Assembly (NCBI GenBank): GCA_020435965.1
Contig: JAGQYS010000059.1
Coordinates: forward strand, 1-64,000
Reading direction: 5' to 3'
Length of the DNA: 64,000 bases
DNA from: Flavobacteriaceae bacterium
Lineage (GTDB): Bacteria > Bacteroidota > Bacteroidia > Flavobacteriales > Flavobacteriaceae
Below, in pieces: positions 1 through 64,000 of this stretch; position 1 is the stretch's first letter, and each line of letters opens with the position of its first letter. The position numbers were made by a program, and so were the translations under genes. The notes under the pieces were generated by a model. That model was given only the letters and a program-made list of their open reading frames with translations, had not been told where the DNA came from and did not search any database.

Positions 1-1
1 C

Positions 2-70
2 CCTATTCCGTCGCCTGAGGCTCTCGAAGGCGAGTCTATCAAAGGGAACAATAACAAATTAAAGAGTTGA
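2..70 (+). CDS. C-terminal tail of a gene cut by the left edge (possibly hsdM)
   Basis: An open frame runs from base 2 to a TGA at 68-70, one base before the ATG of hsdS. The 22 residues that remain end in NNNKLKS and carry no recognisable motif. The tight spacing (TGA-T-ATG) suggests translational coupling within a restriction-modification operon, where hsdM normally precedes hsdS. The same bases resemble a dispersed intergenic repeat (CTGAG..CGAAGG..ATCAAGGG, also near 5097-5125), so the frame could be chance or the repeat could have inserted into the gene end. Identity is inference only. Confidence 0.3.
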   Translation, partial: PIPSPEALEGESIKGNNNKLKS

Positions 71-71
71 T

Positions 72-1256
72 ATGAGTTGGAGCAGATTTAACAAGCGAAT
101 AGCTGATGTATGTGAAGTTATTGCTGGACAATCTCCAGAAGGTAAATATTATAATAAAATAGGTAGAGGATTACCTTTTTATCAAGGCAAGAAAGAATTT
201 ACAGAAAAAGTATTAGGTGAACCAACAACTTGGACTACTAAAGTCACAAAAGAAGCAATAGCGAATGATATCTTAATGTCAGTTAGGGCACCTGTAGGTC
301 CTATTAATGTTGCAACTCAAAAAATTTGTATTGGTAGGGGTTTAGCTGCAATTAGAGCTTCTGAAGAAGTTAATAATGATTATCTTTTTTATTATTTGTT
401 AAAGCACGAAAGTGAAATTGTCGGTAATATTGGTGCTGTTTTTAATTCAATAAATAAGTCGCAAATTGGAAATATTCAAATCCCAATCCCACCACTTGAA
501 GAACAAAAACAAATCGTAGTCATACTCGATAAAGCCTTTGCAGCCATAGACCAAGCCAAAGCCAATATTGAGAAAAATATGGAGAATGCTAAAGAGCTGT
601 TTGAAAGTAAAAAAGAAGAAATATTTGATAAGCTATCTTTAGAGAATGAGGTCAAATCAATAGAAGATGCATGTGATAAAATATTTGCTGGAGGTGATGC
701 GCCAAAAGATAACTTTTCAAAAGAAAAAACTAAGGAGTTTAACATTCCAATTATTGCAAATGCAGTTAAAGAAAATGGACTATATGGTTATACGAATGAG
801 GCTAGGGTAACAGAACCATCTATTACAGTTGCTGCAAGAGGAAGTGGTACAGGTCATACAGAATATAGAGATTATCCTTATGTTCCAATAGTAAGGTTAA
901 TTGTGCTAATTCCTAATACAGATGTGATTAATGTAGAGTTTTTAATGCATGCAATAAAAACACTAACAATCTTGAGAAGTGGTTCTGCAATTCCTCAATT
1001 GACTGTGCCAATGATAAAAAGTTACTCAATTCCTTTACCTAAATTAGACAAACAATTACAAATTATTGAAATATTAAATGACCTTGAATTACAATTAAGT
1101 AAATATCAATGTAGCCTAGATGAAAAACTAAATAACCTAGAAGACCTCAAAAAATCCATTTTACAAAAAGCTTTTGCAGGTGAGTTAACTTATAACAAAG
1201 ACATTATACCTCTAAAACAAGTGGCAGAACCTATGGCAACGTATTCAAAAAAATAA
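72..1256 (+). CDS. hsdS: Type I restriction-modification specificity subunit HsdS
   Basis: 394 aa, normal length for HsdS. It has the classic two-fold layout: target recognition domain 1 (about residues 1-140), a conserved helical spacer starting at PIPPLEEQKQIV (about 138-185), target recognition domain 2 (about 195-330), and a second conserved helix starting at PLPKLDKQLQIIEIL that ends in the typical ILQKAFAGEL. The two TRDs each read half of a split DNA target; the helices set the spacing and dock two HsdM subunits. It lies 14 bp upstream of hsdR in the same direction. The two TRDs are unrelated in sequence, implying an asymmetric bipartite target. The target itself cannot be read from sequence. 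Confidence 0.95.
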   Translation: MSWSRFNKRIADVCEVIAGQSPEGKYYNKIGRGLPFYQGKKEFTEKVLGEPTTWTTKVTKEAIANDILMSVRAPVGPINVATQKICIGRGLAAIRASEEVNNDYLFYYLLKHESEIVGNIGAVFNSINKSQIGNIQIPIPPLEEQKQIVVILDKAFAAIDQAKANIEKNMENAKELFESKKEEIFDKLSLENEVKSIEDACDKIFAGGDAPKDNFSKEKTKEFNIPIIANAVKENGLYGYTNEARVTEPSITVAARGSGTGHTEYRDYPYVPIVRLIVLIPNTDVINVEFLMHAIKTLTILRSGSAIPQLTVPMIKSYSIPLPKLDKQLQIIEILNDLELQLSKYQCSLDEKLNNLEDLKKSILQKAFAGELTYNKDIIPLKQVAEPMATYSKK

Positions 1257-1270
1257 ACTACATTTAAGTA

Positions 1271-3724
1271 ATGAACGAAGCACAAACCAAACACGACCTT
1301 ATTACACCAGCGCTACAAGCCGCAGGTTGGGATGTTGTGGAGGGGAGTAAGCTGCGTTTAGAGTTTCCTATTACCAAAGGGCGTCTTATTGGCCAAGGGA
1401 GGCGCAGTACACCCTTGTTTGCCGATTATGTGTTGGAGTATAAAAATAGACGTATTGGTGTAGTAGAAGCCAAAGCTAGAGATGAGTATTACACCGATGG
1501 TGCTGCACAGGCTAAAGACTATGCAGAACGCTTAAACATTAGATTTACCTATGCTACCAATGGCTTAAGAATATATGGTATGGATGTCGCAGAAGGTACC
1601 GAGGGTGAGGTCTCTAAATTCCCTACACCAGACGAGCTTTGGGACATGTGTTACCCAACCCCTAAAGAAGATTACAAAATTGAAATAGCCCATTGGAAAG
1701 AACGGTTGTTCGCCATTCCTTTTGAAGATAGAGGTGGTACTTGGCAACCACGCTACTACCAGCAAAATGCCATTGCTAAAGTATTGGAGGCTGTTGCAGA
1801 CAAAAAAGACAGAATACTCTTAACCCTTGCTACAGGTACAGGTAAAACAGCGATAGCCTTTCAAATTGCATGGAAACTCTTTCATGCCAAATGGAATTTA
1901 AAACGTGATGGTACAAGAAGTCCGCGTATTTTGTTTCTCGCAGACCGTAATATATTGGCAGACCAAGCCTTTAATGCTTTTAACGCCTTTGACACTATTG
2001 ACGAGAATATTAAAGTGCGTATTCGTCCGTCAGAAATTAAAAAGAAAGGTAAAGTGCCTACCAATGGGAGTATCTTTTTTACCATTTTCCAAACCTTTAT
2101 GACCAATGCTAAAACTGAAAGTGAACTAGAAACAGAGCAAGAGTTACCAGTAGCAGCTGAACCAGTTAGCGTATATGAAGCCTCTAGTTTTAATTTCGGT
2201 CAGTATGAAAAAGACTTTTTCGACTTTATAATTATTGATGAGTGCCATAGAGGTGACGCAAGCGATGAGAGTTCGTGGCGTGCCATCATGGAGTACTTTT
2301 CGCCAGCAGTACAATTGGGTTTAACGGCAACACCTAAACGCGATGTTAATGGCGATACCTATAACTATTTTGGTGACCCTGTATATAGTTATAAGTTAAA
2401 AGATGGTATAAATGATGGGTTTTTAACACCCTTTAAGGTCAAAGAAATTCAAACCAATTATGATGAATATACTGTAACCTCAGACGATATTATTGTAGAT
2501 GGCGAAGCAGAAATAGGTGATACTTTTACCTATAGAGATTACGGACGAAAAATCATCATACAACAAGTAGAGGAGTACCGCGTAAAAAAGGTATTGGAAC
2601 TCATTAACCAAAGTCAAAAATCTCTCGTGTTTTGTGCTACTCAAAAACATGCAGCATTAATACGAGATTTAATCAACCAATATAGCACCAGTAGAAGTAC
2701 CAATTATTGTCATCGTGTCACTGCCGATGATGGCTCACGAGGCGAAGAACATTTAAGGGATTTTCAAGACAACGAAAAAAGCATTCCAACCATTCTGACC
2801 ACCTCTCAAAAATTGAGTACAGGAGTTGATGCACCAGAAATACGTAACATCATCCTGTTACGTCCAGTAGATTCTATGGTAGAGTTTAAACAGATAGTAG
2901 GTAGAGGTACACGCTTATTTGACGGTAAAGACTACTTTACCTTGTTCGATTTTGTGCGAGCGCACGACCATTTCCAAGACCCAGACTGGGATGGCGAACC
3001 ATTGCCACCAGAGTCGCCAACAGGCGATGGCACACCAAGAGTTTGTGCTGTTTGTGGTCAAAGACCTTGTGCCTGCGACAGACCAGAACCAGAAGACTGC
3101 GAGGAGTGTAATAACTACCCTTGTGTATGTGATACACCACCAAAAAGTATCATAAGAGTCACCCTTTCTGATAATAAAACACGTGAAATAGATGCTACGG
3201 TTAAAACCTCCTTTTGGAGTCCATCTGGTCAACCTATATCATCAGCAGAGTTTATACAACAGTTGTTTGGTGATTTACCGCAATTCTTTAAAGACGAAGA
3301 CCAATTGCGAGAACTATGGAGCTTACCAAGTACACGTAAAAAATTACTTGAAGCGTTAAGTGAAAAAGGATATACCAATGCACAGTTAGAAGATTTACGT
3401 AACTTAATTCATGGAGAAGACAGCGACTTGTTTGATGTGTTAAGCTATGTAGCCTACCACAGGGAATTGATACCAAGACTAGAGCGCGCCACCAAAGCCA
3501 AAGTAGAATTGAAAGACTACAACCCTAAACAACAGGAGTTTTTAAACTTTGTACTTGACCAATACGTCAAAGAAGGCGTTGAGGAGCTAGATGATGCTAA
3601 ACTCTCACCATTACTGCTATTGAAATACAAAGCCATAGCAGATGCCAAACGTGAATTAGGAGATATAAAGTCAATTAGAAATGCCTTTATAGGCTTTCAG
3701 CAGTATTTGTACAAAGGGGCTTAA
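1271..3724 (+). CDS. hsdR: Type I restriction enzyme motor/nuclease subunit HsdR
   Basis: 817 aa. Residues 1-130 are the HsdR N-terminal PD-(D/E)xK nuclease, with D52 and E66-x-K68 visible. Residues 150-560 are an SF2 helicase/translocase: Q-motif-like RYYQQNAI at 161, Walker A ATGTGKT at 187, DECH at 323, TAT at 352 and motif VI QIVGRGTR at 541. The C-terminal part (about 650-817) should bind the methyltransferase core. Between motor and C-terminus lies a cysteine-rich insert (residues 592-620) with two copies of C-x2-C-x4-C-x-C, probably zinc-binding. The shorter architecture resembles EcoEI-type HsdR rather than the roughly 1000-aa EcoR124 type. No frameshift or stop interrupts it, so the system looks functional provided hsdM is intact to the left. 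Confidence 0.95.
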   Translation: MNEAQTKHDLITPALQAAGWDVVEGSKLRLEFPITKGRLIGQGRRSTPLFADYVLEYKNRRIGVVEAKARDEYYTDGAAQAKDYAERLNIRFTYATNGLRIYGMDVAEGTEGEVSKFPTPDELWDMCYPTPKEDYKIEIAHWKERLFAIPFEDRGGTWQPRYYQQNAIAKVLEAVADKKDRILLTLATGTGKTAIAFQIAWKLFHAKWNLKRDGTRSPRILFLADRNILADQAFNAFNAFDTIDENIKVRIRPSEIKKKGKVPTNGSIFFTIFQTFMTNAKTESELETEQELPVAAEPVSVYEASSFNFGQYEKDFFDFIIIDECHRGDASDESSWRAIMEYFSPAVQLGLTATPKRDVNGDTYNYFGDPVYSYKLKDGINDGFLTPFKVKEIQTNYDEYTVTSDDIIVDGEAEIGDTFTYRDYGRKIIIQQVEEYRVKKVLELINQSQKSLVFCATQKHAALIRDLINQYSTSRSTNYCHRVTADDGSRGEEHLRDFQDNEKSIPTILTTSQKLSTGVDAPEIRNIILLRPVDSMVEFKQIVGRGTRLFDGKDYFTLFDFVRAHDHFQDPDWDGEPLPPESPTGDGTPRVCAVCGQRPCACDRPEPEDCEECNNYPCVCDTPPKSIIRVTLSDNKTREIDATVKTSFWSPSGQPISSAEFIQQLFGDLPQFFKDEDQLRELWSLPSTRKKLLEALSEKGYTNAQLEDLRNLIHGEDSDLFDVLSYVAYHRELIPRLERATKAKVELKDYNPKQQEFLNFVLDQYVKEGVEELDDAKLSPLLLLKYKAIADAKRELGDIKSIRNAFIGFQQYLYKGA

Positions 3725-3734
3725 CCTCCTAACC

Positions 3735-3860
3735 GTCACTGCGAGGACGAAGGACGTGGCAGTCTCATGATACAACCGTCATTGCGAGGCGAAGCCGAAG
3801 CAATCTCATGAATCATAACAAGAGGCAGATTGCTTCAGCCTAAAGGCTTCGCAATGACGG
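3735..3860. repeat. Dispersed palindromic intergenic repeat (GTCATTGCGAGG type)
   Basis: Two units follow hsdR. The first (3735-3770, GTCACTGCGAGGACGAAGG..GGCAGTCTCATGA) is a degraded arm. The second (3776-3860) is a large imperfect inverted repeat: CCGTCATTGCGA...GAAGCAATCT pairs with AGATTGCTTC...TCGCAATGACGG. Related pieces occur at 52488-52520, 56127-56222 and 56474-56517. This kind of repeat is common between genes in Bacteroidetes; it may also act as a transcript-end hairpin for hsdR. Confidence 0.85.
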
Positions 3861-3939
3861 TTCAATGGCAATGACGTTCCACATTCCTCCCAATGTTTCT
3901 CATTTTTAAAATATAGGGTGCAACCAAAGATTCAATATC

Positions 3940-4686
3940 CTAAACCAAACAATCCAAAACCTTGCCTCCAATAAAAGAGGGTAAATCATAAACCTCACCA
4001 TCAATCACCTCAAAAAAACACAACCCTAACACGGCAACACCAACATGAGTAGGAGCAACCACAGCTTCTGGTTCAAGCATAAAAGAAGTAGCACCAGCAT
4101 CTATATCAATAAAATGCGTAGCAGAAACCTTTAGGTTATAGTCCAAGCTATCAAAATCAAAGTCCAAAACACCCAATGTAACACCAATATGAGTCGCTGT
4201 TTTAGGCACTTTATAGCCATTTGGGCCAAATTCGCTTACATCCAACCTTTGGGTGGTCCAGTCAAAAGTCGCTTTAGCATTCAAAGCATCCAAAAGGGTG
4301 TGCTGTGGTGTAAATACAAACTGTTGCAATAAACGCTTTCCTTTAGCAGTCAATAAACCTTTACACACACGTCGTTTCCCACACTCAGAAACAGAATCCA
4401 AAGCTTTCAACTCCAAAAACAATTGCATCAACCTCGCGTGTAAATCTCTCCCTTTTATACCTTCCAAAAAAGGCATCAATGCCAACCTAAACTGCTTTTT
4501 CACCATACTGCAATGTCCAAATTCACTCGCATTTTCACGTACTCGTTGCATGCTCGCTTTGGTCTTTATAGCTTTTCCACTAAAACCACCACCAGCTTTT
4601 CGGGCATAACCAACACCATTTAATACGTAAAAATTAACCTCACCAATAGTGCCAGTAAGTTTTATTAGTCCCTTTTGTCGTGCCAT
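3940..4686 (-). CDS. Conserved flavobacterial hypothetical protein
   Basis: 248 aa from the ATG at 4686. A longer frame continues upstream to 4809 but those residues are low-complexity and AT-derived, while the protein from MARQKGLIKLTGTIG onward reads like a real N-terminus, so the downstream start is chosen. Visible features: basic N-terminus with a glycine-rich YARKAGGGFSGKAI stretch (residues 26-40), a helical basic region, then a mostly beta C-terminal half with repeated VGVTLGVLDF / VGVAVLGLCFF-like segments. No signal peptide and no catalytic motif is seen. I recall similar MARQKG-type proteins in Bacteroidetes but no function. It is isolated between repeat-rich intergenic regions, which suggests accessory DNA. 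Confidence 0.75.
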   Translation of the reverse strand: MARQKGLIKLTGTIGEVNFYVLNGVGYARKAGGGFSGKAIKTKASMQRVRENASEFGHCSMVKKQFRLALMPFLEGIKGRDLHARLMQLFLELKALDSVSECGKRRVCKGLLTAKGKRLLQQFVFTPQHTLLDALNAKATFDWTTQRLDVSEFGPNGYKVPKTATHIGVTLGVLDFDFDSLDYNLKVSATHFIDIDAGATSFMLEPEAVVAPTHVGVAVLGLCFFEVIDGEVYDLPSFIGGKVLDCLV

Positions 4687-5341
4687 AATAAAGCTAAAGT
4701 AATAAAAATCAATAATATAATCAATAGGTATAGCGTATCTATAGCGTATTATATGTATGGCTACCAAATGCCTAATCCATACCAACCCAAGCACATTTCC
4801 GCCAACCATTAAATTCTGAACAACATTTCGACAGACTCAATGTGATAAGCTAAAAAACACTTGTCATTCCGCACTTGATGCGGAATCCACTATATTGCCA
4901 GAATACAAATTGAACTTGCACTTCAGTCGCAGTCGGAACACAGGACGATTTGAGGACTTAATGAACGTTAAGGTTAAAGTTAAGACAACGAATCAAGGAT
5001 TGAATTTATAATTACAATTAAAAGTTTTAAATACTCATGCACTCACGTGAATGGTACGCAGTAAAGTCCTCAAAGCGTCTTGATTTTTTTGGTTCTCCTG
5101 AGCTTGACGAAGGGTTCATCAAGGGAAAAGTATTAAAACCACAAATTAACAACAAGAACAGTATCAGTATAACCCTTCCGCCAACCTCCTTTGTGTTCCA
5201 GTTCTAAGTTTTAGTTTGTCTGTAGGAATAGCGAGCTGTAAAAAACATGTTATGACATACAAACAAGGATAAAAAAATGAACCATAAAAAAACAAAATGT
5301 ACAGTATCATTTATTGGTTTTATTATTTTTGACACACCCTT
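4687..5341. other. Repeat-rich intergenic region, no gene seen
   Basis: About 650 bp without a convincing gene. It contains a short inverted repeat CATTCCGCA..TGCGGAATCC near 4864-4888, a sequence GACGATTTGAGGACTT near 4945 that is imperfectly inverted at about 5073-5090 (AAAGTCCTCAAAGCGTC), and a CTGAGCTTGACGAAGGG motif near 5097, all of which look like dispersed repeats. No tRNA, IS end or promoter could be recognised here. Confidence 0.6.
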
Positions 5342-5369
5342 TTGTGTTGGAAAAATAATTTTATATTTG
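5342..5369 (+). promoter_or_regulatory. Bacteroidetes-type promoter for the lipoprotein gene at 5392
   Basis: TTG at 5342-5344 is followed after 17 bp by TATATTTG at 5362-5369, matching the flavobacterial -33/-7 consensus (TTG, TAnnTTTG). The start codon lies 22 bp downstream of the -7 element. Confidence 0.65.
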
Positions 5370-5391
5370 GCTCTTTGTAACGCCACTTTCT

Positions 5392-7455
5392 ATGAACCTT
5401 AGACTTATTGTCATTTTAGCTGCTCTGTTGTTTTTTTCGTCTTGTGCCAAGGATGATGATACGGGAAGTTCAACTAATTTTTATTCTAATGCGGATACTT
5501 CGGCAACCCAAAGTGAGCTGTATGGTGTTTGGTCAATTTTTAATGTTGAGTTTGAAGGTTTAATTGCAGATGTACCTGTACAATACCAAGATTGCGGACG
5601 TGATTTTTTTGTGTTTTCAGAAAATGGTAGGTACAATGAATATTTATTGCAAAGTAGCGATTGCCAGTTTTTTACCAATAGTTTAAATTGGGATTTAAGC
5701 AACGGAGTCATTACGCTTTCAAACGATTTTAACCAAAGTGACGAGCTTGTTATTACCGATTTGAGTCAAAACCAACTGACATTTAAATCGCGATTGGATA
5801 TTGATGAAGATGGTAAACCGGACATCATAACGCTATATGCTCAACGCTACCAGCCAACAGATATTGATTTCGTTTCCAATACATTTAATCGCAACTATGA
5901 TGACGTGTATGAGAATCTTATTAGTTTTACCTGGCAAGCTTATGAAGGGTTTAGTGCGTTTAGTCGTTATGAAATATATAGAAGTGTTGGTGACAATTGC
6001 TCAAAAGACACTGCTGTTTTAATTAGTACTATAACCGATTCTAACATAACAGAGTTTACAGATTTAAACCCACCAGCAGAAGAAAAACTGTGCTATTATT
6101 TAAAAATTTATACAGAGCAAGGTCTTTTAGGAGAAAGTATACTTCATAGTGTAACTACTTATTTAATACAACCAACACCTGTTGGATTAAATCAGCCAAC
6201 CGTTTTGAATAATCAAATTCAGTTTCATTGGCAGGAAAGTAGCGACCCTTATTTTTCGCACTATGAATTGGTATACTCAAATTATAGTGCAGGGATAACA
6301 GCTTCAGGAAGTCAAGAATATACGGTTGCCAATATTTATGATATAAGCACAACGGCTTATTTGGATGAAAACCCTCCTTATTTGGAAAATCCGTATTATG
6401 TGTTGTATGTTCATAATATTTTTGGTAACCGAACATTTGCGTTTAATAGTGAGGTTACAACAGAATGGGAAGTCGCTTATAAAAGAGATGAAATTATTGG
6501 GTTTCAACAAGTAAATTCTTATGCTATTGATCCAGACGAACCTGTGGTATATTTTTATGGTAGAGAGAGTGGCGAAGGGACTTCGTATAATATCCATCGG
6601 TTTAATTACAATACAAATCAAACGGAAGCCATATCAAATTTAAGTCCTCCACTTTCAACAGATGTCCCCATTAAAGTTATTAATTCAAGTAACGGAAAAG
6701 AGATCATCATTGAGCAGGGCAGTAAATTATACGTTTATAATGCCGTTACCCTGGAGTATAAATATGATTTAGAAACAGGAATATCAATCAACGATTTTAT
6801 ATATACTTCTAATGGGTTTTGGGTTTTAACCAATTATCAAAATGTATATGCCTTTACAAGAGACAATGCTAATTTTGATTTGATTGATTCCAAGCCTCAT
6901 TTTACAACTAATCAAGGGAGTTATAACTATCAGGTTTATGAACTAAGTAATAACAGAGTTTTGATAGGACATACCAATCAATCAAACAGTTATTTGTTTG
7001 ATTTAGGCAATGATGGCATGCTCACATTTAATCAAGTTGCGCCTATTCCTGTTATGAGTAATTGGAATTATGAGGCTCAGTATAATGCTTCGGGAGCGTA
7101 CATTATAAACTTTATAGAAAACAGGTTGTATTCAACAACCACTTTTTCATTTTTAGAGTCTTTTGAGCAGCCTCACTTTTCTTCAGGAATAAGTTTAGAT
7201 GGTTTAAAAATATTTGGTTCTAATAATGATCCAGATTGGCAAATTACACCAGAAAGCATCCATGCTAAAGAGGCTGTAATATATTATAGGAACACACAGA
7301 CTTCACAACAGTATTCAACCATAGGGTATCCACATATTGTATTTGAAAATTACAATGGTGATATCATGAGTATATCCAGTGGGTTAAAAAAAGATCATTT
7401 AGGTCATAATATTAACAATAAAGCCGATTTGTTTATTGAAATGGTAAATGAATGA
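5392..7455 (+). CDS. Large surface lipoprotein with fibronectin-III-like and propeller-like regions
   Basis: 687 aa. The N-terminus is a lipoprotein signal peptide with lipobox ending at Cys18, followed by AKDDD, which fits the flavobacterial surface-export signal (Lys followed by acidic residues). Residues about 40-140 resemble a lipocalin-like domain (LYGVWSIFNVEFEG start). Residues about 165-355 contain two fibronectin-III-like modules with the ISFTWQ.. and IQFHWQ.. first strands and intervening YEIYRS/YELVYS strands. Residues 365-687 are repeated beta strands of WD/propeller character. No T9SS tail, as expected for a lipoprotein. Its own promoter precedes it. Function unknown; binding or adhesion is a guess from architecture. 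Confidence 0.85.
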   Translation: MNLRLIVILAALLFFSSCAKDDDTGSSTNFYSNADTSATQSELYGVWSIFNVEFEGLIADVPVQYQDCGRDFFVFSENGRYNEYLLQSSDCQFFTNSLNWDLSNGVITLSNDFNQSDELVITDLSQNQLTFKSRLDIDEDGKPDIITLYAQRYQPTDIDFVSNTFNRNYDDVYENLISFTWQAYEGFSAFSRYEIYRSVGDNCSKDTAVLISTITDSNITEFTDLNPPAEEKLCYYLKIYTEQGLLGESILHSVTTYLIQPTPVGLNQPTVLNNQIQFHWQESSDPYFSHYELVYSNYSAGITASGSQEYTVANIYDISTTAYLDENPPYLENPYYVLYVHNIFGNRTFAFNSEVTTEWEVAYKRDEIIGFQQVNSYAIDPDEPVVYFYGRESGEGTSYNIHRFNYNTNQTEAISNLSPPLSTDVPIKVINSSNGKEIIIEQGSKLYVYNAVTLEYKYDLETGISINDFIYTSNGFWVLTNYQNVYAFTRDNANFDLIDSKPHFTTNQGSYNYQVYELSNNRVLIGHTNQSNSYLFDLGNDGMLTFNQVAPIPVMSNWNYEAQYNASGAYIINFIENRLYSTTTFSFLESFEQPHFSSGISLDGLKIFGSNNDPDWQITPESIHAKEAVIYYRNTQTSQQYSTIGYPHIVFENYNGDIMSISSGLKKDHLGHNINNKADLFIEMVNE

Positions 7456-7747
7456 CCTATGAATAAAATCTTATTGTATCTCATTGATAAGTTTCTAACA
7501 AAAAAGTAAGGTGTAATAGCCAAAATATCAATAATTATCAGTATTTTAAAGACTTCAATTCTTGTTTTGTTTGTTGATAAAAAAGTGATGCTTACTGGGA
7601 GTTTTACTAAATAAGTAGAATGACCGATTTTAAGTATTTGTTACCATTAAATTGAAAATATTTTTTCTTTAAATAAAGAATTTATATTAAACTTAGAAAA
7701 GCCGACTGAATCTTTTCTTTGTAGCATTTAAATGAGGGCAAGAACAG

Positions 7748-7854
7748 CAACCGCATTATGTTTGTGGTTGTTTAATATTAAATAGCTTTGCAGAGGCAGA
7801 GCTATTACATGGAAATTTGAGGCGTCTAGTTTTTCTGCGATAGGCAACTCAAAT
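7748..7854 (+). ncRNA. Candidate structured leader or small RNA (three successive hairpins)
   Basis: The 560-bp gap between the lipoprotein and the kinase gene holds three consecutive helices: 7748-7755 with 7763-7770 (8 bp), 7781-7791 with 7796-7806 (11 bp, loop AGAG), and 7815-7821 with 7848-7854 (7 bp closing a 26-nt interior). The first two each contain one G-U pair. The remainder of 7456-8015 is AT-rich and shows no gene. No poly-U run directly follows, so simple terminators are unlikely, but no match to a known RNA family is claimed. Confidence 0.3.
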
Positions 7855-8015
7855 ATATTTAGTCTTAATGCACCTTGGAATTGGATCAATAAGTTGAAGG
7901 TATAGATGGTTTTTTTTGAATCTATTGTGTTTTCAGATGGGCAATTATAAATTTTCTAATTTTTTTTAAAAAAGTAAGAAGTTCTTAATTTTTTAACTTT
8001 CTCAAAAACTATTAT

Positions 8016-10292
8016 ATGAACATTTACATTACAATACTGTTAGAATTTTTACTTATTTCGTCAAGTGTTCTTTTGTTGTTTAGATTTAGGAGTAAAATAG
8101 GTTTAGCTCCACTCTATATTCTTTTAGGTGCTGTTCAATACATTCAGGCATTTTCTGGAACCATGATTAACTTTAAAGTTTTTGAAAAGTTTACCATTTA
8201 TCCAGGATCTGTTATTATGTTTTGTGCCGTTTTGTTTGCGGTATTGTTAATTTATATAAAAGAAGGAGTTTCCAGTGCTAGAACGCTTATTATTGGAATA
8301 ATCATTTCAAACTTTATCATATCTGTATTGTTTGAAATAACATATATACAAGAATTTACCTCACAGAACTTAAATGAGGCAGTGCCTACATCTATATTTT
8401 TAATAAATTATGAATATTTCATTACAGGAACTATTATTTTGCTGGTAGACTTTATTTTGATGGTTATTATCTATCAGTTTTTAGTTTCAAAAATCAGTAA
8501 TTTATATTTCTTTTTAGTGCTTTTCTTATCACTTTTCTTAGTTTTGATTTTCGATTCTTTAGCGTTTAATCTCATTCTAAAAATGAGATCAGGGGAATTG
8601 GTGAATTCGTTAATAGGTCATCTTATTGGGAAATCTGTTTCTGCGTTAATATTTTCTGTTATTTTATATCTTTATTTAAGGTTTATAGACCAAGAGAAAA
8701 GCAATGTGTCTTTTATAGCCAATCAAAACCGAGATATATTTTCTATAATTAGATATAGAAAAAGATACCTCGATCTTAAAGTTGAAAAAGCACAAGTTGA
8801 AAAAAAACTCACCTCACAAATTGAATCCACTTTAAACCACATCTCAGATGGTTTTGTATCGTTAGATACAAACTGGTGCTATACCTACATAAACATTAAA
8901 GCAGGAGAGCTTGTTGGAAGGTCACCAGAGAGTTTAATGGGAAAGCATATTTGGACAGAATTTCCAGAATTAGTTAATGATCCTTTTTATAAAGAATGCT
9001 ATAGAGCATCAGAGACCAAAGGAACCATATATTTTGAAAACTATTATAAACCATTTGATAAGTGGTTTGAAAGCAGGGTTTATCCATCTGAAGATGGACT
9101 GGCTATTTATTTTACGGATATCACAGAAAAAAGACAAGCCGAAACCAATAACCAAATGCTATTATCATTAATTGAAACAAGTGACGATTTTATAGGTTTA
9201 GCAACGTTAGAAGGCAAACCTGTTTATTTAAATGCCAAAGGAAGGCAATTGGTTGGATTAGATATAGATGAAGATTTGCCAAACTCTGTAGCAGATTTTT
9301 TTCCAGAAAATTATAGAGACAGCATATTAAATAAACATTTCTTAGATATACACGATAGCAACAAATGGAATGGTGAAGTTCAATTTAAAAACTTTAAAAC
9401 AGGCAATTTAATTCCAATAGAAATGTCTAGTTTTTTAATAAGAGACAACATCACCAACGAACCTATAGCATTAGGAAATGTAGCTACAGATATTACGGAA
9501 AGAAAAAGAACAGAAACAGAATTAAAAAAACATAAAAACAACCTAGAAGAGTTAGTAGAACTAAGAACATCTCAGTTAGAGAAAGAAAAAATAAAAGCAC
9601 AATCTGCTGATTTAATGAAATCTGCGTTTTTGGCAACCATGTCTCACGAACTAAGAACACCTATGAACTCAATTATAGGGTTTACAGGAATCTTATTAAA
9701 AGAGTATGCAGGACCATTAAATGAAGAACAAAAAAAGCAACTATCCATGGTTAAAACAAGTGGGCAGCATTTACTTGGTTTAATTAACGATATTTTAGAT
9801 ATTTCTAAAATTGAAGCAGGTAAATTAAAAGTGTCATTTGCACCATTTAATTACTTAACAACCTTAGAAAAAACAATTGATTTTTTATCTCCGCAAGCAG
9901 TAAAAAAAGGCCTTGTAATAGAAACCGAAATAACTGAATTGGAAATTATAATCAATAGCGATGAGAGAAGAGTTGAGCAAGTACTTTTAAATTTATTATC
10001 AAATGCTATAAAGTTTTCTGAAAAAGGAACCATTTTAGTTAAAGTAGATATTATTGAGAATTTGCTCGTTACACAGATAATTGACCAAGGTATCGGAATA
10101 AGCAAAAAAGACCTAAATAAATTATTTATGCCTTTTATACAACTCAATGGAGGGCTTAACAGAACACATGAAGGCACAGGTCTTGGTCTGGCCATTTGTA
10201 AAAGTTTAATTACTAAATTAGGTGGCTCAATTCATGTTAAAAGTAAAAAAGGAGAAGGGAGTAATTTTACATTTAAATTGCCAATTCAATAA
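8016..10292 (+). CDS. Membrane-bound PAS sensor histidine kinase
   Basis: 758 aa. Residues 1-225 hold about seven hydrophobic segments (a 7TM-type sensor module). A basic coiled linker (240-270) leads to two PAS domains (about 270-375 and 380-495, each ending in a DITE(K/R) signature), a coiled coil (500-530), a HisKA domain with phospho-acceptor H544 in SHELRTP, and an HATPase domain with N663 in the N box, DQGIGI at 690 and GTGLGL at 720. It should autophosphorylate in response to a membrane or PAS-detected signal. No receiver domain is fused, so the response regulators encoded directly downstream are the likely partners. A structured leader may precede it. Confidence 0.93.
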   Translation: MNIYITILLEFLLISSSVLLLFRFRSKIGLAPLYILLGAVQYIQAFSGTMINFKVFEKFTIYPGSVIMFCAVLFAVLLIYIKEGVSSARTLIIGIIISNFIISVLFEITYIQEFTSQNLNEAVPTSIFLINYEYFITGTIILLVDFILMVIIYQFLVSKISNLYFFLVLFLSLFLVLIFDSLAFNLILKMRSGELVNSLIGHLIGKSVSALIFSVILYLYLRFIDQEKSNVSFIANQNRDIFSIIRYRKRYLDLKVEKAQVEKKLTSQIESTLNHISDGFVSLDTNWCYTYINIKAGELVGRSPESLMGKHIWTEFPELVNDPFYKECYRASETKGTIYFENYYKPFDKWFESRVYPSEDGLAIYFTDITEKRQAETNNQMLLSLIETSDDFIGLATLEGKPVYLNAKGRQLVGLDIDEDLPNSVADFFPENYRDSILNKHFLDIHDSNKWNGEVQFKNFKTGNLIPIEMSSFLIRDNITNEPIALGNVATDITERKRTETELKKHKNNLEELVELRTSQLEKEKIKAQSADLMKSAFLATMSHELRTPMNSIIGFTGILLKEYAGPLNEEQKKQLSMVKTSGQHLLGLINDILDISKIEAGKLKVSFAPFNYLTTLEKTIDFLSPQAVKKGLVIETEITELEIIINSDERRVEQVLLNLLSNAIKFSEKGTILVKVDIIENLLVTQIIDQGIGISKKDLNKLFMPFIQLNGGLNRTHEGTGLGLAICKSLITKLGGSIHVKSKKGEGSNFTFKLPIQ

Positions 10293-10379
10293 TATAACTA
10301 TGTTAAAAGAAAATAAAAAGACAATTTTTATATTTATAAGTTAGCATTTTGACAATAAACTTAATAAGCAGATTTGTTT

Positions 10380-10754
10380 ATGAAACCAACAATATTAATA
10401 ATAGAAGATAATGAACAAAACATGTACATGTTGTCGTTTCTTCTAAAACAAAACAATTACAATGTCATAATGGCTTTTAATGGTATTGATGGGTTAAAAT
10501 TGGCACACGAAAACAACCCTGAAATTATTTTAATTGACATTCAGCTCCCAGATATGGATGGTTATGAAATTTGTAATAAATTACGTCATAACGGTCTATC
10601 AAAAAGTACAGTTATTATTGCAGTAACCTCATATGCTATGGGAGGAGATAAAGAAAAGGCTATAGATGCAGGCGCAGATGGGTATTTAGAAAAACCAATT
10701 AATCCAGAGACTTTTGTAAAACAAATGGAAAGCATTGTAAATGCAAAGAAATGA
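10380..10754 (+). CDS. Single-domain response regulator (CheY/DivK-like receiver)
   Basis: 124 aa, a bare receiver domain: acidic pocket E9-D10, phospho-acceptor D53 (LIDIQLPDMDG), the conserved Ser/Thr in AVTSYA and the Lys in YLEKPIN. An in-frame TTG lies 6 bp further up, but the ATG at 10380 is preferred. The sequence is DivK-like, lacking an output domain. Its end overlaps the next gene by 4 bp (ATGA), showing translational coupling with the sigma54 activator. Likely role is phosphotransfer or protein-protein signalling downstream of the kinase at 8016. Confidence 0.92.
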   Translation: MKPTILIIEDNEQNMYMLSFLLKQNNYNVIMAFNGIDGLKLAHENNPEIILIDIQLPDMDGYEICNKLRHNGLSKSTVIIAVTSYAMGGDKEKAIDAGADGYLEKPINPETFVKQMESIVNAKK

Positions 10755-13147
10755 ATAAAAAAACGATTTTAATAGTAGACGATACTTACGAAAATTTATA
10801 CTTATTAAGAGTCATACTTGAAGAAGCTGGATATCATGTAATAGAAGCCAATGATGGTAGGGAAGGGTTAAAAAAATTACATGAAAACAACCATGTAGAT
10901 CTTATTGTTTCTGACATTTTAATGCCAGTAATGGATGGCTATATGTTTTGTCAGGCATGTAAAAAAGATAAGTTGTTTAAAAACATACCGTTTGTTTTTT
11001 ACACCTCTACTTACACTGAAAAATTAGATGAAGACTTTGCGTTAAAATTAGGCGCAGCACAATTTTTGCGAAAACCAATAGATCATGATGAACTACTTTT
11101 TACTGTAAATGATATTTTTGATTCGGTAAAAAGCAAAGTAAAATACATTAAAAAAGTAAGAATATCTGAAGATGAAGTTTTAAAGCTTTACAGTGAAAGA
11201 CTCATTAATAAATTAGAGCAAAAAAATTTAGATCTTGGTCATGAAGTATTAGAACGACAAAAAGCCGAGCAATTATTAATTCAAAAAAATGAAATATTAG
11301 ATTTAATAGCTGTAAATACACCTTTAAATAAGATATTTGATCAGTTACTTTTAAATTTTGAATCCCATCACCCAAATTACTTAGGTGCCTTATCTTTATT
11401 AGATGAAGACGGCATACACCTAGATTTAATTTCAGCGCCATCAATGCCAAAAGCATACAATTTAGCTGTAAAACGAGGTGTAATTAATGAAAAAGCAGGC
11501 TCATGTGGTACAGCAGCATTTACTAAAAAACCCGTTATAGTTTCGGACATAAGTAAAAGTAAATTATGGGCAGATTATAAAGATGCAGCTCTAAAACATG
11601 ATCTGAAATCATGTTGGTCAATACCAATTATGTCAAAAAATGATACTGTTTTAGGCACTTTTGCAATTTATAGCAAATCTATAAGCACACCATCATTAGA
11701 AGATATCAGTGAACTTAACTTTGCTGTTAGTTTAGCCAAAATCGCAATTGAAAAATTTAGAATAGTTGAAGAAAACAGAAAAAAGGACGAGTCTTACAAG
11801 GCCTTAATAGACCAAGCAAGTGATGCAATACTAACTTATACACTTGATGGTAATATTTATAATTACAATAAAGCTTCATACAGTTCTCTTGGCTACACAG
11901 AACAAGAGTTTTTAACATTAAAAATACAAGATTTACTGGTTGGTGATATTGTTGAAAACCCTGAAATTCTTAATAAGATACAAAAAGAAGAGCATGTAAT
12001 TTTTGATAGGCAGTTTAAGCATAAAAACGGCTCCGTAATAGATGTGGAAATTTCAGCAAAATTACAGAAAGACGGGAAAATACTCGCTATTGCACGTGAT
12101 ATTACAGAATGGAAAAAGAATTTAAAAGAATTAAATATATTGCGAAAACAACTTGAGCAAGAAAACATTTACCTAAGAAATGAACTAGACTTGGTCTTTA
12201 ATTATGAAGAAATGGTTTATGGTAGTGTTGAATTTAGTGATGTGCTAACAGAAGTTGAAAAAGTCGCTCCAACCAATGCCACTGTGTTGCTTTTAGGAGA
12301 ATCAGGTACAGGCAAAGAGTTATTGGCAAGAGCTATTCATAATACAAGCAATCGTAATAACAAACCCTTAATAAAAGTAAACTGCTCAGCAATACCTAGA
12401 GAGCTTATTGAGAGTGAGTTGTTTGGACACAAAAAAGGATCGTTTACAGGTGCCTTTAATGACAAAATAGGGAAGTTTGAATTAGCAGATGGAGGTTCTT
12501 TGTTTTTAGATGAAATAGGCGAATTGCCTTTAGATATGCAACCTAAAATTTTAAGGTTTTTACAAGAGGGCGAAATTGAAGTGGTAGGAGGTACTGGACT
12601 CAAAAAGTTAGATGTAAGAGTTATAGCTGCTACAAATAGAAACCTTAAAGAGGAAATTACTAAAAAACAATTTAGGGAAGATTTATATTTCCGTCTTAAT
12701 GTATTCCCAATTGAAATTCCACCTTTACGACAAAGAAAAGATGATATTCCTTTATTGGTTGAGCATTTTGTAGATAAGTTTAATAAAGCTTACAGTAAAA
12801 ATATTAAGTATATATCCGATGAGGCGATGTCAAAATTAATAGATTATGAATGGCCTGGTAATATCAGGGAGCTAGAAAATTTAATTGAACGAGCCTCGAT
12901 CTTATCTACAAATGACACCTTGATTATTCCAGGATTCGGATCGTCCAGTAAAAAAATAAAATCCATAAACAGCACTAAGGACATGTCTTTAGATGCTGTG
13001 CAACGTAACCATATTCTTCACGTTTTAAAACAATGTGATTGGAAAATTAGCGGAGCAAATAGCGCATCAGAATTATTAGGTTTAAAACCAAGCACTTTGC
13101 GCGATAAAATGCAAAAACTTGGAGTGAAAAAACCAAACAAAAATTAA
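10751..13147 (+). CDS. Sigma54-dependent response regulator with REC-GAF-PAS-AAA-HTH architecture
   Basis: 798 aa. Domains in order: receiver (1-125, phospho-acceptor D55), coiled linker (140-190), GAF (about 185-335), PAS (about 345-455), AAA+ sigma54-interaction domain (about 485-710) and Fis-type HTH (about 750-793). In the AAA+ part Walker A is GESGTGKE at 516, Walker B LFLDEIGE at 584, and the sigma54-contact loop reads GSFTGA at 563 rather than canonical GAFTGA. It should remodel sigma54 RNA polymerase when phosphorylated. The extra GAF and PAS sensors between receiver and ATPase make it longer than NtrC-type activators. Translationally coupled to the single receiver upstream; targets are unknown. 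Confidence 0.93.
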   Translation: MNKKTILIVDDTYENLYLLRVILEEAGYHVIEANDGREGLKKLHENNHVDLIVSDILMPVMDGYMFCQACKKDKLFKNIPFVFYTSTYTEKLDEDFALKLGAAQFLRKPIDHDELLFTVNDIFDSVKSKVKYIKKVRISEDEVLKLYSERLINKLEQKNLDLGHEVLERQKAEQLLIQKNEILDLIAVNTPLNKIFDQLLLNFESHHPNYLGALSLLDEDGIHLDLISAPSMPKAYNLAVKRGVINEKAGSCGTAAFTKKPVIVSDISKSKLWADYKDAALKHDLKSCWSIPIMSKNDTVLGTFAIYSKSISTPSLEDISELNFAVSLAKIAIEKFRIVEENRKKDESYKALIDQASDAILTYTLDGNIYNYNKASYSSLGYTEQEFLTLKIQDLLVGDIVENPEILNKIQKEEHVIFDRQFKHKNGSVIDVEISAKLQKDGKILAIARDITEWKKNLKELNILRKQLEQENIYLRNELDLVFNYEEMVYGSVEFSDVLTEVEKVAPTNATVLLLGESGTGKELLARAIHNTSNRNNKPLIKVNCSAIPRELIESELFGHKKGSFTGAFNDKIGKFELADGGSLFLDEIGELPLDMQPKILRFLQEGEIEVVGGTGLKKLDVRVIAATNRNLKEEITKKQFREDLYFRLNVFPIEIPPLRQRKDDIPLLVEHFVDKFNKAYSKNIKYISDEAMSKLIDYEWPGNIRELENLIERASILSTNDTLIIPGFGSSSKKIKSINSTKDMSLDAVQRNHILHVLKQCDWKISGANSASELLGLKPSTLRDKMQKLGVKKPNKN

Positions 13148-13164
13148 CGGAATGCCGTTAATTT
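13141..13164 (+). terminator. Perfect 10-bp hairpin overlapping the activator stop codon
   Basis: AAATTAACGG (13141-13150), loop AATG, CCGTTAATTT (13155-13164). The hairpin includes the TAA stop. It is followed by A-rich rather than U-rich sequence on the plus strand, so it may stabilise the mRNA end rather than terminate efficiently. Confidence 0.4.
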
Positions 13165-13328
13165 ATAAAAAACACATAAGCACTGCACGGTATTTCGTGA
13201 CTATTGATTTCAGTAGTCATAAATTTTAAAATTACAACACGCTAGCTATAAGTAATTTACATAATAATTTCTTTTATATTTCTTTTTGGCATATCAATTG
13301 GATTAATCTTTCTATATGAAGCACAATT

Positions 13329-13742
13329 ATGAGAAATGTAGTGAGGTTTGATGAAATTGAATTTTGGGTTGACCAAAATATAATTTACTGTGATTTTAAT
13401 GCAGACTTGCTTGAAAGCTATCAAAAGGTAGATGTTGAGGAAATATTTTACAATGGTATTTCTATATTATCCAATGGTAAATACTTGCCAATTTTAATTA
13501 ATCTTGAAGATATTAGCAGTGCAAATGCAATTAAAATATTTAAGTTTTTATCAAATAGTACTATAGTTAAAGAAATTGTGCTTTCTAAAATATTTTTAGT
13601 TCGCTCAGTTGGTGTAAAGGTTGTGCTTTCATTATATAACCTAGTAGGTGACCCTGTTGTACCTATAAAAGTTTGTAATGACTTTAACTTGGCTGTTAAA
13701 TACTGCCATAAAGATTACAGTGCTTTTAACACAATAAGCTAA
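13329..13742 (+). CDS. STAS/SpoIIAA-like small protein, copy 1
   Basis: 137 aa, cytoplasmic, no signal peptide. It reads as one alpha/beta domain: an N-terminal strand pair (RFDEIEFWVDQNIIYCDF), a helix with ILSNGKYLPILINLEDI (residues 46-62), a helix, and a LSKIFLVRSVGVKVVLSLYNLV segment, resembling the STAS/SEC14-like (SpoIIAA-like) proteins widespread in Flavobacteriaceae. The next gene is a diverged paralogue with the same layout. Position behind a phosphorelay suggests an anti-anti-sigma-like or switch role, which is inference. An upstream gap of 181 bp separates it from the activator gene. Confidence 0.8.
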   Translation: MRNVVRFDEIEFWVDQNIIYCDFNADLLESYQKVDVEEIFYNGISILSNGKYLPILINLEDISSANAIKIFKFLSNSTIVKEIVLSKIFLVRSVGVKVVLSLYNLVGDPVVPIKVCNDFNLAVKYCHKDYSAFNTIS

Positions 13743-13752
13743 TCATGAACGG

Positions 13753-14169
13753 ATGAGTAAAATGATAAAATTTCATAATGCAATGTTTTGGACTGATGAT
13801 ACAGACATACTTTATTGTGAGTTTACTAATCAGAAACAAAACCATAAATTGGATGTTGATTTTGTGAAATTTTATATAGATGCTATTACCAATTTGTGTA
13901 ATGGTAAGGCCATGCCATTTCTTATTGATTTAAGAGGTTCTCGTGGTACTTTTTCAATTTCAGCAGCTAAATTGTTGGCTAAAGACTCAGAGCTAATTAA
14001 GTTAAGGATTTCAGAGTCTTTTGTAACCAATACAATAGGAATTAAATTGTTGATTACTACCTATAAGCGGTTGTATGACCCAATTACTCCTTTTGGCATA
14101 TTTAACAATATAGAAGATGCAAAAATATTTTGTAACGCTTACAAAAATGAAGTTGAAGAAAGTGTTTAA
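13753..14169 (+). CDS. STAS/SpoIIAA-like small protein, copy 2
   Basis: 138 aa, ten bases after copy 1. Matching landmarks are the FHNAMFWTDDTDILYCEF start, the NLCNGKAMPFLIDLRG core (compare ILSNGKYLPILINLED in copy 1), the LRISESFVTNTIGIKLLITTYKRL segment and the DPITPFGIFNNIEDAKIFC end (compare DPVVPIKVCNDFNLAVKYC). The pair therefore arose by tandem duplication but has diverged strongly, implying separate roles or heterodimerisation. The two hairpin-RNA copies follow immediately in the same direction, starting 12 bp after the stop. Confidence 0.8.
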   Translation: MSKMIKFHNAMFWTDDTDILYCEFTNQKQNHKLDVDFVKFYIDAITNLCNGKAMPFLIDLRGSRGTFSISAAKLLAKDSELIKLRISESFVTNTIGIKLLITTYKRLYDPITPFGIFNNIEDAKIFCNAYKNEVEESV

Positions 14170-14180
14170 ATAATATTTAG

Positions 14181-14235
14181 CTCATTGCAAACCCAAGGGC
14201 GATAGGAGCGCAGACCTAAAACCCTTGGCAGTGAG
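14181..14235 (+). ncRNA. Tandem structured RNA element, copy 1
   Basis: A 55-nt three-helix hairpin. P1 pairs 14181-14187 with 14229-14235 (7 bp, one G-U), P2 pairs 14193-14199 with 14222-14228 (7 bp) and P3 pairs 14203-14206 with 14215-14218, closing the octaloop AGCGCAGA. A 5-nt CAAAC bulge separates P1 and P2 on the 5' side only. No poly-U tail follows, so it is not an intrinsic terminator. It sits between convergent genes and may be a 3' UTR element or a separate small RNA; strand is assigned from pairing and neighbours. Confidence 0.6.
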
Positions 14236-14285
14236 TTAATTTATAATTATATTAAAAAAAGAATACAATTAGTTTGATTAATGAT

Positions 14286-14339
14286 CTCATTGCAAATCAA
14301 GGGTGATAGGAGCGCAGACCTAAAGCCCTTGGCAGTGAG
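14286..14339 (+). ncRNA. Tandem structured RNA element, copy 2
   Basis: A 54-nt second copy of the preceding element, 50 bp downstream. P1 and the loop segment GATAGGAGCGCAGACCTAAA are identical to copy 1. The changes are in or next to P2: one deletion, two C-to-T and one A-to-G. P2 keeps pairing because one C-G pair becomes U-G. Identical loops with helix-only drift suggest selection on the RNA. Possibly related to one of the flavobacterial orphan RNA motifs, but this was not tested. Confidence 0.6.
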
Positions 14340-14419
14340 TTTCTTAAATAAGCCCAATTAGTTTTGTGTTGAAGTAAATAGAGTAGAAGCTACTTTGCAA
14401 AATGCTCAAACTTCTAGAA

Positions 14420-15088
14420 TTAATTTTGTTCCTTATAAATAGTCAAGCTTGCTTTAAAGCCAGTTCGAATAAGCCATTTGTTTGAAGCCAACAAATTGCC
14501 ATCTTGATCAAACACTTGTAGTTGTGCGGTATTCGGACTTGAAGTTCCTTCGTTTAAAGCCACAAAGTTTATGGTGTTGTAGCCTTCAACCAAATCTACA
14601 TCAATCACAAAGAAATCGCCTTTTAAAACAATGTTTGGATGAATAACAGCATTGTTCAGCATGAGTTTTATTCTATCGCCATCAACATACTCGTGATCTC
14701 GGCATTTTATTACAATGACTTTTGATTTTGTTGAGAGCTCACCTAAATTATAGTCTTTACTAAATTGAGCTAAGTCTTTTTGGTCTTCTCCAAATTTCTG
14801 TTTAATCTTCCAGGTAGGTTGTACCAAATCACTTTTTTGCACCATGTTTACACCAGATTTTTTCTTGAAAGGGTCACTAAGTTCTGTGAAATTAATTGTT
14901 GGACGTATGTTTTTATTGGTTAAGCCAGAAATTGGAGCTATTTTTAATCTAGCATCTAAGGGTAGTTCTATTTTTACACTATCTATGGCTTCAATTCTAA
15001 AACCATTATTACGCATATCAATTTGTGCATTGGCATGATGGAAAAAGATGCTGGACAATAGTAAAATGGTAATAATTATAAACCTCAT
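14420..15088 (-). CDS. Secreted protein of unknown function
   Basis: 222 aa with a clear Sec signal peptide (residues 1-21, cleavage after HANA). The mature part is mainly beta; residues about 130-215 look like an Ig/carbohydrate-binding-like sandwich (VIVIKCRDHEYVDGDRIKLML ... NTINFVALNEG). It lies 140 bp after the MoxR-linked operon in the same direction and has its own TATATTTG element, so it may be transcribed independently. No enzymatic motif is visible. Periplasmic or outer-membrane-associated location is inferred from the signal peptide alone. Confidence 0.75.
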   Translation of the reverse strand: MRFIIITILLLSSIFFHHANAQIDMRNNGFRIEAIDSVKIELPLDARLKIAPISGLTNKNIRPTINFTELSDPFKKKSGVNMVQKSDLVQPTWKIKQKFGEDQKDLAQFSKDYNLGELSTKSKVIVIKCRDHEYVDGDRIKLMLNNAVIHPNIVLKGDFFVIDVDLVEGYNTINFVALNEGTSSPNTAQLQVFDQDGNLLASNKWLIRTGFKASLTIYKEQN

Positions 15089-15113
15089 AAACTCGTTAGT
15101 GCATTTAACACTT

Positions 15114-15121
15114 CAAATATA
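15114..15121 (-). promoter_or_regulatory. Candidate -7 promoter element for the secreted protein gene
   Basis: On the minus strand TATATTTG lies 26 bp upstream of the ATG at 15088. No good TTG -33 box is seen at the expected distance, so the promoter is only a candidate. Confidence 0.4.
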
Positions 15122-15228
15122 AACCTTTGTAAAAAAGTACATCATAATTACTTGGTATTAACGTAACTTTCTTACAATTTTATATCTCTTTAACAAAAAG
15201 TGTTCCATTATGTTGGTTTTAAAGAGAT

Positions 15229-16977
15229 TTATAGTTTTGGTTCAAGCCATAAATAACCAATGCTTAAAATGAACACTAAATAAAACCAAACTAAAGATAA
15301 TGGTTGGCGTGTGGTAAACTGTTTATTGGTTACAGCTTTTGCAGTGCTAAATTGCCTTTTATTTGCTTTAGTTGTATTGTATGATTTTAGAGATTTCCAT
15401 TTGGTTGTATCAGTCACATAATAACGAAAAACTTGAGTTGTGTCCTGTGCTAAACTCAGTTTTTGCCAGCCTGTTGTTTTAGGATATGTTTTGCCTTTCC
15501 AGAGGTGACTGTTATTAAGATCATTAATAAGAGGAATAAGGTCGTTCTGCTCACTTAAAGATTTGGGTTTGTCTATTTGTGTTCTAAGCTTAAACTTTAA
15601 AGGTTCATCTTTAAAAATCACTGAGCTACTTGTTTCCCAATGTACAATAGGAATTTGCTTTTTGCTTATAGCATTAATGGTTTCAGACCAAAGCGTTTGG
15701 TACACCTTATCATTGCCATTAAGAATAAGTTGATAAGTATTTTCAAAAGCTGAAAGTCCAATTTTTCCTTGCCCAAGGGTTTTGCTAGCAGTAAGTATTT
15801 GATTGTTTACTTCAAAAATACTCTGTAATGTAAAGTTTGGTTTTAAATGTAAAGGACTTTTTGTAAAACCTATTTTTGGCCAAGCTTCCATATTAATTTT
15901 AGTAATATTATCTGCTTGAACATTAAAATCGGTTAGATAATTAACAATTCCATTAAATACTGTGTTCGATTGAATAAAAACACCTAGTCCATCATTTCTA
16001 ACAGCTTTTTCTAAACTGCTTTTCTGATTTCTACCTAGATTTCTAAACGATTGTGCATCTATAATAACCAAATCAAAGTTTTGTAAAGTCTTCTCAGAAA
16101 AATCAACTGCTGTTTTGGTGTTTAAATTAAAGTATTCATACTTAAATTTCCCTCTGGTTACCTGACTTCGTACTGTAAGTTGATGTCCTTTTTCGGCAAG
16201 ATAATTTTTTAAATATTTGGTTTCAAACGTTGGAAATCCATTAATGATTAAAATGCTTAAGTCACTTTCTGGCACAACGCGAATCCCGATTGGGTTTGAA
16301 TTGATGAGGTTGTTCAATGAATCTTTTTCAATCAAATGGTATTCGTAATTACCAATCACATTCAGTTGCGTTGATAATTTAAACGGTTGCGTTGAATCGG
16401 TTGAAAAAACAATGGAGTCCAAACCTGTATTTGCAGGACTTTCCAGAATAATTTTTCTTCCTTTTTTTGCATTGGCATAAAGTCCTTCAATATTTATTGT
16501 ATTTCCTACTACCTGTTCTTGATCAAACTTCAATTGAACAATGCCAGAAGCTTTAGGGTTTCCTAAATAAGATACATTTAAACTATCCAATTGATAAAAA
16601 TCAAAAGGTGCTATGCCTTCACCTAAAATGTAAATGGTTGATGGTTTTTTGTTTGGGTTTATAAAGGATTCATTAACCTCATAGTTTAATACCTGAATCT
16701 TTTTGTTTGAATTTTTTATGCTATCCAGTTTGTTTACATCATATCCTTTGGTAAGAACAACCATTTTATAGGTATCAAGCTGTGAAACCACTAATGGCTT
16801 CAATACAATGAATGCTAAAGATGTAAGTGCAACAGAGGCAAGTACCAGTTTTAAATACAGTTTGGATTTGTTGGGTTGCTGCCATTCTTTCCAAGCAAAT
16901 ACAAGCCAAAGCAGTATTGCAAAAATAACAACGTACCAAAACCAATGGTTATTTATAAAGCTCAAGCTATCAATCAT
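15229..16977 (-). CDS. Membrane protein with glutamine-amidotransferase-like domain (MoxR/BatA operon)
   Basis: 582 aa from the ATG at 16977; a TTG 9 bp further up is less likely. Two transmembrane helices near residues 10-30 and 40-62 and one near the C-terminus (about 555-573) bracket a large periplasmic part. Within it, the SDLSILIINGFPTFETKYLKNYL region (about 255-330) with VIIDAQSF resembles the class I amidotransferase-like alpha/beta fold found in membrane proteins of MoxR-DUF58-BatA clusters. No catalytic Cys-His-Glu triad is evident, so it is probably non-enzymatic. It overlaps the DUF4175 gene by 8 bp, showing translational coupling. Confidence 0.75.
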   Translation of the reverse strand: MIDSLSFINNHWFWYVVIFAILLWLVFAWKEWQQPNKSKLYLKLVLASVALTSLAFIVLKPLVVSQLDTYKMVVLTKGYDVNKLDSIKNSNKKIQVLNYEVNESFINPNKKPSTIYILGEGIAPFDFYQLDSLNVSYLGNPKASGIVQLKFDQEQVVGNTINIEGLYANAKKGRKIILESPANTGLDSIVFSTDSTQPFKLSTQLNVIGNYEYHLIEKDSLNNLINSNPIGIRVVPESDLSILIINGFPTFETKYLKNYLAEKGHQLTVRSQVTRGKFKYEYFNLNTKTAVDFSEKTLQNFDLVIIDAQSFRNLGRNQKSSLEKAVRNDGLGVFIQSNTVFNGIVNYLTDFNVQADNITKINMEAWPKIGFTKSPLHLKPNFTLQSIFEVNNQILTASKTLGQGKIGLSAFENTYQLILNGNDKVYQTLWSETINAISKKQIPIVHWETSSSVIFKDEPLKFKLRTQIDKPKSLSEQNDLIPLINDLNNSHLWKGKTYPKTTGWQKLSLAQDTTQVFRYYVTDTTKWKSLKSYNTTKANKRQFSTAKAVTNKQFTTRQPLSLVWFYLVFILSIGYLWLEPKL

Positions 16978-19198
16978 GTATTTCAAGTTCTTTTAATAAA
17001 AGTTGATTGATTTGGTCTGAAAACCTATCGGATTTTGATGGATGAAATTCAGACGAAGGAATGGCTTTTATCAATCCTTTTTGAATTGTTCTAAGCATCT
17101 CTAGAGTTGTGTCTTTATTTTCGGAAAGCTGTTTTAATTCTTGAAGCGTTTGTAAAAATTGTCCAGGATTTTCAATTGCTTTTTGTGCCAATTCGTTCCC
17201 TGCTCTTTCAAATAAACTTTGGTCTCTTTCCGAAATAATGCTATTATTGTTTATAATTTGTTCAATCCTATAAATGGCTGTACGAATGGATGGGAACAAT
17301 ACTTCGTTTTCTAAAGTTTCGTTTTTGCGATAGCTGTTAATGTCTTCCAATTTACCAGAAAGCCGAGTATCTTCCTTGATAGGAGGTGGATCAAAGCCAA
17401 TTCTGTGTACATAAATACGAGCACTATTTTTAATGTCTTGCAATAAGGTTAAGGCTCTGTATTGGTAAGGCAATGACTTTTCTGGTTCGTAAAGCCTTAA
17501 ATAAAGCTCAGAATCCCACATTTCACCAAGAGCTTTTAGTAATTTGCTTCGTAGGGATTCTTCAAATAAAGTTGCCATTTCGGCATCATCATGGCTATGT
17601 GCAAAGGCTTCCAAAGGATTTTCACTTTCTCTTTCTTTCTTTTCTTCTACTAAATTATGTTCGTTAGAGCCATCATGATCATGTGTGTAAGCAGCTAACA
17701 AATCTTCTTCACCTTCTTCGCCATGGTGTTCGTTTTCTGCCTCAAAATCTTCAAGGTTATCTTGGGTAATTACACCTTCTTCTTCAGCTTGTTCCTCGCC
17801 CATAAACTCGCCATACTTAATTCTGAGTGCTTTTTGGTCAAAACCGAGTTCATTGCTCGTAAAATTGAAGTCTTTTTTTGAAAGTTGACCTCGTTGTTTA
17901 ATGAGTTTTTCGGTGTCAATGATGAGTTGTCGTTGACTTCTAAAATAATCAGGCATTCTATCTACGCCAAGTGTACCTTCAACACCAAAGGTGTTTGTAG
18001 TGGTATCTTTGATGGCCACAAAATAGGTTTCACTACGAGAAATATTTGGCTTTGGCGTTTTTAAATCTGAAGCTTGAACATAAAAATATAGCTCGTCGCC
18101 AGGCTCCATTTTCATGGCTTCAAGATTGATTGTTTTTGATAAATTTTGCGATTTCGCACCTCGTTTTAAGCTAGTGTCAAAACTTAATTGTTCTTCCCTA
18201 AATTTTACAGACTCGCCAGTTCCTTTGCTTACTGTTGCAATAATATAGGCTTCATTTAAACCATAATCGTCAGTAATTTCACTGTTAAACTGTACGGTTT
18301 TGTAGTCAGTAAACTCAAATTGAGTAAATTGTTCAATCCCTTTAATATCAACCGTTGGCGCTTCATCTTTGGTAACTTCAATAGCGTATAAATCTGAGAA
18401 GTAAGTATTGCCTTTTTTATCTGAAAACTTAAAATTATAAAAGCTGGAACCAGTTAAATTAAGACTGTAGGTGTATTTTCCATCTTTTAGTTCCATTGCG
18501 TAACTATTGTCTATGTTTTCAATAGAAACTGTTTCCAGGGCATCATTAAATTCAAGTTCCCAACTTATGCGTGAACCTTCAACAGCTATTACATCCATTG
18601 TTGAAGATTTTGAAGCGCGAAGATTAGTGTAATTAGGATAATAAATGGTTAAAGATTGATTGAGGAGTTTCGGAATTTCAGCTTGTAAATCTGTGGAATC
18701 AGTTGGTTGAAAACTGATAACATCTTTTTTATTAATAGGACTTTGTTCAGTTGTAAAATAATCCGTAAGATTAAATTGATACGCTAAAAACCCAATTAAG
18801 ATTAAGGAAACGGCAACGATACAGCTTTTAATGAGATTGTTAGGAGGACTGATATTGCGAACTTCAGCACTTAAGCGTTGGACTATTTTTTGCTGTTGGA
18901 GCATTGCTAAGCTTGAAAGGTTTTCTGAGGGTTTGAGCAATAGGCTAGTGCTGTGTTCTAAAGTTGCAGCATGATTGTCAATAAAGCTACTTGATGCTTT
19001 TATGTTAGGTTGCCAAGGTTTTTTTATAAAAGACATTAAAGCACTTATTAAAATAAATCCTAGCACAGCAAACAACAAATTTGTACTTAAAAAGTAAACC
19101 AAAATAGCACTGCCTAAGGCATATAAAAACACTTCAAGATAGAGTAGGAGCTGCCAGCGCTGAGTAAATTTTGTCAGTATGTTTTTTGCTTCTATCAT
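16970..19198 (-). CDS. DUF4175-family membrane protein
   Basis: 742 aa. Two hydrophobic helices near the N-terminus (about 15-55) and a third around 125-145 anchor a long soluble region. Residues about 175-400 contain repeated beta-sandwich-like segments (YTYSLNLTGSSFYNFKFSDKKG type). Residues 440-580 are rich in Glu/His/Asp, including EEDLLAAYTHDHDGSNEHN and AFAHSHDDAEM, which could bind metal. The C-terminal 160 residues are helical. It belongs to the MoxR-DUF58-BatA type operon and overlaps both neighbours by a few bases. Biochemical role is unknown; these clusters are usually assigned to envelope stress or protein complex maturation. Confidence 0.8.
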   Translation of the reverse strand: MIEAKNILTKFTQRWQLLLYLEVFLYALGSAILVYFLSTNLLFAVLGFILISALMSFIKKPWQPNIKASSSFIDNHAATLEHSTSLLLKPSENLSSLAMLQQQKIVQRLSAEVRNISPPNNLIKSCIVAVSLILIGFLAYQFNLTDYFTTEQSPINKKDVISFQPTDSTDLQAEIPKLLNQSLTIYYPNYTNLRASKSSTMDVIAVEGSRISWELEFNDALETVSIENIDNSYAMELKDGKYTYSLNLTGSSFYNFKFSDKKGNTYFSDLYAIEVTKDEAPTVDIKGIEQFTQFEFTDYKTVQFNSEITDDYGLNEAYIIATVSKGTGESVKFREEQLSFDTSLKRGAKSQNLSKTINLEAMKMEPGDELYFYVQASDLKTPKPNISRSETYFVAIKDTTTNTFGVEGTLGVDRMPDYFRSQRQLIIDTEKLIKQRGQLSKKDFNFTSNELGFDQKALRIKYGEFMGEEQAEEEGVITQDNLEDFEAENEHHGEEGEEDLLAAYTHDHDGSNEHNLVEEKKERESENPLEAFAHSHDDAEMATLFEESLRSKLLKALGEMWDSELYLRLYEPEKSLPYQYRALTLLQDIKNSARIYVHRIGFDPPPIKEDTRLSGKLEDINSYRKNETLENEVLFPSIRTAIYRIEQIINNNSIISERDQSLFERAGNELAQKAIENPGQFLQTLQELKQLSENKDTTLEMLRTIQKGLIKAIPSSEFHPSKSDRFSDQINQLLLKELEIHD

Positions 19199-20445
19199 TG
19201 CTTTCTATAATTTGCTACAATACGTTCACACAAAAGTGTTAGTCCTAAAATAAGCCATAACCATTTTGAAATGGATGTATAGTTAGCTTTTTTACTTGTT
19301 ATCTTAATATCAGAAAATGTTGGTAATAACTCAGCTTTTGAAAATGATCTCTTATCATTTTCTTCAATGACTTGCTTTACATCTTGATTGATATCTAAAA
19401 TATTTAAAAGTTGTTCTGGTAAAAAATGGTCTAAGCTATTTTCTGTATTTAAATGATTGGTAAGGTAAAACAGGTTTTTTACAGAACTCTCTTCAATAAG
19501 GGAATGGCTTAAATGAGCTTCTTGGAACAGAAGTGTTTTTTTTACACCTTTAGGAAGTGCTGATTGATTTGACAACCAAATGGTTAAATCAAATCCTTCA
19601 GTATCGAAATTATGATCTTGAGTTTTGGTAATTTCAAAAGTTCTGTTGATGTGTTTTGAGGCTGCATTAAGAGAGGCTTCCAGGTATTTTGAATCATTAA
19701 TAAAAGTGTCTTCATAGTACAATACAATCTTTACAGGATTCTCTTCAACTAGTTCCAATTCTGTTTGAGTAAAATCACTTTCATTAATCAACTTTTTTTC
19801 AAACGAAGTGTAGTTGGCATTGCTAAGCATTGAGAGCAATTCAACATTATCATCAACTTTTCTAGCTTTAATTGGGAGGTTTTCAGTAAGAGCTTCTGTA
19901 TCAAAAATGATCCATTCCATAGTTTTATTTATAGATGGTCTCATTCCTTTAAACCCTGAAGCCAAGGCTTTGGTGTAAACCACAATGCTATCTGAATCAA
20001 TGTTCTGCATCTCTTTTGCTAGTTGCCAATAATTAGGTGTTTTTTTGCTAATATTTTCTAAATCGATATCTTCTAAATAAGGAAAGCCAGAAGTTAAAAG
20101 TCTTACATCTTTGCTACCTTCAATAGAGTTTAAAATGTTTTCTGACTTGTCATTATCCAATAAACTAGGTTCAATAATATAGGTAATGGCTGTTTTGTCT
20201 GTTTTTAATTTGATTTGTGGTTCAGCCAAAACAAAAACCACCAAAGTGATAATTAATATTCTTAGCAACAGCAGTAATAATTCATTAGGTTGTATGCTAC
20301 TTGTTTGTTTTGATTCAGATTCTCGTAATAGCTCTATACTACCAATTTTAACGGTTTTTCCTTCTTTTTTACTCCACAAATGAATGGCTATTGGTACAAT
20401 TAAACCAAGTAAAGCCCATAGATATGTTGGATTTAAAAAAGACAT
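19195..20445 (-). CDS. BatA-domain membrane protein
   Basis: 416 aa. It begins with the BatA N-terminal double-transmembrane module: MSFLNPTYLWALLGLIVPIAIHLWS-like helix, the linker KVGSIELLRE-type segment, then a second helix LLLLLLRILIITLVVFVLAEP (about 57-78). The middle is a soluble alpha/beta region and a single C-terminal transmembrane helix (about 393-410) closes it. No intact MIDAS motif is seen, so this is not a standard VWA-containing BatA. It starts 2 bp after DUF58 and overlaps DUF4175 by 4 bp, so the three are translated together. Confidence 0.85.
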   Translation of the reverse strand: MSFLNPTYLWALLGLIVPIAIHLWSKKEGKTVKIGSIELLRESESKQTSSIQPNELLLLLLRILIITLVVFVLAEPQIKLKTDKTAITYIIEPSLLDNDKSENILNSIEGSKDVRLLTSGFPYLEDIDLENISKKTPNYWQLAKEMQNIDSDSIVVYTKALASGFKGMRPSINKTMEWIIFDTEALTENLPIKARKVDDNVELLSMLSNANYTSFEKKLINESDFTQTELELVEENPVKIVLYYEDTFINDSKYLEASLNAASKHINRTFEITKTQDHNFDTEGFDLTIWLSNQSALPKGVKKTLLFQEAHLSHSLIEESSVKNLFYLTNHLNTENSLDHFLPEQLLNILDINQDVKQVIEENDKRSFSKAELLPTFSDIKITSKKANYTSISKWLWLILGLTLLCERIVANYRKQ

Positions 20446-20446
20446 G

Positions 20447-21343
20447 TTACATTAAATAATTTCTACGTTTTAAAAAGAGTTTTATAGCTTCGCCAAGAGG
20501 TTCGTTTAAGCTGAACATTTGATAACTAATATTGTTTGAAAGCAATAAGTCTTTTGTGGCTTTCATTTTTAGTTTCAACAATTTCTTATATTGTTTTTTG
20601 GCTGCCTTGGCGTCAACTTTTAGTTTGGTTCCTGTTTCTAAATCTTCAAAAGTAATCATGCCTTTGTAGTTAAATTTCAACTCTTTTTCACCCATTAAAT
20701 GCAGAACAACCACTTCATTTCTCAAGGTTTTTAGTCGTTTGATAAAATTGGTTAATTCTTCATCATGTTCATACATATCTGTGATGAAAAAAATCAATTC
20801 TTTATGTGTGTTGTCATGAAGTTTGAAAGACGAATCTGAACCTTGAGGCCATTTTCCTTGAGGTTGAATGTTGATTAACTCTAATAACATTCTATTATAA
20901 TGTTGCTTTTGTATTTTTGGCTCAATACTGTGTAATTGTTTTTCATTAAGTGCAAACAAACCAACAGCATCGCCTTGATTGTGAGATAAATAAGCCAATG
21001 AGGCAATAAGCACTTTTGCCAAATCCATTTTAGACAAATCACCTTCTTTGTGAAGCATGGAATTACTAGTATCTAAGATAAATTTAATAGAAATATTAGT
21101 TTCAATTTCAGACTGCTTGATGTAGTAGCGTCCTGAGCGAGCAAGCATTTTCCAATCGAGTAAACGTAAATCGTCACCAGGTTCATAACCTCTAAATTGG
21201 CTAAATTCCATTCCAGCACCAACACGTCTGCTATGGTTTAAACCATTTAAATAACCATCAACTATAACACGAGAAATCAATGCCATTCCTGAGACGGAAT
21301 TGATAATTTCAGGCTTTAATAATTGACGATAATCTTGTTTCAC
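20447..21343 (-). CDS. DUF58 domain protein
   Basis: 298 aa, starting with GTG at 21343; no ATG is available near the conserved N-terminus. The DUF58 signature is present: FRGYEPGDDLRLLDWKMLARSGRYYIKQ (about 49-77), followed by the VWA-like segment IKFILDTSNSML (residues 86-97, a DxSxS metal-binding motif). DUF58 proteins are the usual partners of MoxR ATPases and are thought to act as the substrate-adaptor or VWA partner. It lies 10 bp after the MoxR gene. Confidence 0.93.
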   Translation of the reverse strand: MKQDYRQLLKPEIINSVSGMALISRVIVDGYLNGLNHSRRVGAGMEFSQFRGYEPGDDLRLLDWKMLARSGRYYIKQSEIETNISIKFILDTSNSMLHKEGDLSKMDLAKVLIASLAYLSHNQGDAVGLFALNEKQLHSIEPKIQKQHYNRMLLELINIQPQGKWPQGSDSSFKLHDNTHKELIFFITDMYEHDEELTNFIKRLKTLRNEVVVLHLMGEKELKFNYKGMITFEDLETGTKLKVDAKAAKKQYKKLLKLKMKATKDLLLSNNISYQMFSLNEPLGEAIKLFLKRRNYLM

Positions 21344-21353
21344 GTTGTTATGC

Positions 21354-22349
21354 TTAAAGTTTTATACTTTTAAATAATTCTTCAGTAACCTTATCAGAAG
21401 TAATCCCTTCAGCTTCAGCTCTAAAGTTTACAATAACTCTGTGTCTTAATACAGGATAGGCAACCTGTTTTAAATCTTCAGGTGTAACAGCTAGGCGACC
21501 TTGCATAAGTGCTCTAGCTTTCGCAGTAACAATAATGGCTTGTCCAGCCCTTGGTCCAGCTCCCCAACTAACCCATTCTTTTACATAAGAGTTATCTGAG
21601 GTTTCAGGTCTGGTAGCTCTTACAATTTTGCTTACATAAGCAATTAAGTCGTCACTAATAGGAACTTCTCTAACCAGCTCTTGAAGTCTTATAATCTCTT
21701 CTGCTGAAATGATTTTGGATGGTTTTTTAGATTTTGTTCCAGTGGTTGCTTTTAATATGGTAGTTTCTTCTGAAGCGGTTGGATAGCCAATTTTTATATA
21801 AAATAAAAATCGGTCTTGTTGTGCTTCTGGTAAAGGAAATGTTCCAGATTGTTCAATTGGGTTTTGCGTTGCTAGGATGAAGAAAGGTCTATCTAAATTA
21901 TAGGTGTTTCCTGAATAGGTAACTTCAAATTCTTGCATGGCTTCCAATAAGGCTGCCTGTGTTTTTGGAGGCGTTCTATTGATTTCATCGGCTAGAACAA
22001 TGTTTGCGAAAATGGGTCCTTTACTAAATTTAAAAAACTTCTTCCCAGTGGAATGGTCTTCCTCTAATATTTCTGTACCAATAATGTCTGAAGGCATTAA
22101 ATCTGGAGTAAACTGAATACGTTTAAATTTTAAATCGACCGTTTCTGCCAAAGTCCTGATCATTAAGGTTTTTGCTAAACCAGGAACACCTTCCAATAAG
22201 GCATGACCTCCAGCTAGAAAAGTTATGATGAGTTGTTCAACGGTTTCTTCCTGACCAATAATGACCTTGCCAATTTCTTTTTTTAAATCGGAAAGTTTTG
22301 TGGTTAAACCGTTTACTTCTTGTTCAATTGTTGCTAAGTTTTTATCCAT
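21354..22349 (-). CDS. MoxR-family AAA+ ATPase
   Basis: 331 aa, standard length. Walker A is GVPGLAKT (about residues 54-61), Walker B is IVLADEINRTPP (about 117-128), with the MoxR-typical LLEAMQEFEVTYSG and FILATQNPIEQSGTFPLPEAQQDRF segments. MoxR ATPases act as chaperone-like remodelers together with VWA/DUF58 proteins. It is the second gene of a minus-strand operon running DUF4159, MoxR, DUF58, BatA-like, DUF4175, amidotransferase-like. Confidence 0.96.
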   Translation of the reverse strand: MDKNLATIEQEVNGLTTKLSDLKKEIGKVIIGQEETVEQLIITFLAGGHALLEGVPGLAKTLMIRTLAETVDLKFKRIQFTPDLMPSDIIGTEILEEDHSTGKKFFKFSKGPIFANIVLADEINRTPPKTQAALLEAMQEFEVTYSGNTYNLDRPFFILATQNPIEQSGTFPLPEAQQDRFLFYIKIGYPTASEETTILKATTGTKSKKPSKIISAEEIIRLQELVREVPISDDLIAYVSKIVRATRPETSDNSYVKEWVSWGAGPRAGQAIIVTAKARALMQGRLAVTPEDLKQVAYPVLRHRVIVNFRAEAEGITSDKVTEELFKSIKL

Positions 22350-22358
22350 AATTTTATG

Positions 22359-22976
22359 TTATGATGTGAGTGCGTACATCACTATATTTACCGCAAAGCG
22401 TGTGTTGTCGTTTTTATACCATCGTTTGTTTCTAAAGTCGTAATCCCATTCGCAACCATAATCTTTATTGCTGAACAAAACACCAATGCGTCCATTGACT
22501 TCAATAGCTTTTAAGTAGTCGTGAACCAAATCGTCTCCCCAACCATTTAATTCTTGTGAGGTTGTTGGAGGTCCATCTTCAAACTTGAAAAACACATTGT
22601 ATAGTTCATGATTATTAGGTATTTTTTTTAGCTCATTTGGAAAAATATCTTCCATTTGTCGTTCAAATGATTTTGAAAAAAGTCCATCAATATCATGGTT
22701 ACAATCATCAACAAATACAAAACCACCATTCATGACATATTTTTTAAAATTGTCTCGTTCTTTTTTTGTGAATTGTACCAATTTGTGGCCAGATAAATAG
22801 CAAAAAGGACAGTTAAATATATCATCACTACTCAGAGGAATAATATTTTCTTTTGTATCGACCTTCAATGTTGTGTATTCAACCAATGAATTCAATACAT
22901 TGGAAGGCATGCGTTGGTCAACATCCCAATCGCCTGATTCGTATTGAAGTCGTGTAAAAAAAAATGCGTTATTCAA
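22359..22976 (-). CDS. DUF4159-like protein, first gene of the MoxR operon
   Basis: 205 aa. The first residues FFFTRLQYESGDWDVDQRMPSNVLNSLVEYTTL match the start of DUF4159 domains, and PFCYLSGHKLVQFTKKERDNFKKYVMNGGFVFVDDC matches their amidotransferase-like core. The only start upstream of this conserved part is TTG at 22976; an in-frame stop lies 12 bp before it, and the first ATG (residue 23) would cut into the domain. Unlike many Bacteroidetes relatives it has no visible signal peptide, so it is predicted cytoplasmic. It ends 9 bp before moxR. No clear promoter was recognised upstream. Confidence 0.8.
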   Translation of the reverse strand: MNNAFFFTRLQYESGDWDVDQRMPSNVLNSLVEYTTLKVDTKENIIPLSSDDIFNCPFCYLSGHKLVQFTKKERDNFKKYVMNGGFVFVDDCNHDIDGLFSKSFERQMEDIFPNELKKIPNNHELYNVFFKFEDGPPTTSQELNGWGDDLVHDYLKAIEVNGRIGVLFSNKDYGCEWDYDFRNKRWYKNDNTRFAVNIVMYALTS

Positions 22977-23135
22977 TGATTGATGAATTTAATTCTCAAG
23001 GCTATTTAGCAGTCCAATTTATTGAATATTATTAATTCTGAACCCTTTCTTTAGATTCTATTAACAGTTTTATATATTGTTTTTGTTAAAATGAAGATCA
23101 AAAAATAGTATTATTTATTTTTTTAGTTAACTTTA

Positions 23136-23747
23136 TTAATTGAAAGAAGTGTAAGGTAGCGTTCCCCAATTTATGTCAAACCTTCCTTCGGTTATTTCAA
23201 TAATCTCTGATGCGTCATTGCTATTTACTGCCTTGCAGTAAAATGTCCCTGACACGATTTGGTTGTCAAAATCATAACGTGTAATCGATAGTGAGCCCTC
23301 TCCCTCAATGGAACAGAACCACTTAAATTGTTGCGATGATTCGTCCCACCACCTGCACCTAATGTTTAGTGTTGGGTAGGCATCAACATTACCTTCACAG
23401 TTACTTTCGTTTAGGGTAAAGATGCCTTCGCCGTTTTCGTGCAGGTTTATAATATGGATATCCAAAAGGCCTCCATTACCACTTTTATAGTCATGAACCT
23501 TAATTTCATTATAAGTTATTTGAGGCGGAATGCCACCAGCAACAAAAGACATTCCAGAATCAGGTCCCATTATGGTTCCTGTGCCATCTCTTGGTATTAA
23601 TAAGTTGCCGTTTACATAAGCACCAAATGTATTTTCGCCAGTTTGCGTTATTGGTGGAAGTGTTGGTTGAGAATCGTTATCGTCGTTATTGCTACAGTTT
23701 ATTAAGAGTAGTGAGCAGATGGATAATATTAAAAGTTTTGTTTTCAT
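23136..23747 (-). CDS. Small lipoprotein of unknown function
   Basis: 203 aa with lipobox ending at Cys18 followed by SNNDDND, an acidic start consistent with surface lipoprotein export. The mature part contains GENTFGAYVNGNLLIPRDG (about 36-54), a beta-rich start seen in several flavobacterial lipoproteins, and ends in a beta sandwich-like region. Two cysteine pairs (about 106/117 and 132/157) could form disulfides. No function can be assigned. A strong hairpin lies only 19 bp upstream of its start. Confidence 0.8.
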   Translation of the reverse strand: MKTKLLILSICSLLLINCSNNDDNDSQPTLPPITQTGENTFGAYVNGNLLIPRDGTGTIMGPDSGMSFVAGGIPPQITYNEIKVHDYKSGNGGLLDIHIINLHENGEGIFTLNESNCEGNVDAYPTLNIRCRWWDESSQQFKWFCSIEGEGSLSITRYDFDNQIVSGTFYCKAVNSNDASEIIEITEGRFDINWGTLPYTSFN

Positions 23748-23765
23748 GTTATTGTTTTGAACAAA

Positions 23766-23801
23766 AAAACTGGTTGATATAATCTTATACCAACCAGTTT
23801 T
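23766..23801 (-). terminator. Intrinsic terminator after the TldE/TldD operon
   Basis: AAAACTGGTTG (23766-23776) pairs perfectly with CAACCAGTTTT (23791-23801), extended by further A-T pairs inside. On the minus strand it is followed by seven T residues. It lies 18 bp after the TldE stop and 19 bp before the ATG of the next lipoprotein gene, so it could also attenuate expression of that gene. Confidence 0.75.
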
Positions 23802-23818
23802 AATTGCATTAAAATAAT

Positions 23819-25135
23819 CTAAACAGCGTCAGATAAACTCGTAAAGGTAAAGTCTCTTACCTTCATGTATGGAATTAAGTTTCCATCAATACGAACTTGC
23901 TGACCAAGTGTTTCAAGGTTATTAAGCATGATAATAGGGCTTTCATTAAATCTGAAGTTCTTAACAGGGTGTTTGATTTTTCCGTTTTCAATATAAAACG
24001 TTCCATCACGAGTAAGACCAGTAAACAGTAGTGTTTGAGGGTCTACACCACGTATGTACCACAGCCTTGTTACTAGAATTCCTTTTTTTGTATCTTTTAT
24101 TAAATCTTCTAATGATGCAGTACCACCTTCCATAATAAAGTTTGATGGTCCAGGAACTGCCTCAACCCCTTTTTCTTTAGCCCAAAAACGATCATAGGCT
24201 AAATTTTTAACCACGCCATTTTCAATCCAACTCATCTTTTTTAAAGCTTGTCCAGCACCATTCCAAGTAGCTGTTGGTACATCTGGATGTAAAGGATCTG
24301 ACCAAATATTGACACGCTCATCTACAATTTTTTGACCTAGTTTTGTTCCACCACCTTCTTTACTCATAAAGCTTCTGCCTTCATCAGCAGTACGAGCATT
24401 TAAAGCGCCTCCCATATTTCCTAATAAACCTATTGAGGCAGCAGGCTCAAGAATCACTGTATATTTTCCAGGTTCTATAGCTTTAGCTTCTCTAGACATA
24501 AGCGCTTTATCTATTGCTACTTTTGAAGCTTCAGCAGCGTCAAATTTATTGACATCATTAAAATCTCTAGAAACCCAACCAGAGCCAGTACCATCATTAC
24601 TTCTCATGGTCACGGTAAAACTGATATCTGTAGATTTATTGTAAGCGAAGAGACCTTTAGAGTTCATCATTGCTGAAAAACCAGCAGAGTCATTTAAAAA
24701 ACCAGCAGCAGTAACATCGTTAGCAGCAGCAGGCTCAATACTGCTATTGGCTACCATGGCACGATATTCAGGTGTGATTTTGGCAGTAGCTTCACTATAT
24801 GTTATAGCGTCATCGTAAGATTGTGGACCTAGAGGCTCCATAAACTCTGGATTTTCTGGTGATATTTTAGCGAGTTCTTCAGCTCTTTGTACAACTTTTC
24901 GAAGTGATTCATCATCAAATTCATCAATACTTGCAGAGCCAGATTTTTTTCCAAAACTGGATTGTACGGATAGATTTTGATTAGATCTGTGTCCTGAGGT
25001 AGAAACGGTATTTCGTGCATAACGAATGTTGCCACTTTCGCTTCCTCCTAAATTTATTTCGCAAGTATCAGCTGTAGAATAGCTAAGCGCTTTCTCTAAA
25101 ATCTGTCTTGCTTCTTCTTTTGTATATATTGCCAT
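23819..25135 (-). CDS. TldE/PmbA-like metalloprotease-family protein
   Basis: 438 aa. It matches the TldD/PmbA family along its length (start AIYTKEEARQILEKALSYS; core PGKYTVILEPAASIGLLGNMGGALNARTADEGRSFM; end NGKIKHPVKNFRFNESPIIMLNNLE). It has no HExxxH motif, which fits the non-catalytic TldE partner. The TldD gene lies 33 bp upstream in the same direction. In E. coli TldD/TldE form a heterodimeric protease that processes antitoxin CcdA and peptide toxin precursors; the substrate here is unknown. Unlike its partner it has no signal peptide, which is odd for a heterodimer. Confidence 0.9.
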   Translation of the reverse strand: MAIYTKEEARQILEKALSYSTADTCEINLGGSESGNIRYARNTVSTSGHRSNQNLSVQSSFGKKSGSASIDEFDDESLRKVVQRAEELAKISPENPEFMEPLGPQSYDDAITYSEATAKITPEYRAMVANSSIEPAAANDVTAAGFLNDSAGFSAMMNSKGLFAYNKSTDISFTVTMRSNDGTGSGWVSRDFNDVNKFDAAEASKVAIDKALMSREAKAIEPGKYTVILEPAASIGLLGNMGGALNARTADEGRSFMSKEGGGTKLGQKIVDERVNIWSDPLHPDVPTATWNGAGQALKKMSWIENGVVKNLAYDRFWAKEKGVEAVPGPSNFIMEGGTASLEDLIKDTKKGILVTRLWYIRGVDPQTLLFTGLTRDGTFYIENGKIKHPVKNFRFNESPIIMLNNLETLGQQVRIDGNLIPYMKVRDFTFTSLSDAV

Positions 25136-25167
25136 TGTATTTTAGTATTTATTGTAAAACAAATTGA

Positions 25168-26814
25168 TTAAATGGTTCTACCTGTATTAATTACATTAAC
25201 ATCGTTAAAACGTGTGGTAGAGCTACCATGAGATACAGCACTTACTTGTGAAGGTTGGCCTTTTCCGTCAAAAAATGAACCGAAGAGACGGTAATCATTT
25301 TCATCACAAATTTTTGTGCAAGAGTTCCAAAATTCTTGTGTGTTTGATTGGTAAGCTACATCATCAAGCATGCCTACAATTTTACCGTTTTTTATTTCAT
25401 AAAATACAGTGCCACCAAATTGGAAATTATAACGTTGTTGGTCTATAGAGTAAGAACCTCTTCCAGCAATGTAGATGCCTTTTTCGACATCCTTAATCAT
25501 GTCATTAATATTGTATTTTTCTTTGCCTGGCTCTAAGGATACATTTGGCATACGTTGGAATTGTACATCGTTCCAACTTTGCGAATAACAACAACCGTGA
25601 GACTCGTTTTGCCCAATCATATGCACTTGATCGCGAATGGCTTGATAATTTTTGAGAATGCCTCCACGAACTAAATCCCATTGCTTGGTTTTTACACCTT
25701 CGTCATCATAACCAACAGCTCCTAGGGAACCAACTTGTGTTTTATCTGCAACAATGTTTACAATATCACTTCCGTACTTAAAGTCTCCAGATTTCCATTT
25801 ATCTAAGGTTGCAAAACTGGTTCCAGCATAATTGGCTTCATAACCTAATACACGATCTAATTCCAATGGATGACCTACAGATTCATGTATGGTTAATCCT
25901 AAGTGGTTTGGATCAAGAACTAAATCATACTTGCCAGCATCAACAGATTTTGCTGTTAGCATTTCTTTAGCCTGTTTTGCGGCTAATATTGCGTCTTCAA
26001 CGATATCATAACTGTTTCTGTAACCTACTAGGCCAGTCCCTTCTGGGCCAGCAATTTTTTCAGAGGCTAAGCCGTCCATATATTCATAACCCAATCCCAT
26101 TGGAGCACTTAACCCTTGACGCGATTTAAATTTGCCAATAGAGCGATCAATGGCAGTAACGCCAAAAGTTGGCCATATCCTGTGTACATCTTGATCTATG
26201 TAAGAACCATCTGTGGATGCAAAATATTTTTGCTCATTGACCATAAACAAGGCAGAATTGACAAAATTTGCACCATTATCCATAGCAGCTTTATTGGCAC
26301 TTAAAAGTAAATCCACTTTTTCTGCAACTGGCACATCTTTAAAGTCTTTTTTGATTGGTGTTTTCCATGATACTTCACCATGAGATTTTACTGGAGCCAA
26401 TACCACTGGGTCTTTTTGAATTTTAGAATTTGCCTTTGCAATGGCCACAGCTTGTTCTGTAGCTTTTTTAATACCATCAGGAGATACGTTGTTTGTTGAT
26501 GCAAAGCCCCAAGTTCCATTAGCAATGACTCTAATTCCTATGCCAAATGACTCTGTGTTTACTACGTTTTGCACTTTATCTTCACGTGTAAACACATATT
26601 GGTTTAAGTACCTGCCAATACGAGCATCTGCATAAGATGCTCCTAATGATTTAGCTGTATTAAGTGCAACATCTGCCAATTGTTTTTTGGCTGCGACGTC
26701 CAGACCAGGATTCAGCAAGGCTTCTGCGGAAATATTACTTCCCATTAAAAGCGAAGGCATCATCAATGCTCCAGCACCTAAACCAGCATATTGAATAAAA
26801 TTTCTTCGTTTCAT
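25168..26814 (-). CDS. TldD-like metalloprotease with twin-arginine-like leader
   Basis: 548 aa. The N-terminus MKRRNFIQYAGLGAGALMMP is a Tat-like signal (RRNFIQ followed by a small-residue hydrophobic stretch). The TldD catalytic motif HESVGH is present within LGLTIHESVGHPLELDR (about residues 308-324), with the typical DDEGVKTKQWDLVRGGILKNYQ downstream. This is the active subunit of a TldD/TldE pair; TldE lies next in the operon. A periplasmic location for TldD is unlike the cytoplasmic E. coli enzyme. No TAnnTTTG promoter is evident in the 350 bp before it. Confidence 0.92.
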   Translation of the reverse strand: MKRRNFIQYAGLGAGALMMPSLLMGSNISAEALLNPGLDVAAKKQLADVALNTAKSLGASYADARIGRYLNQYVFTREDKVQNVVNTESFGIGIRVIANGTWGFASTNNVSPDGIKKATEQAVAIAKANSKIQKDPVVLAPVKSHGEVSWKTPIKKDFKDVPVAEKVDLLLSANKAAMDNGANFVNSALFMVNEQKYFASTDGSYIDQDVHRIWPTFGVTAIDRSIGKFKSRQGLSAPMGLGYEYMDGLASEKIAGPEGTGLVGYRNSYDIVEDAILAAKQAKEMLTAKSVDAGKYDLVLDPNHLGLTIHESVGHPLELDRVLGYEANYAGTSFATLDKWKSGDFKYGSDIVNIVADKTQVGSLGAVGYDDEGVKTKQWDLVRGGILKNYQAIRDQVHMIGQNESHGCCYSQSWNDVQFQRMPNVSLEPGKEKYNINDMIKDVEKGIYIAGRGSYSIDQQRYNFQFGGTVFYEIKNGKIVGMLDDVAYQSNTQEFWNSCTKICDENDYRLFGSFFDGKGQPSQVSAVSHGSSTTRFNDVNVINTGRTI

Positions 26815-27163
26815 AAAATATCCATTTTTTGTTGATTAAATTATTAGTTTATTATTTTGTTTTTTTAAATTTTGAAATGCAGATATTATATGTACACAAT
26901 TTTACTCTATTAGCAAGTAAACTACTGAGCCTTGAATTTATTGGAGCTAATAAATTTAGGTTAAAAAACACAATTTTAAAGGACTCTATTGATTGTGTTA
27001 CAAAATCAGAAAATCTGCTATTAAATTTTGAAACACACCAAGTTAATAATTTTGAAATAAATACAAGTCAATTAGCTTTTTTTTAACGTTTATTAACTTC
27101 ACAAAAAACTATAGTTTAAAACCTATTTATTAAATATCTTTATAATCACAATATTTAAACCTA
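26815..27163. other. AT-rich divergent intergenic region
   Basis: About 350 bp between the divergent TldD and FAD-oxidoreductase genes. A TTG-initiated 85-codon frame (26829-27086) exists but its composition looks like translated AT-rich spacer. TATCTTTA near 27135 is one mismatch from a -7 element for the downstream gene. Nothing else was recognised. Confidence 0.5.
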
Positions 27164-30061
27164 TTGGATACACTATTAAACACCTTACGACAACAATTGT
27201 TAGGCAAACTTCATTATGACAATATGATGAAAGCTCTCTATGCTACTGACGCTTCAGTATATAGAGAATTGCCATTGGCTGTTGCATTCCCTAAGAATAG
27301 TGATGATATTAAAACGCTTATAAAATTTGCAAACGAGCAAAACATCTCCCTCATTCCAAGGGCCGCAGGAACTTCGTTAGCTGGACAATGTGTTGGTGAT
27401 GGTATTGTGGTAGATATATCTAAACATTTTAATCAAATTCTGGAAATCAATACCAATGAAAATTGGGTTAGAGTACAGCCTGGAGTTGTTCGTGATGAAT
27501 TGAACACATTTTTACAACCTTATGGATTGTTTTTTGGTCCTAATACCTCTACAGCAAATAGGTGTATGATAGGAGGAATGGTTGGCAATAACTCCTGTGG
27601 ATCAACCTCTATCGTATACGGTTCTACAAGAGACCATGTATTGGAATTAAAAACCATTTTGAGTGATGGAAGTGAAGTGATTTTCAACGAGAAAGCGGTT
27701 GAAGCATTTAAGGGGAAAACAAAGCACAAGACATTAGAAGGCAAACTATACCATCAAATTTTAGAAGCCTTATCACGTAAAGATGTTCAACAGGAAATAG
27801 AGAATAATTTTCCAAAGAAAACCGTAACAAGACGAAATACAGGTTATGCAGTCGATGCTTTATTAAACTCAAATATTTTTTCAGGGACAGATAAAAATTT
27901 TAATTTTTGCGATTTGCTTTGTGGTTCGGAAGGTACTTTGGCTTTTACCACAGAAATCAAACTCAATCTTGTGCCATTACCTAAACCTAATGTAGTTTTG
28001 GTTGCAGCACATTTTAATTCTATTCAAGATAGTTTGCTAGCTACTGTTGTTGCCATGCAAAAGAATATAACAGCTTGTGAGCTAATGGATAAAACCATAC
28101 TTGACTGTACAAAGAACAATATTGAACAGCAGAAGAATCGGTTTTTTGTTGAAGGAGATCCAGAAGCTATTTTAATCATAGAATTCAGAGAAGACACCTT
28201 AAAAGAAGCAAGATCAAAGGCAAAGGAATTAATCATAAAACTTCAAGAAAAGAAATTAGGTTATGCGTATCCTAAAATTATTGATAAAGAAACGGAAAGT
28301 GTATGGAATTTACGTAAAGCAGGTTTAGGACTTTTGGCAAATATTCCAGGCGATAAAAAAGCTGTGGCTTGTATTGAAGATACAGCAGTAGCTGTTGAAG
28401 ATTTGCCAGAATATATAGATGCTTTTACTTCTTTAATGAAATCGTATAACCAAAAAGCTGTTTATTATGCACATGCTGGAGCTGGCGAATTGCACTTACG
28501 TCCAATATTAAACTTAAAATCTTCTGAAGATGTTAAACTTTTTAGAGAGATAAGCGAAGCATCAGCAAAGCTAGTTAAATCATATCGTGGTTCGTTAAGT
28601 GGTGAGCATGGAGATGGCCGAGTTAGAGCTGAATTTATTCCGTTAGTTCTAGGAGAAAAAAACTACGAGCTCTTTAAACAAATAAAGAAAACTTGGGATC
28701 CAAACAATATTTTTAATCCAGGTAAAATTGTCAATGCCAAACCGATGGATAAAAATTTACGCTATGAAGCTGATGTTATTGTTCCAAAAATTGAAACTAT
28801 TTTTAATTTTAATGATGAAGGAGGCATTTTAAAAACTGTTGAAAAATGTAACGGTTCTGGCGACTGTAGAAAACTTAATTTTGCTGGAGGCACCATGTGC
28901 CCGAGTTACAGAGCAACCCTTGATGAAAAAGATACCACAAGAGGAAGAGCCAATGTATTACGTGAGTTTTTAACGCAGAATACTAAAGAAAATCCATTTA
29001 ACCATCCAGAGATTGAAGAAGCTATGGATTTGTGCATTTCTTGTAAAGGTTGCAAATCTGAATGTCCTTCAAATATTGATATGGCAACGCTTAAAGCAGA
29101 ATTTCAATTTCAATATCATAAAGATAAGTCTAGGTCACTAAGAGACAAACTGATTGCTAATAATGCTAAATTGAACAAAATAGCATCTAAATTTCCAATG
29201 ATCCATAATATACTAATCAAACAAAATTGGGTTAAAGCAATGTTGGCAATATCAACCAAACGTTCATTGCCTAAACTTCAAAAAAAAACATTAAGAGATT
29301 GGTTTAAATCATTTAAGCAGACAGCAAAACCAAGAAAAGTCTATTTATTTTGTGATGAATACACTGATTATTATGATGTTGAAATTGGTAAAAAAGCCAT
29401 TCTACTATTAAATAAATTAGGCTATCAGGTATTAATGATTGAGCATCAAGAAAGTGGAAGGGCCTACATTTCAAAAGGATTTTTAAAAGAAGCCAAAGAA
29501 ATTGCTAATATCAACGTTAATTTATTTAAAAGCTTAGTTTCGGAAAACAATCCTTTAATCGGTATTGAACCTTCGGCAATCTTAAGCTTTAGAGATGAAT
29601 ATATCAATTTAGTAGATGATACACTTAAAAGTGAAGCATCGGAATTATGTAAATCGGTGTTTCTAATTGATGAGTTTTTAGCCAATGAAATTCAGGCAAA
29701 GCATATAACTTCTGAAATGTTCACAAAAGAGTCAAAACAAGTTTTGCTACATGGACATTGTCATCAAAAAGCACTGTCATCAACTAAATACACAAAAACT
29801 ATTTTGAGCTTGCCTTTAAATTTTACAGTGAGCGAAATTCCTTCTGGCTGTTGTGGTATGGCAGGATCTTTTGGTTATGAAAATGAGCACTATGAGTTGA
29901 GTCAGAAAATTGGTAACCAAGTATTATTTCCATCCATACAAAAAGCAACTAACAAAACAGTTTTAGTCGCTAATGGCACAAGCTGCAGACATCAAATATT
30001 TGATGGAGCCAGTAAAACAGCAAGACATCCTGTGGAGGTACTCTATGATGCTCTGCTATAA
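27164..30061 (+). CDS. FAD-linked oxidase with 4Fe-4S and cysteine-rich domains (D-lactate/2-hydroxyglutarate dehydrogenase-like, YdiJ type)
   Basis: 965 aa. FAD-binding PCMH domain about 35-215 (RAAGTSLAGQCVGDGIVVD), FAD-oxidase C-terminal domain about 265-525 (GEHGDGRVRAEF near 480), a 4Fe-4S segment about 560-655 with Cys clusters CNGSGDC, MCPSYRAT and CISCKGCKSECP, and two CCG-type blocks, GHCHQKAL and GCCGMAGSFGYE, in the last 120 residues. This is the fused form of a GlpC/LldE plus FAD subunit. Substrate is probably a D-2-hydroxy acid, electrons passing to quinone. The start is TTG: a stop lies 21 bp upstream and the next Met is at residue 20, inside the conserved start region. Confidence 0.92.
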   Translation: MDTLLNTLRQQLLGKLHYDNMMKALYATDASVYRELPLAVAFPKNSDDIKTLIKFANEQNISLIPRAAGTSLAGQCVGDGIVVDISKHFNQILEINTNENWVRVQPGVVRDELNTFLQPYGLFFGPNTSTANRCMIGGMVGNNSCGSTSIVYGSTRDHVLELKTILSDGSEVIFNEKAVEAFKGKTKHKTLEGKLYHQILEALSRKDVQQEIENNFPKKTVTRRNTGYAVDALLNSNIFSGTDKNFNFCDLLCGSEGTLAFTTEIKLNLVPLPKPNVVLVAAHFNSIQDSLLATVVAMQKNITACELMDKTILDCTKNNIEQQKNRFFVEGDPEAILIIEFREDTLKEARSKAKELIIKLQEKKLGYAYPKIIDKETESVWNLRKAGLGLLANIPGDKKAVACIEDTAVAVEDLPEYIDAFTSLMKSYNQKAVYYAHAGAGELHLRPILNLKSSEDVKLFREISEASAKLVKSYRGSLSGEHGDGRVRAEFIPLVLGEKNYELFKQIKKTWDPNNIFNPGKIVNAKPMDKNLRYEADVIVPKIETIFNFNDEGGILKTVEKCNGSGDCRKLNFAGGTMCPSYRATLDEKDTTRGRANVLREFLTQNTKENPFNHPEIEEAMDLCISCKGCKSECPSNIDMATLKAEFQFQYHKDKSRSLRDKLIANNAKLNKIASKFPMIHNILIKQNWVKAMLAISTKRSLPKLQKKTLRDWFKSFKQTAKPRKVYLFCDEYTDYYDVEIGKKAILLLNKLGYQVLMIEHQESGRAYISKGFLKEAKEIANINVNLFKSLVSENNPLIGIEPSAILSFRDEYINLVDDTLKSEASELCKSVFLIDEFLANEIQAKHITSEMFTKESKQVLLHGHCHQKALSSTKYTKTILSLPLNFTVSEIPSGCCGMAGSFGYENEHYELSQKIGNQVLFPSIQKATNKTVLVANGTSCRHQIFDGASKTARHPVEVLYDALL

Positions 30062-30185
30062 TAATCTATGTTTTCAGAACCTAAACGAAAACTCATACAA
30101 TTAACAATTTATTTAAAAAATATATACTATTTTAGTACCTCGATTAATAGCAAATCATTTTTTATTTAACATTAAAGCTAATGCT

Positions 30186-33100
30186 ATGTTTTGCTATTTT
30201 TTGAAGTCTTTTTTTAAAAGGGTTTTATTTTTCAGTCTATTTCTTCTGAGTGCTAGCTCAGGATTTGCCCAAACTCCAATTTTTTCACCTGCAATGTCCA
30301 TCACAGAATTTGGTTCTGTTAACTCGCCTGCTAACGAGGGTGTAAGTAAAATTATAGACGGATCAACATCAACTAAATATTTGGATTTTAATTTTAATGA
30401 TGGAATGGGCTTTACGGTTGATTTGGGTGGAAATTCAAAAATAGCCACTTCAATATCTATTACAACGGCAAATGATGTTCCAGGTAGAGACCCTCAAAAC
30501 TTTACTGTTTTCGGATCTAACGATGCCAATACTTTTACACAAATAGCAACAGGAACGATTCCATGTGTTGGCACTAGGTTTCACCAAAGAACTTTTAATT
30601 TTAGTAACTCCACTTCCTATAAATACTACAGGGTAAATTTCACAACACAATGTGCTGCAGAAAACAGTATTCAGTTAGCAGAAGTACAATTATATACATT
30701 ATCTCCTACCTTTAGCCACGATTTAGTTCAGTCTGGTTACAATACCATAATGGGAGTTGTTTTTAATGAAGATGGTACAAAAATGTTTGTTTGGGAAAAA
30801 CGTGGTCATATCTATGTTTCCAACTGGAATGGATCATCGTATGTTAAACAAGCAACACCAGTTTTAGATATTTCTGATGAAGTAGGCGATTGGAGAGATT
30901 TTGGTTTTCAAAGTATTGCCTTGGATCCTGATTTTGAAACCAATGGATTAATATACATGTACTATATGGTCGATAGAGAGCACCTCATGAACTATGGAAC
31001 CCCTCAATATGATCCAAACGATAATGACTATTATGAAGCAACAATAAGCAGATTAACACGTTATAAATTAAATATTGGAAGCAGTCCATTAACTACAGAT
31101 TACAATTCTAGAACCGTACTTTTAGGAGAGTCAGTTTCAACAGGAGTACCATTAACACACGAATCGCATGCAGGAGGAACTGTAATTTTTGCCAATGATG
31201 GTACTTTATTGGTTTCAACGGGAGATAATGCAAGTTATTCTTCAACAGATGTTGGAAGTGCAAGTGAAACATATTGGCAACAAGCCATCAATGATGGTAT
31301 TATGCGACCTGAAGAAAATGTTGGGGCTTTTAGAAGTCAAATGATAACTTCGCTTTGTGGAAAAGTATTACGCTTAGATCCAGATACAGGTGATGGTATC
31401 CCTTCAAACCCTCATTATAATGGATCAAACCCAAGATCTCCAGAATCAAGAATGTGGGCAATGGGCTTACGCCATCCCTTTAGAATGTCCATTCAACCTG
31501 GCAGTGGTAGTACCAATCCAGCCGATGGTGACCCTGGAATTATTCATGTGGCTGATGTTGGTTGGGGAACGTGGGAAGATTTACATATTTTTGATAAAGG
31601 TGGTTTAAATGGTGGTTGGCCTCTTTTTGAAGGACAAACACAACTCAATAGTTATTATAATAGCGGAACAACCAATCCTGATGAAGGCAATGCCTTGTTT
31701 AGAGACAACTGTCCGCAGCCAACAAATTGGACTGATAATGCAGATCCAGCATTAAGACGATATGTACATGACAGACCAGAAGTAGCTTGGAAACATGGTG
31801 GTACAAATGAGGCTAGAGTGCCTTGGTTTAACGGCACAATACCAACAGATCCAAGAGTTGGTGTTTCTGGTTCGCCAACAACAGGTATTCAATTTAGAGG
31901 AAATACAGCTATTGCAGGTGTATATATTGAAGGTGATGCATTAGGAAGTAGTATGACTGGAAAATATTTGTTTACAGATTATGTAAGAAATTGGATTAAT
32001 GTTGCAACATTAACAGATGGTTCTCAAAATTGGATTAGCGATATTTCAGAATTAGCACCAATAAATACTGGAGCAGGGATAGTCCACATGATGCAAAACC
32101 CATTGGATGGTTTTGTTTATTATGTCAATATATACAATGGTGAATTACGTAGAATTTCATTTGTTGGACCAGCTTGGACTAACGAGCCGAATGATATGAC
32201 TGTAGAATGTGATGGAACTTTAGATCCTGGAGGTGCTTTTGCTACTTGGCTCAACAGTTTTTCTGGGACTGTGTCTTGCGGAAATGCTACAGTAACGCAC
32301 AACAGCTCTGGCTTGAGTGATTTATGTGGTGCAACAGGTTCAGAAACTGTAACGTTTACGCTATCTGATGAATGCGGAAATATAATAACCAAAGACGCTA
32401 CATTTACGATAGCAGACACAACAGGCCCAAGCTTCAATGAAACACTTCCATCAGATGTTACCGTAGAATGTGATGCCATTCCAGCAGCAGCGACCTTAAC
32501 GGCAAGTGACAGTTGCGGTAGTGCCACGGTAATCTTTGGGGAAAGCTCTACGGCTGGATCATGTGCAAACGAAGAGGTCATTACCAGAACATGGACAGCA
32601 ACAGATGCTTGTGGCAACGACACGGTTCACGTGCAAACCATAACAGTAGAGGACAACACAGGCCCAAGCTTCAATGAAACGCTTCCATCAGATGTTACCG
32701 TAGAATGTGATGCCATTCCAGCAGCAGCGACCTTAACGGCAAGTGACAGTTGCGGTAGTGCCACGGTAATCTTTGGAGAAAGCTCTACGGCTGGATCATG
32801 TGCAAACGAAGAGGTCATTACCAGAACATGGACAGCAACAGATGCTTGTGGCAACGACACGGTTCACGTGCAAACCATAACAGTAGAAGATAACACAGCT
32901 CCAACGTGGATAGCTGAACCATCAGATTATACGTTTTCTTGTGATGGCATATCAGATCCAGCAGATGCATTTAATACGTGGTTGGCTAGTTTTTCTGGAG
33001 AAGATACTTGTGGTACTGCAACAGTTTCAAATGATAATACAGGTTTGAGTTATGATTGTGATTCAGTTGGAACTGAAACTGTTACGTTTACGTTGACTGA

Positions 33101-33398
33101 TTTATGCGGAAATAATATTAGTAAGCAAGTGACGTTTACAGTAGAAAATACACTTGGAGTTGAATCAGAATTTATTGAAGAAATTAAAATATTTCCAAAC
33201 CCAGCTATTAATAGTGTTACTATATCAGGGTTAAAATCTGATAGTAAAGTATTGATTTATGATATATTAGGAAAACAAGTTAAAAATTTATCAGTTCAAA
33301 ATAAAGTTGCTTTTGGTTTAGACTTGCCTTCTGGAATATATTTAATTAAGATTTTCGAGAACGAAAAATCAACGATTAAAAAGTTGATTATTAAGTAG
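30186..33398 (+). CDS. Secreted sugar-dehydrogenase-like propeller protein with discoidin, Ig-like repeats and T9SS sorting tail
   Basis: 1070 aa. Signal peptide about 1-28 (ends SSGFAQ). F5/8 type C (discoidin) domain about 30-168. A PQQ-type glucose/sorbosone dehydrogenase-like six-bladed propeller about 175-660 (LFTDYVRNWINVATL, HESHAGGTVIFANDG, MGLRHPFRM). Then HYR/Ig-like cysteine-paired repeats about 665-985, two of them near-identical (79 aa each). Residues about 998-1070 are a type A T9SS domain (IKIFPNPAINSVTI ... GIYLIKI). The protein should be exported by type IX secretion and held at the surface. A strong bidirectional terminator follows. Redox activity toward sugars is a family inference; no quinone ligands were verified. 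Confidence 0.92.
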   Translation: MFCYFLKSFFKRVLFFSLFLLSASSGFAQTPIFSPAMSITEFGSVNSPANEGVSKIIDGSTSTKYLDFNFNDGMGFTVDLGGNSKIATSISITTANDVPGRDPQNFTVFGSNDANTFTQIATGTIPCVGTRFHQRTFNFSNSTSYKYYRVNFTTQCAAENSIQLAEVQLYTLSPTFSHDLVQSGYNTIMGVVFNEDGTKMFVWEKRGHIYVSNWNGSSYVKQATPVLDISDEVGDWRDFGFQSIALDPDFETNGLIYMYYMVDREHLMNYGTPQYDPNDNDYYEATISRLTRYKLNIGSSPLTTDYNSRTVLLGESVSTGVPLTHESHAGGTVIFANDGTLLVSTGDNASYSSTDVGSASETYWQQAINDGIMRPEENVGAFRSQMITSLCGKVLRLDPDTGDGIPSNPHYNGSNPRSPESRMWAMGLRHPFRMSIQPGSGSTNPADGDPGIIHVADVGWGTWEDLHIFDKGGLNGGWPLFEGQTQLNSYYNSGTTNPDEGNALFRDNCPQPTNWTDNADPALRRYVHDRPEVAWKHGGTNEARVPWFNGTIPTDPRVGVSGSPTTGIQFRGNTAIAGVYIEGDALGSSMTGKYLFTDYVRNWINVATLTDGSQNWISDISELAPINTGAGIVHMMQNPLDGFVYYVNIYNGELRRISFVGPAWTNEPNDMTVECDGTLDPGGAFATWLNSFSGTVSCGNATVTHNSSGLSDLCGATGSETVTFTLSDECGNIITKDATFTIADTTGPSFNETLPSDVTVECDAIPAAATLTASDSCGSATVIFGESSTAGSCANEEVITRTWTATDACGNDTVHVQTITVEDNTGPSFNETLPSDVTVECDAIPAAATLTASDSCGSATVIFGESSTAGSCANEEVITRTWTATDACGNDTVHVQTITVEDNTAPTWIAEPSDYTFSCDGISDPADAFNTWLASFSGEDTCGTATVSNDNTGLSYDCDSVGTETVTFTLTDLCGNNISKQVTFTVENTLGVESEFIEEIKIFPNPAINSVTISGLKSDSKVLIYDILGKQVKNLSVQNKVAFGLDLPSGIYLIKIFENEKSTIKKLIIK
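32424..32897 (+). repeat. Near-identical 237-bp in-frame tandem duplication
   Basis: Copy 1 at 32424-32660 and copy 2 at 32661-32897, encoding two 79-aa Ig-like modules. Only a few substitutions were seen (for example AAACACTTCC versus AAACGCTTCC, and CTTTGGGG versus CTTTGGAG), so the duplication is recent or is being homogenised. The outer flanking Ig-like modules are far more diverged. Confidence 0.92.
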
Positions 33399-33422
33399 TG
33401 ATTTAAAATAAATTACTTTTTA

Positions 33423-33463
33423 AAAGATGAGATTCAAATTGTATTAATTTGAATCTCATCTTT
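33423..33463. terminator. Strong bidirectional intrinsic terminator
   Basis: An 18-bp perfect stem, 33423-33440 with 33446-33463, loop GTATT. T-rich sequence follows on the plus strand and a run of T also follows on the minus strand, so it can serve both convergent genes (ends at 33398 and 33569). Confidence 0.85.
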
Positions 33464-33568
33464 ATTTTTATTGTTCTGTTTTTTAATATTTGTTTTTAAA
33501 TTATATGAATCCTGTCCAAGAGCATTGATGCACTTAGATATTATTTTATTAGAGTAATTTGAAGTTAC

Positions 33569-34612
33569 TTACTTTGTTTTGTTGATGTTGTACGTTTTCT
33601 TATAAAACTCAATTATAGGCTGAAAAGGTCCCTTTTGGTGTTGCTCCATTGAAAAAGGATCTTGATAAGGAGGGTAAGGTGTTGATACAGGTTTTTTCAA
33701 TAAATCTGGAAAATCTTGATCTAAGTTAGTTTTTATTGGTCGTTGCATTTGGTTGATGTAGCCAGCAACATCATAAGCTTCTTCATCTGTTAGTTTTAGT
33801 GATTCATAGGTTTCGTCAAAAGGCATATTGGCTTTAATGAATTGTGCAGCAGTAATGACTCTGTTCATTCCTGCGCCATTATTATAAGAATCATTTCCCC
33901 AAAGTGGAGGATATTGGTACGTAAAACCATTTGATGATTTTACGCCTTTACCATCAATACCATGGCATCTAACACAGACATTGTCATAAATTTGTTTTCC
34001 GTTTTCTAGATTAATGGCTCTATTAGGTATTTCAATATTTACAAAGCCTTGCCCATTAATATTTCCATCTTTTGGAGCATAGTGATTGAGCCATTTTAAA
34101 TATGCTACTAAAGCAGTCATTTCTTCGCTTTCAGGAGGTAGCATTTTGCCGTTCATACTTCGTACAAAACAACCGTTGATGCGTTCTTCGATGGTACCTA
34201 TTTTATTTTCTCGGCCTCTGTATTGAGGAAAACGATTAATAACACCAATTAATGGAGCAGCAAAAGGTTTTGTGCCTGCTTGTAAATGACAATTATTGCA
34301 AGACAATCTATTGCCTGAATATACCTTTTCTGAATTTCCGTTATCAGGGCCAATATATTTTGGTGTATTCTGAAATAATTCAAAACCATATTTTACTATT
34401 TTATTTTCTTCTGAATCATCAAGTTGAGCTATATCATAGTTCATGAAGAAAATATCATCAACTTGTTTGGAATTGCCTTTATAATCAAAAGAAATGATAT
34501 CTAGATGCCAAAATAAGGTCAAGATGCTCAGTAACAATAAACTTATAAAATAAGCTAGCGTTAACTTAATTATTTTTTTGTAATTTATATGTAAGGGCTT
34601 TTTGGCCAACAA
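33569..34612 (-). CDS. Membrane-anchored dihaem cytochrome c, TsdA-like (thiosulfate dehydrogenase family)
   Basis: 347 aa. An N-terminal hydrophobic segment (about 17-36) is a signal anchor. Two CxxCH haem sites are present: C105-x2-C108-H109 and C213-x2-C216-H217. Between them RINGCFVRSMNG carries C148, the position expected for the axial Cys ligand of the catalytic haem in TsdA enzymes. Met/His ligands for haem 2 were not pinned. TsdA enzymes interconvert thiosulfate and tetrathionate; the substrate here is inferred from family only. The start is one of two adjacent TTG codons at 34612 and 34609; no in-frame ATG exists before the anchor. No other sulfur-oxidation genes lie nearby. Confidence 0.85.
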   Translation of the reverse strand: MLAKKPLHINYKKIIKLTLAYFISLLLLSILTLFWHLDIISFDYKGNSKQVDDIFFMNYDIAQLDDSEENKIVKYGFELFQNTPKYIGPDNGNSEKVYSGNRLSCNNCHLQAGTKPFAAPLIGVINRFPQYRGRENKIGTIEERINGCFVRSMNGKMLPPESEEMTALVAYLKWLNHYAPKDGNINGQGFVNIEIPNRAINLENGKQIYDNVCVRCHGIDGKGVKSSNGFTYQYPPLWGNDSYNNGAGMNRVITAAQFIKANMPFDETYESLKLTDEEAYDVAGYINQMQRPIKTNLDQDFPDLLKKPVSTPYPPYQDPFSMEQHQKGPFQPIIEFYKKTYNINKTK

Positions 34613-34762
34613 CTTTATTATTTTTAATGTTCTGTAAATATATAATAGTTTTGCTTTTAGAATTATATCAAATAGTGAAAACTGTAATATTATTTATGAA
34701 TCAAACTGTAACATTTTTAAGTAATTATCGTCCAATAGATAATCAATCAAATCATTTTAGCC

Positions 34763-35101
34763 ATGAGACAAGACAGACAACTTATCGTTTTAACACATTT
34801 GAGTCAACTAATCACTTTAGTAATAGGCTTTGGTAGTTTAATTCTGCCTTTAATTCTTTGGATGACCAATAAAGAAAAAGTGTATCAAATGGATGCACAT
34901 GGTAAGAACATTATCAATTTTCAATTGAGTATTCTTATTTATTCACTTATTTGTATTCCATTGATTCTATTATTAGGATTAGGTCTTTTAGGACTTATTG
35001 TGCTAGCATTTGTAGCCATTATATTTCCAATTATTAATGCTATTAAAGCTAGTAATGGTGAAACACCAACGTATCCTTTGTCAATTCCTATTATTCATTA
35101 A
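34763..35101 (+). CDS. DUF4870 small membrane protein
   Basis: 112 aa with three hydrophobic segments (about 10-32, 50-70, 70-95) and the DUF4870 layout: LTHLSQL start, GSLILPLILWMTNKEK, then GKNIINFQLSILIYSLI. Function of the family is unknown. It is followed after 4 bp by a small glycine-rich membrane protein gene, so the two probably form an operon ending in the terminator at 35364. Confidence 0.88.
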   Translation: MRQDRQLIVLTHLSQLITLVIGFGSLILPLILWMTNKEKVYQMDAHGKNIINFQLSILIYSLICIPLILLLGLGLLGLIVLAFVAIIFPIINAIKASNGETPTYPLSIPIIH

Positions 35102-35105
35102 TACT

Positions 35106-35315
35106 ATGGAAAAGGGAAGGAGTTTTGCTTACTATTTGGTCTTAGGATCAGCAATTGGAACATCGTTGGGACTAACAATAGGAACTGTTTTTGGTGCAGT
35201 AAACGATAATGTTGGTAACGGAATTGCTTTTGGAGTTTCTTTTGGAGCTGCATTTGGAGTAATGATTGGATTGGTTCTAAACGCAATTTTCAACTATCAA
35301 GAAAAGGAAAGATAA
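35106..35315 (+). CDS. Small glycine-zipper membrane protein
   Basis: 69 aa from the ATG at 35106 (a longer frame starts upstream inside DUF4870 but is not needed). Two hydrophobic segments with regularly spaced glycines (GSAIGTSLGLTIGTVFGAV and GIAFGVSFGAAFGVMIGLV) suggest tightly packed helices. No family recognised. It begins 4 bp after DUF4870 and is followed by a terminator. A short cytoplasmic tail, NYQEKER, ends it. Confidence 0.75.
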   Translation: MEKGRSFAYYLVLGSAIGTSLGLTIGTVFGAVNDNVGNGIAFGVSFGAAFGVMIGLVLNAIFNYQEKER

Positions 35316-35363
35316 AAGTTATCTCTTAGTTTTATTAGTTAGTTAGTTTATATGAGATAATGA

Positions 35364-35394
35364 AAAAGCCACTCATTTGAGTGGCTTTTCTTTT
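35364..35394. terminator. Bidirectional intrinsic terminator between the small membrane operon and dnaN
   Basis: AAAAGCCACTC (35364-35374), loop ATTT, GAGTGGCTTTT (35379-35389), followed by C and TTTT on the plus strand. The mirrored A run gives a T run on the minus strand for dnaN (stop at 35410). Confidence 0.85.
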
Positions 35395-35409
35395 GTAGTA
35401 AATATTTAC

Positions 35410-36528
35410 TTAGTTATTCAACATTACTGGCATGACAAGCATGGTCACATTTTCGCCTTCATCTAAGCCATCTATTGGAGTTAAAATTCCTGCTCTGTTT
35501 GGTAAGCTCATTTCAAGTTGTACATCGTCTGAACTTAAATTGCCTAGCATTTCGGTTAAAAAACGAGAGTTGAAACCAATTTGCATATCGTCACCTTGGT
35601 AATCACAAGTTAAACGCTCTTCGGCTTTGTTTGAATAATCTATGTCTTCAGCAGAAATATTAAGTTCAGCACCAGCAATTTTAAGCCTGATTTGATGTGT
35701 GGTCTTGTTTGAGAAAATAGACACACGGCGTACAGAGTTTAAAAACTGGGTTCTAGCTATCGTTAACTTGTTAGGATTTTCTTTTGGTATGACAGCTTCG
35801 TAATTAGGATACTTACCATCAATTAAACGGCAAATAAGCACTGAGTTATCAAAAACAAATTTTGCATTAGAGTCGTTGTATTCAATAACCACGTCGTCTT
35901 CAGTTCCTAATAAAATGCCTTTTAAGAGATTTAAAGGTTTCTTAGGCATGATAAACTCGGCAGTTTCAGATGCTGAAACATCAGAACGAGTATACTTCAC
36001 TAATTTATGCGCATCAGTAGCAACAAACGTTAAACTATCAGTTGAAAACTGAAAAAATACTCCACTCATTACAGGTCGTAAATCGTCATTTCCAGCTGCA
36101 AATATAGTTTTGCTAATTGCAGTTGCTAAGATATCTCCAGATACTGTTGTTGCACTTGGATTGTCTAATTCTACAGCCTTCGGAAACTCTTCACTATTAG
36201 CATAAGCCAAGGCATATTTTCCATGATTAGAGCTTATTTCAATGGTATTATTATCTTCAACAATAAACGTTAAAGGTTGCTCAGGAAATGTTTTAAGGGT
36301 ATCCAACAACAATTTTGCTGGTACTGCAATATTACCTTCGCTATCACTTTCTACATCAATGGTTGATGACATTGTAGTTTCTAAATCACTTGCCGAAACA
36401 GTTAGCTTTGAATTGTTAAGTTCAAATAAGAAATTATCTAAAATAGGTAAGGTGTTCGAACTATTAATAACACCGCCAAGAACTTGTAATTGTTTTAATA
36501 AATAGGTACTAGATACTATAAATTTCAT
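35410..36528 (-). CDS. dnaN: DNA polymerase III beta subunit (sliding clamp)
   Basis: 372 aa, normal length, with the three beta-clamp domains of about 120 residues each. Landmarks are FIVSSTYLLKQLQVLGGVI at the start, FQFSTDSLTFVATDAHKL in domain 2 and the end LDEGENVTMLVMPVML, which matches the conserved C-terminal clamp motif. It holds the replicative polymerase on DNA. It stands alone here, away from dnaA, which is usual in Flavobacteriaceae. Confidence 0.97.
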   Translation of the reverse strand: MKFIVSSTYLLKQLQVLGGVINSSNTLPILDNFLFELNNSKLTVSASDLETTMSSTIDVESDSEGNIAVPAKLLLDTLKTFPEQPLTFIVEDNNTIEISSNHGKYALAYANSEEFPKAVELDNPSATTVSGDILATAISKTIFAAGNDDLRPVMSGVFFQFSTDSLTFVATDAHKLVKYTRSDVSASETAEFIMPKKPLNLLKGILLGTEDDVVIEYNDSNAKFVFDNSVLICRLIDGKYPNYEAVIPKENPNKLTIARTQFLNSVRRVSIFSNKTTHQIRLKIAGAELNISAEDIDYSNKAEERLTCDYQGDDMQIGFNSRFLTEMLGNLSSDDVQLEMSLPNRAGILTPIDGLDEGENVTMLVMPVMLNN

Positions 36529-36566
36529 TGGTATCGTATTCGTTTTTGTTCTTTAATTAATCTCTA

Positions 36567-36602
36567 CAAATATATCTTATACTTGCTAATATTGGAAACA
36601 AA
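36567..36602 (-). promoter_or_regulatory. Promoter of dnaN
   Basis: On the minus strand TTTG (36602-36599) is followed after 24 bp by TATATTTG (36574-36567), 38 bp upstream of the dnaN ATG. The -7 box is perfect; the spacing is slightly long for the consensus. Confidence 0.55.
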
Positions 36603-36650
36603 CTTATTAACAACTTGTTCCCTTGAAAAAGGGAATCTCATCCTTCTATC

Positions 36651-39029
36651 TTAAGGCTTATAAGCATATTTTTTTCTTCTGAAATAACTAAAAACAAACC
36701 CAAAAACTCCAAGTAACGCTAAAGGTAAAGCTATATTAATAATCTGCCATTTCGTTTTTTCGGCTGATATTTTTTGTGGATCCATAAAAGCAATGGCAAT
36801 TTCTTTAGAGCGAATGTTTATAAGTCCATCATCATCCAATAAATAATTCATAGCGTTAAGCAAAAATTCCTTGTTACCATAAAGCTGTCCAGTGCCTCTG
36901 TCAAAACCTAGCTCTAAAGGGCCATTTCTACCAACCTCATTTTTAATCACATCACCATCAGCGATGACTATCATTTTTGTTTGAGAGCTTTCTGTTTTAT
37001 CGTTATCAATTTTAACAGGTTTTACTCTATTGTTATAAACCGAAGTAAAGTTGCCTTCAAGCAAAACAGCTAAATTTTGAAAACCATTTTTATATTCCTC
37101 AGGATTAGGCTCCGACTTTATATCATCTAAACTCACCATTTTTGGTGTACCTTCTAATTTTGATAACGGCGAACTTTTTAAAAGTATGGTTTTAGATACT
37201 GTATTTGGCAAAGTATCAATTTGGTTGGCAAAATCAAACTTCACTAAATTTAAGTTATTGACTATTGGGTGGTTTGATGTGCTGCTTGCTAATGGTGCAT
37301 ATTGCCATTGAATAGGCTGAAATTGTGTTGCACTGCCTTCGCCAATGGCCAAGGTAATTGGTGCAGAGTACATGTCGTTTACCAAGACAGGATTGATGCG
37401 AACACCATACTTAAAGAAAAAATCGGTTAGATTTAAATCTCTAGGAATGGCGAGACTCGATTCGGCCTCATTGAACAAACTATCAATTTCTATAGCTACC
37501 TGATCTACCAGCCACAAGCTTTTACCACCATTCATGGTATATTGGTCTAACACATATTTTTCTTCTTCTGTAAAAGGCTCAGTTGGCTTTGCCGAAATGA
37601 TTAAGTCGTAATCTTTTAGATTGTTTAGAGTTGTTTCTGCATTATTGGCAATACTGTCTAGGGTAAAAGGAGCGATATAATAATAATCACGAAGCGCAGT
37701 TACAAAATCTGCAATGTTTTTATTTTCTAGTTGGCCATTACCTCTTAAGACTGCTATTTTTCGTCGTTTAGGATGGATAAGTTTACTAAATCCATCAGCA
37801 AAGGCATATTCTAAATGCTGTACAGAATTGGTGACTAATTCTTGCTGATTGGCTCCAATTTTGTTTTTTATTAAAGGAATTTCAACAGTGGTTTCGCCAT
37901 AACTCGCCAAAGCCCAAGGAATAATAATTTCCTGACTGCTTTTTCCATTTTCCTGAACGCTTAATCGCATTGGTGTTAAACCACGTTCATTCAGTAATTG
38001 TAAGTTTTGGTCTCGAACTGATTCATCTTCTATGGGATTCAAAAACCCAAACTGAATATTGCTATTTTCATCAGAGAACTCTTCAAGTAGTTGTCTGGTT
38101 TCATCTTGTAAGCGTCTGAATTCTGATGGGAAATCACCTTCCAAAAACACATCAATATAAATAGGTTCTTTAGCACTATTAACAATATCTAAAGTAGCCT
38201 TGCTTAACGTGTAACGTTTATCTTTTGTGAGGTCAAAACGCTTGTAGATGCCTTGTGTAAATACATTGAGCACAATCATTCCAAAACCAATCAGAAGCAC
38301 AGGTTTTACAGTCTTAAAATTTATTTTTTCTGAGCTAATTCCAAGAGTAGTCATCAGAATAAAAATGACTGTCACTGTGATGAAATAAAGCAAGTCTCTA
38401 GTATCAATAATACCACGACTTATGCTTTCATAATGTGCTTGCATTCCCAAATCATCAATAGCAATGAAATCTGCTAAACTTTCAAATCCAATATAGAAGA
38501 ACAAACAAGTAAATACAGCAATTATAAAAGCAACAATTTGATTTTTTGACAATGACGATGCAAAAACACCAATAGCTGTGTAAGAAGCCACCAAAAACAG
38601 CAAGCCAATATAAGAACCAATGGTACTTGCTAAATCTAAATTTCCTGTTGGATTACCTAATTGGTAAACTGTGTAAACATATAATAAGGTTGGGATTAAG
38701 GCTAAAACAATCAATACGACTGCACCAAAATATTTACCTAAAACTATCTGTAATTTTGAAATAGGTCTGGTTAAAAGCAGCTCTAAAGTACCTTGTCGTT
38801 TTTCTTCCGAAAAACTTCTCATAGTCACAGCAGGAATGAGAAAAATTAAAACCCAAGGTGCTAAAGTGAAAAAGGAGGTCAGGTCTGCAAAGCCATAATC
38901 TAGAATATTAAATTCATTTTTAAATAGCCAAAGAAACAATCCGTTAATGATTAAAAATATAGCCAAAACCAAGTATCCAATTGGTGAGGCGAAAAACGAA
39001 GTGATTTCTTTTTTTAGTAATGCAAACAT
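36651..39029 (-). CDS. gldFG: Gliding-motility ABC transporter GldF-GldG fusion
   Basis: 792 aa. Residues 1-240 are GldF, an ABC permease with six transmembrane helices and the RSFSEEKRQGTLELLLTRPIS signature. Residues about 243-792 are GldG: one transmembrane helix (about 255-272), the FDLTKDKRYTLSKAT start, a large periplasmic region with LWLVDQVAIEID, and a C-terminal helix (about 765-783) before basic RRKKYAYK. In Flavobacterium johnsoniae these are separate genes. Here the frame is continuous through the junction (TLGISSEKINF). GldA, the ATPase, is not nearby. It is needed for gliding or type IX secretion-linked functions by family knowledge. Confidence 0.93.
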   Translation of the reverse strand: MFALLKKEITSFFASPIGYLVLAIFLIINGLFLWLFKNEFNILDYGFADLTSFFTLAPWVLIFLIPAVTMRSFSEEKRQGTLELLLTRPISKLQIVLGKYFGAVVLIVLALIPTLLYVYTVYQLGNPTGNLDLASTIGSYIGLLFLVASYTAIGVFASSLSKNQIVAFIIAVFTCLFFYIGFESLADFIAIDDLGMQAHYESISRGIIDTRDLLYFITVTVIFILMTTLGISSEKINFKTVKPVLLIGFGMIVLNVFTQGIYKRFDLTKDKRYTLSKATLDIVNSAKEPIYIDVFLEGDFPSEFRRLQDETRQLLEEFSDENSNIQFGFLNPIEDESVRDQNLQLLNERGLTPMRLSVQENGKSSQEIIIPWALASYGETTVEIPLIKNKIGANQQELVTNSVQHLEYAFADGFSKLIHPKRRKIAVLRGNGQLENKNIADFVTALRDYYYIAPFTLDSIANNAETTLNNLKDYDLIISAKPTEPFTEEEKYVLDQYTMNGGKSLWLVDQVAIEIDSLFNEAESSLAIPRDLNLTDFFFKYGVRINPVLVNDMYSAPITLAIGEGSATQFQPIQWQYAPLASSTSNHPIVNNLNLVKFDFANQIDTLPNTVSKTILLKSSPLSKLEGTPKMVSLDDIKSEPNPEEYKNGFQNLAVLLEGNFTSVYNNRVKPVKIDNDKTESSQTKMIVIADGDVIKNEVGRNGPLELGFDRGTGQLYGNKEFLLNAMNYLLDDDGLINIRSKEIAIAFMDPQKISAEKTKWQIINIALPLALLGVFGFVFSYFRRKKYAYKP

Positions 39030-39325
39030 TAAGGTAAACTTACAATTTTATCCACACTCCAAGCTTGTGGCTTATCATTAAACAATGGTTTAGTCTGCGA
39101 CCAAACTTCTTTGAACAACGCAGAGGTTCGGTAATTTTCTAAACATGAGGTATTATCCCAATAGCTATAAGTAAAAAAGATATTGGAATCTTGTTGCTCT
39201 CTATACAATTCTAAATAACGGCAACCTTCAAAGTTTCGTATGTTTTCCTTAACAGAATGGAAATTGCTTAAAAAGGTGTCAATATGCTTAGGTTCAAAAC
39301 TCATTTTTACAATTCGTATAAGCAT
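39029..39325 (-). CDS. Antibiotic-biosynthesis-monooxygenase (ABM)-like protein
   Basis: 98 aa from the ATG at 39325 (MLIRIVKMSF), which fits the family start; an ATG 9 bp upstream overlaps the previous gene's stop. A ferredoxin-like ABM fold is indicated by the NIRNFEGCRYLELYREQQDSNIFFTYSYWDN core and the closing WSVDKIVSL. Such proteins include quinol monooxygenases and LsrG-like enzymes, but catalytic chemistry is unclear. Its stop overlaps the start of gldFG by one base and it directly follows the S-adenosylmethionine hydrolase-family gene, so all three are co-transcribed. Confidence 0.85.
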   Translation of the reverse strand: MLIRIVKMSFEPKHIDTFLSNFHSVKENIRNFEGCRYLELYREQQDSNIFFTYSYWDNTSCLENYRTSALFKEVWSQTKPLFNDKPQAWSVDKIVSLP

Positions 39326-39326
39326 A

Positions 39327-40163
39327 TTATTCATTTAAAAAGTTAACTGTTATGGTATCTCGCATTTCTAGTCCCATTAAAGTTGTAGCACTTCCAACCG
39401 TTGAGCTGTTGCTTTTGTAAACAGCAATTTCAAGGTAGTTGGATGAGTTAAACACAACCAAACCTCTGCCTTCGTCAAAGCGTTTGTCTTCTGGTAAACT
39501 AAAATCTACAATATCAGAGTATTTAGTATATATGGTTTTAAATTTATAGTTTCTTGCAGACACTTCAAAAGGTCGACCTTTTTGGATGTCTTCAAAAAAT
39601 TTCTTTTTAATGTTAGACACCACGTTACCATAATTATCAATATAAATCACGCTTCCAATAATTTGGGACTGCTCATCATTTACAAATGGAATGATGTTTT
39701 TAATTGGCTTTATGCTTTCAATATTTTTCCCAATAACATCTAGTGTTCCACCTCGTGCAATGTGGCAAGCCACTTTTACAAACACGTCAAGAACAGGAAA
39801 ACTTGTTGGTAATTTATCATGAATATTAATTTCGACTATTTTCTCAGGTGCAATTTCGGCACAAATCATACTCATAATTCCATTGTTGGCACAGATAAAA
39901 TAATGGTCGTCCAACTTAATAGCAATGTGCTTGTTTTCTTCATTGATTTCAGAATCTATACCAATAATGTGTATGGTGCCTTTTGGGAAGCTGCTATAAG
40001 CGTTTTGTATAATGTAAGCCGCTTCAGGAATGTTAAAAGGCGAAACAGAATGTGAGATATCAACAATTTTAACCTCAGTCATTTCAGTGTAAATTGCGCC
40101 TTTTATTGCGCCAGCAAAGTGATCTTTCTCTCCAAAATCGGTTGTTAATGTAATGATTGCCAT
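39327..40163 (-). CDS. S-adenosyl-L-methionine hydroxide adenosyltransferase family protein
   Basis: 278 aa from the ATG at 40163; a TTG 6 bp up is unlikely. The family signature ITLTTDFGEKDHFAGAIKGAI opens it, VDISHSVSPFNIPEAAYII and GTIHIIGID follow, and a beta-barrel C-terminal domain (about 165-278) carries GSVIYIDNYGNVVSNI. These enzymes (formerly DUF62) hydrolyse SAM to adenosine and methionine. Asp and Arg positions in TTDFG and the acidic D in VDISH fit the active site. Divergent from phoH. Confidence 0.93.
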   Translation of the reverse strand: MAIITLTTDFGEKDHFAGAIKGAIYTEMTEVKIVDISHSVSPFNIPEAAYIIQNAYSSFPKGTIHIIGIDSEINEENKHIAIKLDDHYFICANNGIMSMICAEIAPEKIVEINIHDKLPTSFPVLDVFVKVACHIARGGTLDVIGKNIESIKPIKNIIPFVNDEQSQIIGSVIYIDNYGNVVSNIKKKFFEDIQKGRPFEVSARNYKFKTIYTKYSDIVDFSLPEDKRFDEGRGLVVFNSSNYLEIAVYKSNSSTVGSATTLMGLEMRDTITVNFLNE

Positions 40164-40273
40164 TGGCAAATTTGTTGATATTTTTTTAATTGGATTGCTA
40201 GTAAATTTTGTACTTTTAAGCCATACAAAACTAATAAATCCAAAGTGATTTATCTTATAAATTTTTACTGCAT

Positions 40274-41227
40274 TTGAACGAACTAATTATCGAGCTTGAA
40301 GAGATAAGCCCAAAAGAATTTTTTGGAGCCCAAAACACAAATATTGAACTATTAAAAAAACACTTCCCAAAATTAAAAATTGTTGCACGTGGAAATAAAT
40401 TAAAGGCTTTTGGCGATGAAGAATTGCTAGAAGAATTTGACAGACGTCTTACCATGCTCATGACTCATTTTGGAAAATACAATAAGCTGGACGAAAATGT
40501 TATTGAGCGTGTTCTGACAAGCCAAAGCAGTGACGATTACCAAACGTCAGATTCCAGTGGAGCAGTTTTGGTGCATGGTGTAGGAGGTAAGTTAATTAAG
40601 GCGCAAACAGCCAATCAGCGCAAGTTGGTGGAGAGCATGAAAAAAAATGACATGGTGTTTGCCATTGGTCCTGCTGGAACAGGAAAGACTTATACAGGAG
40701 TTGCCTTAGCAGTTCAGGCTTTAAAAAATAAAGAAGTTAAGCGTATTATATTAACGCGTCCTGCTGTTGAAGCTGGTGAAAATTTAGGATTTCTTCCAGG
40801 TGATTTAAAAGAAAAACTAGATCCTTACATGCAGCCATTGTACGATGCATTGCGTGATATGATTCCTGCTGAAAAGTTAGCACATTACATAGAAAATGGA
40901 ACTATACAAATTGCTCCTTTGGCATTTATGCGTGGTCGTACTTTAGATAATGCCTTTGTAATTTTGGATGAAGGCCAGAACACAACGCATGCGCAAATGA
41001 AAATGTTTTTGACTAGAATGGGAAAAAATGCAAAGTTCTTGTTAACTGGAGATCCTGGACAAATTGATTTGCCAAGAAGAACTATTTCTGGATTAAAGGA
41101 AGCCTTGATTATTTTAAAAAATGTTGAAGGTGTTGGCATTATTTTCTTAGACGATAAAGATGTGATACGTCATACCTTGGTTAAGAAAATTATTGCAGCC
41201 TATAAAAGTATTGAGAATAGAGAGTAA
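40274..41227 (+). CDS. PhoH-family ATPase
   Basis: 317 aa. Walker A GPAGTGKT lies at about 133-140, Walker B FVILDEGQNTT at about 228-238, and GDPGQIDLPRR follows at about 258-268. The N-terminal part (1-100) is the usual PhoH RNA-binding-like domain. The start is TTG at 40274, giving MNELIIELEEISPKEFFGAQN, which matches the family start; no ATG precedes the domain. PhoH proteins are cytoplasmic NTPases implicated in RNA metabolism and phosphate stress. It is followed by purC, 83 bp downstream. Confidence 0.94.
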   Translation: MNELIIELEEISPKEFFGAQNTNIELLKKHFPKLKIVARGNKLKAFGDEELLEEFDRRLTMLMTHFGKYNKLDENVIERVLTSQSSDDYQTSDSSGAVLVHGVGGKLIKAQTANQRKLVESMKKNDMVFAIGPAGTGKTYTGVALAVQALKNKEVKRIILTRPAVEAGENLGFLPGDLKEKLDPYMQPLYDALRDMIPAEKLAHYIENGTIQIAPLAFMRGRTLDNAFVILDEGQNTTHAQMKMFLTRMGKNAKFLLTGDPGQIDLPRRTISGLKEALIILKNVEGVGIIFLDDKDVIRHTLVKKIIAAYKSIENRE

Positions 41228-41310
41228 TTCAGTTTGCAGTAAGTAGTAGCAGTTTTCAATAAATTATATTGTCTTTCAGAGCAGAGCGAAGAATCTAGAT
41301 TAAATAAAGA

Positions 41311-42258
41311 ATGAATAATACTATAACAGACACCAATTTTAACTTTCCAAACCAAAAAAGTGTTTACAAAGGTAAAGTACGTGAAGTATATAACATTAAT
41401 GATGAGCAATTGGTTATGATTGCGACGGACAGACTTTCGGCTTTTGATGTTGTAATGCCAAAGGGAATTCCTTATAAAGGACAAATTCTAAATCAGATTG
41501 CAACCAAAATGATGAAAGCAACAGAAGATCTAGTTCCAAACTGGTTAGTTGCCACTCCAGATCCAAACGTTGCTGTTGGTCATTTATGCGAGCCTTTTAA
41601 GGTTGAAATGGTGATACGTGGTTATCTATCTGGTCATGCTGCACGTGAGTATAAAGCAGGAAAACGAATGCTTTGTGGAGTTGCTATGCCTGAAGGCATG
41701 AAGGAAAACGATAAGTTTCCTGAACCAATTATTACACCAGCCACCAAAGCCGAAATGGGAAACCACGATGAAGATATTTCTAGAGAAGATATTTTAAAAC
41801 GAGGTATTGTCTCTGAAGAAGATTATTTAGTTTTGGAAGATTACACCAGAAAATTGTTTCAACGCGGAACTGAAATTGCTGCTTCCAGAGGACTGATTTT
41901 AGTTGATACAAAATATGAATTTGGAAAAACCAAAGATGGAAAAATAGTATTAATTGACGAGATTCACACACCAGATTCCTCACGTTATTTTTATGCCGAG
42001 GGCTACCAAGAACGCCAAGATAGAGGCGAAGCCCAAAAACAACTCTCTAAAGAGTTTGTACGCCAATGGCTCATTAGCAATGACTTTCAAGGTTTAGAAG
42101 GGCAAACAGTACCTTTTATGAGTGATGAGTATATTACAAGTGTATCAGAACGCTATATTGAGCTTTACGAAAACATTACAGGAGAAACTTTTGTAAAGGC
42201 TGATGTATCTAATATACAGGAACGAATAGAGAAGAATGTGTTGGCTTATTTAAAGTAA
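41311..42258 (+). CDS. purC: Phosphoribosylaminoimidazole-succinocarboxamide synthase (SAICAR synthetase)
   Basis: 315 aa, the long form common in Bacteroidetes. Motifs: [11 protein letters not shown] and [23 protein letters not shown] at the ATP site, [36 protein letters not shown], and [16 protein letters not shown] near 215-230. It ligates aspartate to CAIR in purine biosynthesis. The stop is followed after about 10 bp by the attC-like stem. Confidence 0.97.
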
Positions 42259-42271
42259 GTTTTAGGATTTC

Positions 42272-42402
42272 GTTTAACGGTCTCGGCTATGAACAGTTGC
42301 GTGGTTTGGCACGGACTTTTGCAAGTACACGACAAGCTGAAAATTCCGCAGGAATTTTCAGGATAAGCCCGTAATAGCAATTGTTTATAGCCAATGTTGG
42401 GT
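42272..42402 (+). repeat. AttC-like recombination-site structure, left boundary of the ParDE cassette
   Basis: A 131-bp element. It begins with GTTTAAC (42272-42278, fits RYYYAAC) and ends with GTTGGGT (42396-42402, fits GTTRRRY). Inside, 16 bp (42285-42300) pair with 42377-42392 with only two G-U pairs. The centre holds an 11-bp perfect hairpin 42337-42361 with loop GCA. Similar sequences with an AATTCCGCAGGAATT-like core and an AAGCCCGTAATAGC-like stretch are frequent between Bacteroidetes genes as far as I recall; their function is not established. The arrangement matches integron attC architecture but no integrase is in the window. Confidence 0.55.
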
Positions 42403-42409
42403 GTAGTTT

Positions 42410-42709
42410 TTATTCGGTTATTCTTTTCTTTAAGTCCATTCTTTCGTGTAAAATTCTCGTTATTTCGATTGGGTTTACTTCTGATTTTCGATAAAATATT
42501 ACGTGTCGGTTTGCTTTTAGTCCGAATAGGTCAGATTTGATTCCGTCATAATTTTTTCCAAGTCCTGGATTGTCGGCAATGTCTTGGCAAATATCCAGAA
42601 GCATATCGTAATATCTGTCAGCTTGATTTTCAGACCAATTCTCGATTGTATATTCCCAAATTCCGTTTAAGTCAGCTACAGCCTTATTGGTCAATTCGTA
42701 TTTAGCCAT
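42410..42709 (-). CDS. parE: ParE/RelE-family toxin
   Basis: 99 aa. The ParE-superfamily layout is complete: KYELTNKAVADLNGIWEYT at the start, a two-helix hairpin, the GLKANRHVIFYRK strand region (residues 67-79), and the closing ITRILHERMDL. It should inhibit DNA gyrase or cleave mRNA depending on subgroup; ParE is favoured by its ParD-like partner. It overlaps the antitoxin stop by 8 bp, the usual antitoxin-first coupling. Confidence 0.93.
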   Translation of the reverse strand: MAKYELTNKAVADLNGIWEYTIENWSENQADRYYDMLLDICQDIADNPGLGKNYDGIKSDLFGLKANRHVIFYRKSEVNPIEITRILHERMDLKKRITE

Positions 42710-42950
42710 TCTTTCTGCGTTTGGCTTTTAATTCCTCAAGATTTTTTTTCGGGTCGAAATCGTGAGCAATTCCGCTATCAATTCCTTCTTGAATAGCATT
42801 TCTCAACGCAATAATCTTGCTTTCCTCATTTTCCAAAAGACGAAGTCCAGCTCTGATTACTTCGCTCACGTTCTTGTATCGTCCAGCAGAAACTTGGGTT
42901 TGTACGAACTGGTCAAAATAATTACCTAGAGATATTGATGTGTTTTTCAT
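42702..42950 (-). CDS. parD: ParD-family antitoxin
   Basis: 82 aa. The N-terminal ribbon-helix-helix, SISLGNYFDQFVQTQVSAGRYKNVSEVIRAGLRLLEN, is typical of ParD/CopG. The C-terminal DFDPKKNLEELKAKRR should neutralise the toxin. It is transcribed from the promoter at 42969-43000, with a palindromic operator overlapping it. The gene lies between two attC-like structures. Confidence 0.93.
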   Translation of the reverse strand: MKNTSISLGNYFDQFVQTQVSAGRYKNVSEVIRAGLRLLENEESKIIALRNAIQEGIDSGIAHDFDPKKNLEELKAKRRKNG

Positions 42951-42968
42951 TCTGTTTTAATTTTAATT

Positions 42969-43000
42969 CAAATATACCAAATTTTGGTAAAATATTCAAA
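42969..43000 (-). promoter_or_regulatory. ParDE promoter
   Basis: On the minus strand TTTG (43000-42997), 20 bp, then TATATTTG (42976-42969), a perfect Bacteroidetes promoter. The -7 box is 18 bp upstream of the parD ATG, implying a very short leader. Confidence 0.8.
42975..42989. promoter_or_regulatory. ParD operator palindrome
   Basis: A perfect 15-bp palindrome, TACCAAATTTTGGTA, sits in the promoter spacer and overlaps the first two bases of the -7 box. Its position predicts negative autoregulation by ParD or the ParDE complex, as in other ribbon-helix-helix antitoxin operons. Confidence 0.7.
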
Positions 43001-43024
43001 TTTGCGGGATTTCGCTCAAATTAC

Positions 43025-43076
43025 ACCCAATATTAAGATAAATTCAGTTTTAATTGAAGTTTATCGACTGTTAAAC
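43025..43076 (-). repeat. Short attC-like stem, right boundary of the ParDE cassette
   Basis: ACCCAAT (43025-43031) and GTTAAAC (43070-43076) flank an imperfect stem: 43037-43046 pairs with 43055-43065 with one unpaired G (43059), and an 8-nt loop. The outermost bases GTTAAACGAA (43070-43079) are the exact inverse of TTCGTTTAAC at 42269-42278, and ATTGGGTGTA-type bases next to the toxin-antitoxin genes are also inverted with those on the left. Confidence 0.45.
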
Positions 43077-43128
43077 GAAGTTAGTCTTTTAAAATCATAA
43101 AGTCAATACGTAACTTTACGTACAGACA

Positions 43129-43497
43129 TTACTTTCTATTTTTCTGTTTACTAGCTTTCGCCAAAGGATTAAAGGCCAAACACAACTCTAAATAATTTGA
43201 TAAATCACTTTCAGAGTCAAAACCTTCTGGAGTTACAAAAATATAACCTCGCATTGGTCGTCCTGTAAAGTCCATAGGCAAGCAATGTTTATTGTTTATA
43301 GCAGTTTTGTAGGCTTCTTCACCAATTCTTGCCATAAGGAGGCTGTCGCCATATTTTTTATCAATATGAATGCCACACAGCATTTTGTTATCGACTTTAA
43401 AACATAAGCCTCCCATCATTTTAAGTTCGGTAAAAGGGGTTTGTTTGCCTTTTAATTGTTGTCGTATTCTGTCTGCTAGGTATTCGTCGTATGCCAT
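43129..43497 (-). CDS. TfoX N-terminal domain protein
   Basis: 122 aa, a single TfoX-N domain: AYDEYLADRIRQQLKG, then MMGGLCFKVDNKMLCGI (residues 28-44) and FTGRPMRGYIFVTPEGF. The C-terminal helical TfoX domain of full-length competence regulators is absent, which is usual for the stand-alone YjhX/TfoX-N-like proteins. Role unknown; a link to competence should not be assumed. The basic tail KASKQKNRK ends it. Confidence 0.88.
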   Translation of the reverse strand: MAYDEYLADRIRQQLKGKQTPFTELKMMGGLCFKVDNKMLCGIHIDKKYGDSLLMARIGEEAYKTAINNKHCLPMDFTGRPMRGYIFVTPEGFDSESDLSNYLELCLAFNPLAKASKQKNRK

Positions 43498-43512
43498 GGC
43501 GAGTTTAATAAA

Positions 43513-44289
43513 TCAATTTCTAATCAAGTTTTTTTTAGTAATAGCCAAATCCATGTTGTGCTTCCGTTTGTAAACTATAGTGAAAACAATAGCTAAAGCA
43601 ATAGTTAAACCTCTTAGAATGTTTGGTAGCAAACCACCTAATGCGGTTTCGTCCATATTGAAAAGCTCCCAAGATAAATTCATTAAAGCATGCAAAAATA
43701 TTGGAATCCAAAGATTGAAGTTCCATTCTACATATAGCCAAGCAAATAATATGGCGCCAAAAAAGGTTACAGTAAAAATGCCAATCAATTCACCAAACTC
43801 ATTGCTTTGGTATAGATGTCCTGCAGCAAAAACAAGTGCTCCAAAAATTATGGCAGGAATAAAACCAAAATTGGTGTTTTTATATAGTTGACCAAATAAA
43901 AACCCTCTAAAAAACAACTCTTCTATAAAACCAATAACAATACTGCCTGCCAAAACATTTTGAATATTGAGTTCTTTATTCAATTCAAAGAACAAAAAAC
44001 CTCCAAGTAACATTGGTGAAGAAAACAGCAAAGCATAAACAAAAGGCTTAATAATATTATCAGAAAGCCCTAAGTCTTTCCAAATATTTCTTTTTTTGTT
44101 GATGATATAAGTACCAATAAATAGAGGTGAGCCAATAATCATATACGTTAAAAAATAACTCAGCAAACCAAAGTGGGTTATAGTGTCTAACCACGTTTTT
44201 ATGGTTTTAAAATAGTCCTTAAAAAAAAGGTATAAAGAAAAACTAAAGACAATTACGATAATGGTTTTGGCAGTGTTTTTTAATGTCAT
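43513..44289 (-). CDS. CPBP family intramembrane glutamic protease
   Basis: 258 aa with about seven transmembrane helices. The CPBP (CAAX protease and bacteriocin-processing) motifs are intact: EELFFRGFLFG (EExxxR), FAAGHLY (FxxxH) and FLHALMNLSW (HxxxN type). The substrate is unknown; relatives process prenylated proteins, bacteriocins or anti-sigma factors. It lies 23 bp after the M24 peptidase gene in the same direction. Confidence 0.92.
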   Translation of the reverse strand: MTLKNTAKTIIVIVFSFSLYLFFKDYFKTIKTWLDTITHFGLLSYFLTYMIIGSPLFIGTYIINKKRNIWKDLGLSDNIIKPFVYALLFSSPMLLGGFLFFELNKELNIQNVLAGSIVIGFIEELFFRGFLFGQLYKNTNFGFIPAIIFGALVFAAGHLYQSNEFGELIGIFTVTFFGAILFAWLYVEWNFNLWIPIFLHALMNLSWELFNMDETALGGLLPNILRGLTIALAIVFTIVYKRKHNMDLAITKKNLIRN

Positions 44290-44312
44290 GAATTGATTAA
44301 TAAATTACTTTA

Positions 44313-45611
44313 TTATTTAATCACCAATATTCTAGGGTTTATTGGATATAACCATTCAATACCTCTTTCAGTAATGACTGCATCATCTTCTAAAGGGACT
44401 CTCAATTTCTTGCCATTCCATTCTGGTACTTTGGTATAGGCAAATAACTCAATAGAAATAAGGTTGCTAGGTTTTAGTTCGTAGCCTAATCGCACAGGAT
44501 TAAAAAATGCAATAGATGGACCTATGCCATGTCCCCAATTTCCAACAGAATGACAACCAATAATCACATCGGTTTTGTCGCCATCGGTATTTTTATTGAA
44601 GCCTTCCATTTTATTAAAGCCAGCTTTAGTTAAAGCTTCATACACTGCAGTTTCTGCTTGTTTGGCGGTAACACCAGGTTTGATGGTTTTCTTAATCACA
44701 TCTCTTACTTTAACCCCTTGGTCAAAGGCATTTTGTATTCCTGGAGGAACACGAGTTTCTCCTTCTTTCAATACATAAGCTATGCGTTTCATATCTGTAT
44801 ACATGTTCATTAGACCAACGCCCCAATCAATCATGAGTACATCGCCTCGTTGTATGATTCGATCTGATGAGGTTGCTTCCACGCCATCAGGACCTGTAAT
44901 ATATACTGAAGGCATTCCAAAAGAGGAGCCTAAATTATGCTTGAATTGTTGTTCTTTCATCCACCAAGCCACATCTTCCAGTGTAGTTACTCCAGGTGTG
45001 ATTATTTCGTTTGAAAAGGCTCTTTCAGCGATGGTGTAGGAGAGCTCACCAGCTTCGCCATAAATAGCAATCTCACTGGCTACACGACGTGATCTAAAAT
45101 CAGAGACTAGTTTTTCAGCCGATACAAATCGGTCTTCATATGGCTTACCAAGTACTTCTGCTAATTCTAAATAGGCAGAATGCGTCAGACCATCAGCACC
45201 TCCAAAGTTTTTAGAGATATTCAAGCCAATTCGTTTTGGATTTCGAGCTTCAACAAAGGCTTTCAGTTCATCTGCCGATCCAAAATAATCGTAAGTATCT
45301 CCTTCCTCTAAAAGATAACCGCTTATTCCAAGTACAGCACGCTCAATGCGATCGCCACCTTTATCCGTAAAAATGTAATACCCTGTAGAGCTTACATAGC
45401 CTTCTCCCATATCGGTATATAAAGGATCAAAATTGCCTTCACGATTGGTTACAATCCACATGTCAATATTGTTTTCTCGCATGGCTTCTGGCAATACCAA
45501 GTCGAACTTATCACTTCGTACTTGATTCAGTTTACGCCATCTGCGCATGGATTCTTGACTGAAGGTGTTTAAACTAATGATTAAGATGAGTAAGGAAAGG
45601 ATAGTTCTCAT
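44313..45611 (-). CDS. Exported M24 family metallopeptidase (Xaa-Pro aminopeptidase-like)
   Basis: 432 aa with an N-terminal signal peptide (about 1-19, ending NTFSQ). The creatinase N-terminal domain covers about 25-175. The M24 pita-bread domain has its metal ligands: Asp in MIDWGVGLMNMYTDMKR (two Asp), His in WGHGIGPSIAF, Glu in LISIELFAY and Glu in LEDDAVITERG. Thus a periplasmic or outer-membrane peptidase for peptides with Pro at position 2 is likely. Its convergent partner downstream is the CPBP gene. Confidence 0.92.
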   Translation of the reverse strand: MRTILSLLILIISLNTFSQESMRRWRKLNQVRSDKFDLVLPEAMRENNIDMWIVTNREGNFDPLYTDMGEGYVSSTGYYIFTDKGGDRIERAVLGISGYLLEEGDTYDYFGSADELKAFVEARNPKRIGLNISKNFGGADGLTHSAYLELAEVLGKPYEDRFVSAEKLVSDFRSRRVASEIAIYGEAGELSYTIAERAFSNEIITPGVTTLEDVAWWMKEQQFKHNLGSSFGMPSVYITGPDGVEATSSDRIIQRGDVLMIDWGVGLMNMYTDMKRIAYVLKEGETRVPPGIQNAFDQGVKVRDVIKKTIKPGVTAKQAETAVYEALTKAGFNKMEGFNKNTDGDKTDVIIGCHSVGNWGHGIGPSIAFFNPVRLGYELKPSNLISIELFAYTKVPEWNGKKLRVPLEDDAVITERGIEWLYPINPRILVIK

Positions 45612-45770
45612 GTTTTAAGGTTTTGGTTGGTTAATTTTTAAAGTAATAAAGTTAGACTATAAAAATATATTAATCAAAGTAATGCGATTGTTTAAAGGAA
45701 AGAATTATCAACATTCTTAGTTCTTTCATTCATCTTTCTTACATTTATAACTTCAACTAACTCAAGTTCT

Positions 45771-47150
45771 ATGGAAAAAATAAACCAACTAACCGCAGCT
45801 TTTTCTAGTGCTGTTTGGGGATTGCCTTTGTTAATACTACTTATAGGTGGAGGATTGTATCTTTTAATTCGTTCTCATTTTTTACCGTTTCGTTTTATTG
45901 GTCATGCCATCCAGGTGCTTCGTGGTAAGTATGATGATCCTAACGATCCAGGGCAAATCACACACTTTCAAGCTTTAACTACAGCCTTGTCCTCAACCAT
46001 TGGTATGGGAAATATAGCAGGTGTTGCCGTTGCCATTTCCATTGGTGGTCCAGGTGCTGTGTTTTGGATGTGGGTCAGTGCCGTAGTTGGGATGTCTACT
46101 AAATTTTTTACCTGTACCTTAGCCATCATGTTTAGAGGCAGAGATAGTGCAGGCGAATTGCAAGGCGGTCCTATGTACTTCATTATGGAAGGCTTAGGTA
46201 AGTCATGGAAACCTTTAGCAGTGATGTTTAGTTTATGTGGTTTAATAGGTGCATTGCCTGTATTTAATGTGAACCAATTAACGCAAGCTATTAACGATAT
46301 TTTATTAGCACCCAATGGCGTAGAGGTTAACTTTACCTCAAACTTAGTTGTTGGTTTAGTGCTGGTTGGTATCACTTCTATAGTCATTTTAGGAGGTTTA
46401 AATCGTATCAGTAAAACAGCTTCTAAAATGGTGCCATCCATGGTGTTGTTATATTTTGTGTCTGTTGTTATTATTTTAGTGGTCAACATTGATGTGGTTC
46501 CTAAGTACTTCGCCATGATTTTTACAGATGCTTTTGCGGCCGATAACTTTAAAGGCGATGCCTTTTTTGGAGGACTTGTAGGTGGGTTGATTCTTCTTGG
46601 TATTAAGCGTGGCGCTTTTTCAAACGAAGCTGGTATTGGTACAGCACCTTTAGCACATGGCGCTGCTAAAACAGATGAGCCTGTTCGTGAAGGTTTAGTA
46701 GCCATGTTAGGGCCAGCCATTGATACCTTAGTGGTTTGTACGCTAACGGCTTTGGCTATTTTAGTGACAGGTGTTTGGGAAACCACCTCTGATAATGGTG
46801 TGAGTTTAACAGCCTCTGCATTTGCTGAAGCTATGCCAGGATTTGGTAAGTATTTACTGTTGATTTGTATTGCTGTGTTCAGTATATCTTCGTTGTTCTC
46901 CTATTCTTATTATGGTAGTAAATGCTTGTCCTTTTTAATAGGTGCCAATAAACAACATTACTATAATTATTTCTATATCATTAGTATCATACTTGGCGCA
47001 ACAACCTCTTTAAGTGCTATGATTAATTTGATTGATGGTGTGTTTGCACTTATGGCCATTCCAACTATGACAGCAACCATTATTCTAGCTCCAAAAGTGG
47101 TTAAAGAATTTGCAGCTTATAGACAACGACTTAAAGAAAACAGAGCATGA
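45771..47150 (+). CDS. Sodium:alanine/glycine symporter (AGCS family)
   Basis: 459 aa with about ten to eleven transmembrane helices. AGCS signatures are HFQALTTALSSTIGMGNIAGVAVAISIGGPGAVFWMW (about residues 64-100) and GIKRGAFSNEAGIGTAPLAHGAA (about 280-302). It imports small neutral amino acids with sodium. Its stop overlaps the start of the DUF4212 gene by 4 bp (ATGA), which couples it to the acetate-type symporter genes that follow. Confidence 0.95.
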   Translation: MEKINQLTAAFSSAVWGLPLLILLIGGGLYLLIRSHFLPFRFIGHAIQVLRGKYDDPNDPGQITHFQALTTALSSTIGMGNIAGVAVAISIGGPGAVFWMWVSAVVGMSTKFFTCTLAIMFRGRDSAGELQGGPMYFIMEGLGKSWKPLAVMFSLCGLIGALPVFNVNQLTQAINDILLAPNGVEVNFTSNLVVGLVLVGITSIVILGGLNRISKTASKMVPSMVLLYFVSVVIILVVNIDVVPKYFAMIFTDAFAADNFKGDAFFGGLVGGLILLGIKRGAFSNEAGIGTAPLAHGAAKTDEPVREGLVAMLGPAIDTLVVCTLTALAILVTGVWETTSDNGVSLTASAFAEAMPGFGKYLLLICIAVFSISSLFSYSYYGSKCLSFLIGANKQHYYNYFYIISIILGATTSLSAMINLIDGVFALMAIPTMTATIILAPKVVKEFAAYRQRLKENRA

Positions 47151-47404
47151 CACCTCAAGACAAAGCAAAAGCCTATTGGAAAGAAAACACCAGGTATGTC
47201 ATCATACTTTTAATTATCTGGTTTGTAGTGTCTTACGGAGCTGGCATTATCTTTAAAGACGCTTTGAACAGCATCCGAATTGGAGGCTTTAAACTTGGTT
47301 TTTGGTTTGCCCAACAAGGTGCCATCTATGTGTTTGTTATTCTCATTTTTGTTTATGTACACCTTATGAATAAACTAGACAAAAAATATGGTTATGATGA
47401 GTAA
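47147..47404 (+). CDS. DUF4212 small subunit of a sodium:solute symporter
   Basis: 85 aa with two transmembrane helices: IILLIIWFVVSYGAGIIF and GAIYVFVILIFVYVHLM. The signatures KAYWKENTRYVIILLIIWF and GFKLGFWFAQQGAIYVFV are those of the DUF4212 proteins always paired with the VC_2705-type sodium:solute symporter. It overlaps the previous gene by 4 bp and the following symporter gene by up to 17 bp, consistent with a two-subunit transporter. Confidence 0.93.
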   Translation: MTPQDKAKAYWKENTRYVIILLIIWFVVSYGAGIIFKDALNSIRIGGFKLGFWFAQQGAIYVFVILIFVYVHLMNKLDKKYGYDE

Positions 47405-49124
47405 GGCCTTGTTTGTTGAAGCCATTGATGTACAAAACTGGACGTACATTCTGGTTGGTATTACCTTCGCTGTTTATATTGGTATTGCCATTTGGTCTAG
47501 AGCGAGTTCAACTAAAGAATTTTATGTGGCTGGTGGAGGTGTGTCGCCTTGGGCCAATGGCATGGCAACAGCAGCCGACTGGATGAGTGCAGCGTCCTTT
47601 ATTGGTATGGCTGGCATCATCTCTTTTGCTGGTTATGATGGAGCTGTGTACTTAATGGGATGGACAGGCGGTTACGTTCTTTTAGCTTTACTCTTAGCAC
47701 CTTATCTACGCAAGTTTGGAAAGTTTACAGTACCAGATTTTATAGGTGATCGTTATTATTCGGATACAGCACGAATCGTTGCGGTTATCTGTGCTTTGTT
47801 GGTGTCCTTTACTTATGTAGCTGGACAAATGCGAGGCGTAGGCATTGTCTTTTCTAGATTCTTAGAAGTCGATATCAATACAGGTGTTATTATTGGAATG
47901 CTCATAGTATTGTTCTATGCGGTTTTAGGTGGTATGAAAGGCATTACCTATACCCAAGTGGCGCAATATTGTGTGCTTATTTTTGCCTTTATGGTACCTG
48001 CTATATTTATCTCCATTCAAATGACAGGGAATCCTATTCCGCAATTGGGCTTTGGTAGCGAATTGGCAGATGGTTCAGGTACTTATTTATTGGATAAGTT
48101 GGATGGACTAAGCACGGAACTCGGTTTTGCCGAATATACCAATGGCTCAAAATCTTTAATTGACGTGTTTGCCATTACCTTAGCTTTAATGGTGGGTACA
48201 GCAGGACTTCCACATGTGATTGTAAGGTTCTTTACCGTGAAGCGTGTTAAAGATGCACGTAAATCAGCAGGTATTGCTTTATTGTTAATTGCTGTACTTT
48301 ACACCACAGCACCAGCAGTGGCAGTGTTTGCTCGTACCAACATGATTGAAACCGTTTCCGATCAACCTTATAGTGAAGTACCACAATGGTTCAAGAAATG
48401 GGAAACCACGGGATTAATCACTTTTACAGATAAAAATAACGACGGACTTATACAATACGTCGCTGACGAATCACAAAATGAATTAGTAGTAGACCAAGAC
48501 ATAATGGTTTTGGCAAATCCAGAAATCGCCAATTTACCCAATTGGGTCATTGCCTTAGTTGCCGCTGGTGGTTTGGCAGCAGCCTTATCTACAGCAGCAG
48601 GATTGTTGTTGGTGATTTCCTCTTCGGTATCTCATGATTTAATTAAAAAAGTGATTAAACCAACAATTTCTGAACAAGGCGAACTTATTGCTGCTCGTAT
48701 TTCGGCAATTGGAGCAGTTTGTGTGGCTGGTTATTTTGGTATTAACCCTCCGGATTTTGTTGCCGCAGTGGTAGCGCTTGCCTTTGGTTTAGCTTCTGCT
48801 TCGTTTTTTCCGGCTATTGTATTGGGTATTTTCTATAAACGTATGAATAAAGAAGGTGCAGTGGCTGGAATGGTTGTTGGGATTGCTATTATGCTTTACT
48901 ATATCGTAAAGTTTAAATTTGGTTGGTTAGATGATGTCTTGCCAGATAAAAACCAATGGTGGTTTGGTGTATCGCCTGAGGGCTTTGGAGCCGTGGCTAT
49001 GGTAATCAACTTTGTGGTTTCTATTACTGTGATGAAGTTTACTAAAGCACCACCTAGTGACGTTCAGGAGATTGTTGAAAACATCCGAATACCAAGTGGA
49101 GCAGGAGAAGCTTCAGGCCATTAG
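47388..49124 (+). CDS. Sodium:solute symporter, VC_2705/ActP type (acetate-like)
   Basis: 578 aa, about 13 transmembrane helices of the SSS family. Motifs: FYVAGGGVSPWANGMATAADWMSAASFIGMAG and FTVPDFIGDRYYSDTARI near the N-terminus, LALMVGTAGLPHVIVRFFTVK in the middle. Relatives carry acetate, propionate or similar monocarboxylates. ATG codons at 47388, 47394 and 47397 all precede the conserved region; the first overlaps DUF4212 most. An acs gene lies 1.4 kb further on, agreeing with acetate uptake. Confidence 0.93.
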   Translation: MVMMSKALFVEAIDVQNWTYILVGITFAVYIGIAIWSRASSTKEFYVAGGGVSPWANGMATAADWMSAASFIGMAGIISFAGYDGAVYLMGWTGGYVLLALLLAPYLRKFGKFTVPDFIGDRYYSDTARIVAVICALLVSFTYVAGQMRGVGIVFSRFLEVDINTGVIIGMLIVLFYAVLGGMKGITYTQVAQYCVLIFAFMVPAIFISIQMTGNPIPQLGFGSELADGSGTYLLDKLDGLSTELGFAEYTNGSKSLIDVFAITLALMVGTAGLPHVIVRFFTVKRVKDARKSAGIALLLIAVLYTTAPAVAVFARTNMIETVSDQPYSEVPQWFKKWETTGLITFTDKNNDGLIQYVADESQNELVVDQDIMVLANPEIANLPNWVIALVAAGGLAAALSTAAGLLLVISSSVSHDLIKKVIKPTISEQGELIAARISAIGAVCVAGYFGINPPDFVAAVVALAFGLASASFFPAIVLGIFYKRMNKEGAVAGMVVGIAIMLYYIVKFKFGWLDDVLPDKNQWWFGVSPEGFGAVAMVINFVVSITVMKFTKAPPSDVQEIVENIRIPSGAGEASGH

Positions 49125-49198
49125 ACGACAAATTTAAAAAGCGTTTACGCAACCTTTCATTAAACTTAGCATCTTACCTATATAATCCGTTATAAGTA

Positions 49199-50458
49199 AT
49201 GCGAAAGCCAATCCTCTTTGTTTTATTGCTCCTCTGTTGTTTACAATTCTCCATGTCTCAAGATAAAAAAGTTCTATTTATTGGTAATAGTTACACCAAT
49301 TACAACAATTTACCACAGCTTACTTATGAGGTTGCCAATTCCACTGGTGATGGCTTAATTGTGGATGGTTCTATTGTGGGAGGGTCTAGTTTAGAGTTCC
49401 ATGCTACCAATGGTTTTACCGAAAATAATATCAGTGAAGATACTTGGGATTATGTCATCATTCAAGCTGGTAGTATTGAAGGAGCGCTCACAGGCGATTA
49501 TTTTGATACGAATGTAGCACCTTATGCGGAACAGCTTGTCGATATCATAAAAGCAAATTACGCCTGTTCCCAACCTGTTTTTTATCGTACTTGGGGAAGA
49601 GAAAATGGTGTTGGAGGATCTTTGTGCGTGACTTATCCTTGGATTTGTACCTATGAAGGTATGGACGATGCCCTAGAGATTAACTATCGCGCACTAGCCG
49701 ATACTAATGACGGACTCATTGGGCCTGTTGGAACTGTTTGGCGTTACCTTATCGATAATCCAAACACTCCTGATTTGTACGATGCTGACGAATCGCATCC
49801 AGCCTTAGCAGGTTCTTATGCTGCAGCATGCACGTTCTACACCATTTTATTGCGTAAAGACCCAACATTTATTACTTATGATGCTAGTCTTGATCCAATA
49901 GTTGCAGCGCAAATAAGGACTGCAACCAAGGTTGTGGTATATGATCAATTAGCCTATTGGAAAGTGGGTGAGTTTGACCCTCAAGCTAATTTTACCTATT
50001 TTGAAAACAATGGCGAAGTCGCCTTTACCAATATCGCTTTAAATGCCGATACCTATGCTTGGGATTTTGGCGACACCAACACATCAACCGATGAAAACCC
50101 AATCCATACCTATACACAAATTGGCGATTATAATGTAGAACTTGAAGTGACCAAGTGTGGTGTTATCCACACATACAATGCAACTGTAAGTGTTAGTTCC
50201 TTGGACCTTGAAGACAACTTTTTAAAAAGCTTAAAACTATATCCTAACCCAACACAGCATCTTTTAAAGATAGATGGTATCGCTTTAGAAACCATTCAAA
50301 AGATTACACTGTATAATCTATTAGGAACGTCTTTACCTGCTAAGTTCAATAAATCAGAAAGCAGTATAGATGTCTCAACCTTAGCTTCTGGCAATTACTT
50401 TCTTGAAATCATAAATATTGATGGTGCAAAAACTATACGTAAGATTATCAAACAATAA
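49199..50458 (+). CDS. Secreted SGNH/GDSL-like hydrolase with PKD domain and T9SS sorting tail
   Basis: 419 aa. Signal peptide 1-20 (ends FSMSQ). SGNH-like domain about 24-255, with block I FIGNSYTNYNNLPQL and the Asp-His block as DESHPALAGSYAAAC; this resembles DUF4886. A PKD domain follows (about 262-345, YAWDFGDTNTSTDENPIHTY). Residues about 350-419 are a type A T9SS tail (LKLYPNPTQHLLKI ... GNYFLEI). It should be exported by type IX secretion as an esterase- or lipase-like enzyme; substrate unknown. It separates the symporter from acs but in the same orientation. Confidence 0.9.
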   Translation: MRKPILFVLLLLCCLQFSMSQDKKVLFIGNSYTNYNNLPQLTYEVANSTGDGLIVDGSIVGGSSLEFHATNGFTENNISEDTWDYVIIQAGSIEGALTGDYFDTNVAPYAEQLVDIIKANYACSQPVFYRTWGRENGVGGSLCVTYPWICTYEGMDDALEINYRALADTNDGLIGPVGTVWRYLIDNPNTPDLYDADESHPALAGSYAAACTFYTILLRKDPTFITYDASLDPIVAAQIRTATKVVVYDQLAYWKVGEFDPQANFTYFENNGEVAFTNIALNADTYAWDFGDTNTSTDENPIHTYTQIGDYNVELEVTKCGVIHTYNATVSVSSLDLEDNFLKSLKLYPNPTQHLLKIDGIALETIQKITLYNLLGTSLPAKFNKSESSIDVSTLASGNYFLEIINIDGAKTIRKIIKQ

Positions 50459-50556
50459 AGAAGCAACGTGAATGTTGTTTAGCAACAGCCTCTTAAAATA
50501 ATATTTTTCTTACCTTAGTTAGCTCTTAAAAAAAGTGCAATAAATCAGCTATTACC

Positions 50557-52485
50557 ATGAGCAACTACCACATAAAACACCTTGAAGAATACTACCAAGT
50601 CTACCGAAAATCAATTCGTGAACCTGAAAACTTTTGGGAAGAAATAGCCGAAGAACATTTCATCTGGCGCAAAAAGTGGAGCAAAGTCCTCTCTTGGGAT
50701 TTTACCAAACCTGAAGTCAAGTGGTTTGAAGGCGCCCAGCTCAATATTACCGAGAATTGCATCGACAGGCACCTTGCCACTCGTGGCGATAAAACCGCTA
50801 TTCTCTTTGAGCCTAACAACCCAGACGAACCAGCAGAACATATAACATACAAGCAATTATATTCTAGAGTTAACAAATTTGCCAATGTACTTAAAGCTCA
50901 AGGCATTAAAAAAGGTGATCGTGTGTGCATTTATGTACCTATGATTCCTGAATTGGCTGTTGCATTGTTGGCCTGTGCGCGTATAGGTGCCATTCATAAT
51001 GTTGTATTTGCTGGCTTTTCATCTACAGCCTTAGCTACTAGAATAAACGACTCCAATTGCAAGATGGTCATCACTGCCGATGGTTCTTATCGTGGTGCTA
51101 AAACCATCGACCTGAAAGGCATTGTTGACGAAGCCCTAGAAAGCTGCGATAGCGTAAACACAGTATTGGTTGTTAAACGCATTGACTCCGAAGTTGCCAT
51201 GAAACAAGGTCGCGATAAATGGTTGCAACCTCTTTTAGACGAGGCTTCCCCTGAAGGCAAAGCTGAAGTAATGAATGCCGAAGATCCTTTATTCATCCTT
51301 TATACCTCAGGATCAACAGGTATGCCAAAAGGTATGGTGCACACCACAGCTGGCTATATGGTATATACAGCCTATTCCTTTAAAAACGCCTTTCAATACA
51401 GAGAAAATGATGTGTATTGGTGTACTGCAGATATAGGCTGGATTACAGGACATAGCTATATTGTGTATGGGCCACTAGCCAATGGCGCCACAACCCTGAT
51501 GTTTGAAGGCGTGCCACACTATCCAGATTTTGGACGCTTCTGGCAAATTGTTGAAAAACATAAAGTCAACCAGTTTTATACCGCACCAACCGCCATTCGA
51601 GCCTTAGCGAAGCAAGGCTTGGAACTTGTAGAAAAATACGACCTAACCTCATTAAAAGTCTTAGGTTCTGTAGGCGAACCTATTAATGAAGAAGCTTGGC
51701 ATTGGTACAACGATAATATCGGTAAAAAGAAATCACCAATCATTGATTCGTGGTGGCAAACCGAAACAGGAGGCATCATGATTTGTCCAATCCCTTACGT
51801 CACACCAACCAAACCCACTTATGCCACCTTACCATTCCCAGGCATTCAACCCTGTTTAATGGACGAAACTGGAGAGGAGCTTAAAGGCAATCAGGTAGAC
51901 GGTCGTTTGTGCATTAAATACCCTTGGCCATCCATGGCACGAACCATTTGGGGCAACCACCAACGCTATAAGGATACTTACTTTTCAGCCTTTGAGAACA
52001 TGTACTTTACAGGTGATGGTGCCTTACGTGATGAGGTTGGCTATTATCGCATCACAGGACGAGTAGACGACGTCATTATCGTATCTGGCCATAACCTTGG
52101 TACAGCACCTATTGAAGATGCCATCAATGAACATCCAGCAGTGGCTGAAAGTGCCATTGTAGGCTTTCCGCATGACGTTAAGGGCAATGCCTTATATGGC
52201 TATGTCATTTTAAAAGATACTGGCGAAACCAGAAACCACGACAACCTGCGCAAAGAAATCAATCAGATTATTACAGAGCATATAGGTCCTATAGCCAAAC
52301 TCGATAAAATACAGTTTACCGAAGGCTTGCCAAAAACACGCTCCGGAAAAATTATGCGACGTATTTTACGTAAAATAGCCCACAATGACATAGCCAATTT
52401 AGGAGACACCAGCACCCTGCTCAACCCAGAAGTGGTAGAAAGCATCATAGAAGGTGCCAAGGAGTTTAAGAATACTAATTGGTAA
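50557..52485 (+). CDS. acs: Acetate-CoA ligase (acetyl-CoA synthetase)
   Basis: 642 aa, the standard length. The AMP-binding motif YTSGSTGMPKG is at about 248-258, the TWWQTETG-type segment appears as SWWQTETGG (about 401-409), and the C-terminal PKTRSGKIMRRILRKIA contains the catalytic Lys that is the usual acetylation site. It activates acetate to acetyl-CoA. With the upstream acetate-type symporter it forms an uptake-and-activation unit. Confidence 0.97.
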   Translation: MSNYHIKHLEEYYQVYRKSIREPENFWEEIAEEHFIWRKKWSKVLSWDFTKPEVKWFEGAQLNITENCIDRHLATRGDKTAILFEPNNPDEPAEHITYKQLYSRVNKFANVLKAQGIKKGDRVCIYVPMIPELAVALLACARIGAIHNVVFAGFSSTALATRINDSNCKMVITADGSYRGAKTIDLKGIVDEALESCDSVNTVLVVKRIDSEVAMKQGRDKWLQPLLDEASPEGKAEVMNAEDPLFILYTSGSTGMPKGMVHTTAGYMVYTAYSFKNAFQYRENDVYWCTADIGWITGHSYIVYGPLANGATTLMFEGVPHYPDFGRFWQIVEKHKVNQFYTAPTAIRALAKQGLELVEKYDLTSLKVLGSVGEPINEEAWHWYNDNIGKKKSPIIDSWWQTETGGIMICPIPYVTPTKPTYATLPFPGIQPCLMDETGEELKGNQVDGRLCIKYPWPSMARTIWGNHQRYKDTYFSAFENMYFTGDGALRDEVGYYRITGRVDDVIIVSGHNLGTAPIEDAINEHPAVAESAIVGFPHDVKGNALYGYVILKDTGETRNHDNLRKEINQIITEHIGPIAKLDKIQFTEGLPKTRSGKIMRRILRKIAHNDIANLGDTSTLLNPEVVESIIEGAKEFKNTNW

Positions 52486-52487
52486 GT

Positions 52488-52520
52488 GTCATTGCGGACG
52501 TAGTGAAGCAATTTCGTCAA
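52488..52520 (+). repeat. Fragment of the GTCATTGCGAGG-type repeat
   Basis: GTCATTGCGGACGTAGTGAAGCAATTTCGTC resembles one arm of the repeat at 3776-3860, lying just after the acs stop. The second arm is absent. Confidence 0.6.
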
Positions 52521-52709
52521 TACCCTATATAGTTATCTGTTATTGGTTCTCCATTGTCAGTTTGGGTGATTTATGAAGCATGAGTGAATTGCATAGAAAA
52601 CCTTTTGAGGGCAAGTATTACACTGCACTTTTGTTTCACAGTTTTTCACAAAACCCCTAGATGTAACAATAATAACCCTTTCATACCCTATGCTATGTTT
52701 CTGTTTTCA

Positions 52710-52745
52710 CCTTCCCTTCAAAAGGGAAGGATTTTTTGTTTTTTC
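52710..52745 (+). terminator. Intrinsic terminator
   Basis: CCTTCCCTT (52710-52718), loop CAA, AAGGGAAGG (52722-52730), followed by ATTTTTTGTTTTTT. Plausible end of the acs transcript, 225 bp after the stop. The rest of the 52486-52985 gap shows the repeat fragment and no gene. Confidence 0.7.
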
Positions 52746-52985
52746 TAAAAAAAGAAGAAATCATTTTTTCCCCTTGTTGCCTTGTAGTCCATATTATTAG
52801 CTGATAGGAACAAGGAGGAGTGGCTTTGGTTTCTTTAAAAGAAACTAAAGACGAGGTTGTTAAAACCCCAACTTTGCTTCATTATAGAAGAGGCACGACC
52901 GAAGCAAACTCATGACGTAATATCAATACTTCACAATGTCACTTACACCAAGCAAGCACACCATAAGCACAAAAATAGGTATAGA

Positions 52986-53087
52986 TCACTTAATATCTGT
53001 GTACATCTTTATAACCACGAAAGCCCAAATAATAACACAAACCGTTACCACAATCGAAAACCAAAAAATAAAGCTATTTACGTCCAT
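52986..53087 (-). CDS. Tiny single-helix membrane protein (33 aa)
   Basis: ATG at 53087, TGA at 52986. The product starts MDVNSFIFWFSIVVTVCVII and continues WAFVVIKMYTDIK, a perfect single transmembrane helix with a charged C-terminus. The start overlaps the last four codons of the 62-aa membrane-protein gene, so translation is probably coupled. Small overlapping membrane-protein pairs of this kind are often transporter or oxidase accessories, but no family was recognised. Confidence 0.55.
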   Translation of the reverse strand: MDVNSFIFWFSIVVTVCVIIWAFVVIKMYTDIK

Positions 53088-53262
53088 TGGTCACGATTTT
53101 AAAAAGAATTATCAACCCAAGTATCATAGGCGCCCACATCCCTAAAAAAATGCCATGAAGCTCATGGCCAGTTAAAAAAAGATACTCAGCTATGATGATG
53201 ATAATAGCACAAAGAATTAAAAGCAGTAAACTGGGCGTGCCCAGCTGTTTAAAAAAAGACAT
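53074..53262 (-). CDS. Small two-helix membrane protein (62 aa)
   Basis: Two hydrophobic helices, LLLLILCAIIIIIAEYLFL and GIFLGMWAPMILGLIILFKIV, joined by a TGHELHG turn. It ends with a basic NGRK and its frame overlaps the following 33-aa gene by 14 bp. The composition is regular, so it is likely real. I recall similar GHELHGIF-type short proteins in flavobacteria, with no function known. A TAAATTTG -7-like box at 53407-53400 lies about 140 bp upstream. Confidence 0.7.
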   Translation of the reverse strand: MSFFKQLGTPSLLLLILCAIIIIIAEYLFLTGHELHGIFLGMWAPMILGLIILFKIVTNGRK

Positions 53263-53469
53263 ACATAAGGTTTGATGCCGTTAAGGTAAATCATTTTCAA
53301 ACAAAAACCAATACATATAAAAAAGCATCCAATGCTAAAAGCTTTGTAATGGCAGTTGCTATTATGTGTATAAGGTATCAATTTATTAAACGCAACAATC
53401 AAATTTATTTGTATATTTATCTCATAATCAGGCTATTTTGCTAATAACCCATTAATAATTTCACATCTC

Positions 53470-54483
53470 ATGCAGTTAAAAAAACAAGCATACATCATAG
53501 GTGTATTTCTTATTGTTATAATTACATCTTCTTTTATAAACGTATCTAACAACACACCAAAGAGGCTAGAAACCAAATCACAATCCTTAGAGTTTCATGT
53601 CGATGGTTTGTACTTTGCCGAGTTTTACGATTACATATTTAGAGGCCATTTTGAAAACATTAAAATGACACGCGAAGACATGGATTTCATTATGATATTT
53701 GAACAGTACCTAAGAACTTATGGGAAATACTGCGACCAATACCTTCCAGCCGATAAGGTTGAAATCATGGATTTAAAATGTGCCGAAGAAATGGTAGAGA
53801 AAAACCTATATGGCGATATTTTGAGCCGTACCTGTACCAGATGGGTTTGGGTAGGCTCCAGCTTATTTGCACGACCTGATTTGTACAATGCCAAAAAAGA
53901 AGTAGAAAGGCTACAAAGTGAAGATGTGATACAAAATACCTTTGCTATAATGACTGATCCAAACGCTATTGGTAACTCTATGGATATGGTGCATAAAACC
54001 AAAGGCCTACATAATGATATGGTACAATTATTTACACTTAACTCTTGTGATAGTAAAGGCGTGAGACGTTTTGAAGAAAACCTAAAGCGCTTTGCTTTAA
54101 GCCAAGAAAGTATCCGTATGCAAAGTAAAAGTAAATATGAAACCATGAAAACTGCAGGAGGCCCTTTGGGTAACCAAAACCTCAATAAACTATTTGACGA
54201 TTTGGTTGCCAACCAAGCCAAAACTTGGGCTTTGAATAAATATGTGCCACAAAGCATATCTCGAGTATCAGTAATTCAAAAGGATAACCAAGGTAGGCCA
54301 CTTACAGCAAAAGCATATTACACCTATCAGTTTTTTGGAAGGTCTGGTGAAGGATGGGTGCAAGTCTCTTTTGAAAATGGTTTACCTAAATGCCTTTATT
54401 TTCATGACATGCCTCAAAACTGCAAAACACCAAACAGCAGCATAGTGGCATCGTATGCACAAGGTAAATATAGTAATAACTAA
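53470..54483 (+). CDS. Exported protein of unknown function
   Basis: 337 aa. A hydrophobic N-terminus (about 9-25, IGVFLIVIITSSFINVS) is a signal peptide or anchor. The rest is helical, with five cysteines including CDQYLP, LKCAEEM and RTCTRW (about 87, 103, 122) and a later pair SCDSKG / KCLYFHDMPQNC. The conserved-looking segment RTCTRWVWVGSSLFARPDLYNAKKEVERL stands out. No known domain could be named. It stands alone on this strand with the DUF2188 gene 82 bp downstream. Confidence 0.75.
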   Translation: MQLKKQAYIIGVFLIVIITSSFINVSNNTPKRLETKSQSLEFHVDGLYFAEFYDYIFRGHFENIKMTREDMDFIMIFEQYLRTYGKYCDQYLPADKVEIMDLKCAEEMVEKNLYGDILSRTCTRWVWVGSSLFARPDLYNAKKEVERLQSEDVIQNTFAIMTDPNAIGNSMDMVHKTKGLHNDMVQLFTLNSCDSKGVRRFEENLKRFALSQESIRMQSKSKYETMKTAGGPLGNQNLNKLFDDLVANQAKTWALNKYVPQSISRVSVIQKDNQGRPLTAKAYYTYQFFGRSGEGWVQVSFENGLPKCLYFHDMPQNCKTPNSSIVASYAQGKYSNN

Positions 54484-54565
54484 GTGGTAAAAATCATTTA
54501 ACATACCTTAATGTCTATTTTCAATTGTATCAAAAAATACTATCTTAGACAACAAGAATAGTCCT

Positions 54566-54850
54566 ATGCCAAAAACCAGTAACTCAAAAACTTGGTTGAA
54601 CGTCATCATTCAGCTCCTCGAAGCTTTTTTTAAAAGCTCACGCAGCACAACAAGAACCTGGCACCAGCACGTGGTGCCCTACGAAGGTGATTGGGCAGTA
54701 CGACGAGAAGGCAACAAGCGTATTACTTCCAAACACAGACGTCAGGACACAGCAATTAATAAAGCCAAGAGCTTGGCAAAAAAACACAAAGCCGATGTGA
54801 TTATCCACAGGCAAGATGGCTCCATACGTGACCGCATTAATTATGATTAA
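54566..54850 (+). CDS. DUF2188 protein
   Basis: 94 aa. After a 30-residue serine-rich lead, residues 31-94 match DUF2188 (WHQHVVPYEGDWAVRREGNKRITSKHRRQDTAINKAKSLAKKHKADVIIHRQDGSIRDRINY). The family is small, cytoplasmic and of unknown function; it is usually annotated from this fold alone. It ends 4 bp before the beta-lactamase-fold gene, so the two are probably co-transcribed. Confidence 0.9.
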   Translation: MPKTSNSKTWLNVIIQLLEAFFKSSRSTTRTWHQHVVPYEGDWAVRREGNKRITSKHRRQDTAINKAKSLAKKHKADVIIHRQDGSIRDRINYD

Positions 54851-54854
54851 ACCT

Positions 54855-56072
54855 ATGAAAAAACAACTAGCATTACTATGTGTAACTCTTTTATTTGCAG
54901 CTTGCAAAGACAAGCAAACCACATCCAACACAGTAAATAATCCGTTTGCAGCTATACAAGATGCGTTAACACAAACCTTAGATAGCATTTACCAACAAGG
55001 TGCTATTGTTGGATTTTCGGTAGCTGTAATCAACAAAGATACCACGCTCTTTAATGAAGGGTTTGGTTTTTCAAATGTAGCAACTAAAACAGCCTATACG
55101 AAGCATACCATACAAAACATTGGCTCTGTCTCTAAAACGTTTATTGGTATTGCATTATTAAAGGCACAAGAGCTAGGGCACTTAAAATTATACGATCCTA
55201 TCAATACCTACCTTCCTTTTAAGGTTGTAAACCCTAACCATCCAGAAGTGCCAATTACCATACATCAATTAGCAACACATACCTCGTCTATTAGAGATAC
55301 CGATTTGTATGGAAAATCGTACATTATGTTAGATAAAGAACACGCAGATGATGTTATGATTATGGAGTATTTTAATGAGCCAGAAACGAGTGTTTCTTTA
55401 CCAACCTATCTTGAAAACATATTAAGCGTTCAAGGCAATTGGTATGAACCAGAGGTTTATGCAGATTATCCACCAGGCTCAAAGTTTGACTATTCTAATG
55501 TAGCAGCAGCACTGGCAGCTGTAGTATTGGAAGGCGCTTCAAGAATGTCGTTTAAAGACTTTACCAAGCAGTATATTTTCAAGCCTCTAAACATGGATGA
55601 TACAGGTTGGTCAAATAGCGATATTGATGTCAGTAAACGCTCCAAAGTATATAAAGTAAAAGATACCCTCATTGCAGATTATCGACTCATCACATATCCA
55701 GATGGTGGTTTAATAACCTCCACGACTAGTTTAAGTACCTATTTCTCAGAATTAATGAAAGGTTATTTAGGCGAAGGAACTATTTTAACGAAAGAAAGCT
55801 ATCAAGAGTTTTACAAAAAACAATTGGTTGCGAGCCATTTTGAAGATGGAGAATTGTCAGGTAATACTGGTATTTTTCTAGACTATAGTACACATGGTAT
55901 TGGACATAATGGTGGCGACCCAGGGATTGTAACCTTTATGTATTTCAATCCAGAAACTGGTATTGGTAACATTCTGTTTGTTAATACAGATTTTGATTAT
56001 GATGACCAAGTTCTGGAAACCTTTAAAGCCGCTTGGACCACCTTAAACAATTACCAAACTAAATTTAAATAA
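54855..56072 (+). CDS. Beta-lactamase-fold serine hydrolase lipoprotein (class C/DD-peptidase like)
   Basis: 405 aa from the ATG at 54855; earlier in-frame ATGs lie within DUF2188. The lipobox ends at Cys17. Catalytic motifs of the family are present: SVSK in NIGSVSKTF (SxxK), YSN in FDYSNVAAAL (YxN), and GHNGGDPG (HxG). This is a penicillin-binding-protein/AmpC-like family hydrolase, probably acting on cell-wall peptides or small esters rather than beta-lactam drugs. A repeat region follows. Confidence 0.92.
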   Translation: MKKQLALLCVTLLFAACKDKQTTSNTVNNPFAAIQDALTQTLDSIYQQGAIVGFSVAVINKDTTLFNEGFGFSNVATKTAYTKHTIQNIGSVSKTFIGIALLKAQELGHLKLYDPINTYLPFKVVNPNHPEVPITIHQLATHTSSIRDTDLYGKSYIMLDKEHADDVMIMEYFNEPETSVSLPTYLENILSVQGNWYEPEVYADYPPGSKFDYSNVAAALAAVVLEGASRMSFKDFTKQYIFKPLNMDDTGWSNSDIDVSKRSKVYKVKDTLIADYRLITYPDGGLITSTTSLSTYFSELMKGYLGEGTILTKESYQEFYKKQLVASHFEDGELSGNTGIFLDYSTHGIGHNGGDPGIVTFMYFNPETGIGNILFVNTDFDYDDQVLETFKAAWTTLNNYQTKFK

Positions 56073-56126
56073 TCCACTCTGTGTGACACTTAATAAACCC
56101 AACTTGCCCTGATCATTTCGTCTAAG

Positions 56127-56222
56127 GGTTATTGCGAGGCTGGCGCTTACTGTCAATAGAAGCAATCCCATGATAGGTGGCGAGAGGCAGATTGCTTCAG
56201 CCTAAGGGTTTCGCAATGACAT
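56127..56222. repeat. Dispersed palindromic repeat, second full copy
   Basis: GGTTATTGCGAGGC... to ...TTTCGCAATGACA, arms 56127-56170 and 56188-56222, with GAAGCAATCCCATGA and GGCAGATTGCTTCAGCC inside. It resembles 3776-3860 but with a diverged left arm. It lies in the 636-bp gap after the beta-lactamase-fold gene. Confidence 0.8.
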
Positions 56223-56281
56223 TATAAATTTTATGTTTATATACTTTTTTGGAAACAATTTGAGCTTTATAAAAGGCAGAT

Positions 56282-56315
56282 GGGTAAGTGGGTGTATTCC
56301 CCTTGCCCTTTTTTT
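56282..56315 (+). terminator. Intrinsic terminator
   Basis: GGGTAAGTGGG (56282-56292) pairs with CCCCTTGCCC (56299-56308) around a TGTATT loop, allowing one bulged T and a G-U pair, and is followed by TTTTTTT. It probably ends transcription from the beta-lactamase-fold gene after the repeat. Confidence 0.65.
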
Positions 56316-56473
56316 AGTTACATACCGACGGTAAGGTAAAAAACACCTATGCCATTGCCTTGAAGGATACTATCCAATAGCAACTGCACATTGGTGTTTA
56401 AAGCACCCATCACAAAGGATTGCTGCTCCAATGCTGAAATGCCAATACAAAGATAGTAATTTTTTAACACACA

Positions 56474-56517
56474 ACCGTTATTGCGAGGAGCGAGACAAGA
56501 GTGACTAAGCAATCTGT
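56474..56517 (+). repeat. Fragment of the dispersed repeat
   Basis: CCGTTATTGCGAGGAGCGAG..ACTAAGCAATCTGTT, single-arm copy of the repeat at 3776-3860. The remaining sequence up to 56708 shows no gene. Confidence 0.6.
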
Positions 56518-56708
56518 TAAATAAAATCCTCTAAGTAAATAATTGTATACAATAGCACCAACTCTTCTAATTTTTTTATTTTTATAACATCCTTAGCAAA
56601 CTATAATCAAATCAACTCTTAAAACTCTATGGCAAACAAAAACCTCATGAAAGCTAAAAATGCAAAAAGGGATAATTTTTAACTAAATAAAAATCATGAC
56701 TACAATTT

Positions 56709-57479
56709 ATGGACATTAAACTAGCAGTTCTTATTGATGGAGACAATATACCCTCGGCCTACGTAAAAGAAATGATTGAAGAAATTGCCAAATACGGCAA
56801 CCCAACCATTAAACGTATTTATGGCGATTGGACCAAGCCACATTTGTCTAAGTGGAAAAACATGCTGTTGGAAAACGCCATTACGCCCATACAGCAATAT
56901 GGATATACCACAGGCAAAAACGCTACAGACTCTGCTATGATAATTGATGCAATGGATATTTTGTACTCTGAAAAAGTGAATGGTTTTTGTTTGGTATCCA
57001 GTGACAGCGATTTTACACGCTTGGCAACACGACTGCGCGAAGCAGGCATGCTAGTGTATGGTATTGGCGAAAAGAAAACGCCTAGTCCGTTTATAGTAGC
57101 CTGTGATAAGTTTATATACATTGAAATATTAAAGCAACAAACCACTAAAAATGAAACAACTTCTGGTGATGCTATTGAAGATGCCAAGAACAATTATGAT
57201 AAAATAACACCAAAAGACATTCAGTTTATTGCTACGACCATTTCAGATTTAGCTGATGATGATGGCTGGGCGTTTTTAGGAGACGTTGGTAGTTTATTGC
57301 AAAAAAAACAGCCAAACTTTGACTCCAGAAACTTTGGTTTTGAAAAGTTAACACCATTAATAAAGTCCATTGGAAAGTTTGATATAGAACGTCGTGAAGA
57401 TTATAAAGGACGCTCCAAACTAGTATATGTAAAGAATAAGCCTAGAGCAAAAGTTAAACGTTCTAGAGCTAAGAAATAG
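56709..57479 (+). CDS. NYN (PIN-like) domain protein with OST-HTH/LOTUS domain
   Basis: 256 aa. The NYN nuclease-like domain (1-145) has its acidic residues in DGDN (10-13), ATDSAMIIDAMDIL (about 76-88) and SSDSDF (about 97-102). Residues about 165-245 form an OST-HTH/LOTUS-like domain (FIATTISDLADDDGWAFLGDVGSLLQKKQPNFDSRNFGFEKLTPLIKSI). The tail is very basic (KPRAKVKRSRAKK). Proteins of this layout (LabA/limkain-like) are RNA-binding ribonuclease candidates acting on unknown RNAs. Confidence 0.92.
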   Translation: MDIKLAVLIDGDNIPSAYVKEMIEEIAKYGNPTIKRIYGDWTKPHLSKWKNMLLENAITPIQQYGYTTGKNATDSAMIIDAMDILYSEKVNGFCLVSSDSDFTRLATRLREAGMLVYGIGEKKTPSPFIVACDKFIYIEILKQQTTKNETTSGDAIEDAKNNYDKITPKDIQFIATTISDLADDDGWAFLGDVGSLLQKKQPNFDSRNFGFEKLTPLIKSIGKFDIERREDYKGRSKLVYVKNKPRAKVKRSRAKK

Positions 57480-57581
57480 TGAAATCCTTTCAGAATCAGC
57501 CTATGCTGTGCTATGGTTGTCACCTTCCTGTAGTAGGGAAGATGGAAAGGGTGAATAACCAGTACGGTACAAATTTTAGTA

Positions 57582-57611
57582 TTGCCCAAACATCATACTT
57601 TATTATCTTTG
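57582..57611 (+). promoter_or_regulatory. Bacteroidetes-type promoter for the lipoprotein at 57677
   Basis: TTG (57582-57584), 19 bp, TATCTTTG (57604-57611), matching TTG / TAnnTTTG. The lipoprotein start is 65 bp downstream; this supports the later start over the long upstream frame. Confidence 0.7.
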
Positions 57612-57676
57612 GGTTGCACTTAAATTGTGGTTGGTTTAGGTTTAAGAAAACAATACAAATTAAAACTGAAAACAGA

Positions 57677-58369
57677 ATGAACAAGAAAAAGCTCATTAAG
57701 ACATTTGTTTTGGCAGGACTTATAGTTTCTTGTAACACAAGTAATAAAACGGAAAGCACAGCTGTATCACCTACTAAAAGAGATACAAAATCTACCAACA
57801 AAACTCCAGTTGAGTTGGATAAAAACTTAGTTGAGATTGACTCTGATGAAGCTAGAATAGCAACAGCATTAATGGCAGCGCCTGCTGAAAGCAGAGAAGG
57901 ATGTACCGTAATTGGCTATAATATGGCAGGCGAATTTGTAACACTAAAGGAAGGGACTAATGCATATATCTGTATTGCCGACAACCCTAATCAAGAAGGT
58001 TTTAATGCAGCGTGCTACCATAAGAGCCTTGAGCCTTTTATGGCAAGAGGAAGGGAATTAAAGGCTGAAGGAAAGTCTGCAACAGACATATTTGATATCC
58101 GCGAAAAGGAAGCCAAGGCAGGTACTCTCGATATGGGAAAACCTGGATCTACGCTGCATGTTTATTATGGACCAAGCACATTATATGACCCAGAAACTTA
58201 TGAAGTTAATGAGGCTAAATACCGCTATGTGGTTTATATACCTTGGGCAACATCTGAATCAACGGGTTTACCAGAAAAACCTTATGCGTCAAACCATCCT
58301 TGGATCATGAATCCGGGAACACATAGAGCTCATATTATGATTTCTCCTTTAGCAGAAGAGCAAGAGTAA
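57677..58369 (+). CDS. Lipoprotein of unknown function
   Basis: 230 aa from the ATG at 57677. A longer frame starts at 57479 but its N-terminus is not protein-like and the signal peptide begins only here. The lipobox ends at Cys19, followed by NTSNKTES. The mature protein has an alanine-rich helix (RIATALMAAPAESREGC), CTVIGYNMAGEFVTLKEGTNAYICIADNP with cysteines, and a GSTLHVYYGPSTLYDPETYEV beta region. I recall uncharacterised homologues in Bacteroidetes and Proteobacteria. Expected in the outer membrane or periplasm. Confidence 0.8.
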   Translation: MNKKKLIKTFVLAGLIVSCNTSNKTESTAVSPTKRDTKSTNKTPVELDKNLVEIDSDEARIATALMAAPAESREGCTVIGYNMAGEFVTLKEGTNAYICIADNPNQEGFNAACYHKSLEPFMARGRELKAEGKSATDIFDIREKEAKAGTLDMGKPGSTLHVYYGPSTLYDPETYEVNEAKYRYVVYIPWATSESTGLPEKPYASNHPWIMNPGTHRAHIMISPLAEEQE

Positions 58370-58413
58370 ACCGAGGTAACTGGTCATCGGTCATTAACGA
58401 CACTGTTAATAAG

Positions 58414-58449
58414 TTTGATTCATTAAAGTAGCCCTTTTCGTTATATTTG
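58414..58449 (+). promoter_or_regulatory. Promoter candidate for the M28 peptidase gene
   Basis: TTTG (58414-58417) is followed after 24 bp by TATATTTG (58442-58449); the start codon is 25 bp downstream. The -7 box is perfect, the spacing slightly long. Confidence 0.55.
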
Positions 58450-58474
58450 CAAGAAACTAACTATTTTTTAAATT

Positions 58475-60691
58475 ATGACACATAAACTTATCTTTAGTGT
58501 ATTGGCATTAAGCTTCATTATGTCTTTACAAACATTAACGGCACAGTCCACTATTATGGGCTTTTCGGACGAAACTGCTAAAACACAATTACAACTAGAA
58601 GCCAATTATGACAAACTGCTTAATGCCAATAACTTGGATGAATGGATGAAATATTTAAGTGCAGAGCCACACCATGTAGGTTCGCCTTATGATAAAAAAG
58701 TAGTCGATTTTGTGGCCGCCAAATTTAAAGAATGGGGTTTTGACGTACGCATAGAAAAGTTTAATGTACTCTTTCCGACACCTAAAGTGCGTTTGGTAGA
58801 AATGACGGCACCAACAAAGTTCAAGGCTAGTTTAACGGAGCCACCAGTAGAAGGAGATGAATATTCTGAACAAACCAAGGATGCTCTTCCGGGATACAAT
58901 GCCTTTTCTATTGATGGTGATGTCACTGCTGATTTGGTATTTGTAAATTATGGCATTCCAGCCGATTATGAAGAGTTGGAGCGCAGAGGTATTTCAGTTA
59001 AAGGCAAAATAGTCATAGCAAAATACGCAGGCTCATGGCGAGGTATTAAGCCAAAACTAGCCGCCGAAAAAGGCGCTATAGGTTGCTTGATTTATTCAGA
59101 CCCAGAAGATGATGGCTATTACCAAGGTGATGTATATCCCAAAGGTGCTTTTAAAAATGAATATGGTATTCAAAGAGGCTCTGTAATGGATATGCCAATG
59201 GCTCCTGGTGATCCGTTAACGCCAGGATATGGCTCTACAGATGATGCCAAACGTATTGATATTAGTGAGGCTAAAACACTTACTAAAATACCAGTGTTGC
59301 CAATTTCTTATCACGATGCAAAACCTTTATTGGAAGCCCTAGAAGGGCCTGTAGCACCAAGCTCATGGAGAGGTGCTTTGCCAATAACTTACCATATAGG
59401 TCCTGGACTAGCAAAAGTACATTTAAAGCTAGAGTTTAACTGGGAACAAAGACCAGCTTATAATGTTATCGCAACTATGAAAGGCTCAACATACCCAGAT
59501 GAATGGGTGATTAGAGGGAATCATCACGATGCTTGGGTACATGGTGCCAGCGACCCTATTAGTGGCTTAGTAGCACTGATGGAAGAGGCTAGAGCAGTTG
59601 GTAACTTGGTAAAAAATGGCAACAAGCCAATGCGAACCATGATTTACTGTGCTTGGGGAGCAGAGGAACAAGGTCTGTTGGGCTCTACCGAATGGGTTGA
59701 AACACATGCCAATGAGTTAAAGCAGAAAACCGTAGCTTACATTAATACAGATGGAACAGGAGCAGGGTTTTTAGGTGCTGGAGGTTCACATACCTTAGAA
59801 AAATTCTTCGATCAGATTAGTAAATCGGTTATTGATCCGCAGACCAACGTTACAGTGTTTGAGCGCAGAAATGCTGCACAACAAGTATCTGGTGGTGCCC
59901 CTTGGTCACATTATGAGTTAGGCGCTTTAGGCTCAGGTTCAGATTATTCGCCATTTTTTCAACATTTAGGGATAGCTTCTTTTAATTTAGGATTTGGCGG
60001 AGAAAGTTCAGGAGGAGAATACCATACAATGTATGATTCTTATAAACACTACAAAAGATTTAAAGATCCTAATTTTCAATATGGTGTAGCCTTGGCAAAA
60101 GTGGCAGGACGAACCAGCTTACGATTGGCAAATGCCGAAGTATTACCATTTGAGTTTAGTCATTTTGCAAACACTGTAAACACTTATGCAGATGAGGTGA
60201 CAGCTTTAGCAGAAAACCTAAGAAAACAAGCGGAACAGCACAATACACTTATAAGTAACGGTATATATGCCTTAGCAAACAACCCTAAGGATAATCTTAA
60301 AGTACCTGATGCCAAAGCCAATGTGCCATACTTTAACTTTGCGCCATTGGAAAATGCATTGAAAAACTTAGATAAACAATCCAGAGCATTTTCAAAGGCC
60401 ATGCAAAATGGAGTTTCCAATGTTAAAAACAAGGTAGCAGTAAATGCTATATTGAAAGATATGGAACGATCCTTGACAAAAGAACATGGTTTGCCAAAGC
60501 GTCCTTGGTATAAGCATCATATTTATGCACCAGGGTTTTATACAGGTTATGGTGTAAAAACGTTGCCAGGTGTAAGAGAAGCTATAGAGCAAGGAGAGTT
60601 TAATGATGTTGAAAAACAGATTGATATCTTGGCATCGGTAATTAATGAATTCTCATCAAAAATAGACAAGGCCATTTCATTGATGAAATAA
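58475..60691 (+). CDS. Exported M28 metallopeptidase with transferrin-receptor-like dimerisation domain (glutamate carboxypeptidase II type)
   Basis: 738 aa. Signal peptide about 1-23. A PA domain (about 150-280) is inserted ahead of the M28 zinc peptidase (about 330-560), whose ligands lie in NHHDAWVHGASDPISG (His and Asp), WGAEEQGLLGS (Glu-Glu), YINTDGTG (Asp) and GGEYHTMYDS (His). A C-terminal transferrin-receptor-like dimerisation domain (about 590-738) completes the NAALADase-like architecture. It should cleave C-terminal acidic or aliphatic residues from peptides in the periplasm or at the surface. Confidence 0.95.
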   Translation: MTHKLIFSVLALSFIMSLQTLTAQSTIMGFSDETAKTQLQLEANYDKLLNANNLDEWMKYLSAEPHHVGSPYDKKVVDFVAAKFKEWGFDVRIEKFNVLFPTPKVRLVEMTAPTKFKASLTEPPVEGDEYSEQTKDALPGYNAFSIDGDVTADLVFVNYGIPADYEELERRGISVKGKIVIAKYAGSWRGIKPKLAAEKGAIGCLIYSDPEDDGYYQGDVYPKGAFKNEYGIQRGSVMDMPMAPGDPLTPGYGSTDDAKRIDISEAKTLTKIPVLPISYHDAKPLLEALEGPVAPSSWRGALPITYHIGPGLAKVHLKLEFNWEQRPAYNVIATMKGSTYPDEWVIRGNHHDAWVHGASDPISGLVALMEEARAVGNLVKNGNKPMRTMIYCAWGAEEQGLLGSTEWVETHANELKQKTVAYINTDGTGAGFLGAGGSHTLEKFFDQISKSVIDPQTNVTVFERRNAAQQVSGGAPWSHYELGALGSGSDYSPFFQHLGIASFNLGFGGESSGGEYHTMYDSYKHYKRFKDPNFQYGVALAKVAGRTSLRLANAEVLPFEFSHFANTVNTYADEVTALAENLRKQAEQHNTLISNGIYALANNPKDNLKVPDAKANVPYFNFAPLENALKNLDKQSRAFSKAMQNGVSNVKNKVAVNAILKDMERSLTKEHGLPKRPWYKHHIYAPGFYTGYGVKTLPGVREAIEQGEFNDVEKQIDILASVINEFSSKIDKAISLMK

Positions 60692-60723
60692 AAGATTTAG
60701 GAATTACTTTCAAACAATTTATT

Positions 60724-60752
60724 AAAAGCATCACTATTTGTGGTGCTTTTTT
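60724..60752. terminator. Bidirectional intrinsic terminator
   Basis: AAAAGCATCAC (60724-60734), loop TATTT, GTGGTGCTTTT (60740-60750), one G-U pair, T run on the plus strand. It lies between the convergent M28 and MFS genes and overlaps the MFS stop codon. Confidence 0.8.
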
Positions 60753-61944
60753 AGTTGTGTAATACTTTTAAGCGTATAAACACTAAAAACGATAAGATTC
60801 CAAAAACAGAAAACCCAACAAAAAGCGGCAACACTGAATCTGATACAAAGCCTCCAATATAGTTGGCTATAGGAACAGCCATAACAGTAGACACAAACCC
60901 ATTGATAGCGGCACCAATGCCAGCAATATGCCCTAAAGGCTGCATGGCTAGTGAGCGCAAGTTTCCGAAGAGAAACCCAATAGCAAAAAACTGCAAAGCA
61001 AAAAATGCTATAAGTATTTCAATGCTCGGATTTACTCCAGACCAAAACAAGATAACGTACAACAAAGAAATAGCACAATATGCAATAGTTCCAGCATAGG
61101 CTATTCGCCACATACCAAACCTTATCACATAACGACTATTTAAAAAAGTAGCTAATCCCACTGCAATGGCCAAACTGGCAAATATGTACGGAAACCTTTC
61201 GCCTAGGTTATACTGATGCTCAAAAATTTGTTGTGCAGTACTTAAATACACCATAAAAGAACCTGTGATAAAGCCTGAAACCATAGTGAAACCAACAGAA
61301 TGTTTATGATTTAAAAACTCTTTAGCACCATTTATAAAGAGCTTTGGTGTAAACTTTATCTTGTTTTTGTCTGTTAAAGTTTCTTCTTGTCGTTGCCAAA
61401 ACCAAAGCATGACTATGAAGCCAAAAAGTAAATTGACATAAAAGATAGATTCCCAATTGTAATAGTGCAATAAAAACTGTCCCAGAGTAGGTGCAATTAC
61501 TGGCACAAGTATAAATACCATAACTACAATGGAGAGTATTTTTGCCATAAAGTCGCCACTGTAAGAGTCTCTAATCATAGCAATGCTAAGGGTTCTAGGA
61601 GCTGCAAGGCCAACTCCTTGAAGGATACGACCTAAAATCATTACCTCAAAACTTTTTGTAGTAACGCAGACAATGGTTGCTACAATAAAAAGAGAGAAGC
61701 CAATATATACGATAGGTTTTCTACCAAAACTATCAGATAAAGGACCAAAAATAAGCTGACCACATCCCAAACCAAGAAATATCATGGTCACCAACATTTG
61801 GTTTTTGTTTGTATCAGCCACGTCTAAGGCTTCCCCAATTTCTGGAAGGGCTGGTAGTAAAGCATCAATAGAAAGTGCAACAATAGACATCAACGATGCC
61901 ATGAGTGCTACAAATTCAAGTTCAAACGTTGGTTTATGTTGCAT
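60751..61944 (-). CDS. MFS efflux transporter (Bcr/CflA-like)
   Basis: 397 aa with 12 predicted transmembrane helices. The Bcr/CflA group is indicated by LPEIGEALDVADTNKNQMLVTMIFLGLGCGQLIFGPLSDSFGRKPIVYIG (residues about 32-82, motif A GPLSDSFGRKP) and LGRILQGVGLAAPRTLSIAMIRD. Likely a drug/proton antiporter; substrate unknown. The plus-strand gene at 61983 diverges from it. Confidence 0.93.
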   Translation of the reverse strand: MQHKPTFELEFVALMASLMSIVALSIDALLPALPEIGEALDVADTNKNQMLVTMIFLGLGCGQLIFGPLSDSFGRKPIVYIGFSLFIVATIVCVTTKSFEVMILGRILQGVGLAAPRTLSIAMIRDSYSGDFMAKILSIVVMVFILVPVIAPTLGQFLLHYYNWESIFYVNLLFGFIVMLWFWQRQEETLTDKNKIKFTPKLFINGAKEFLNHKHSVGFTMVSGFITGSFMVYLSTAQQIFEHQYNLGERFPYIFASLAIAVGLATFLNSRYVIRFGMWRIAYAGTIAYCAISLLYVILFWSGVNPSIEILIAFFALQFFAIGFLFGNLRSLAMQPLGHIAGIGAAINGFVSTVMAVPIANYIGGFVSDSVLPLFVGFSVFGILSFLVFIRLKVLHN

Positions 61945-61982
61945 GGGGCAAAAATAAAGTAATTATTTTCTATTTTTAGCCT

Positions 61983-62396
61983 ATGGAAAATCATTATCAA
62001 CTAAATAATGAACAGTTTTTAAATGCTTTTAAAAATGCGACTTTGCCTCCTAAATTATTTAATCATGAAGCTCACTTGCGATTGGCTTATTTATTAATTA
62101 ATGCATACGGAATAGACGAAGCTATAAAAATAAGTTGCAAACAAATTATTGCTTATACAGGTTTGTTGGGAGCTAGTGATAAATTCAACAAAACTTTAAC
62201 TGTGGCAGCAGTAAGAGCTGTTTATCATTTTATGTTGAAATCCAAAACGGATAATTTTAAAAATTTTCTTATTGAGTTCCCTAGATTAAAACACAACTTT
62301 AAAACCCTTTTAGCACAGCATTACGCTGTTGATATTTATAATTCGGAAAAAGCAAAAACATCTTTTATAGAACCAGACTTATTACCATTTGATTAA
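61983..62396 (+). CDS. Conserved hypothetical protein
   Basis: 137 aa, cytoplasmic and helical. The segment LPPKLFNHEAHLRLAYLLINAYGIDEAIKISCKQI (about 21-55) looks conserved, with an HxAHLR-type motif; no domain was recognised. It overlaps no neighbour, and a lipoprotein gene follows 16 bp after its stop. Confidence 0.7.
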   Translation: MENHYQLNNEQFLNAFKNATLPPKLFNHEAHLRLAYLLINAYGIDEAIKISCKQIIAYTGLLGASDKFNKTLTVAAVRAVYHFMLKSKTDNFKNFLIEFPRLKHNFKTLLAQHYAVDIYNSEKAKTSFIEPDLLPFD

Positions 62397-62412
62397 CCAA
62401 CTAACCTTTTTT

Positions 62413-63030
62413 ATGATGATAAAAAAACCAATCTTTTTAATTGCTGCCTGTTTAGTACTGCTCATTAGCTCGTGTTTAGATACTTCAAGTAAAAACAGCA
62501 GTGAAAATTTATTAAATACTGATTTTGAATTAGTTAACATTAACAATCAATATAGTATGGAAGTTCCTGATTTTATGAAGGAATCTAAAGAATTAAATGA
62601 TGAGGCATCATTGCAATATCAAAACATATTTAAAGAACTTTACATCATAGTCATTGATGAATCAAGAGAAGAATTTAAAACTGTGTTTCAAGATTTAGGT
62701 GAGTATGACGATGAGATTTCTATGGTGGAAAACTATAAAAGTATACAACTTGAATTTTTACAAGAAGCTATAACAATTCATAGCAAAGAAGATGTAGAGT
62801 CATCTGTTATTAACGGTCTTCCATTTGAAATTGTGAAGGTTGATGCTACCTCTGATGGAATTGATATTGCCTATACTATAGCCTATATTGATGGTCCTGA
62901 AAATGTTTATATGATAATGGCTTGGACAGAGAAAGACAAAAGAGAAAAAAATGAGGCATTATTTCAGAAAATGATAAAGTCATTTAAAATTTCCGCAAGA
63001 ACTAAAGGCGTTACGAAAAACCCAAGTTAA
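62413..63030 (+). CDS. Small lipoprotein of unknown function
   Basis: 205 aa from the ATG at 62413 (a second ATG is adjacent at 62416; an upstream TTG at 62389 gives an unlikely extension). Signal peptide and lipobox end at Cys21 (LLISSC). The mature domain looks like the PsbP/DUF1795-like fold with NNQYSMEVPDFMKESKELNDEASLQYQN and a final FQKMIKSFKI helix, similar to stress-linked lipoproteins. Function not established. Overexposed lysines near the end are typical. Confidence 0.75.
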   Translation: MMIKKPIFLIAACLVLLISSCLDTSSKNSSENLLNTDFELVNINNQYSMEVPDFMKESKELNDEASLQYQNIFKELYIIVIDESREEFKTVFQDLGEYDDEISMVENYKSIQLEFLQEAITIHSKEDVESSVINGLPFEIVKVDATSDGIDIAYTIAYIDGPENVYMIMAWTEKDKREKNEALFQKMIKSFKISARTKGVTKNPS

Positions 63031-63040
63031 TTCAAAATAC

Positions 63041-63526
63041 ATGAAACCATCTACCATAACTGAACTTAAAAAGGAGCTAAAATATAGATCTAAAGAACAA
63101 CTTATGGAGTATTGTTTGGCTATGGCTAGGTTTAAATTGGAAAGCAAAGAACTACTTACGTATTTGGTATTTGAATCTGAGAATGAAGCGACCTATATTG
63201 AAAGTGTAAAAGTATATATATCAAGCAGTTTTAAAGAGATCAATACCGTAAATTACCATTATATAAAGAAAACAGTCAGAAAAATATTACGCCAAACCAA
63301 ACGATTTATCAGATACTCAAAGAAAAAAGAAACTGAAGCCGAGTTGCTTATTTATTTCTGTAAAGCCCTTGGTGAAATGAGACCTTCTTATAAGCGCAAT
63401 ACAGTGCTTACAAATACGTTTAACAAACAATTGGAATTGGCACAAAAAGCGATTACCAAAATACATGAAGATTTACAGTATGATTACAACGTGATGATTG
63501 AGGAGATGGAGGGTAATATAAGTTAA
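63041..63526 (+). CDS. Conserved flavobacterial hypothetical protein
   Basis: 161 aa, basic and all-helical (start KPSTITELKKELKYRSKEQLMEYCLAMARFKLESKELLTYLVFE). It shows no transmembrane segment or signal. I recall similar proteins in flavobacteria but no function. It begins 11 bp after the lipoprotein stop, so it is probably in the same transcript. Confidence 0.72.
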   Translation: MKPSTITELKKELKYRSKEQLMEYCLAMARFKLESKELLTYLVFESENEATYIESVKVYISSSFKEINTVNYHYIKKTVRKILRQTKRFIRYSKKKETEAELLIYFCKALGEMRPSYKRNTVLTNTFNKQLELAQKAITKIHEDLQYDYNVMIEEMEGNIS

Positions 63527-63588
63527 ACACATTAAAAACCTATAGACTTCCTCTAGCAAATTTTTATCTTTAACCTTTTAAAACCAAC

Positions 63589-64000
63589 ATGATGAATTTT
63601 AAACATTGCCTTATATTAAGTTTTGCTTTGTGCATCATTTCTAGTCTGCAAGCACAGGAAATGTCGTTTGAAGAATACAACCCTAAATCTACATTGGTGG
63701 TTCCAGGCGATAGTATTTTCAAAGCTAAGTTCCCTTTTATTGATGTACATGGCCATCAATACAGAATGCCAACACAAGATTTAACCTCAGTTGTGACAGA
63801 TATGGATAAGCTTAATTTGGCAATTATGGTGAACCTTAGTGGTGGTACAGGAGATGCTATTGTGCAATCGGTTAATAATATCGAAAAAAACTTTCCAGGC
63901 CGTTTTGTAGTTTTTGCCAACATAAACTTTCAAGATGCTGGAAGTGAAGGGTGGACTGAAAAAATGGTTGCACAATTGGAGCAAGATGTTAAAAATGGAG
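63589..64000 (+). CDS. Exported amidohydrolase-family protein, cut by the right edge
   Basis: At least 137 codons, running off the window with no stop. ATG at 63589 (another at 63592). Signal peptide about 1-23 (ends SLQAQ). FPFIDVHGHQYRMP (about 52-65) matches the DxHxH metal-binding start of amidohydrolase TIM barrels, and the LNLAIMVNLSGGTGDA and FVVFANINFQD strands follow in order. Probably an amidohydrolase 2-type enzyme; the substrate is unknown and the catalytic residues in the missing part cannot be checked. Confidence 0.8.
   Translation, partial: MMNFKHCLILSFALCIISSLQAQEMSFEEYNPKSTLVVPGDSIFKAKFPFIDVHGHQYRMPTQDLTSVVTDMDKLNLAIMVNLSGGTGDAIVQSVNNIEKNFPGRFVVFANINFQDAGSEGWTEKMVAQLEQDVKNG

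Follow-up and report, generated by a model that had tools for sequence, protein, structure and literature searches.

Tandem bulged hairpins in the convergent gap after a pair of DUF7793-like genes in one flavobacterial genus

Introduction

What do two near-identical hairpins do in the short gap between the last gene of a regulatory cluster and the convergent gene that faces it? The question is raised by a 64-kb stretch of Flavobacteriaceae DNA (hereafter, the window; its genome is G000), for which an original prediction described a tandem pair of compact hairpin RNAs and likened them to riboswitch or protein-binding designs. We analyzed the fold, conservation, relatives and gene context of this pair and weighed the readings that these data allow.

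Results

Architecture of the twin hairpins

The pair consists of two direct copies, 104 to 105 nt apart, with cores of 55 nt (copy 1) and 54 nt (copy 2), or about 59 nt each with flanks. Both lie inside a 250-nt gap that runs from a DUF7793 stop codon (ends at 14169) to the 3′ end of a convergent gene (14420), as originally described, and helix P1 starts 11 nt, rather than the predicted 12 bp, after that stop codon. The features of the gap are as follows:

14181..14235, + strand: hairpin copy 1, a bulged stem-loop (z −5.24)
14181-14188/14228-14235, + strand: copy 1 helix P1, then bulge AAACC at 14189-14193
14194-14199/14222-14227, + strand: copy 1 helix P2, then internal loop 14200-14202/14219-14221
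14203-14206/14215-14218, + strand: copy 1 helix P3, closing the octaloop 14207-14214
14239..14283, + strand: AT-rich linker separating the copies, differing from the sister genome at 3 of 45 nt
14286..14339, + strand: hairpin copy 2, a bulged stem-loop (z −4.59)
14286-14293/14332-14339, + strand: copy 2 helix P1, then bulge AAAT at 14294-14297
14298-14303/14326-14331, + strand: copy 2 helix P2, then U.G 14304/14325
14307-14310/14319-14322, + strand: copy 2 helix P3, closing the octaloop 14311-14318
14340..14345, + strand: TTTCTT, a weak U-rich tail directly after copy 2

Each copy is predicted to form helices P1 (8 bp, one U.G), P2 (6 bp) and P3 (4 bp), with a 5′ asymmetric bulge between P1 and P2 (AAACC, 5 nt, in copy 1 and AAAU, 4 nt, in copy 2), a 3 × 3 internal loop between P2 and P3, and an apical octaloop, AGCGCAGA, that is identical in both. 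Alignment and folding thus bear out the two copies, three helices, asymmetric bulge and shared octaloop of the original prediction. The cores agree in 51 of 55 alignment columns, with octaloop and P3 identical letter for letter; the differing columns (14, 15, 22 and 43, column 14 being a one-base gap) are all unpaired, with a hypergeometric p of 0.011 that is biased in favor of this outcome because the structure was derived from the same two copies. A C-G pair had been said to become U-G with pairing kept; this is incorrect, as the bases at columns 22 and 43 are C.A in the first copy and U.G in the second, with no compensatory change. Covariation between the two copies scores zero, with 18 of 19 pairs invariant and the 19th unpaired in one copy. 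C.A+ and U.G pairs are similar in shape, and the pair at columns 22/43 could on that account be kept, a single change being no evidence either way.

Folding strength and local conservation

Against dinucleotide shuffles, the RNA folding z scores are −5.24 (copy 1) and −4.59 (copy 2), with 0 of 200 shuffles as stable, and the two copies fold better on the + strand (−26.1 and −27.0 kcal/mol) than on the − strand (−22.6 and −20.1 kcal/mol). In a scan of 31,970 overlapping 62-nt stretches covering both strands of the window, the twin hairpins take second and third place after overlaps are merged. The most stable stretch, in the long gap upstream of a histidine kinase gene, comprises two adjacent strong hairpins (7745-7815) unrelated to the twin hairpins. 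Folded whole, region 14170-14360 reaches −67.6 kcal/mol with long-range pairs versus −56.1 kcal/mol when pairing is confined to 70 nt; we set this long-range fold aside as evidence, since it is a consequence of having two palindromes.

Between the window and its sister genome G002, a single genome pair, the hairpins differ at 0 of 118 nt and the rest of the gap at 9 of 132 (Fisher p = 0.0038). Local third codon positions differ at 16 of 299 sites, a rate at which 118 unchanged nt would arise with a probability of 0.0015. The neighboring DUF7793 gene likewise shows few changes (6 of 417), so recent recombination or exchange could contribute. The two copies can be told apart, and the same two occur in both genomes, so the duplication likely predates the split of the two species. 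These comparisons support an element that folds strongly and is conserved locally, placed behind the cluster's last gene.

Gene neighborhood and predicted sigma54 control

The cluster upstream of the hairpins, and the gene that closes the gap, are arranged as follows:

8016-10292, upstream of the hairpins: VUPS-PAS histidine kinase (Pfam)
10374-10754, upstream of the hairpins: lone receiver (Pfam)
10751..13147, + strand: NtrC-type regulator with receiver, GAF, PAS, sigma54-activation and Fis-type DNA-binding domains
13147-13158 and 13187-13198, + strand: two ACGGNATNNCGT palindromes, predicted activator binding sites
13287..13302, + strand: predicted sigma54 −24/−12 site TGGCATATCAATTGGA, with similar sites in the same place in four other genomes
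13329..13742, + strand: first DUF7793-like gene, 22.8 bits, below the Pfam cut-off of 26
13753..14169, + strand: second DUF7793 (STAS-like) gene, PF25056, 40.4 bits against a cut-off of 26
14420..15088, − strand: convergent gene without a Pfam match, closing the gap; also present in G003

"STAS-like" is the label of the original prediction; Pfam lists DUF7793 as unknown, and a limited literature search found no paper on it. A further DUF7793-like sequence, matched in two pieces, lies at a contig end of the same genome (G000:C92:27-330).

TGGCATATCAATTGGA resembles a sigma54 −24/−12 promoter, with GG instead of GC at −12. Sites of this type precede the DUF7793 gene(s) in five genomes (the window, G002, G042, G011 and, weaker, G047) and score 8 to 9 of 12; since the window holds 67 sites scoring at least 9 on its two strands, the weight of the site lies in its recurrence in place. 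The ACGGNATNNCGT palindromes stand 90 to 140 bp upstream of it, and the motif matches 4 times within the window, at 3 distinct positions, versus 0.09 expected; by eye, similar palindromes occur in the gaps before the DUF7793 genes of G002, G042, G011 and, weaker, G047. The terminator-like scan matches at 13141-13199 are these same palindromes. This arrangement points to sigma54 control of the DUF7793 genes by the upstream NtrC-type regulator, and the combination of a sigma54 site with paired ACGGNATNNCGT-like palindromes before DUF7793 in five genomes makes this predicted regulator-target link directly testable. Passages of PMC9723704 describe mapped sigma54 promoters with −24/−12 elements in Flavobacterium psychrophilum.

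The operon ends differently in other genera. In G042, G047 and G011, representing three of these, the gene after DUF7793 overlaps it and encodes PAS domains, whereas in the genus of the window no PAS gene follows and the hairpins appear 11 nt past the stop codon instead; the hairpins thus stand where the operon stops. The hairpin model finds no match in these three genomes, near the DUF7793 genes or in the 5 to 8 kb around them. Furthermore, among convergent operon ends, that of G011 lacks a hairpin of similar strength (110 nt fold at −18.7 kcal/mol) and that of G042 has just one of moderate strength (−19.0 kcal/mol, about 100 nt downstream), which argues that a capping or termination role is not general to these operons.

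Searches for relatives

Rfam 15 at gathering scores gives 0 matches in the 64-kb window, including to the Flavo-1 motif (RF01705) that the original prediction had singled out for comparison; at E values up to 10, region 14100-14420 has seven weak matches (best E 0.21), none of them to Flavo-1. A covariance model built from the two copies was run on 397 genomes of the family, 395 of the order, 395 of the phylum and 4 of the genus (G000, G001, G002 and G003); these sets overlap, all but the genus set are drawn from larger groups, and the large searches used Infernal's stricter filters. Matches near 89 bits occur only in G000 and in the same-genus G002, at the same locus, and the next best scores 26.4 bits. 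In its own genome (90% complete), strong matches fall only at the two known copies, which speaks against the mobile repeat that the original prediction had named as its refutation; weak matches there are the opposite strand of the copies, at ~20 bits, plus a single other partial match of 13.3 bits (E 8.5). Within the genus, hairpins and DUF7793 genes go together: both are present in G000 and G002, and neither was found in G003 (97% complete) or G001 (62% complete). In G003, 6 nt separate the convergent gene from the end of a LacI-family gene.

The weak matches elsewhere do not resemble true copies. The model matches in other genomes, all rejected, score 15.9 to 26.4 bits against 89 and come from the family (G152 with two loci, G271, G277, G378, G062, G069, G184 and G380) and from the order and phylum (G737 and G958); alignments were inspected for 8 of the 9 weak family loci and for G737 and G958. 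The best of them, in G152 (E 6.8e-4 for one genome, 397 having been searched), lies inside a gene, and the first G152 locus, G271 (these two being the family loci, out of nine, with open reading frames listed) and G737 fall inside long open reading frames. The G958 match adjoins a second, weaker match within a repeat array and shares about 14 letters of GGNGCGCAGACCNAAA, which by rough estimate is expected by chance several times per 395 genomes; its GC-rich palindromes, moreover, look self-complementary by eye. That genome, of the same phylum, carries tandem arrays of such palindromes (GCCGGGGTG...CACCCCGGC) at L041 1420-1800. Among the genomes of 84,980 species, one genome per species, the pattern GCAAA-N6-16-AGGAGCGCAGACCT occurs at eight loci: one (L025) is the contig of G002, and we take the remaining seven, at 13.6 to 23.4 bits, as chance. 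Three weak matches in G007, G008 and G039 correspond to the AT-rich linker, not the hairpins. Two pattern scans of viral contigs return one weak match each (13.6 and 16.8 bits), a search of these contigs with the second DUF7793 protein returns none, and BLAST against phages and plasmids (7 and 5 records) recovers the AT-rich linker and its edges only. As far as searched, the element is known from one genus only; the conservation anticipated by the original prediction is found in one sister species, with zero covariation and no match in other genera.

Discussion

A proposed cap at the 3′ end of the DUF7793 message

We tentatively favor, as the most probable of the readings weighed here, a double hairpin in a 3′ untranslated region that caps the mRNA and helps to end it. 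Under this model, the mRNA of the two STAS-like genes would be made from the predicted sigma54 promoter, driven by the upstream NtrC-type regulator; the twin hairpins would form in its 3′ untranslated end, where they would protect the message against 3′-end decay and help to stop transcription before the convergent gene, the duplication providing two barriers in series. The placement 11 nt after the stop codon and in a convergent gap, the better fold of the + strand and the absence of change in the sister species are all consistent with such a role, whereas a structure serving stability alone would not need its loop and internal loop to match almost exactly from copy to copy. Should the capping role prove correct, the pair would be one more lineage-specific 3′-end structure, useful in being duplicated and easily deleted.

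The original prediction held that the hairpins are not terminators, on the ground that no U run follows. This is overstated: copy 1 is followed by TTAATTTAT and copy 2 by TTTCTT, weak U-rich tails in a window of 35% GC, and these tails together with the terminator-like position count against the exclusion. The contrast with clear terminators does hold. A U-run terminator consensus scan lists none on the + strand of the gap, and the clear terminators of the window (gaps 33399-33568, 35316-35409 and 60692-60750, and after gene 23819-25135) have short loops, uninterrupted stems and U-runs, so the twin hairpins are not of this kind, nor do they combine the uninterrupted GC-rich stem, loop of 3 to 8 and direct U-run of a canonical intrinsic terminator.

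Alternative readings

The bulge, internal loop and octaloop might instead be read as sequence, as in a tandem protein-binding or regulatory RNA whose two copies bind a dimer, with the 3′ untranslated region set free as a regulatory RNA or behaving as one; this possibility is appreciably less probable than the capping role but deserves to be weighed. The letter-identical octaloop and P3, the four differing columns that avoid helices and the 0 of 118 changes in the sister genome fit such a site, and according to passages of PMC2864571 the pan motif likewise consists of simple hairpins in tandem, for which binding of a dimeric protein has been proposed, although upstream of its genes, where the twin hairpins are downstream. 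The GCGC of each octaloop is self-complementary and could kiss (computed loop-loop duplex, −8.1 kcal/mol), an idea that is weak because 31% of random 8-mers at the same GC are expected to hold a 4-nt palindrome. The binding reading is further weakened by the lack of an Rfam match, of covariation and of convincing relatives beyond one genus. Its most specific form, a new genus-specific tandem RNA site at which a dimeric protein, perhaps one of the encoded STAS-like proteins, would contact the two loops and adjust its own operon's output from the 3′ end, is a long shot. The riboswitch or aptamer analogy of the original prediction has no support: the same Rfam, covariation and relative searches are negative, and a riboswitch is disfavored because the pair, 11 nt after the last stop codon and before a convergent gene, has nothing downstream to control. 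We consider a separate small RNA gene, transcribed from a promoter of its own, improbable. The unit is compact and structured with room for a promoter, and the + strand has sigma70-type sites at 14225-14253, which begins within copy 1 and matches at 10 of 12 positions, and in the linker at 14240-14269 (9 of 12), but the generic scan, which does not model the Bacteroidota promoter, gives 24 sites in 13000-15500 versus 12.8 in shuffles; the pair has no clean terminator of its own, and its tight placement at the stop codon fits a 3′ untranslated region better.

We consider it unlikely, but still a serious competitor, that the pair is a low-copy palindromic DNA repeat, a REP- or MITE-like remnant that inserted into the convergent gap, became duplicated and plays no part as RNA. 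The copies are near-palindromic and were not found outside the sister species, passages of PMC3733652 place REPs mostly downstream of coding regions, and two other convergent gaps of the window hold large palindromes (3730-3900 and 42259-42409). Such a repeat is harder to reconcile with only two strong copies in a genome that is 90% complete, with none convincing outside the sister species, with hairpins that stayed unchanged while the surrounding spacer changed, and with copy ends (GCTC/TCTC and GAGTT) that show no GTAG or CGTC and, by eye, no target duplication. Finally, chance folding of ordinary spacer, which the presence of the element in only two genomes might suggest, is very improbable given z scores of −5.2 and −4.6, the shuffle result, the duplication and the conservation.

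Other repeats of the window deserve mention in their own right. The palindrome at 3730-3900 is of the GTCATTGCGAGG type and recurs in part at 56159 and on two further contigs; we rejected kinship of the twin hairpins to it, as only TCATTGC is shared by eye and this string occurs 22 times in the window, the copies included. The convergent gap at 42259-42409 folds as one large palindrome (GGCTATGAACAGTTGC...GCAATTGTTTATAGCC), and within a 1070-aa open reading frame (30186-33398) a 237-nt unit is repeated in tandem at 32410-32883, its two copies being 97% alike.

Comparison with known systems

We regard the element as an ordinary-looking, unclassified 3′-end structure. CRISPR repeats are regular, 24 to 47 nt long and accompanied by cas genes; here there are two copies of about 59 nt, and no cas gene is found by Pfam among the six flanking genes (8016-15088). 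The Flavo-1 motif (RF01705) is also a structured RNA of Bacteroidota, but the hairpins do not match it. The GUCCY-hairpin, which has no Rfam number in the table of PMC2864571, was compared by name only; neither copy contains GUCC. REP repeats share with the twin hairpins a palindrome between convergent genes and downstream of a coding region, but, as passages of PMC3733652 describe them, are 20 to 40 bp long, high in copy number and tagged by GTAG or CGTC; the element studied here, at about 55 nt, one locus, direct copies and no tag, falls outside that description. The pan motif is likewise a simple bulged tandem hairpin with a proposed dimeric protein site, but according to PMC2864571 it has two bulged A residues and lies upstream of pantothenate genes in three phyla, whereas the twin hairpins have a 4- to 5-nt asymmetric bulge and lie downstream of STAS-like genes in one genus.

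Finally, according to PMC8355165, a study of 13 genomes, clusters of hairpins close to stop codons act as terminators, mostly lack U trails and are common where transcripts end. The hairpins of those clusters are less than 15 bases apart, whereas the twin stems are separated by 50 nt and copy 2 lies more than 80 nt past the stop; the twin hairpins also differ in being bulged, with 8-nt loops, and near-identical copies of each other. The reported clusters most often comprise two hairpins, mostly within 80 nt of the stop, and the likeness to the pair described here is that more than one hairpin stands near a stop codon and that a U-run is not required.
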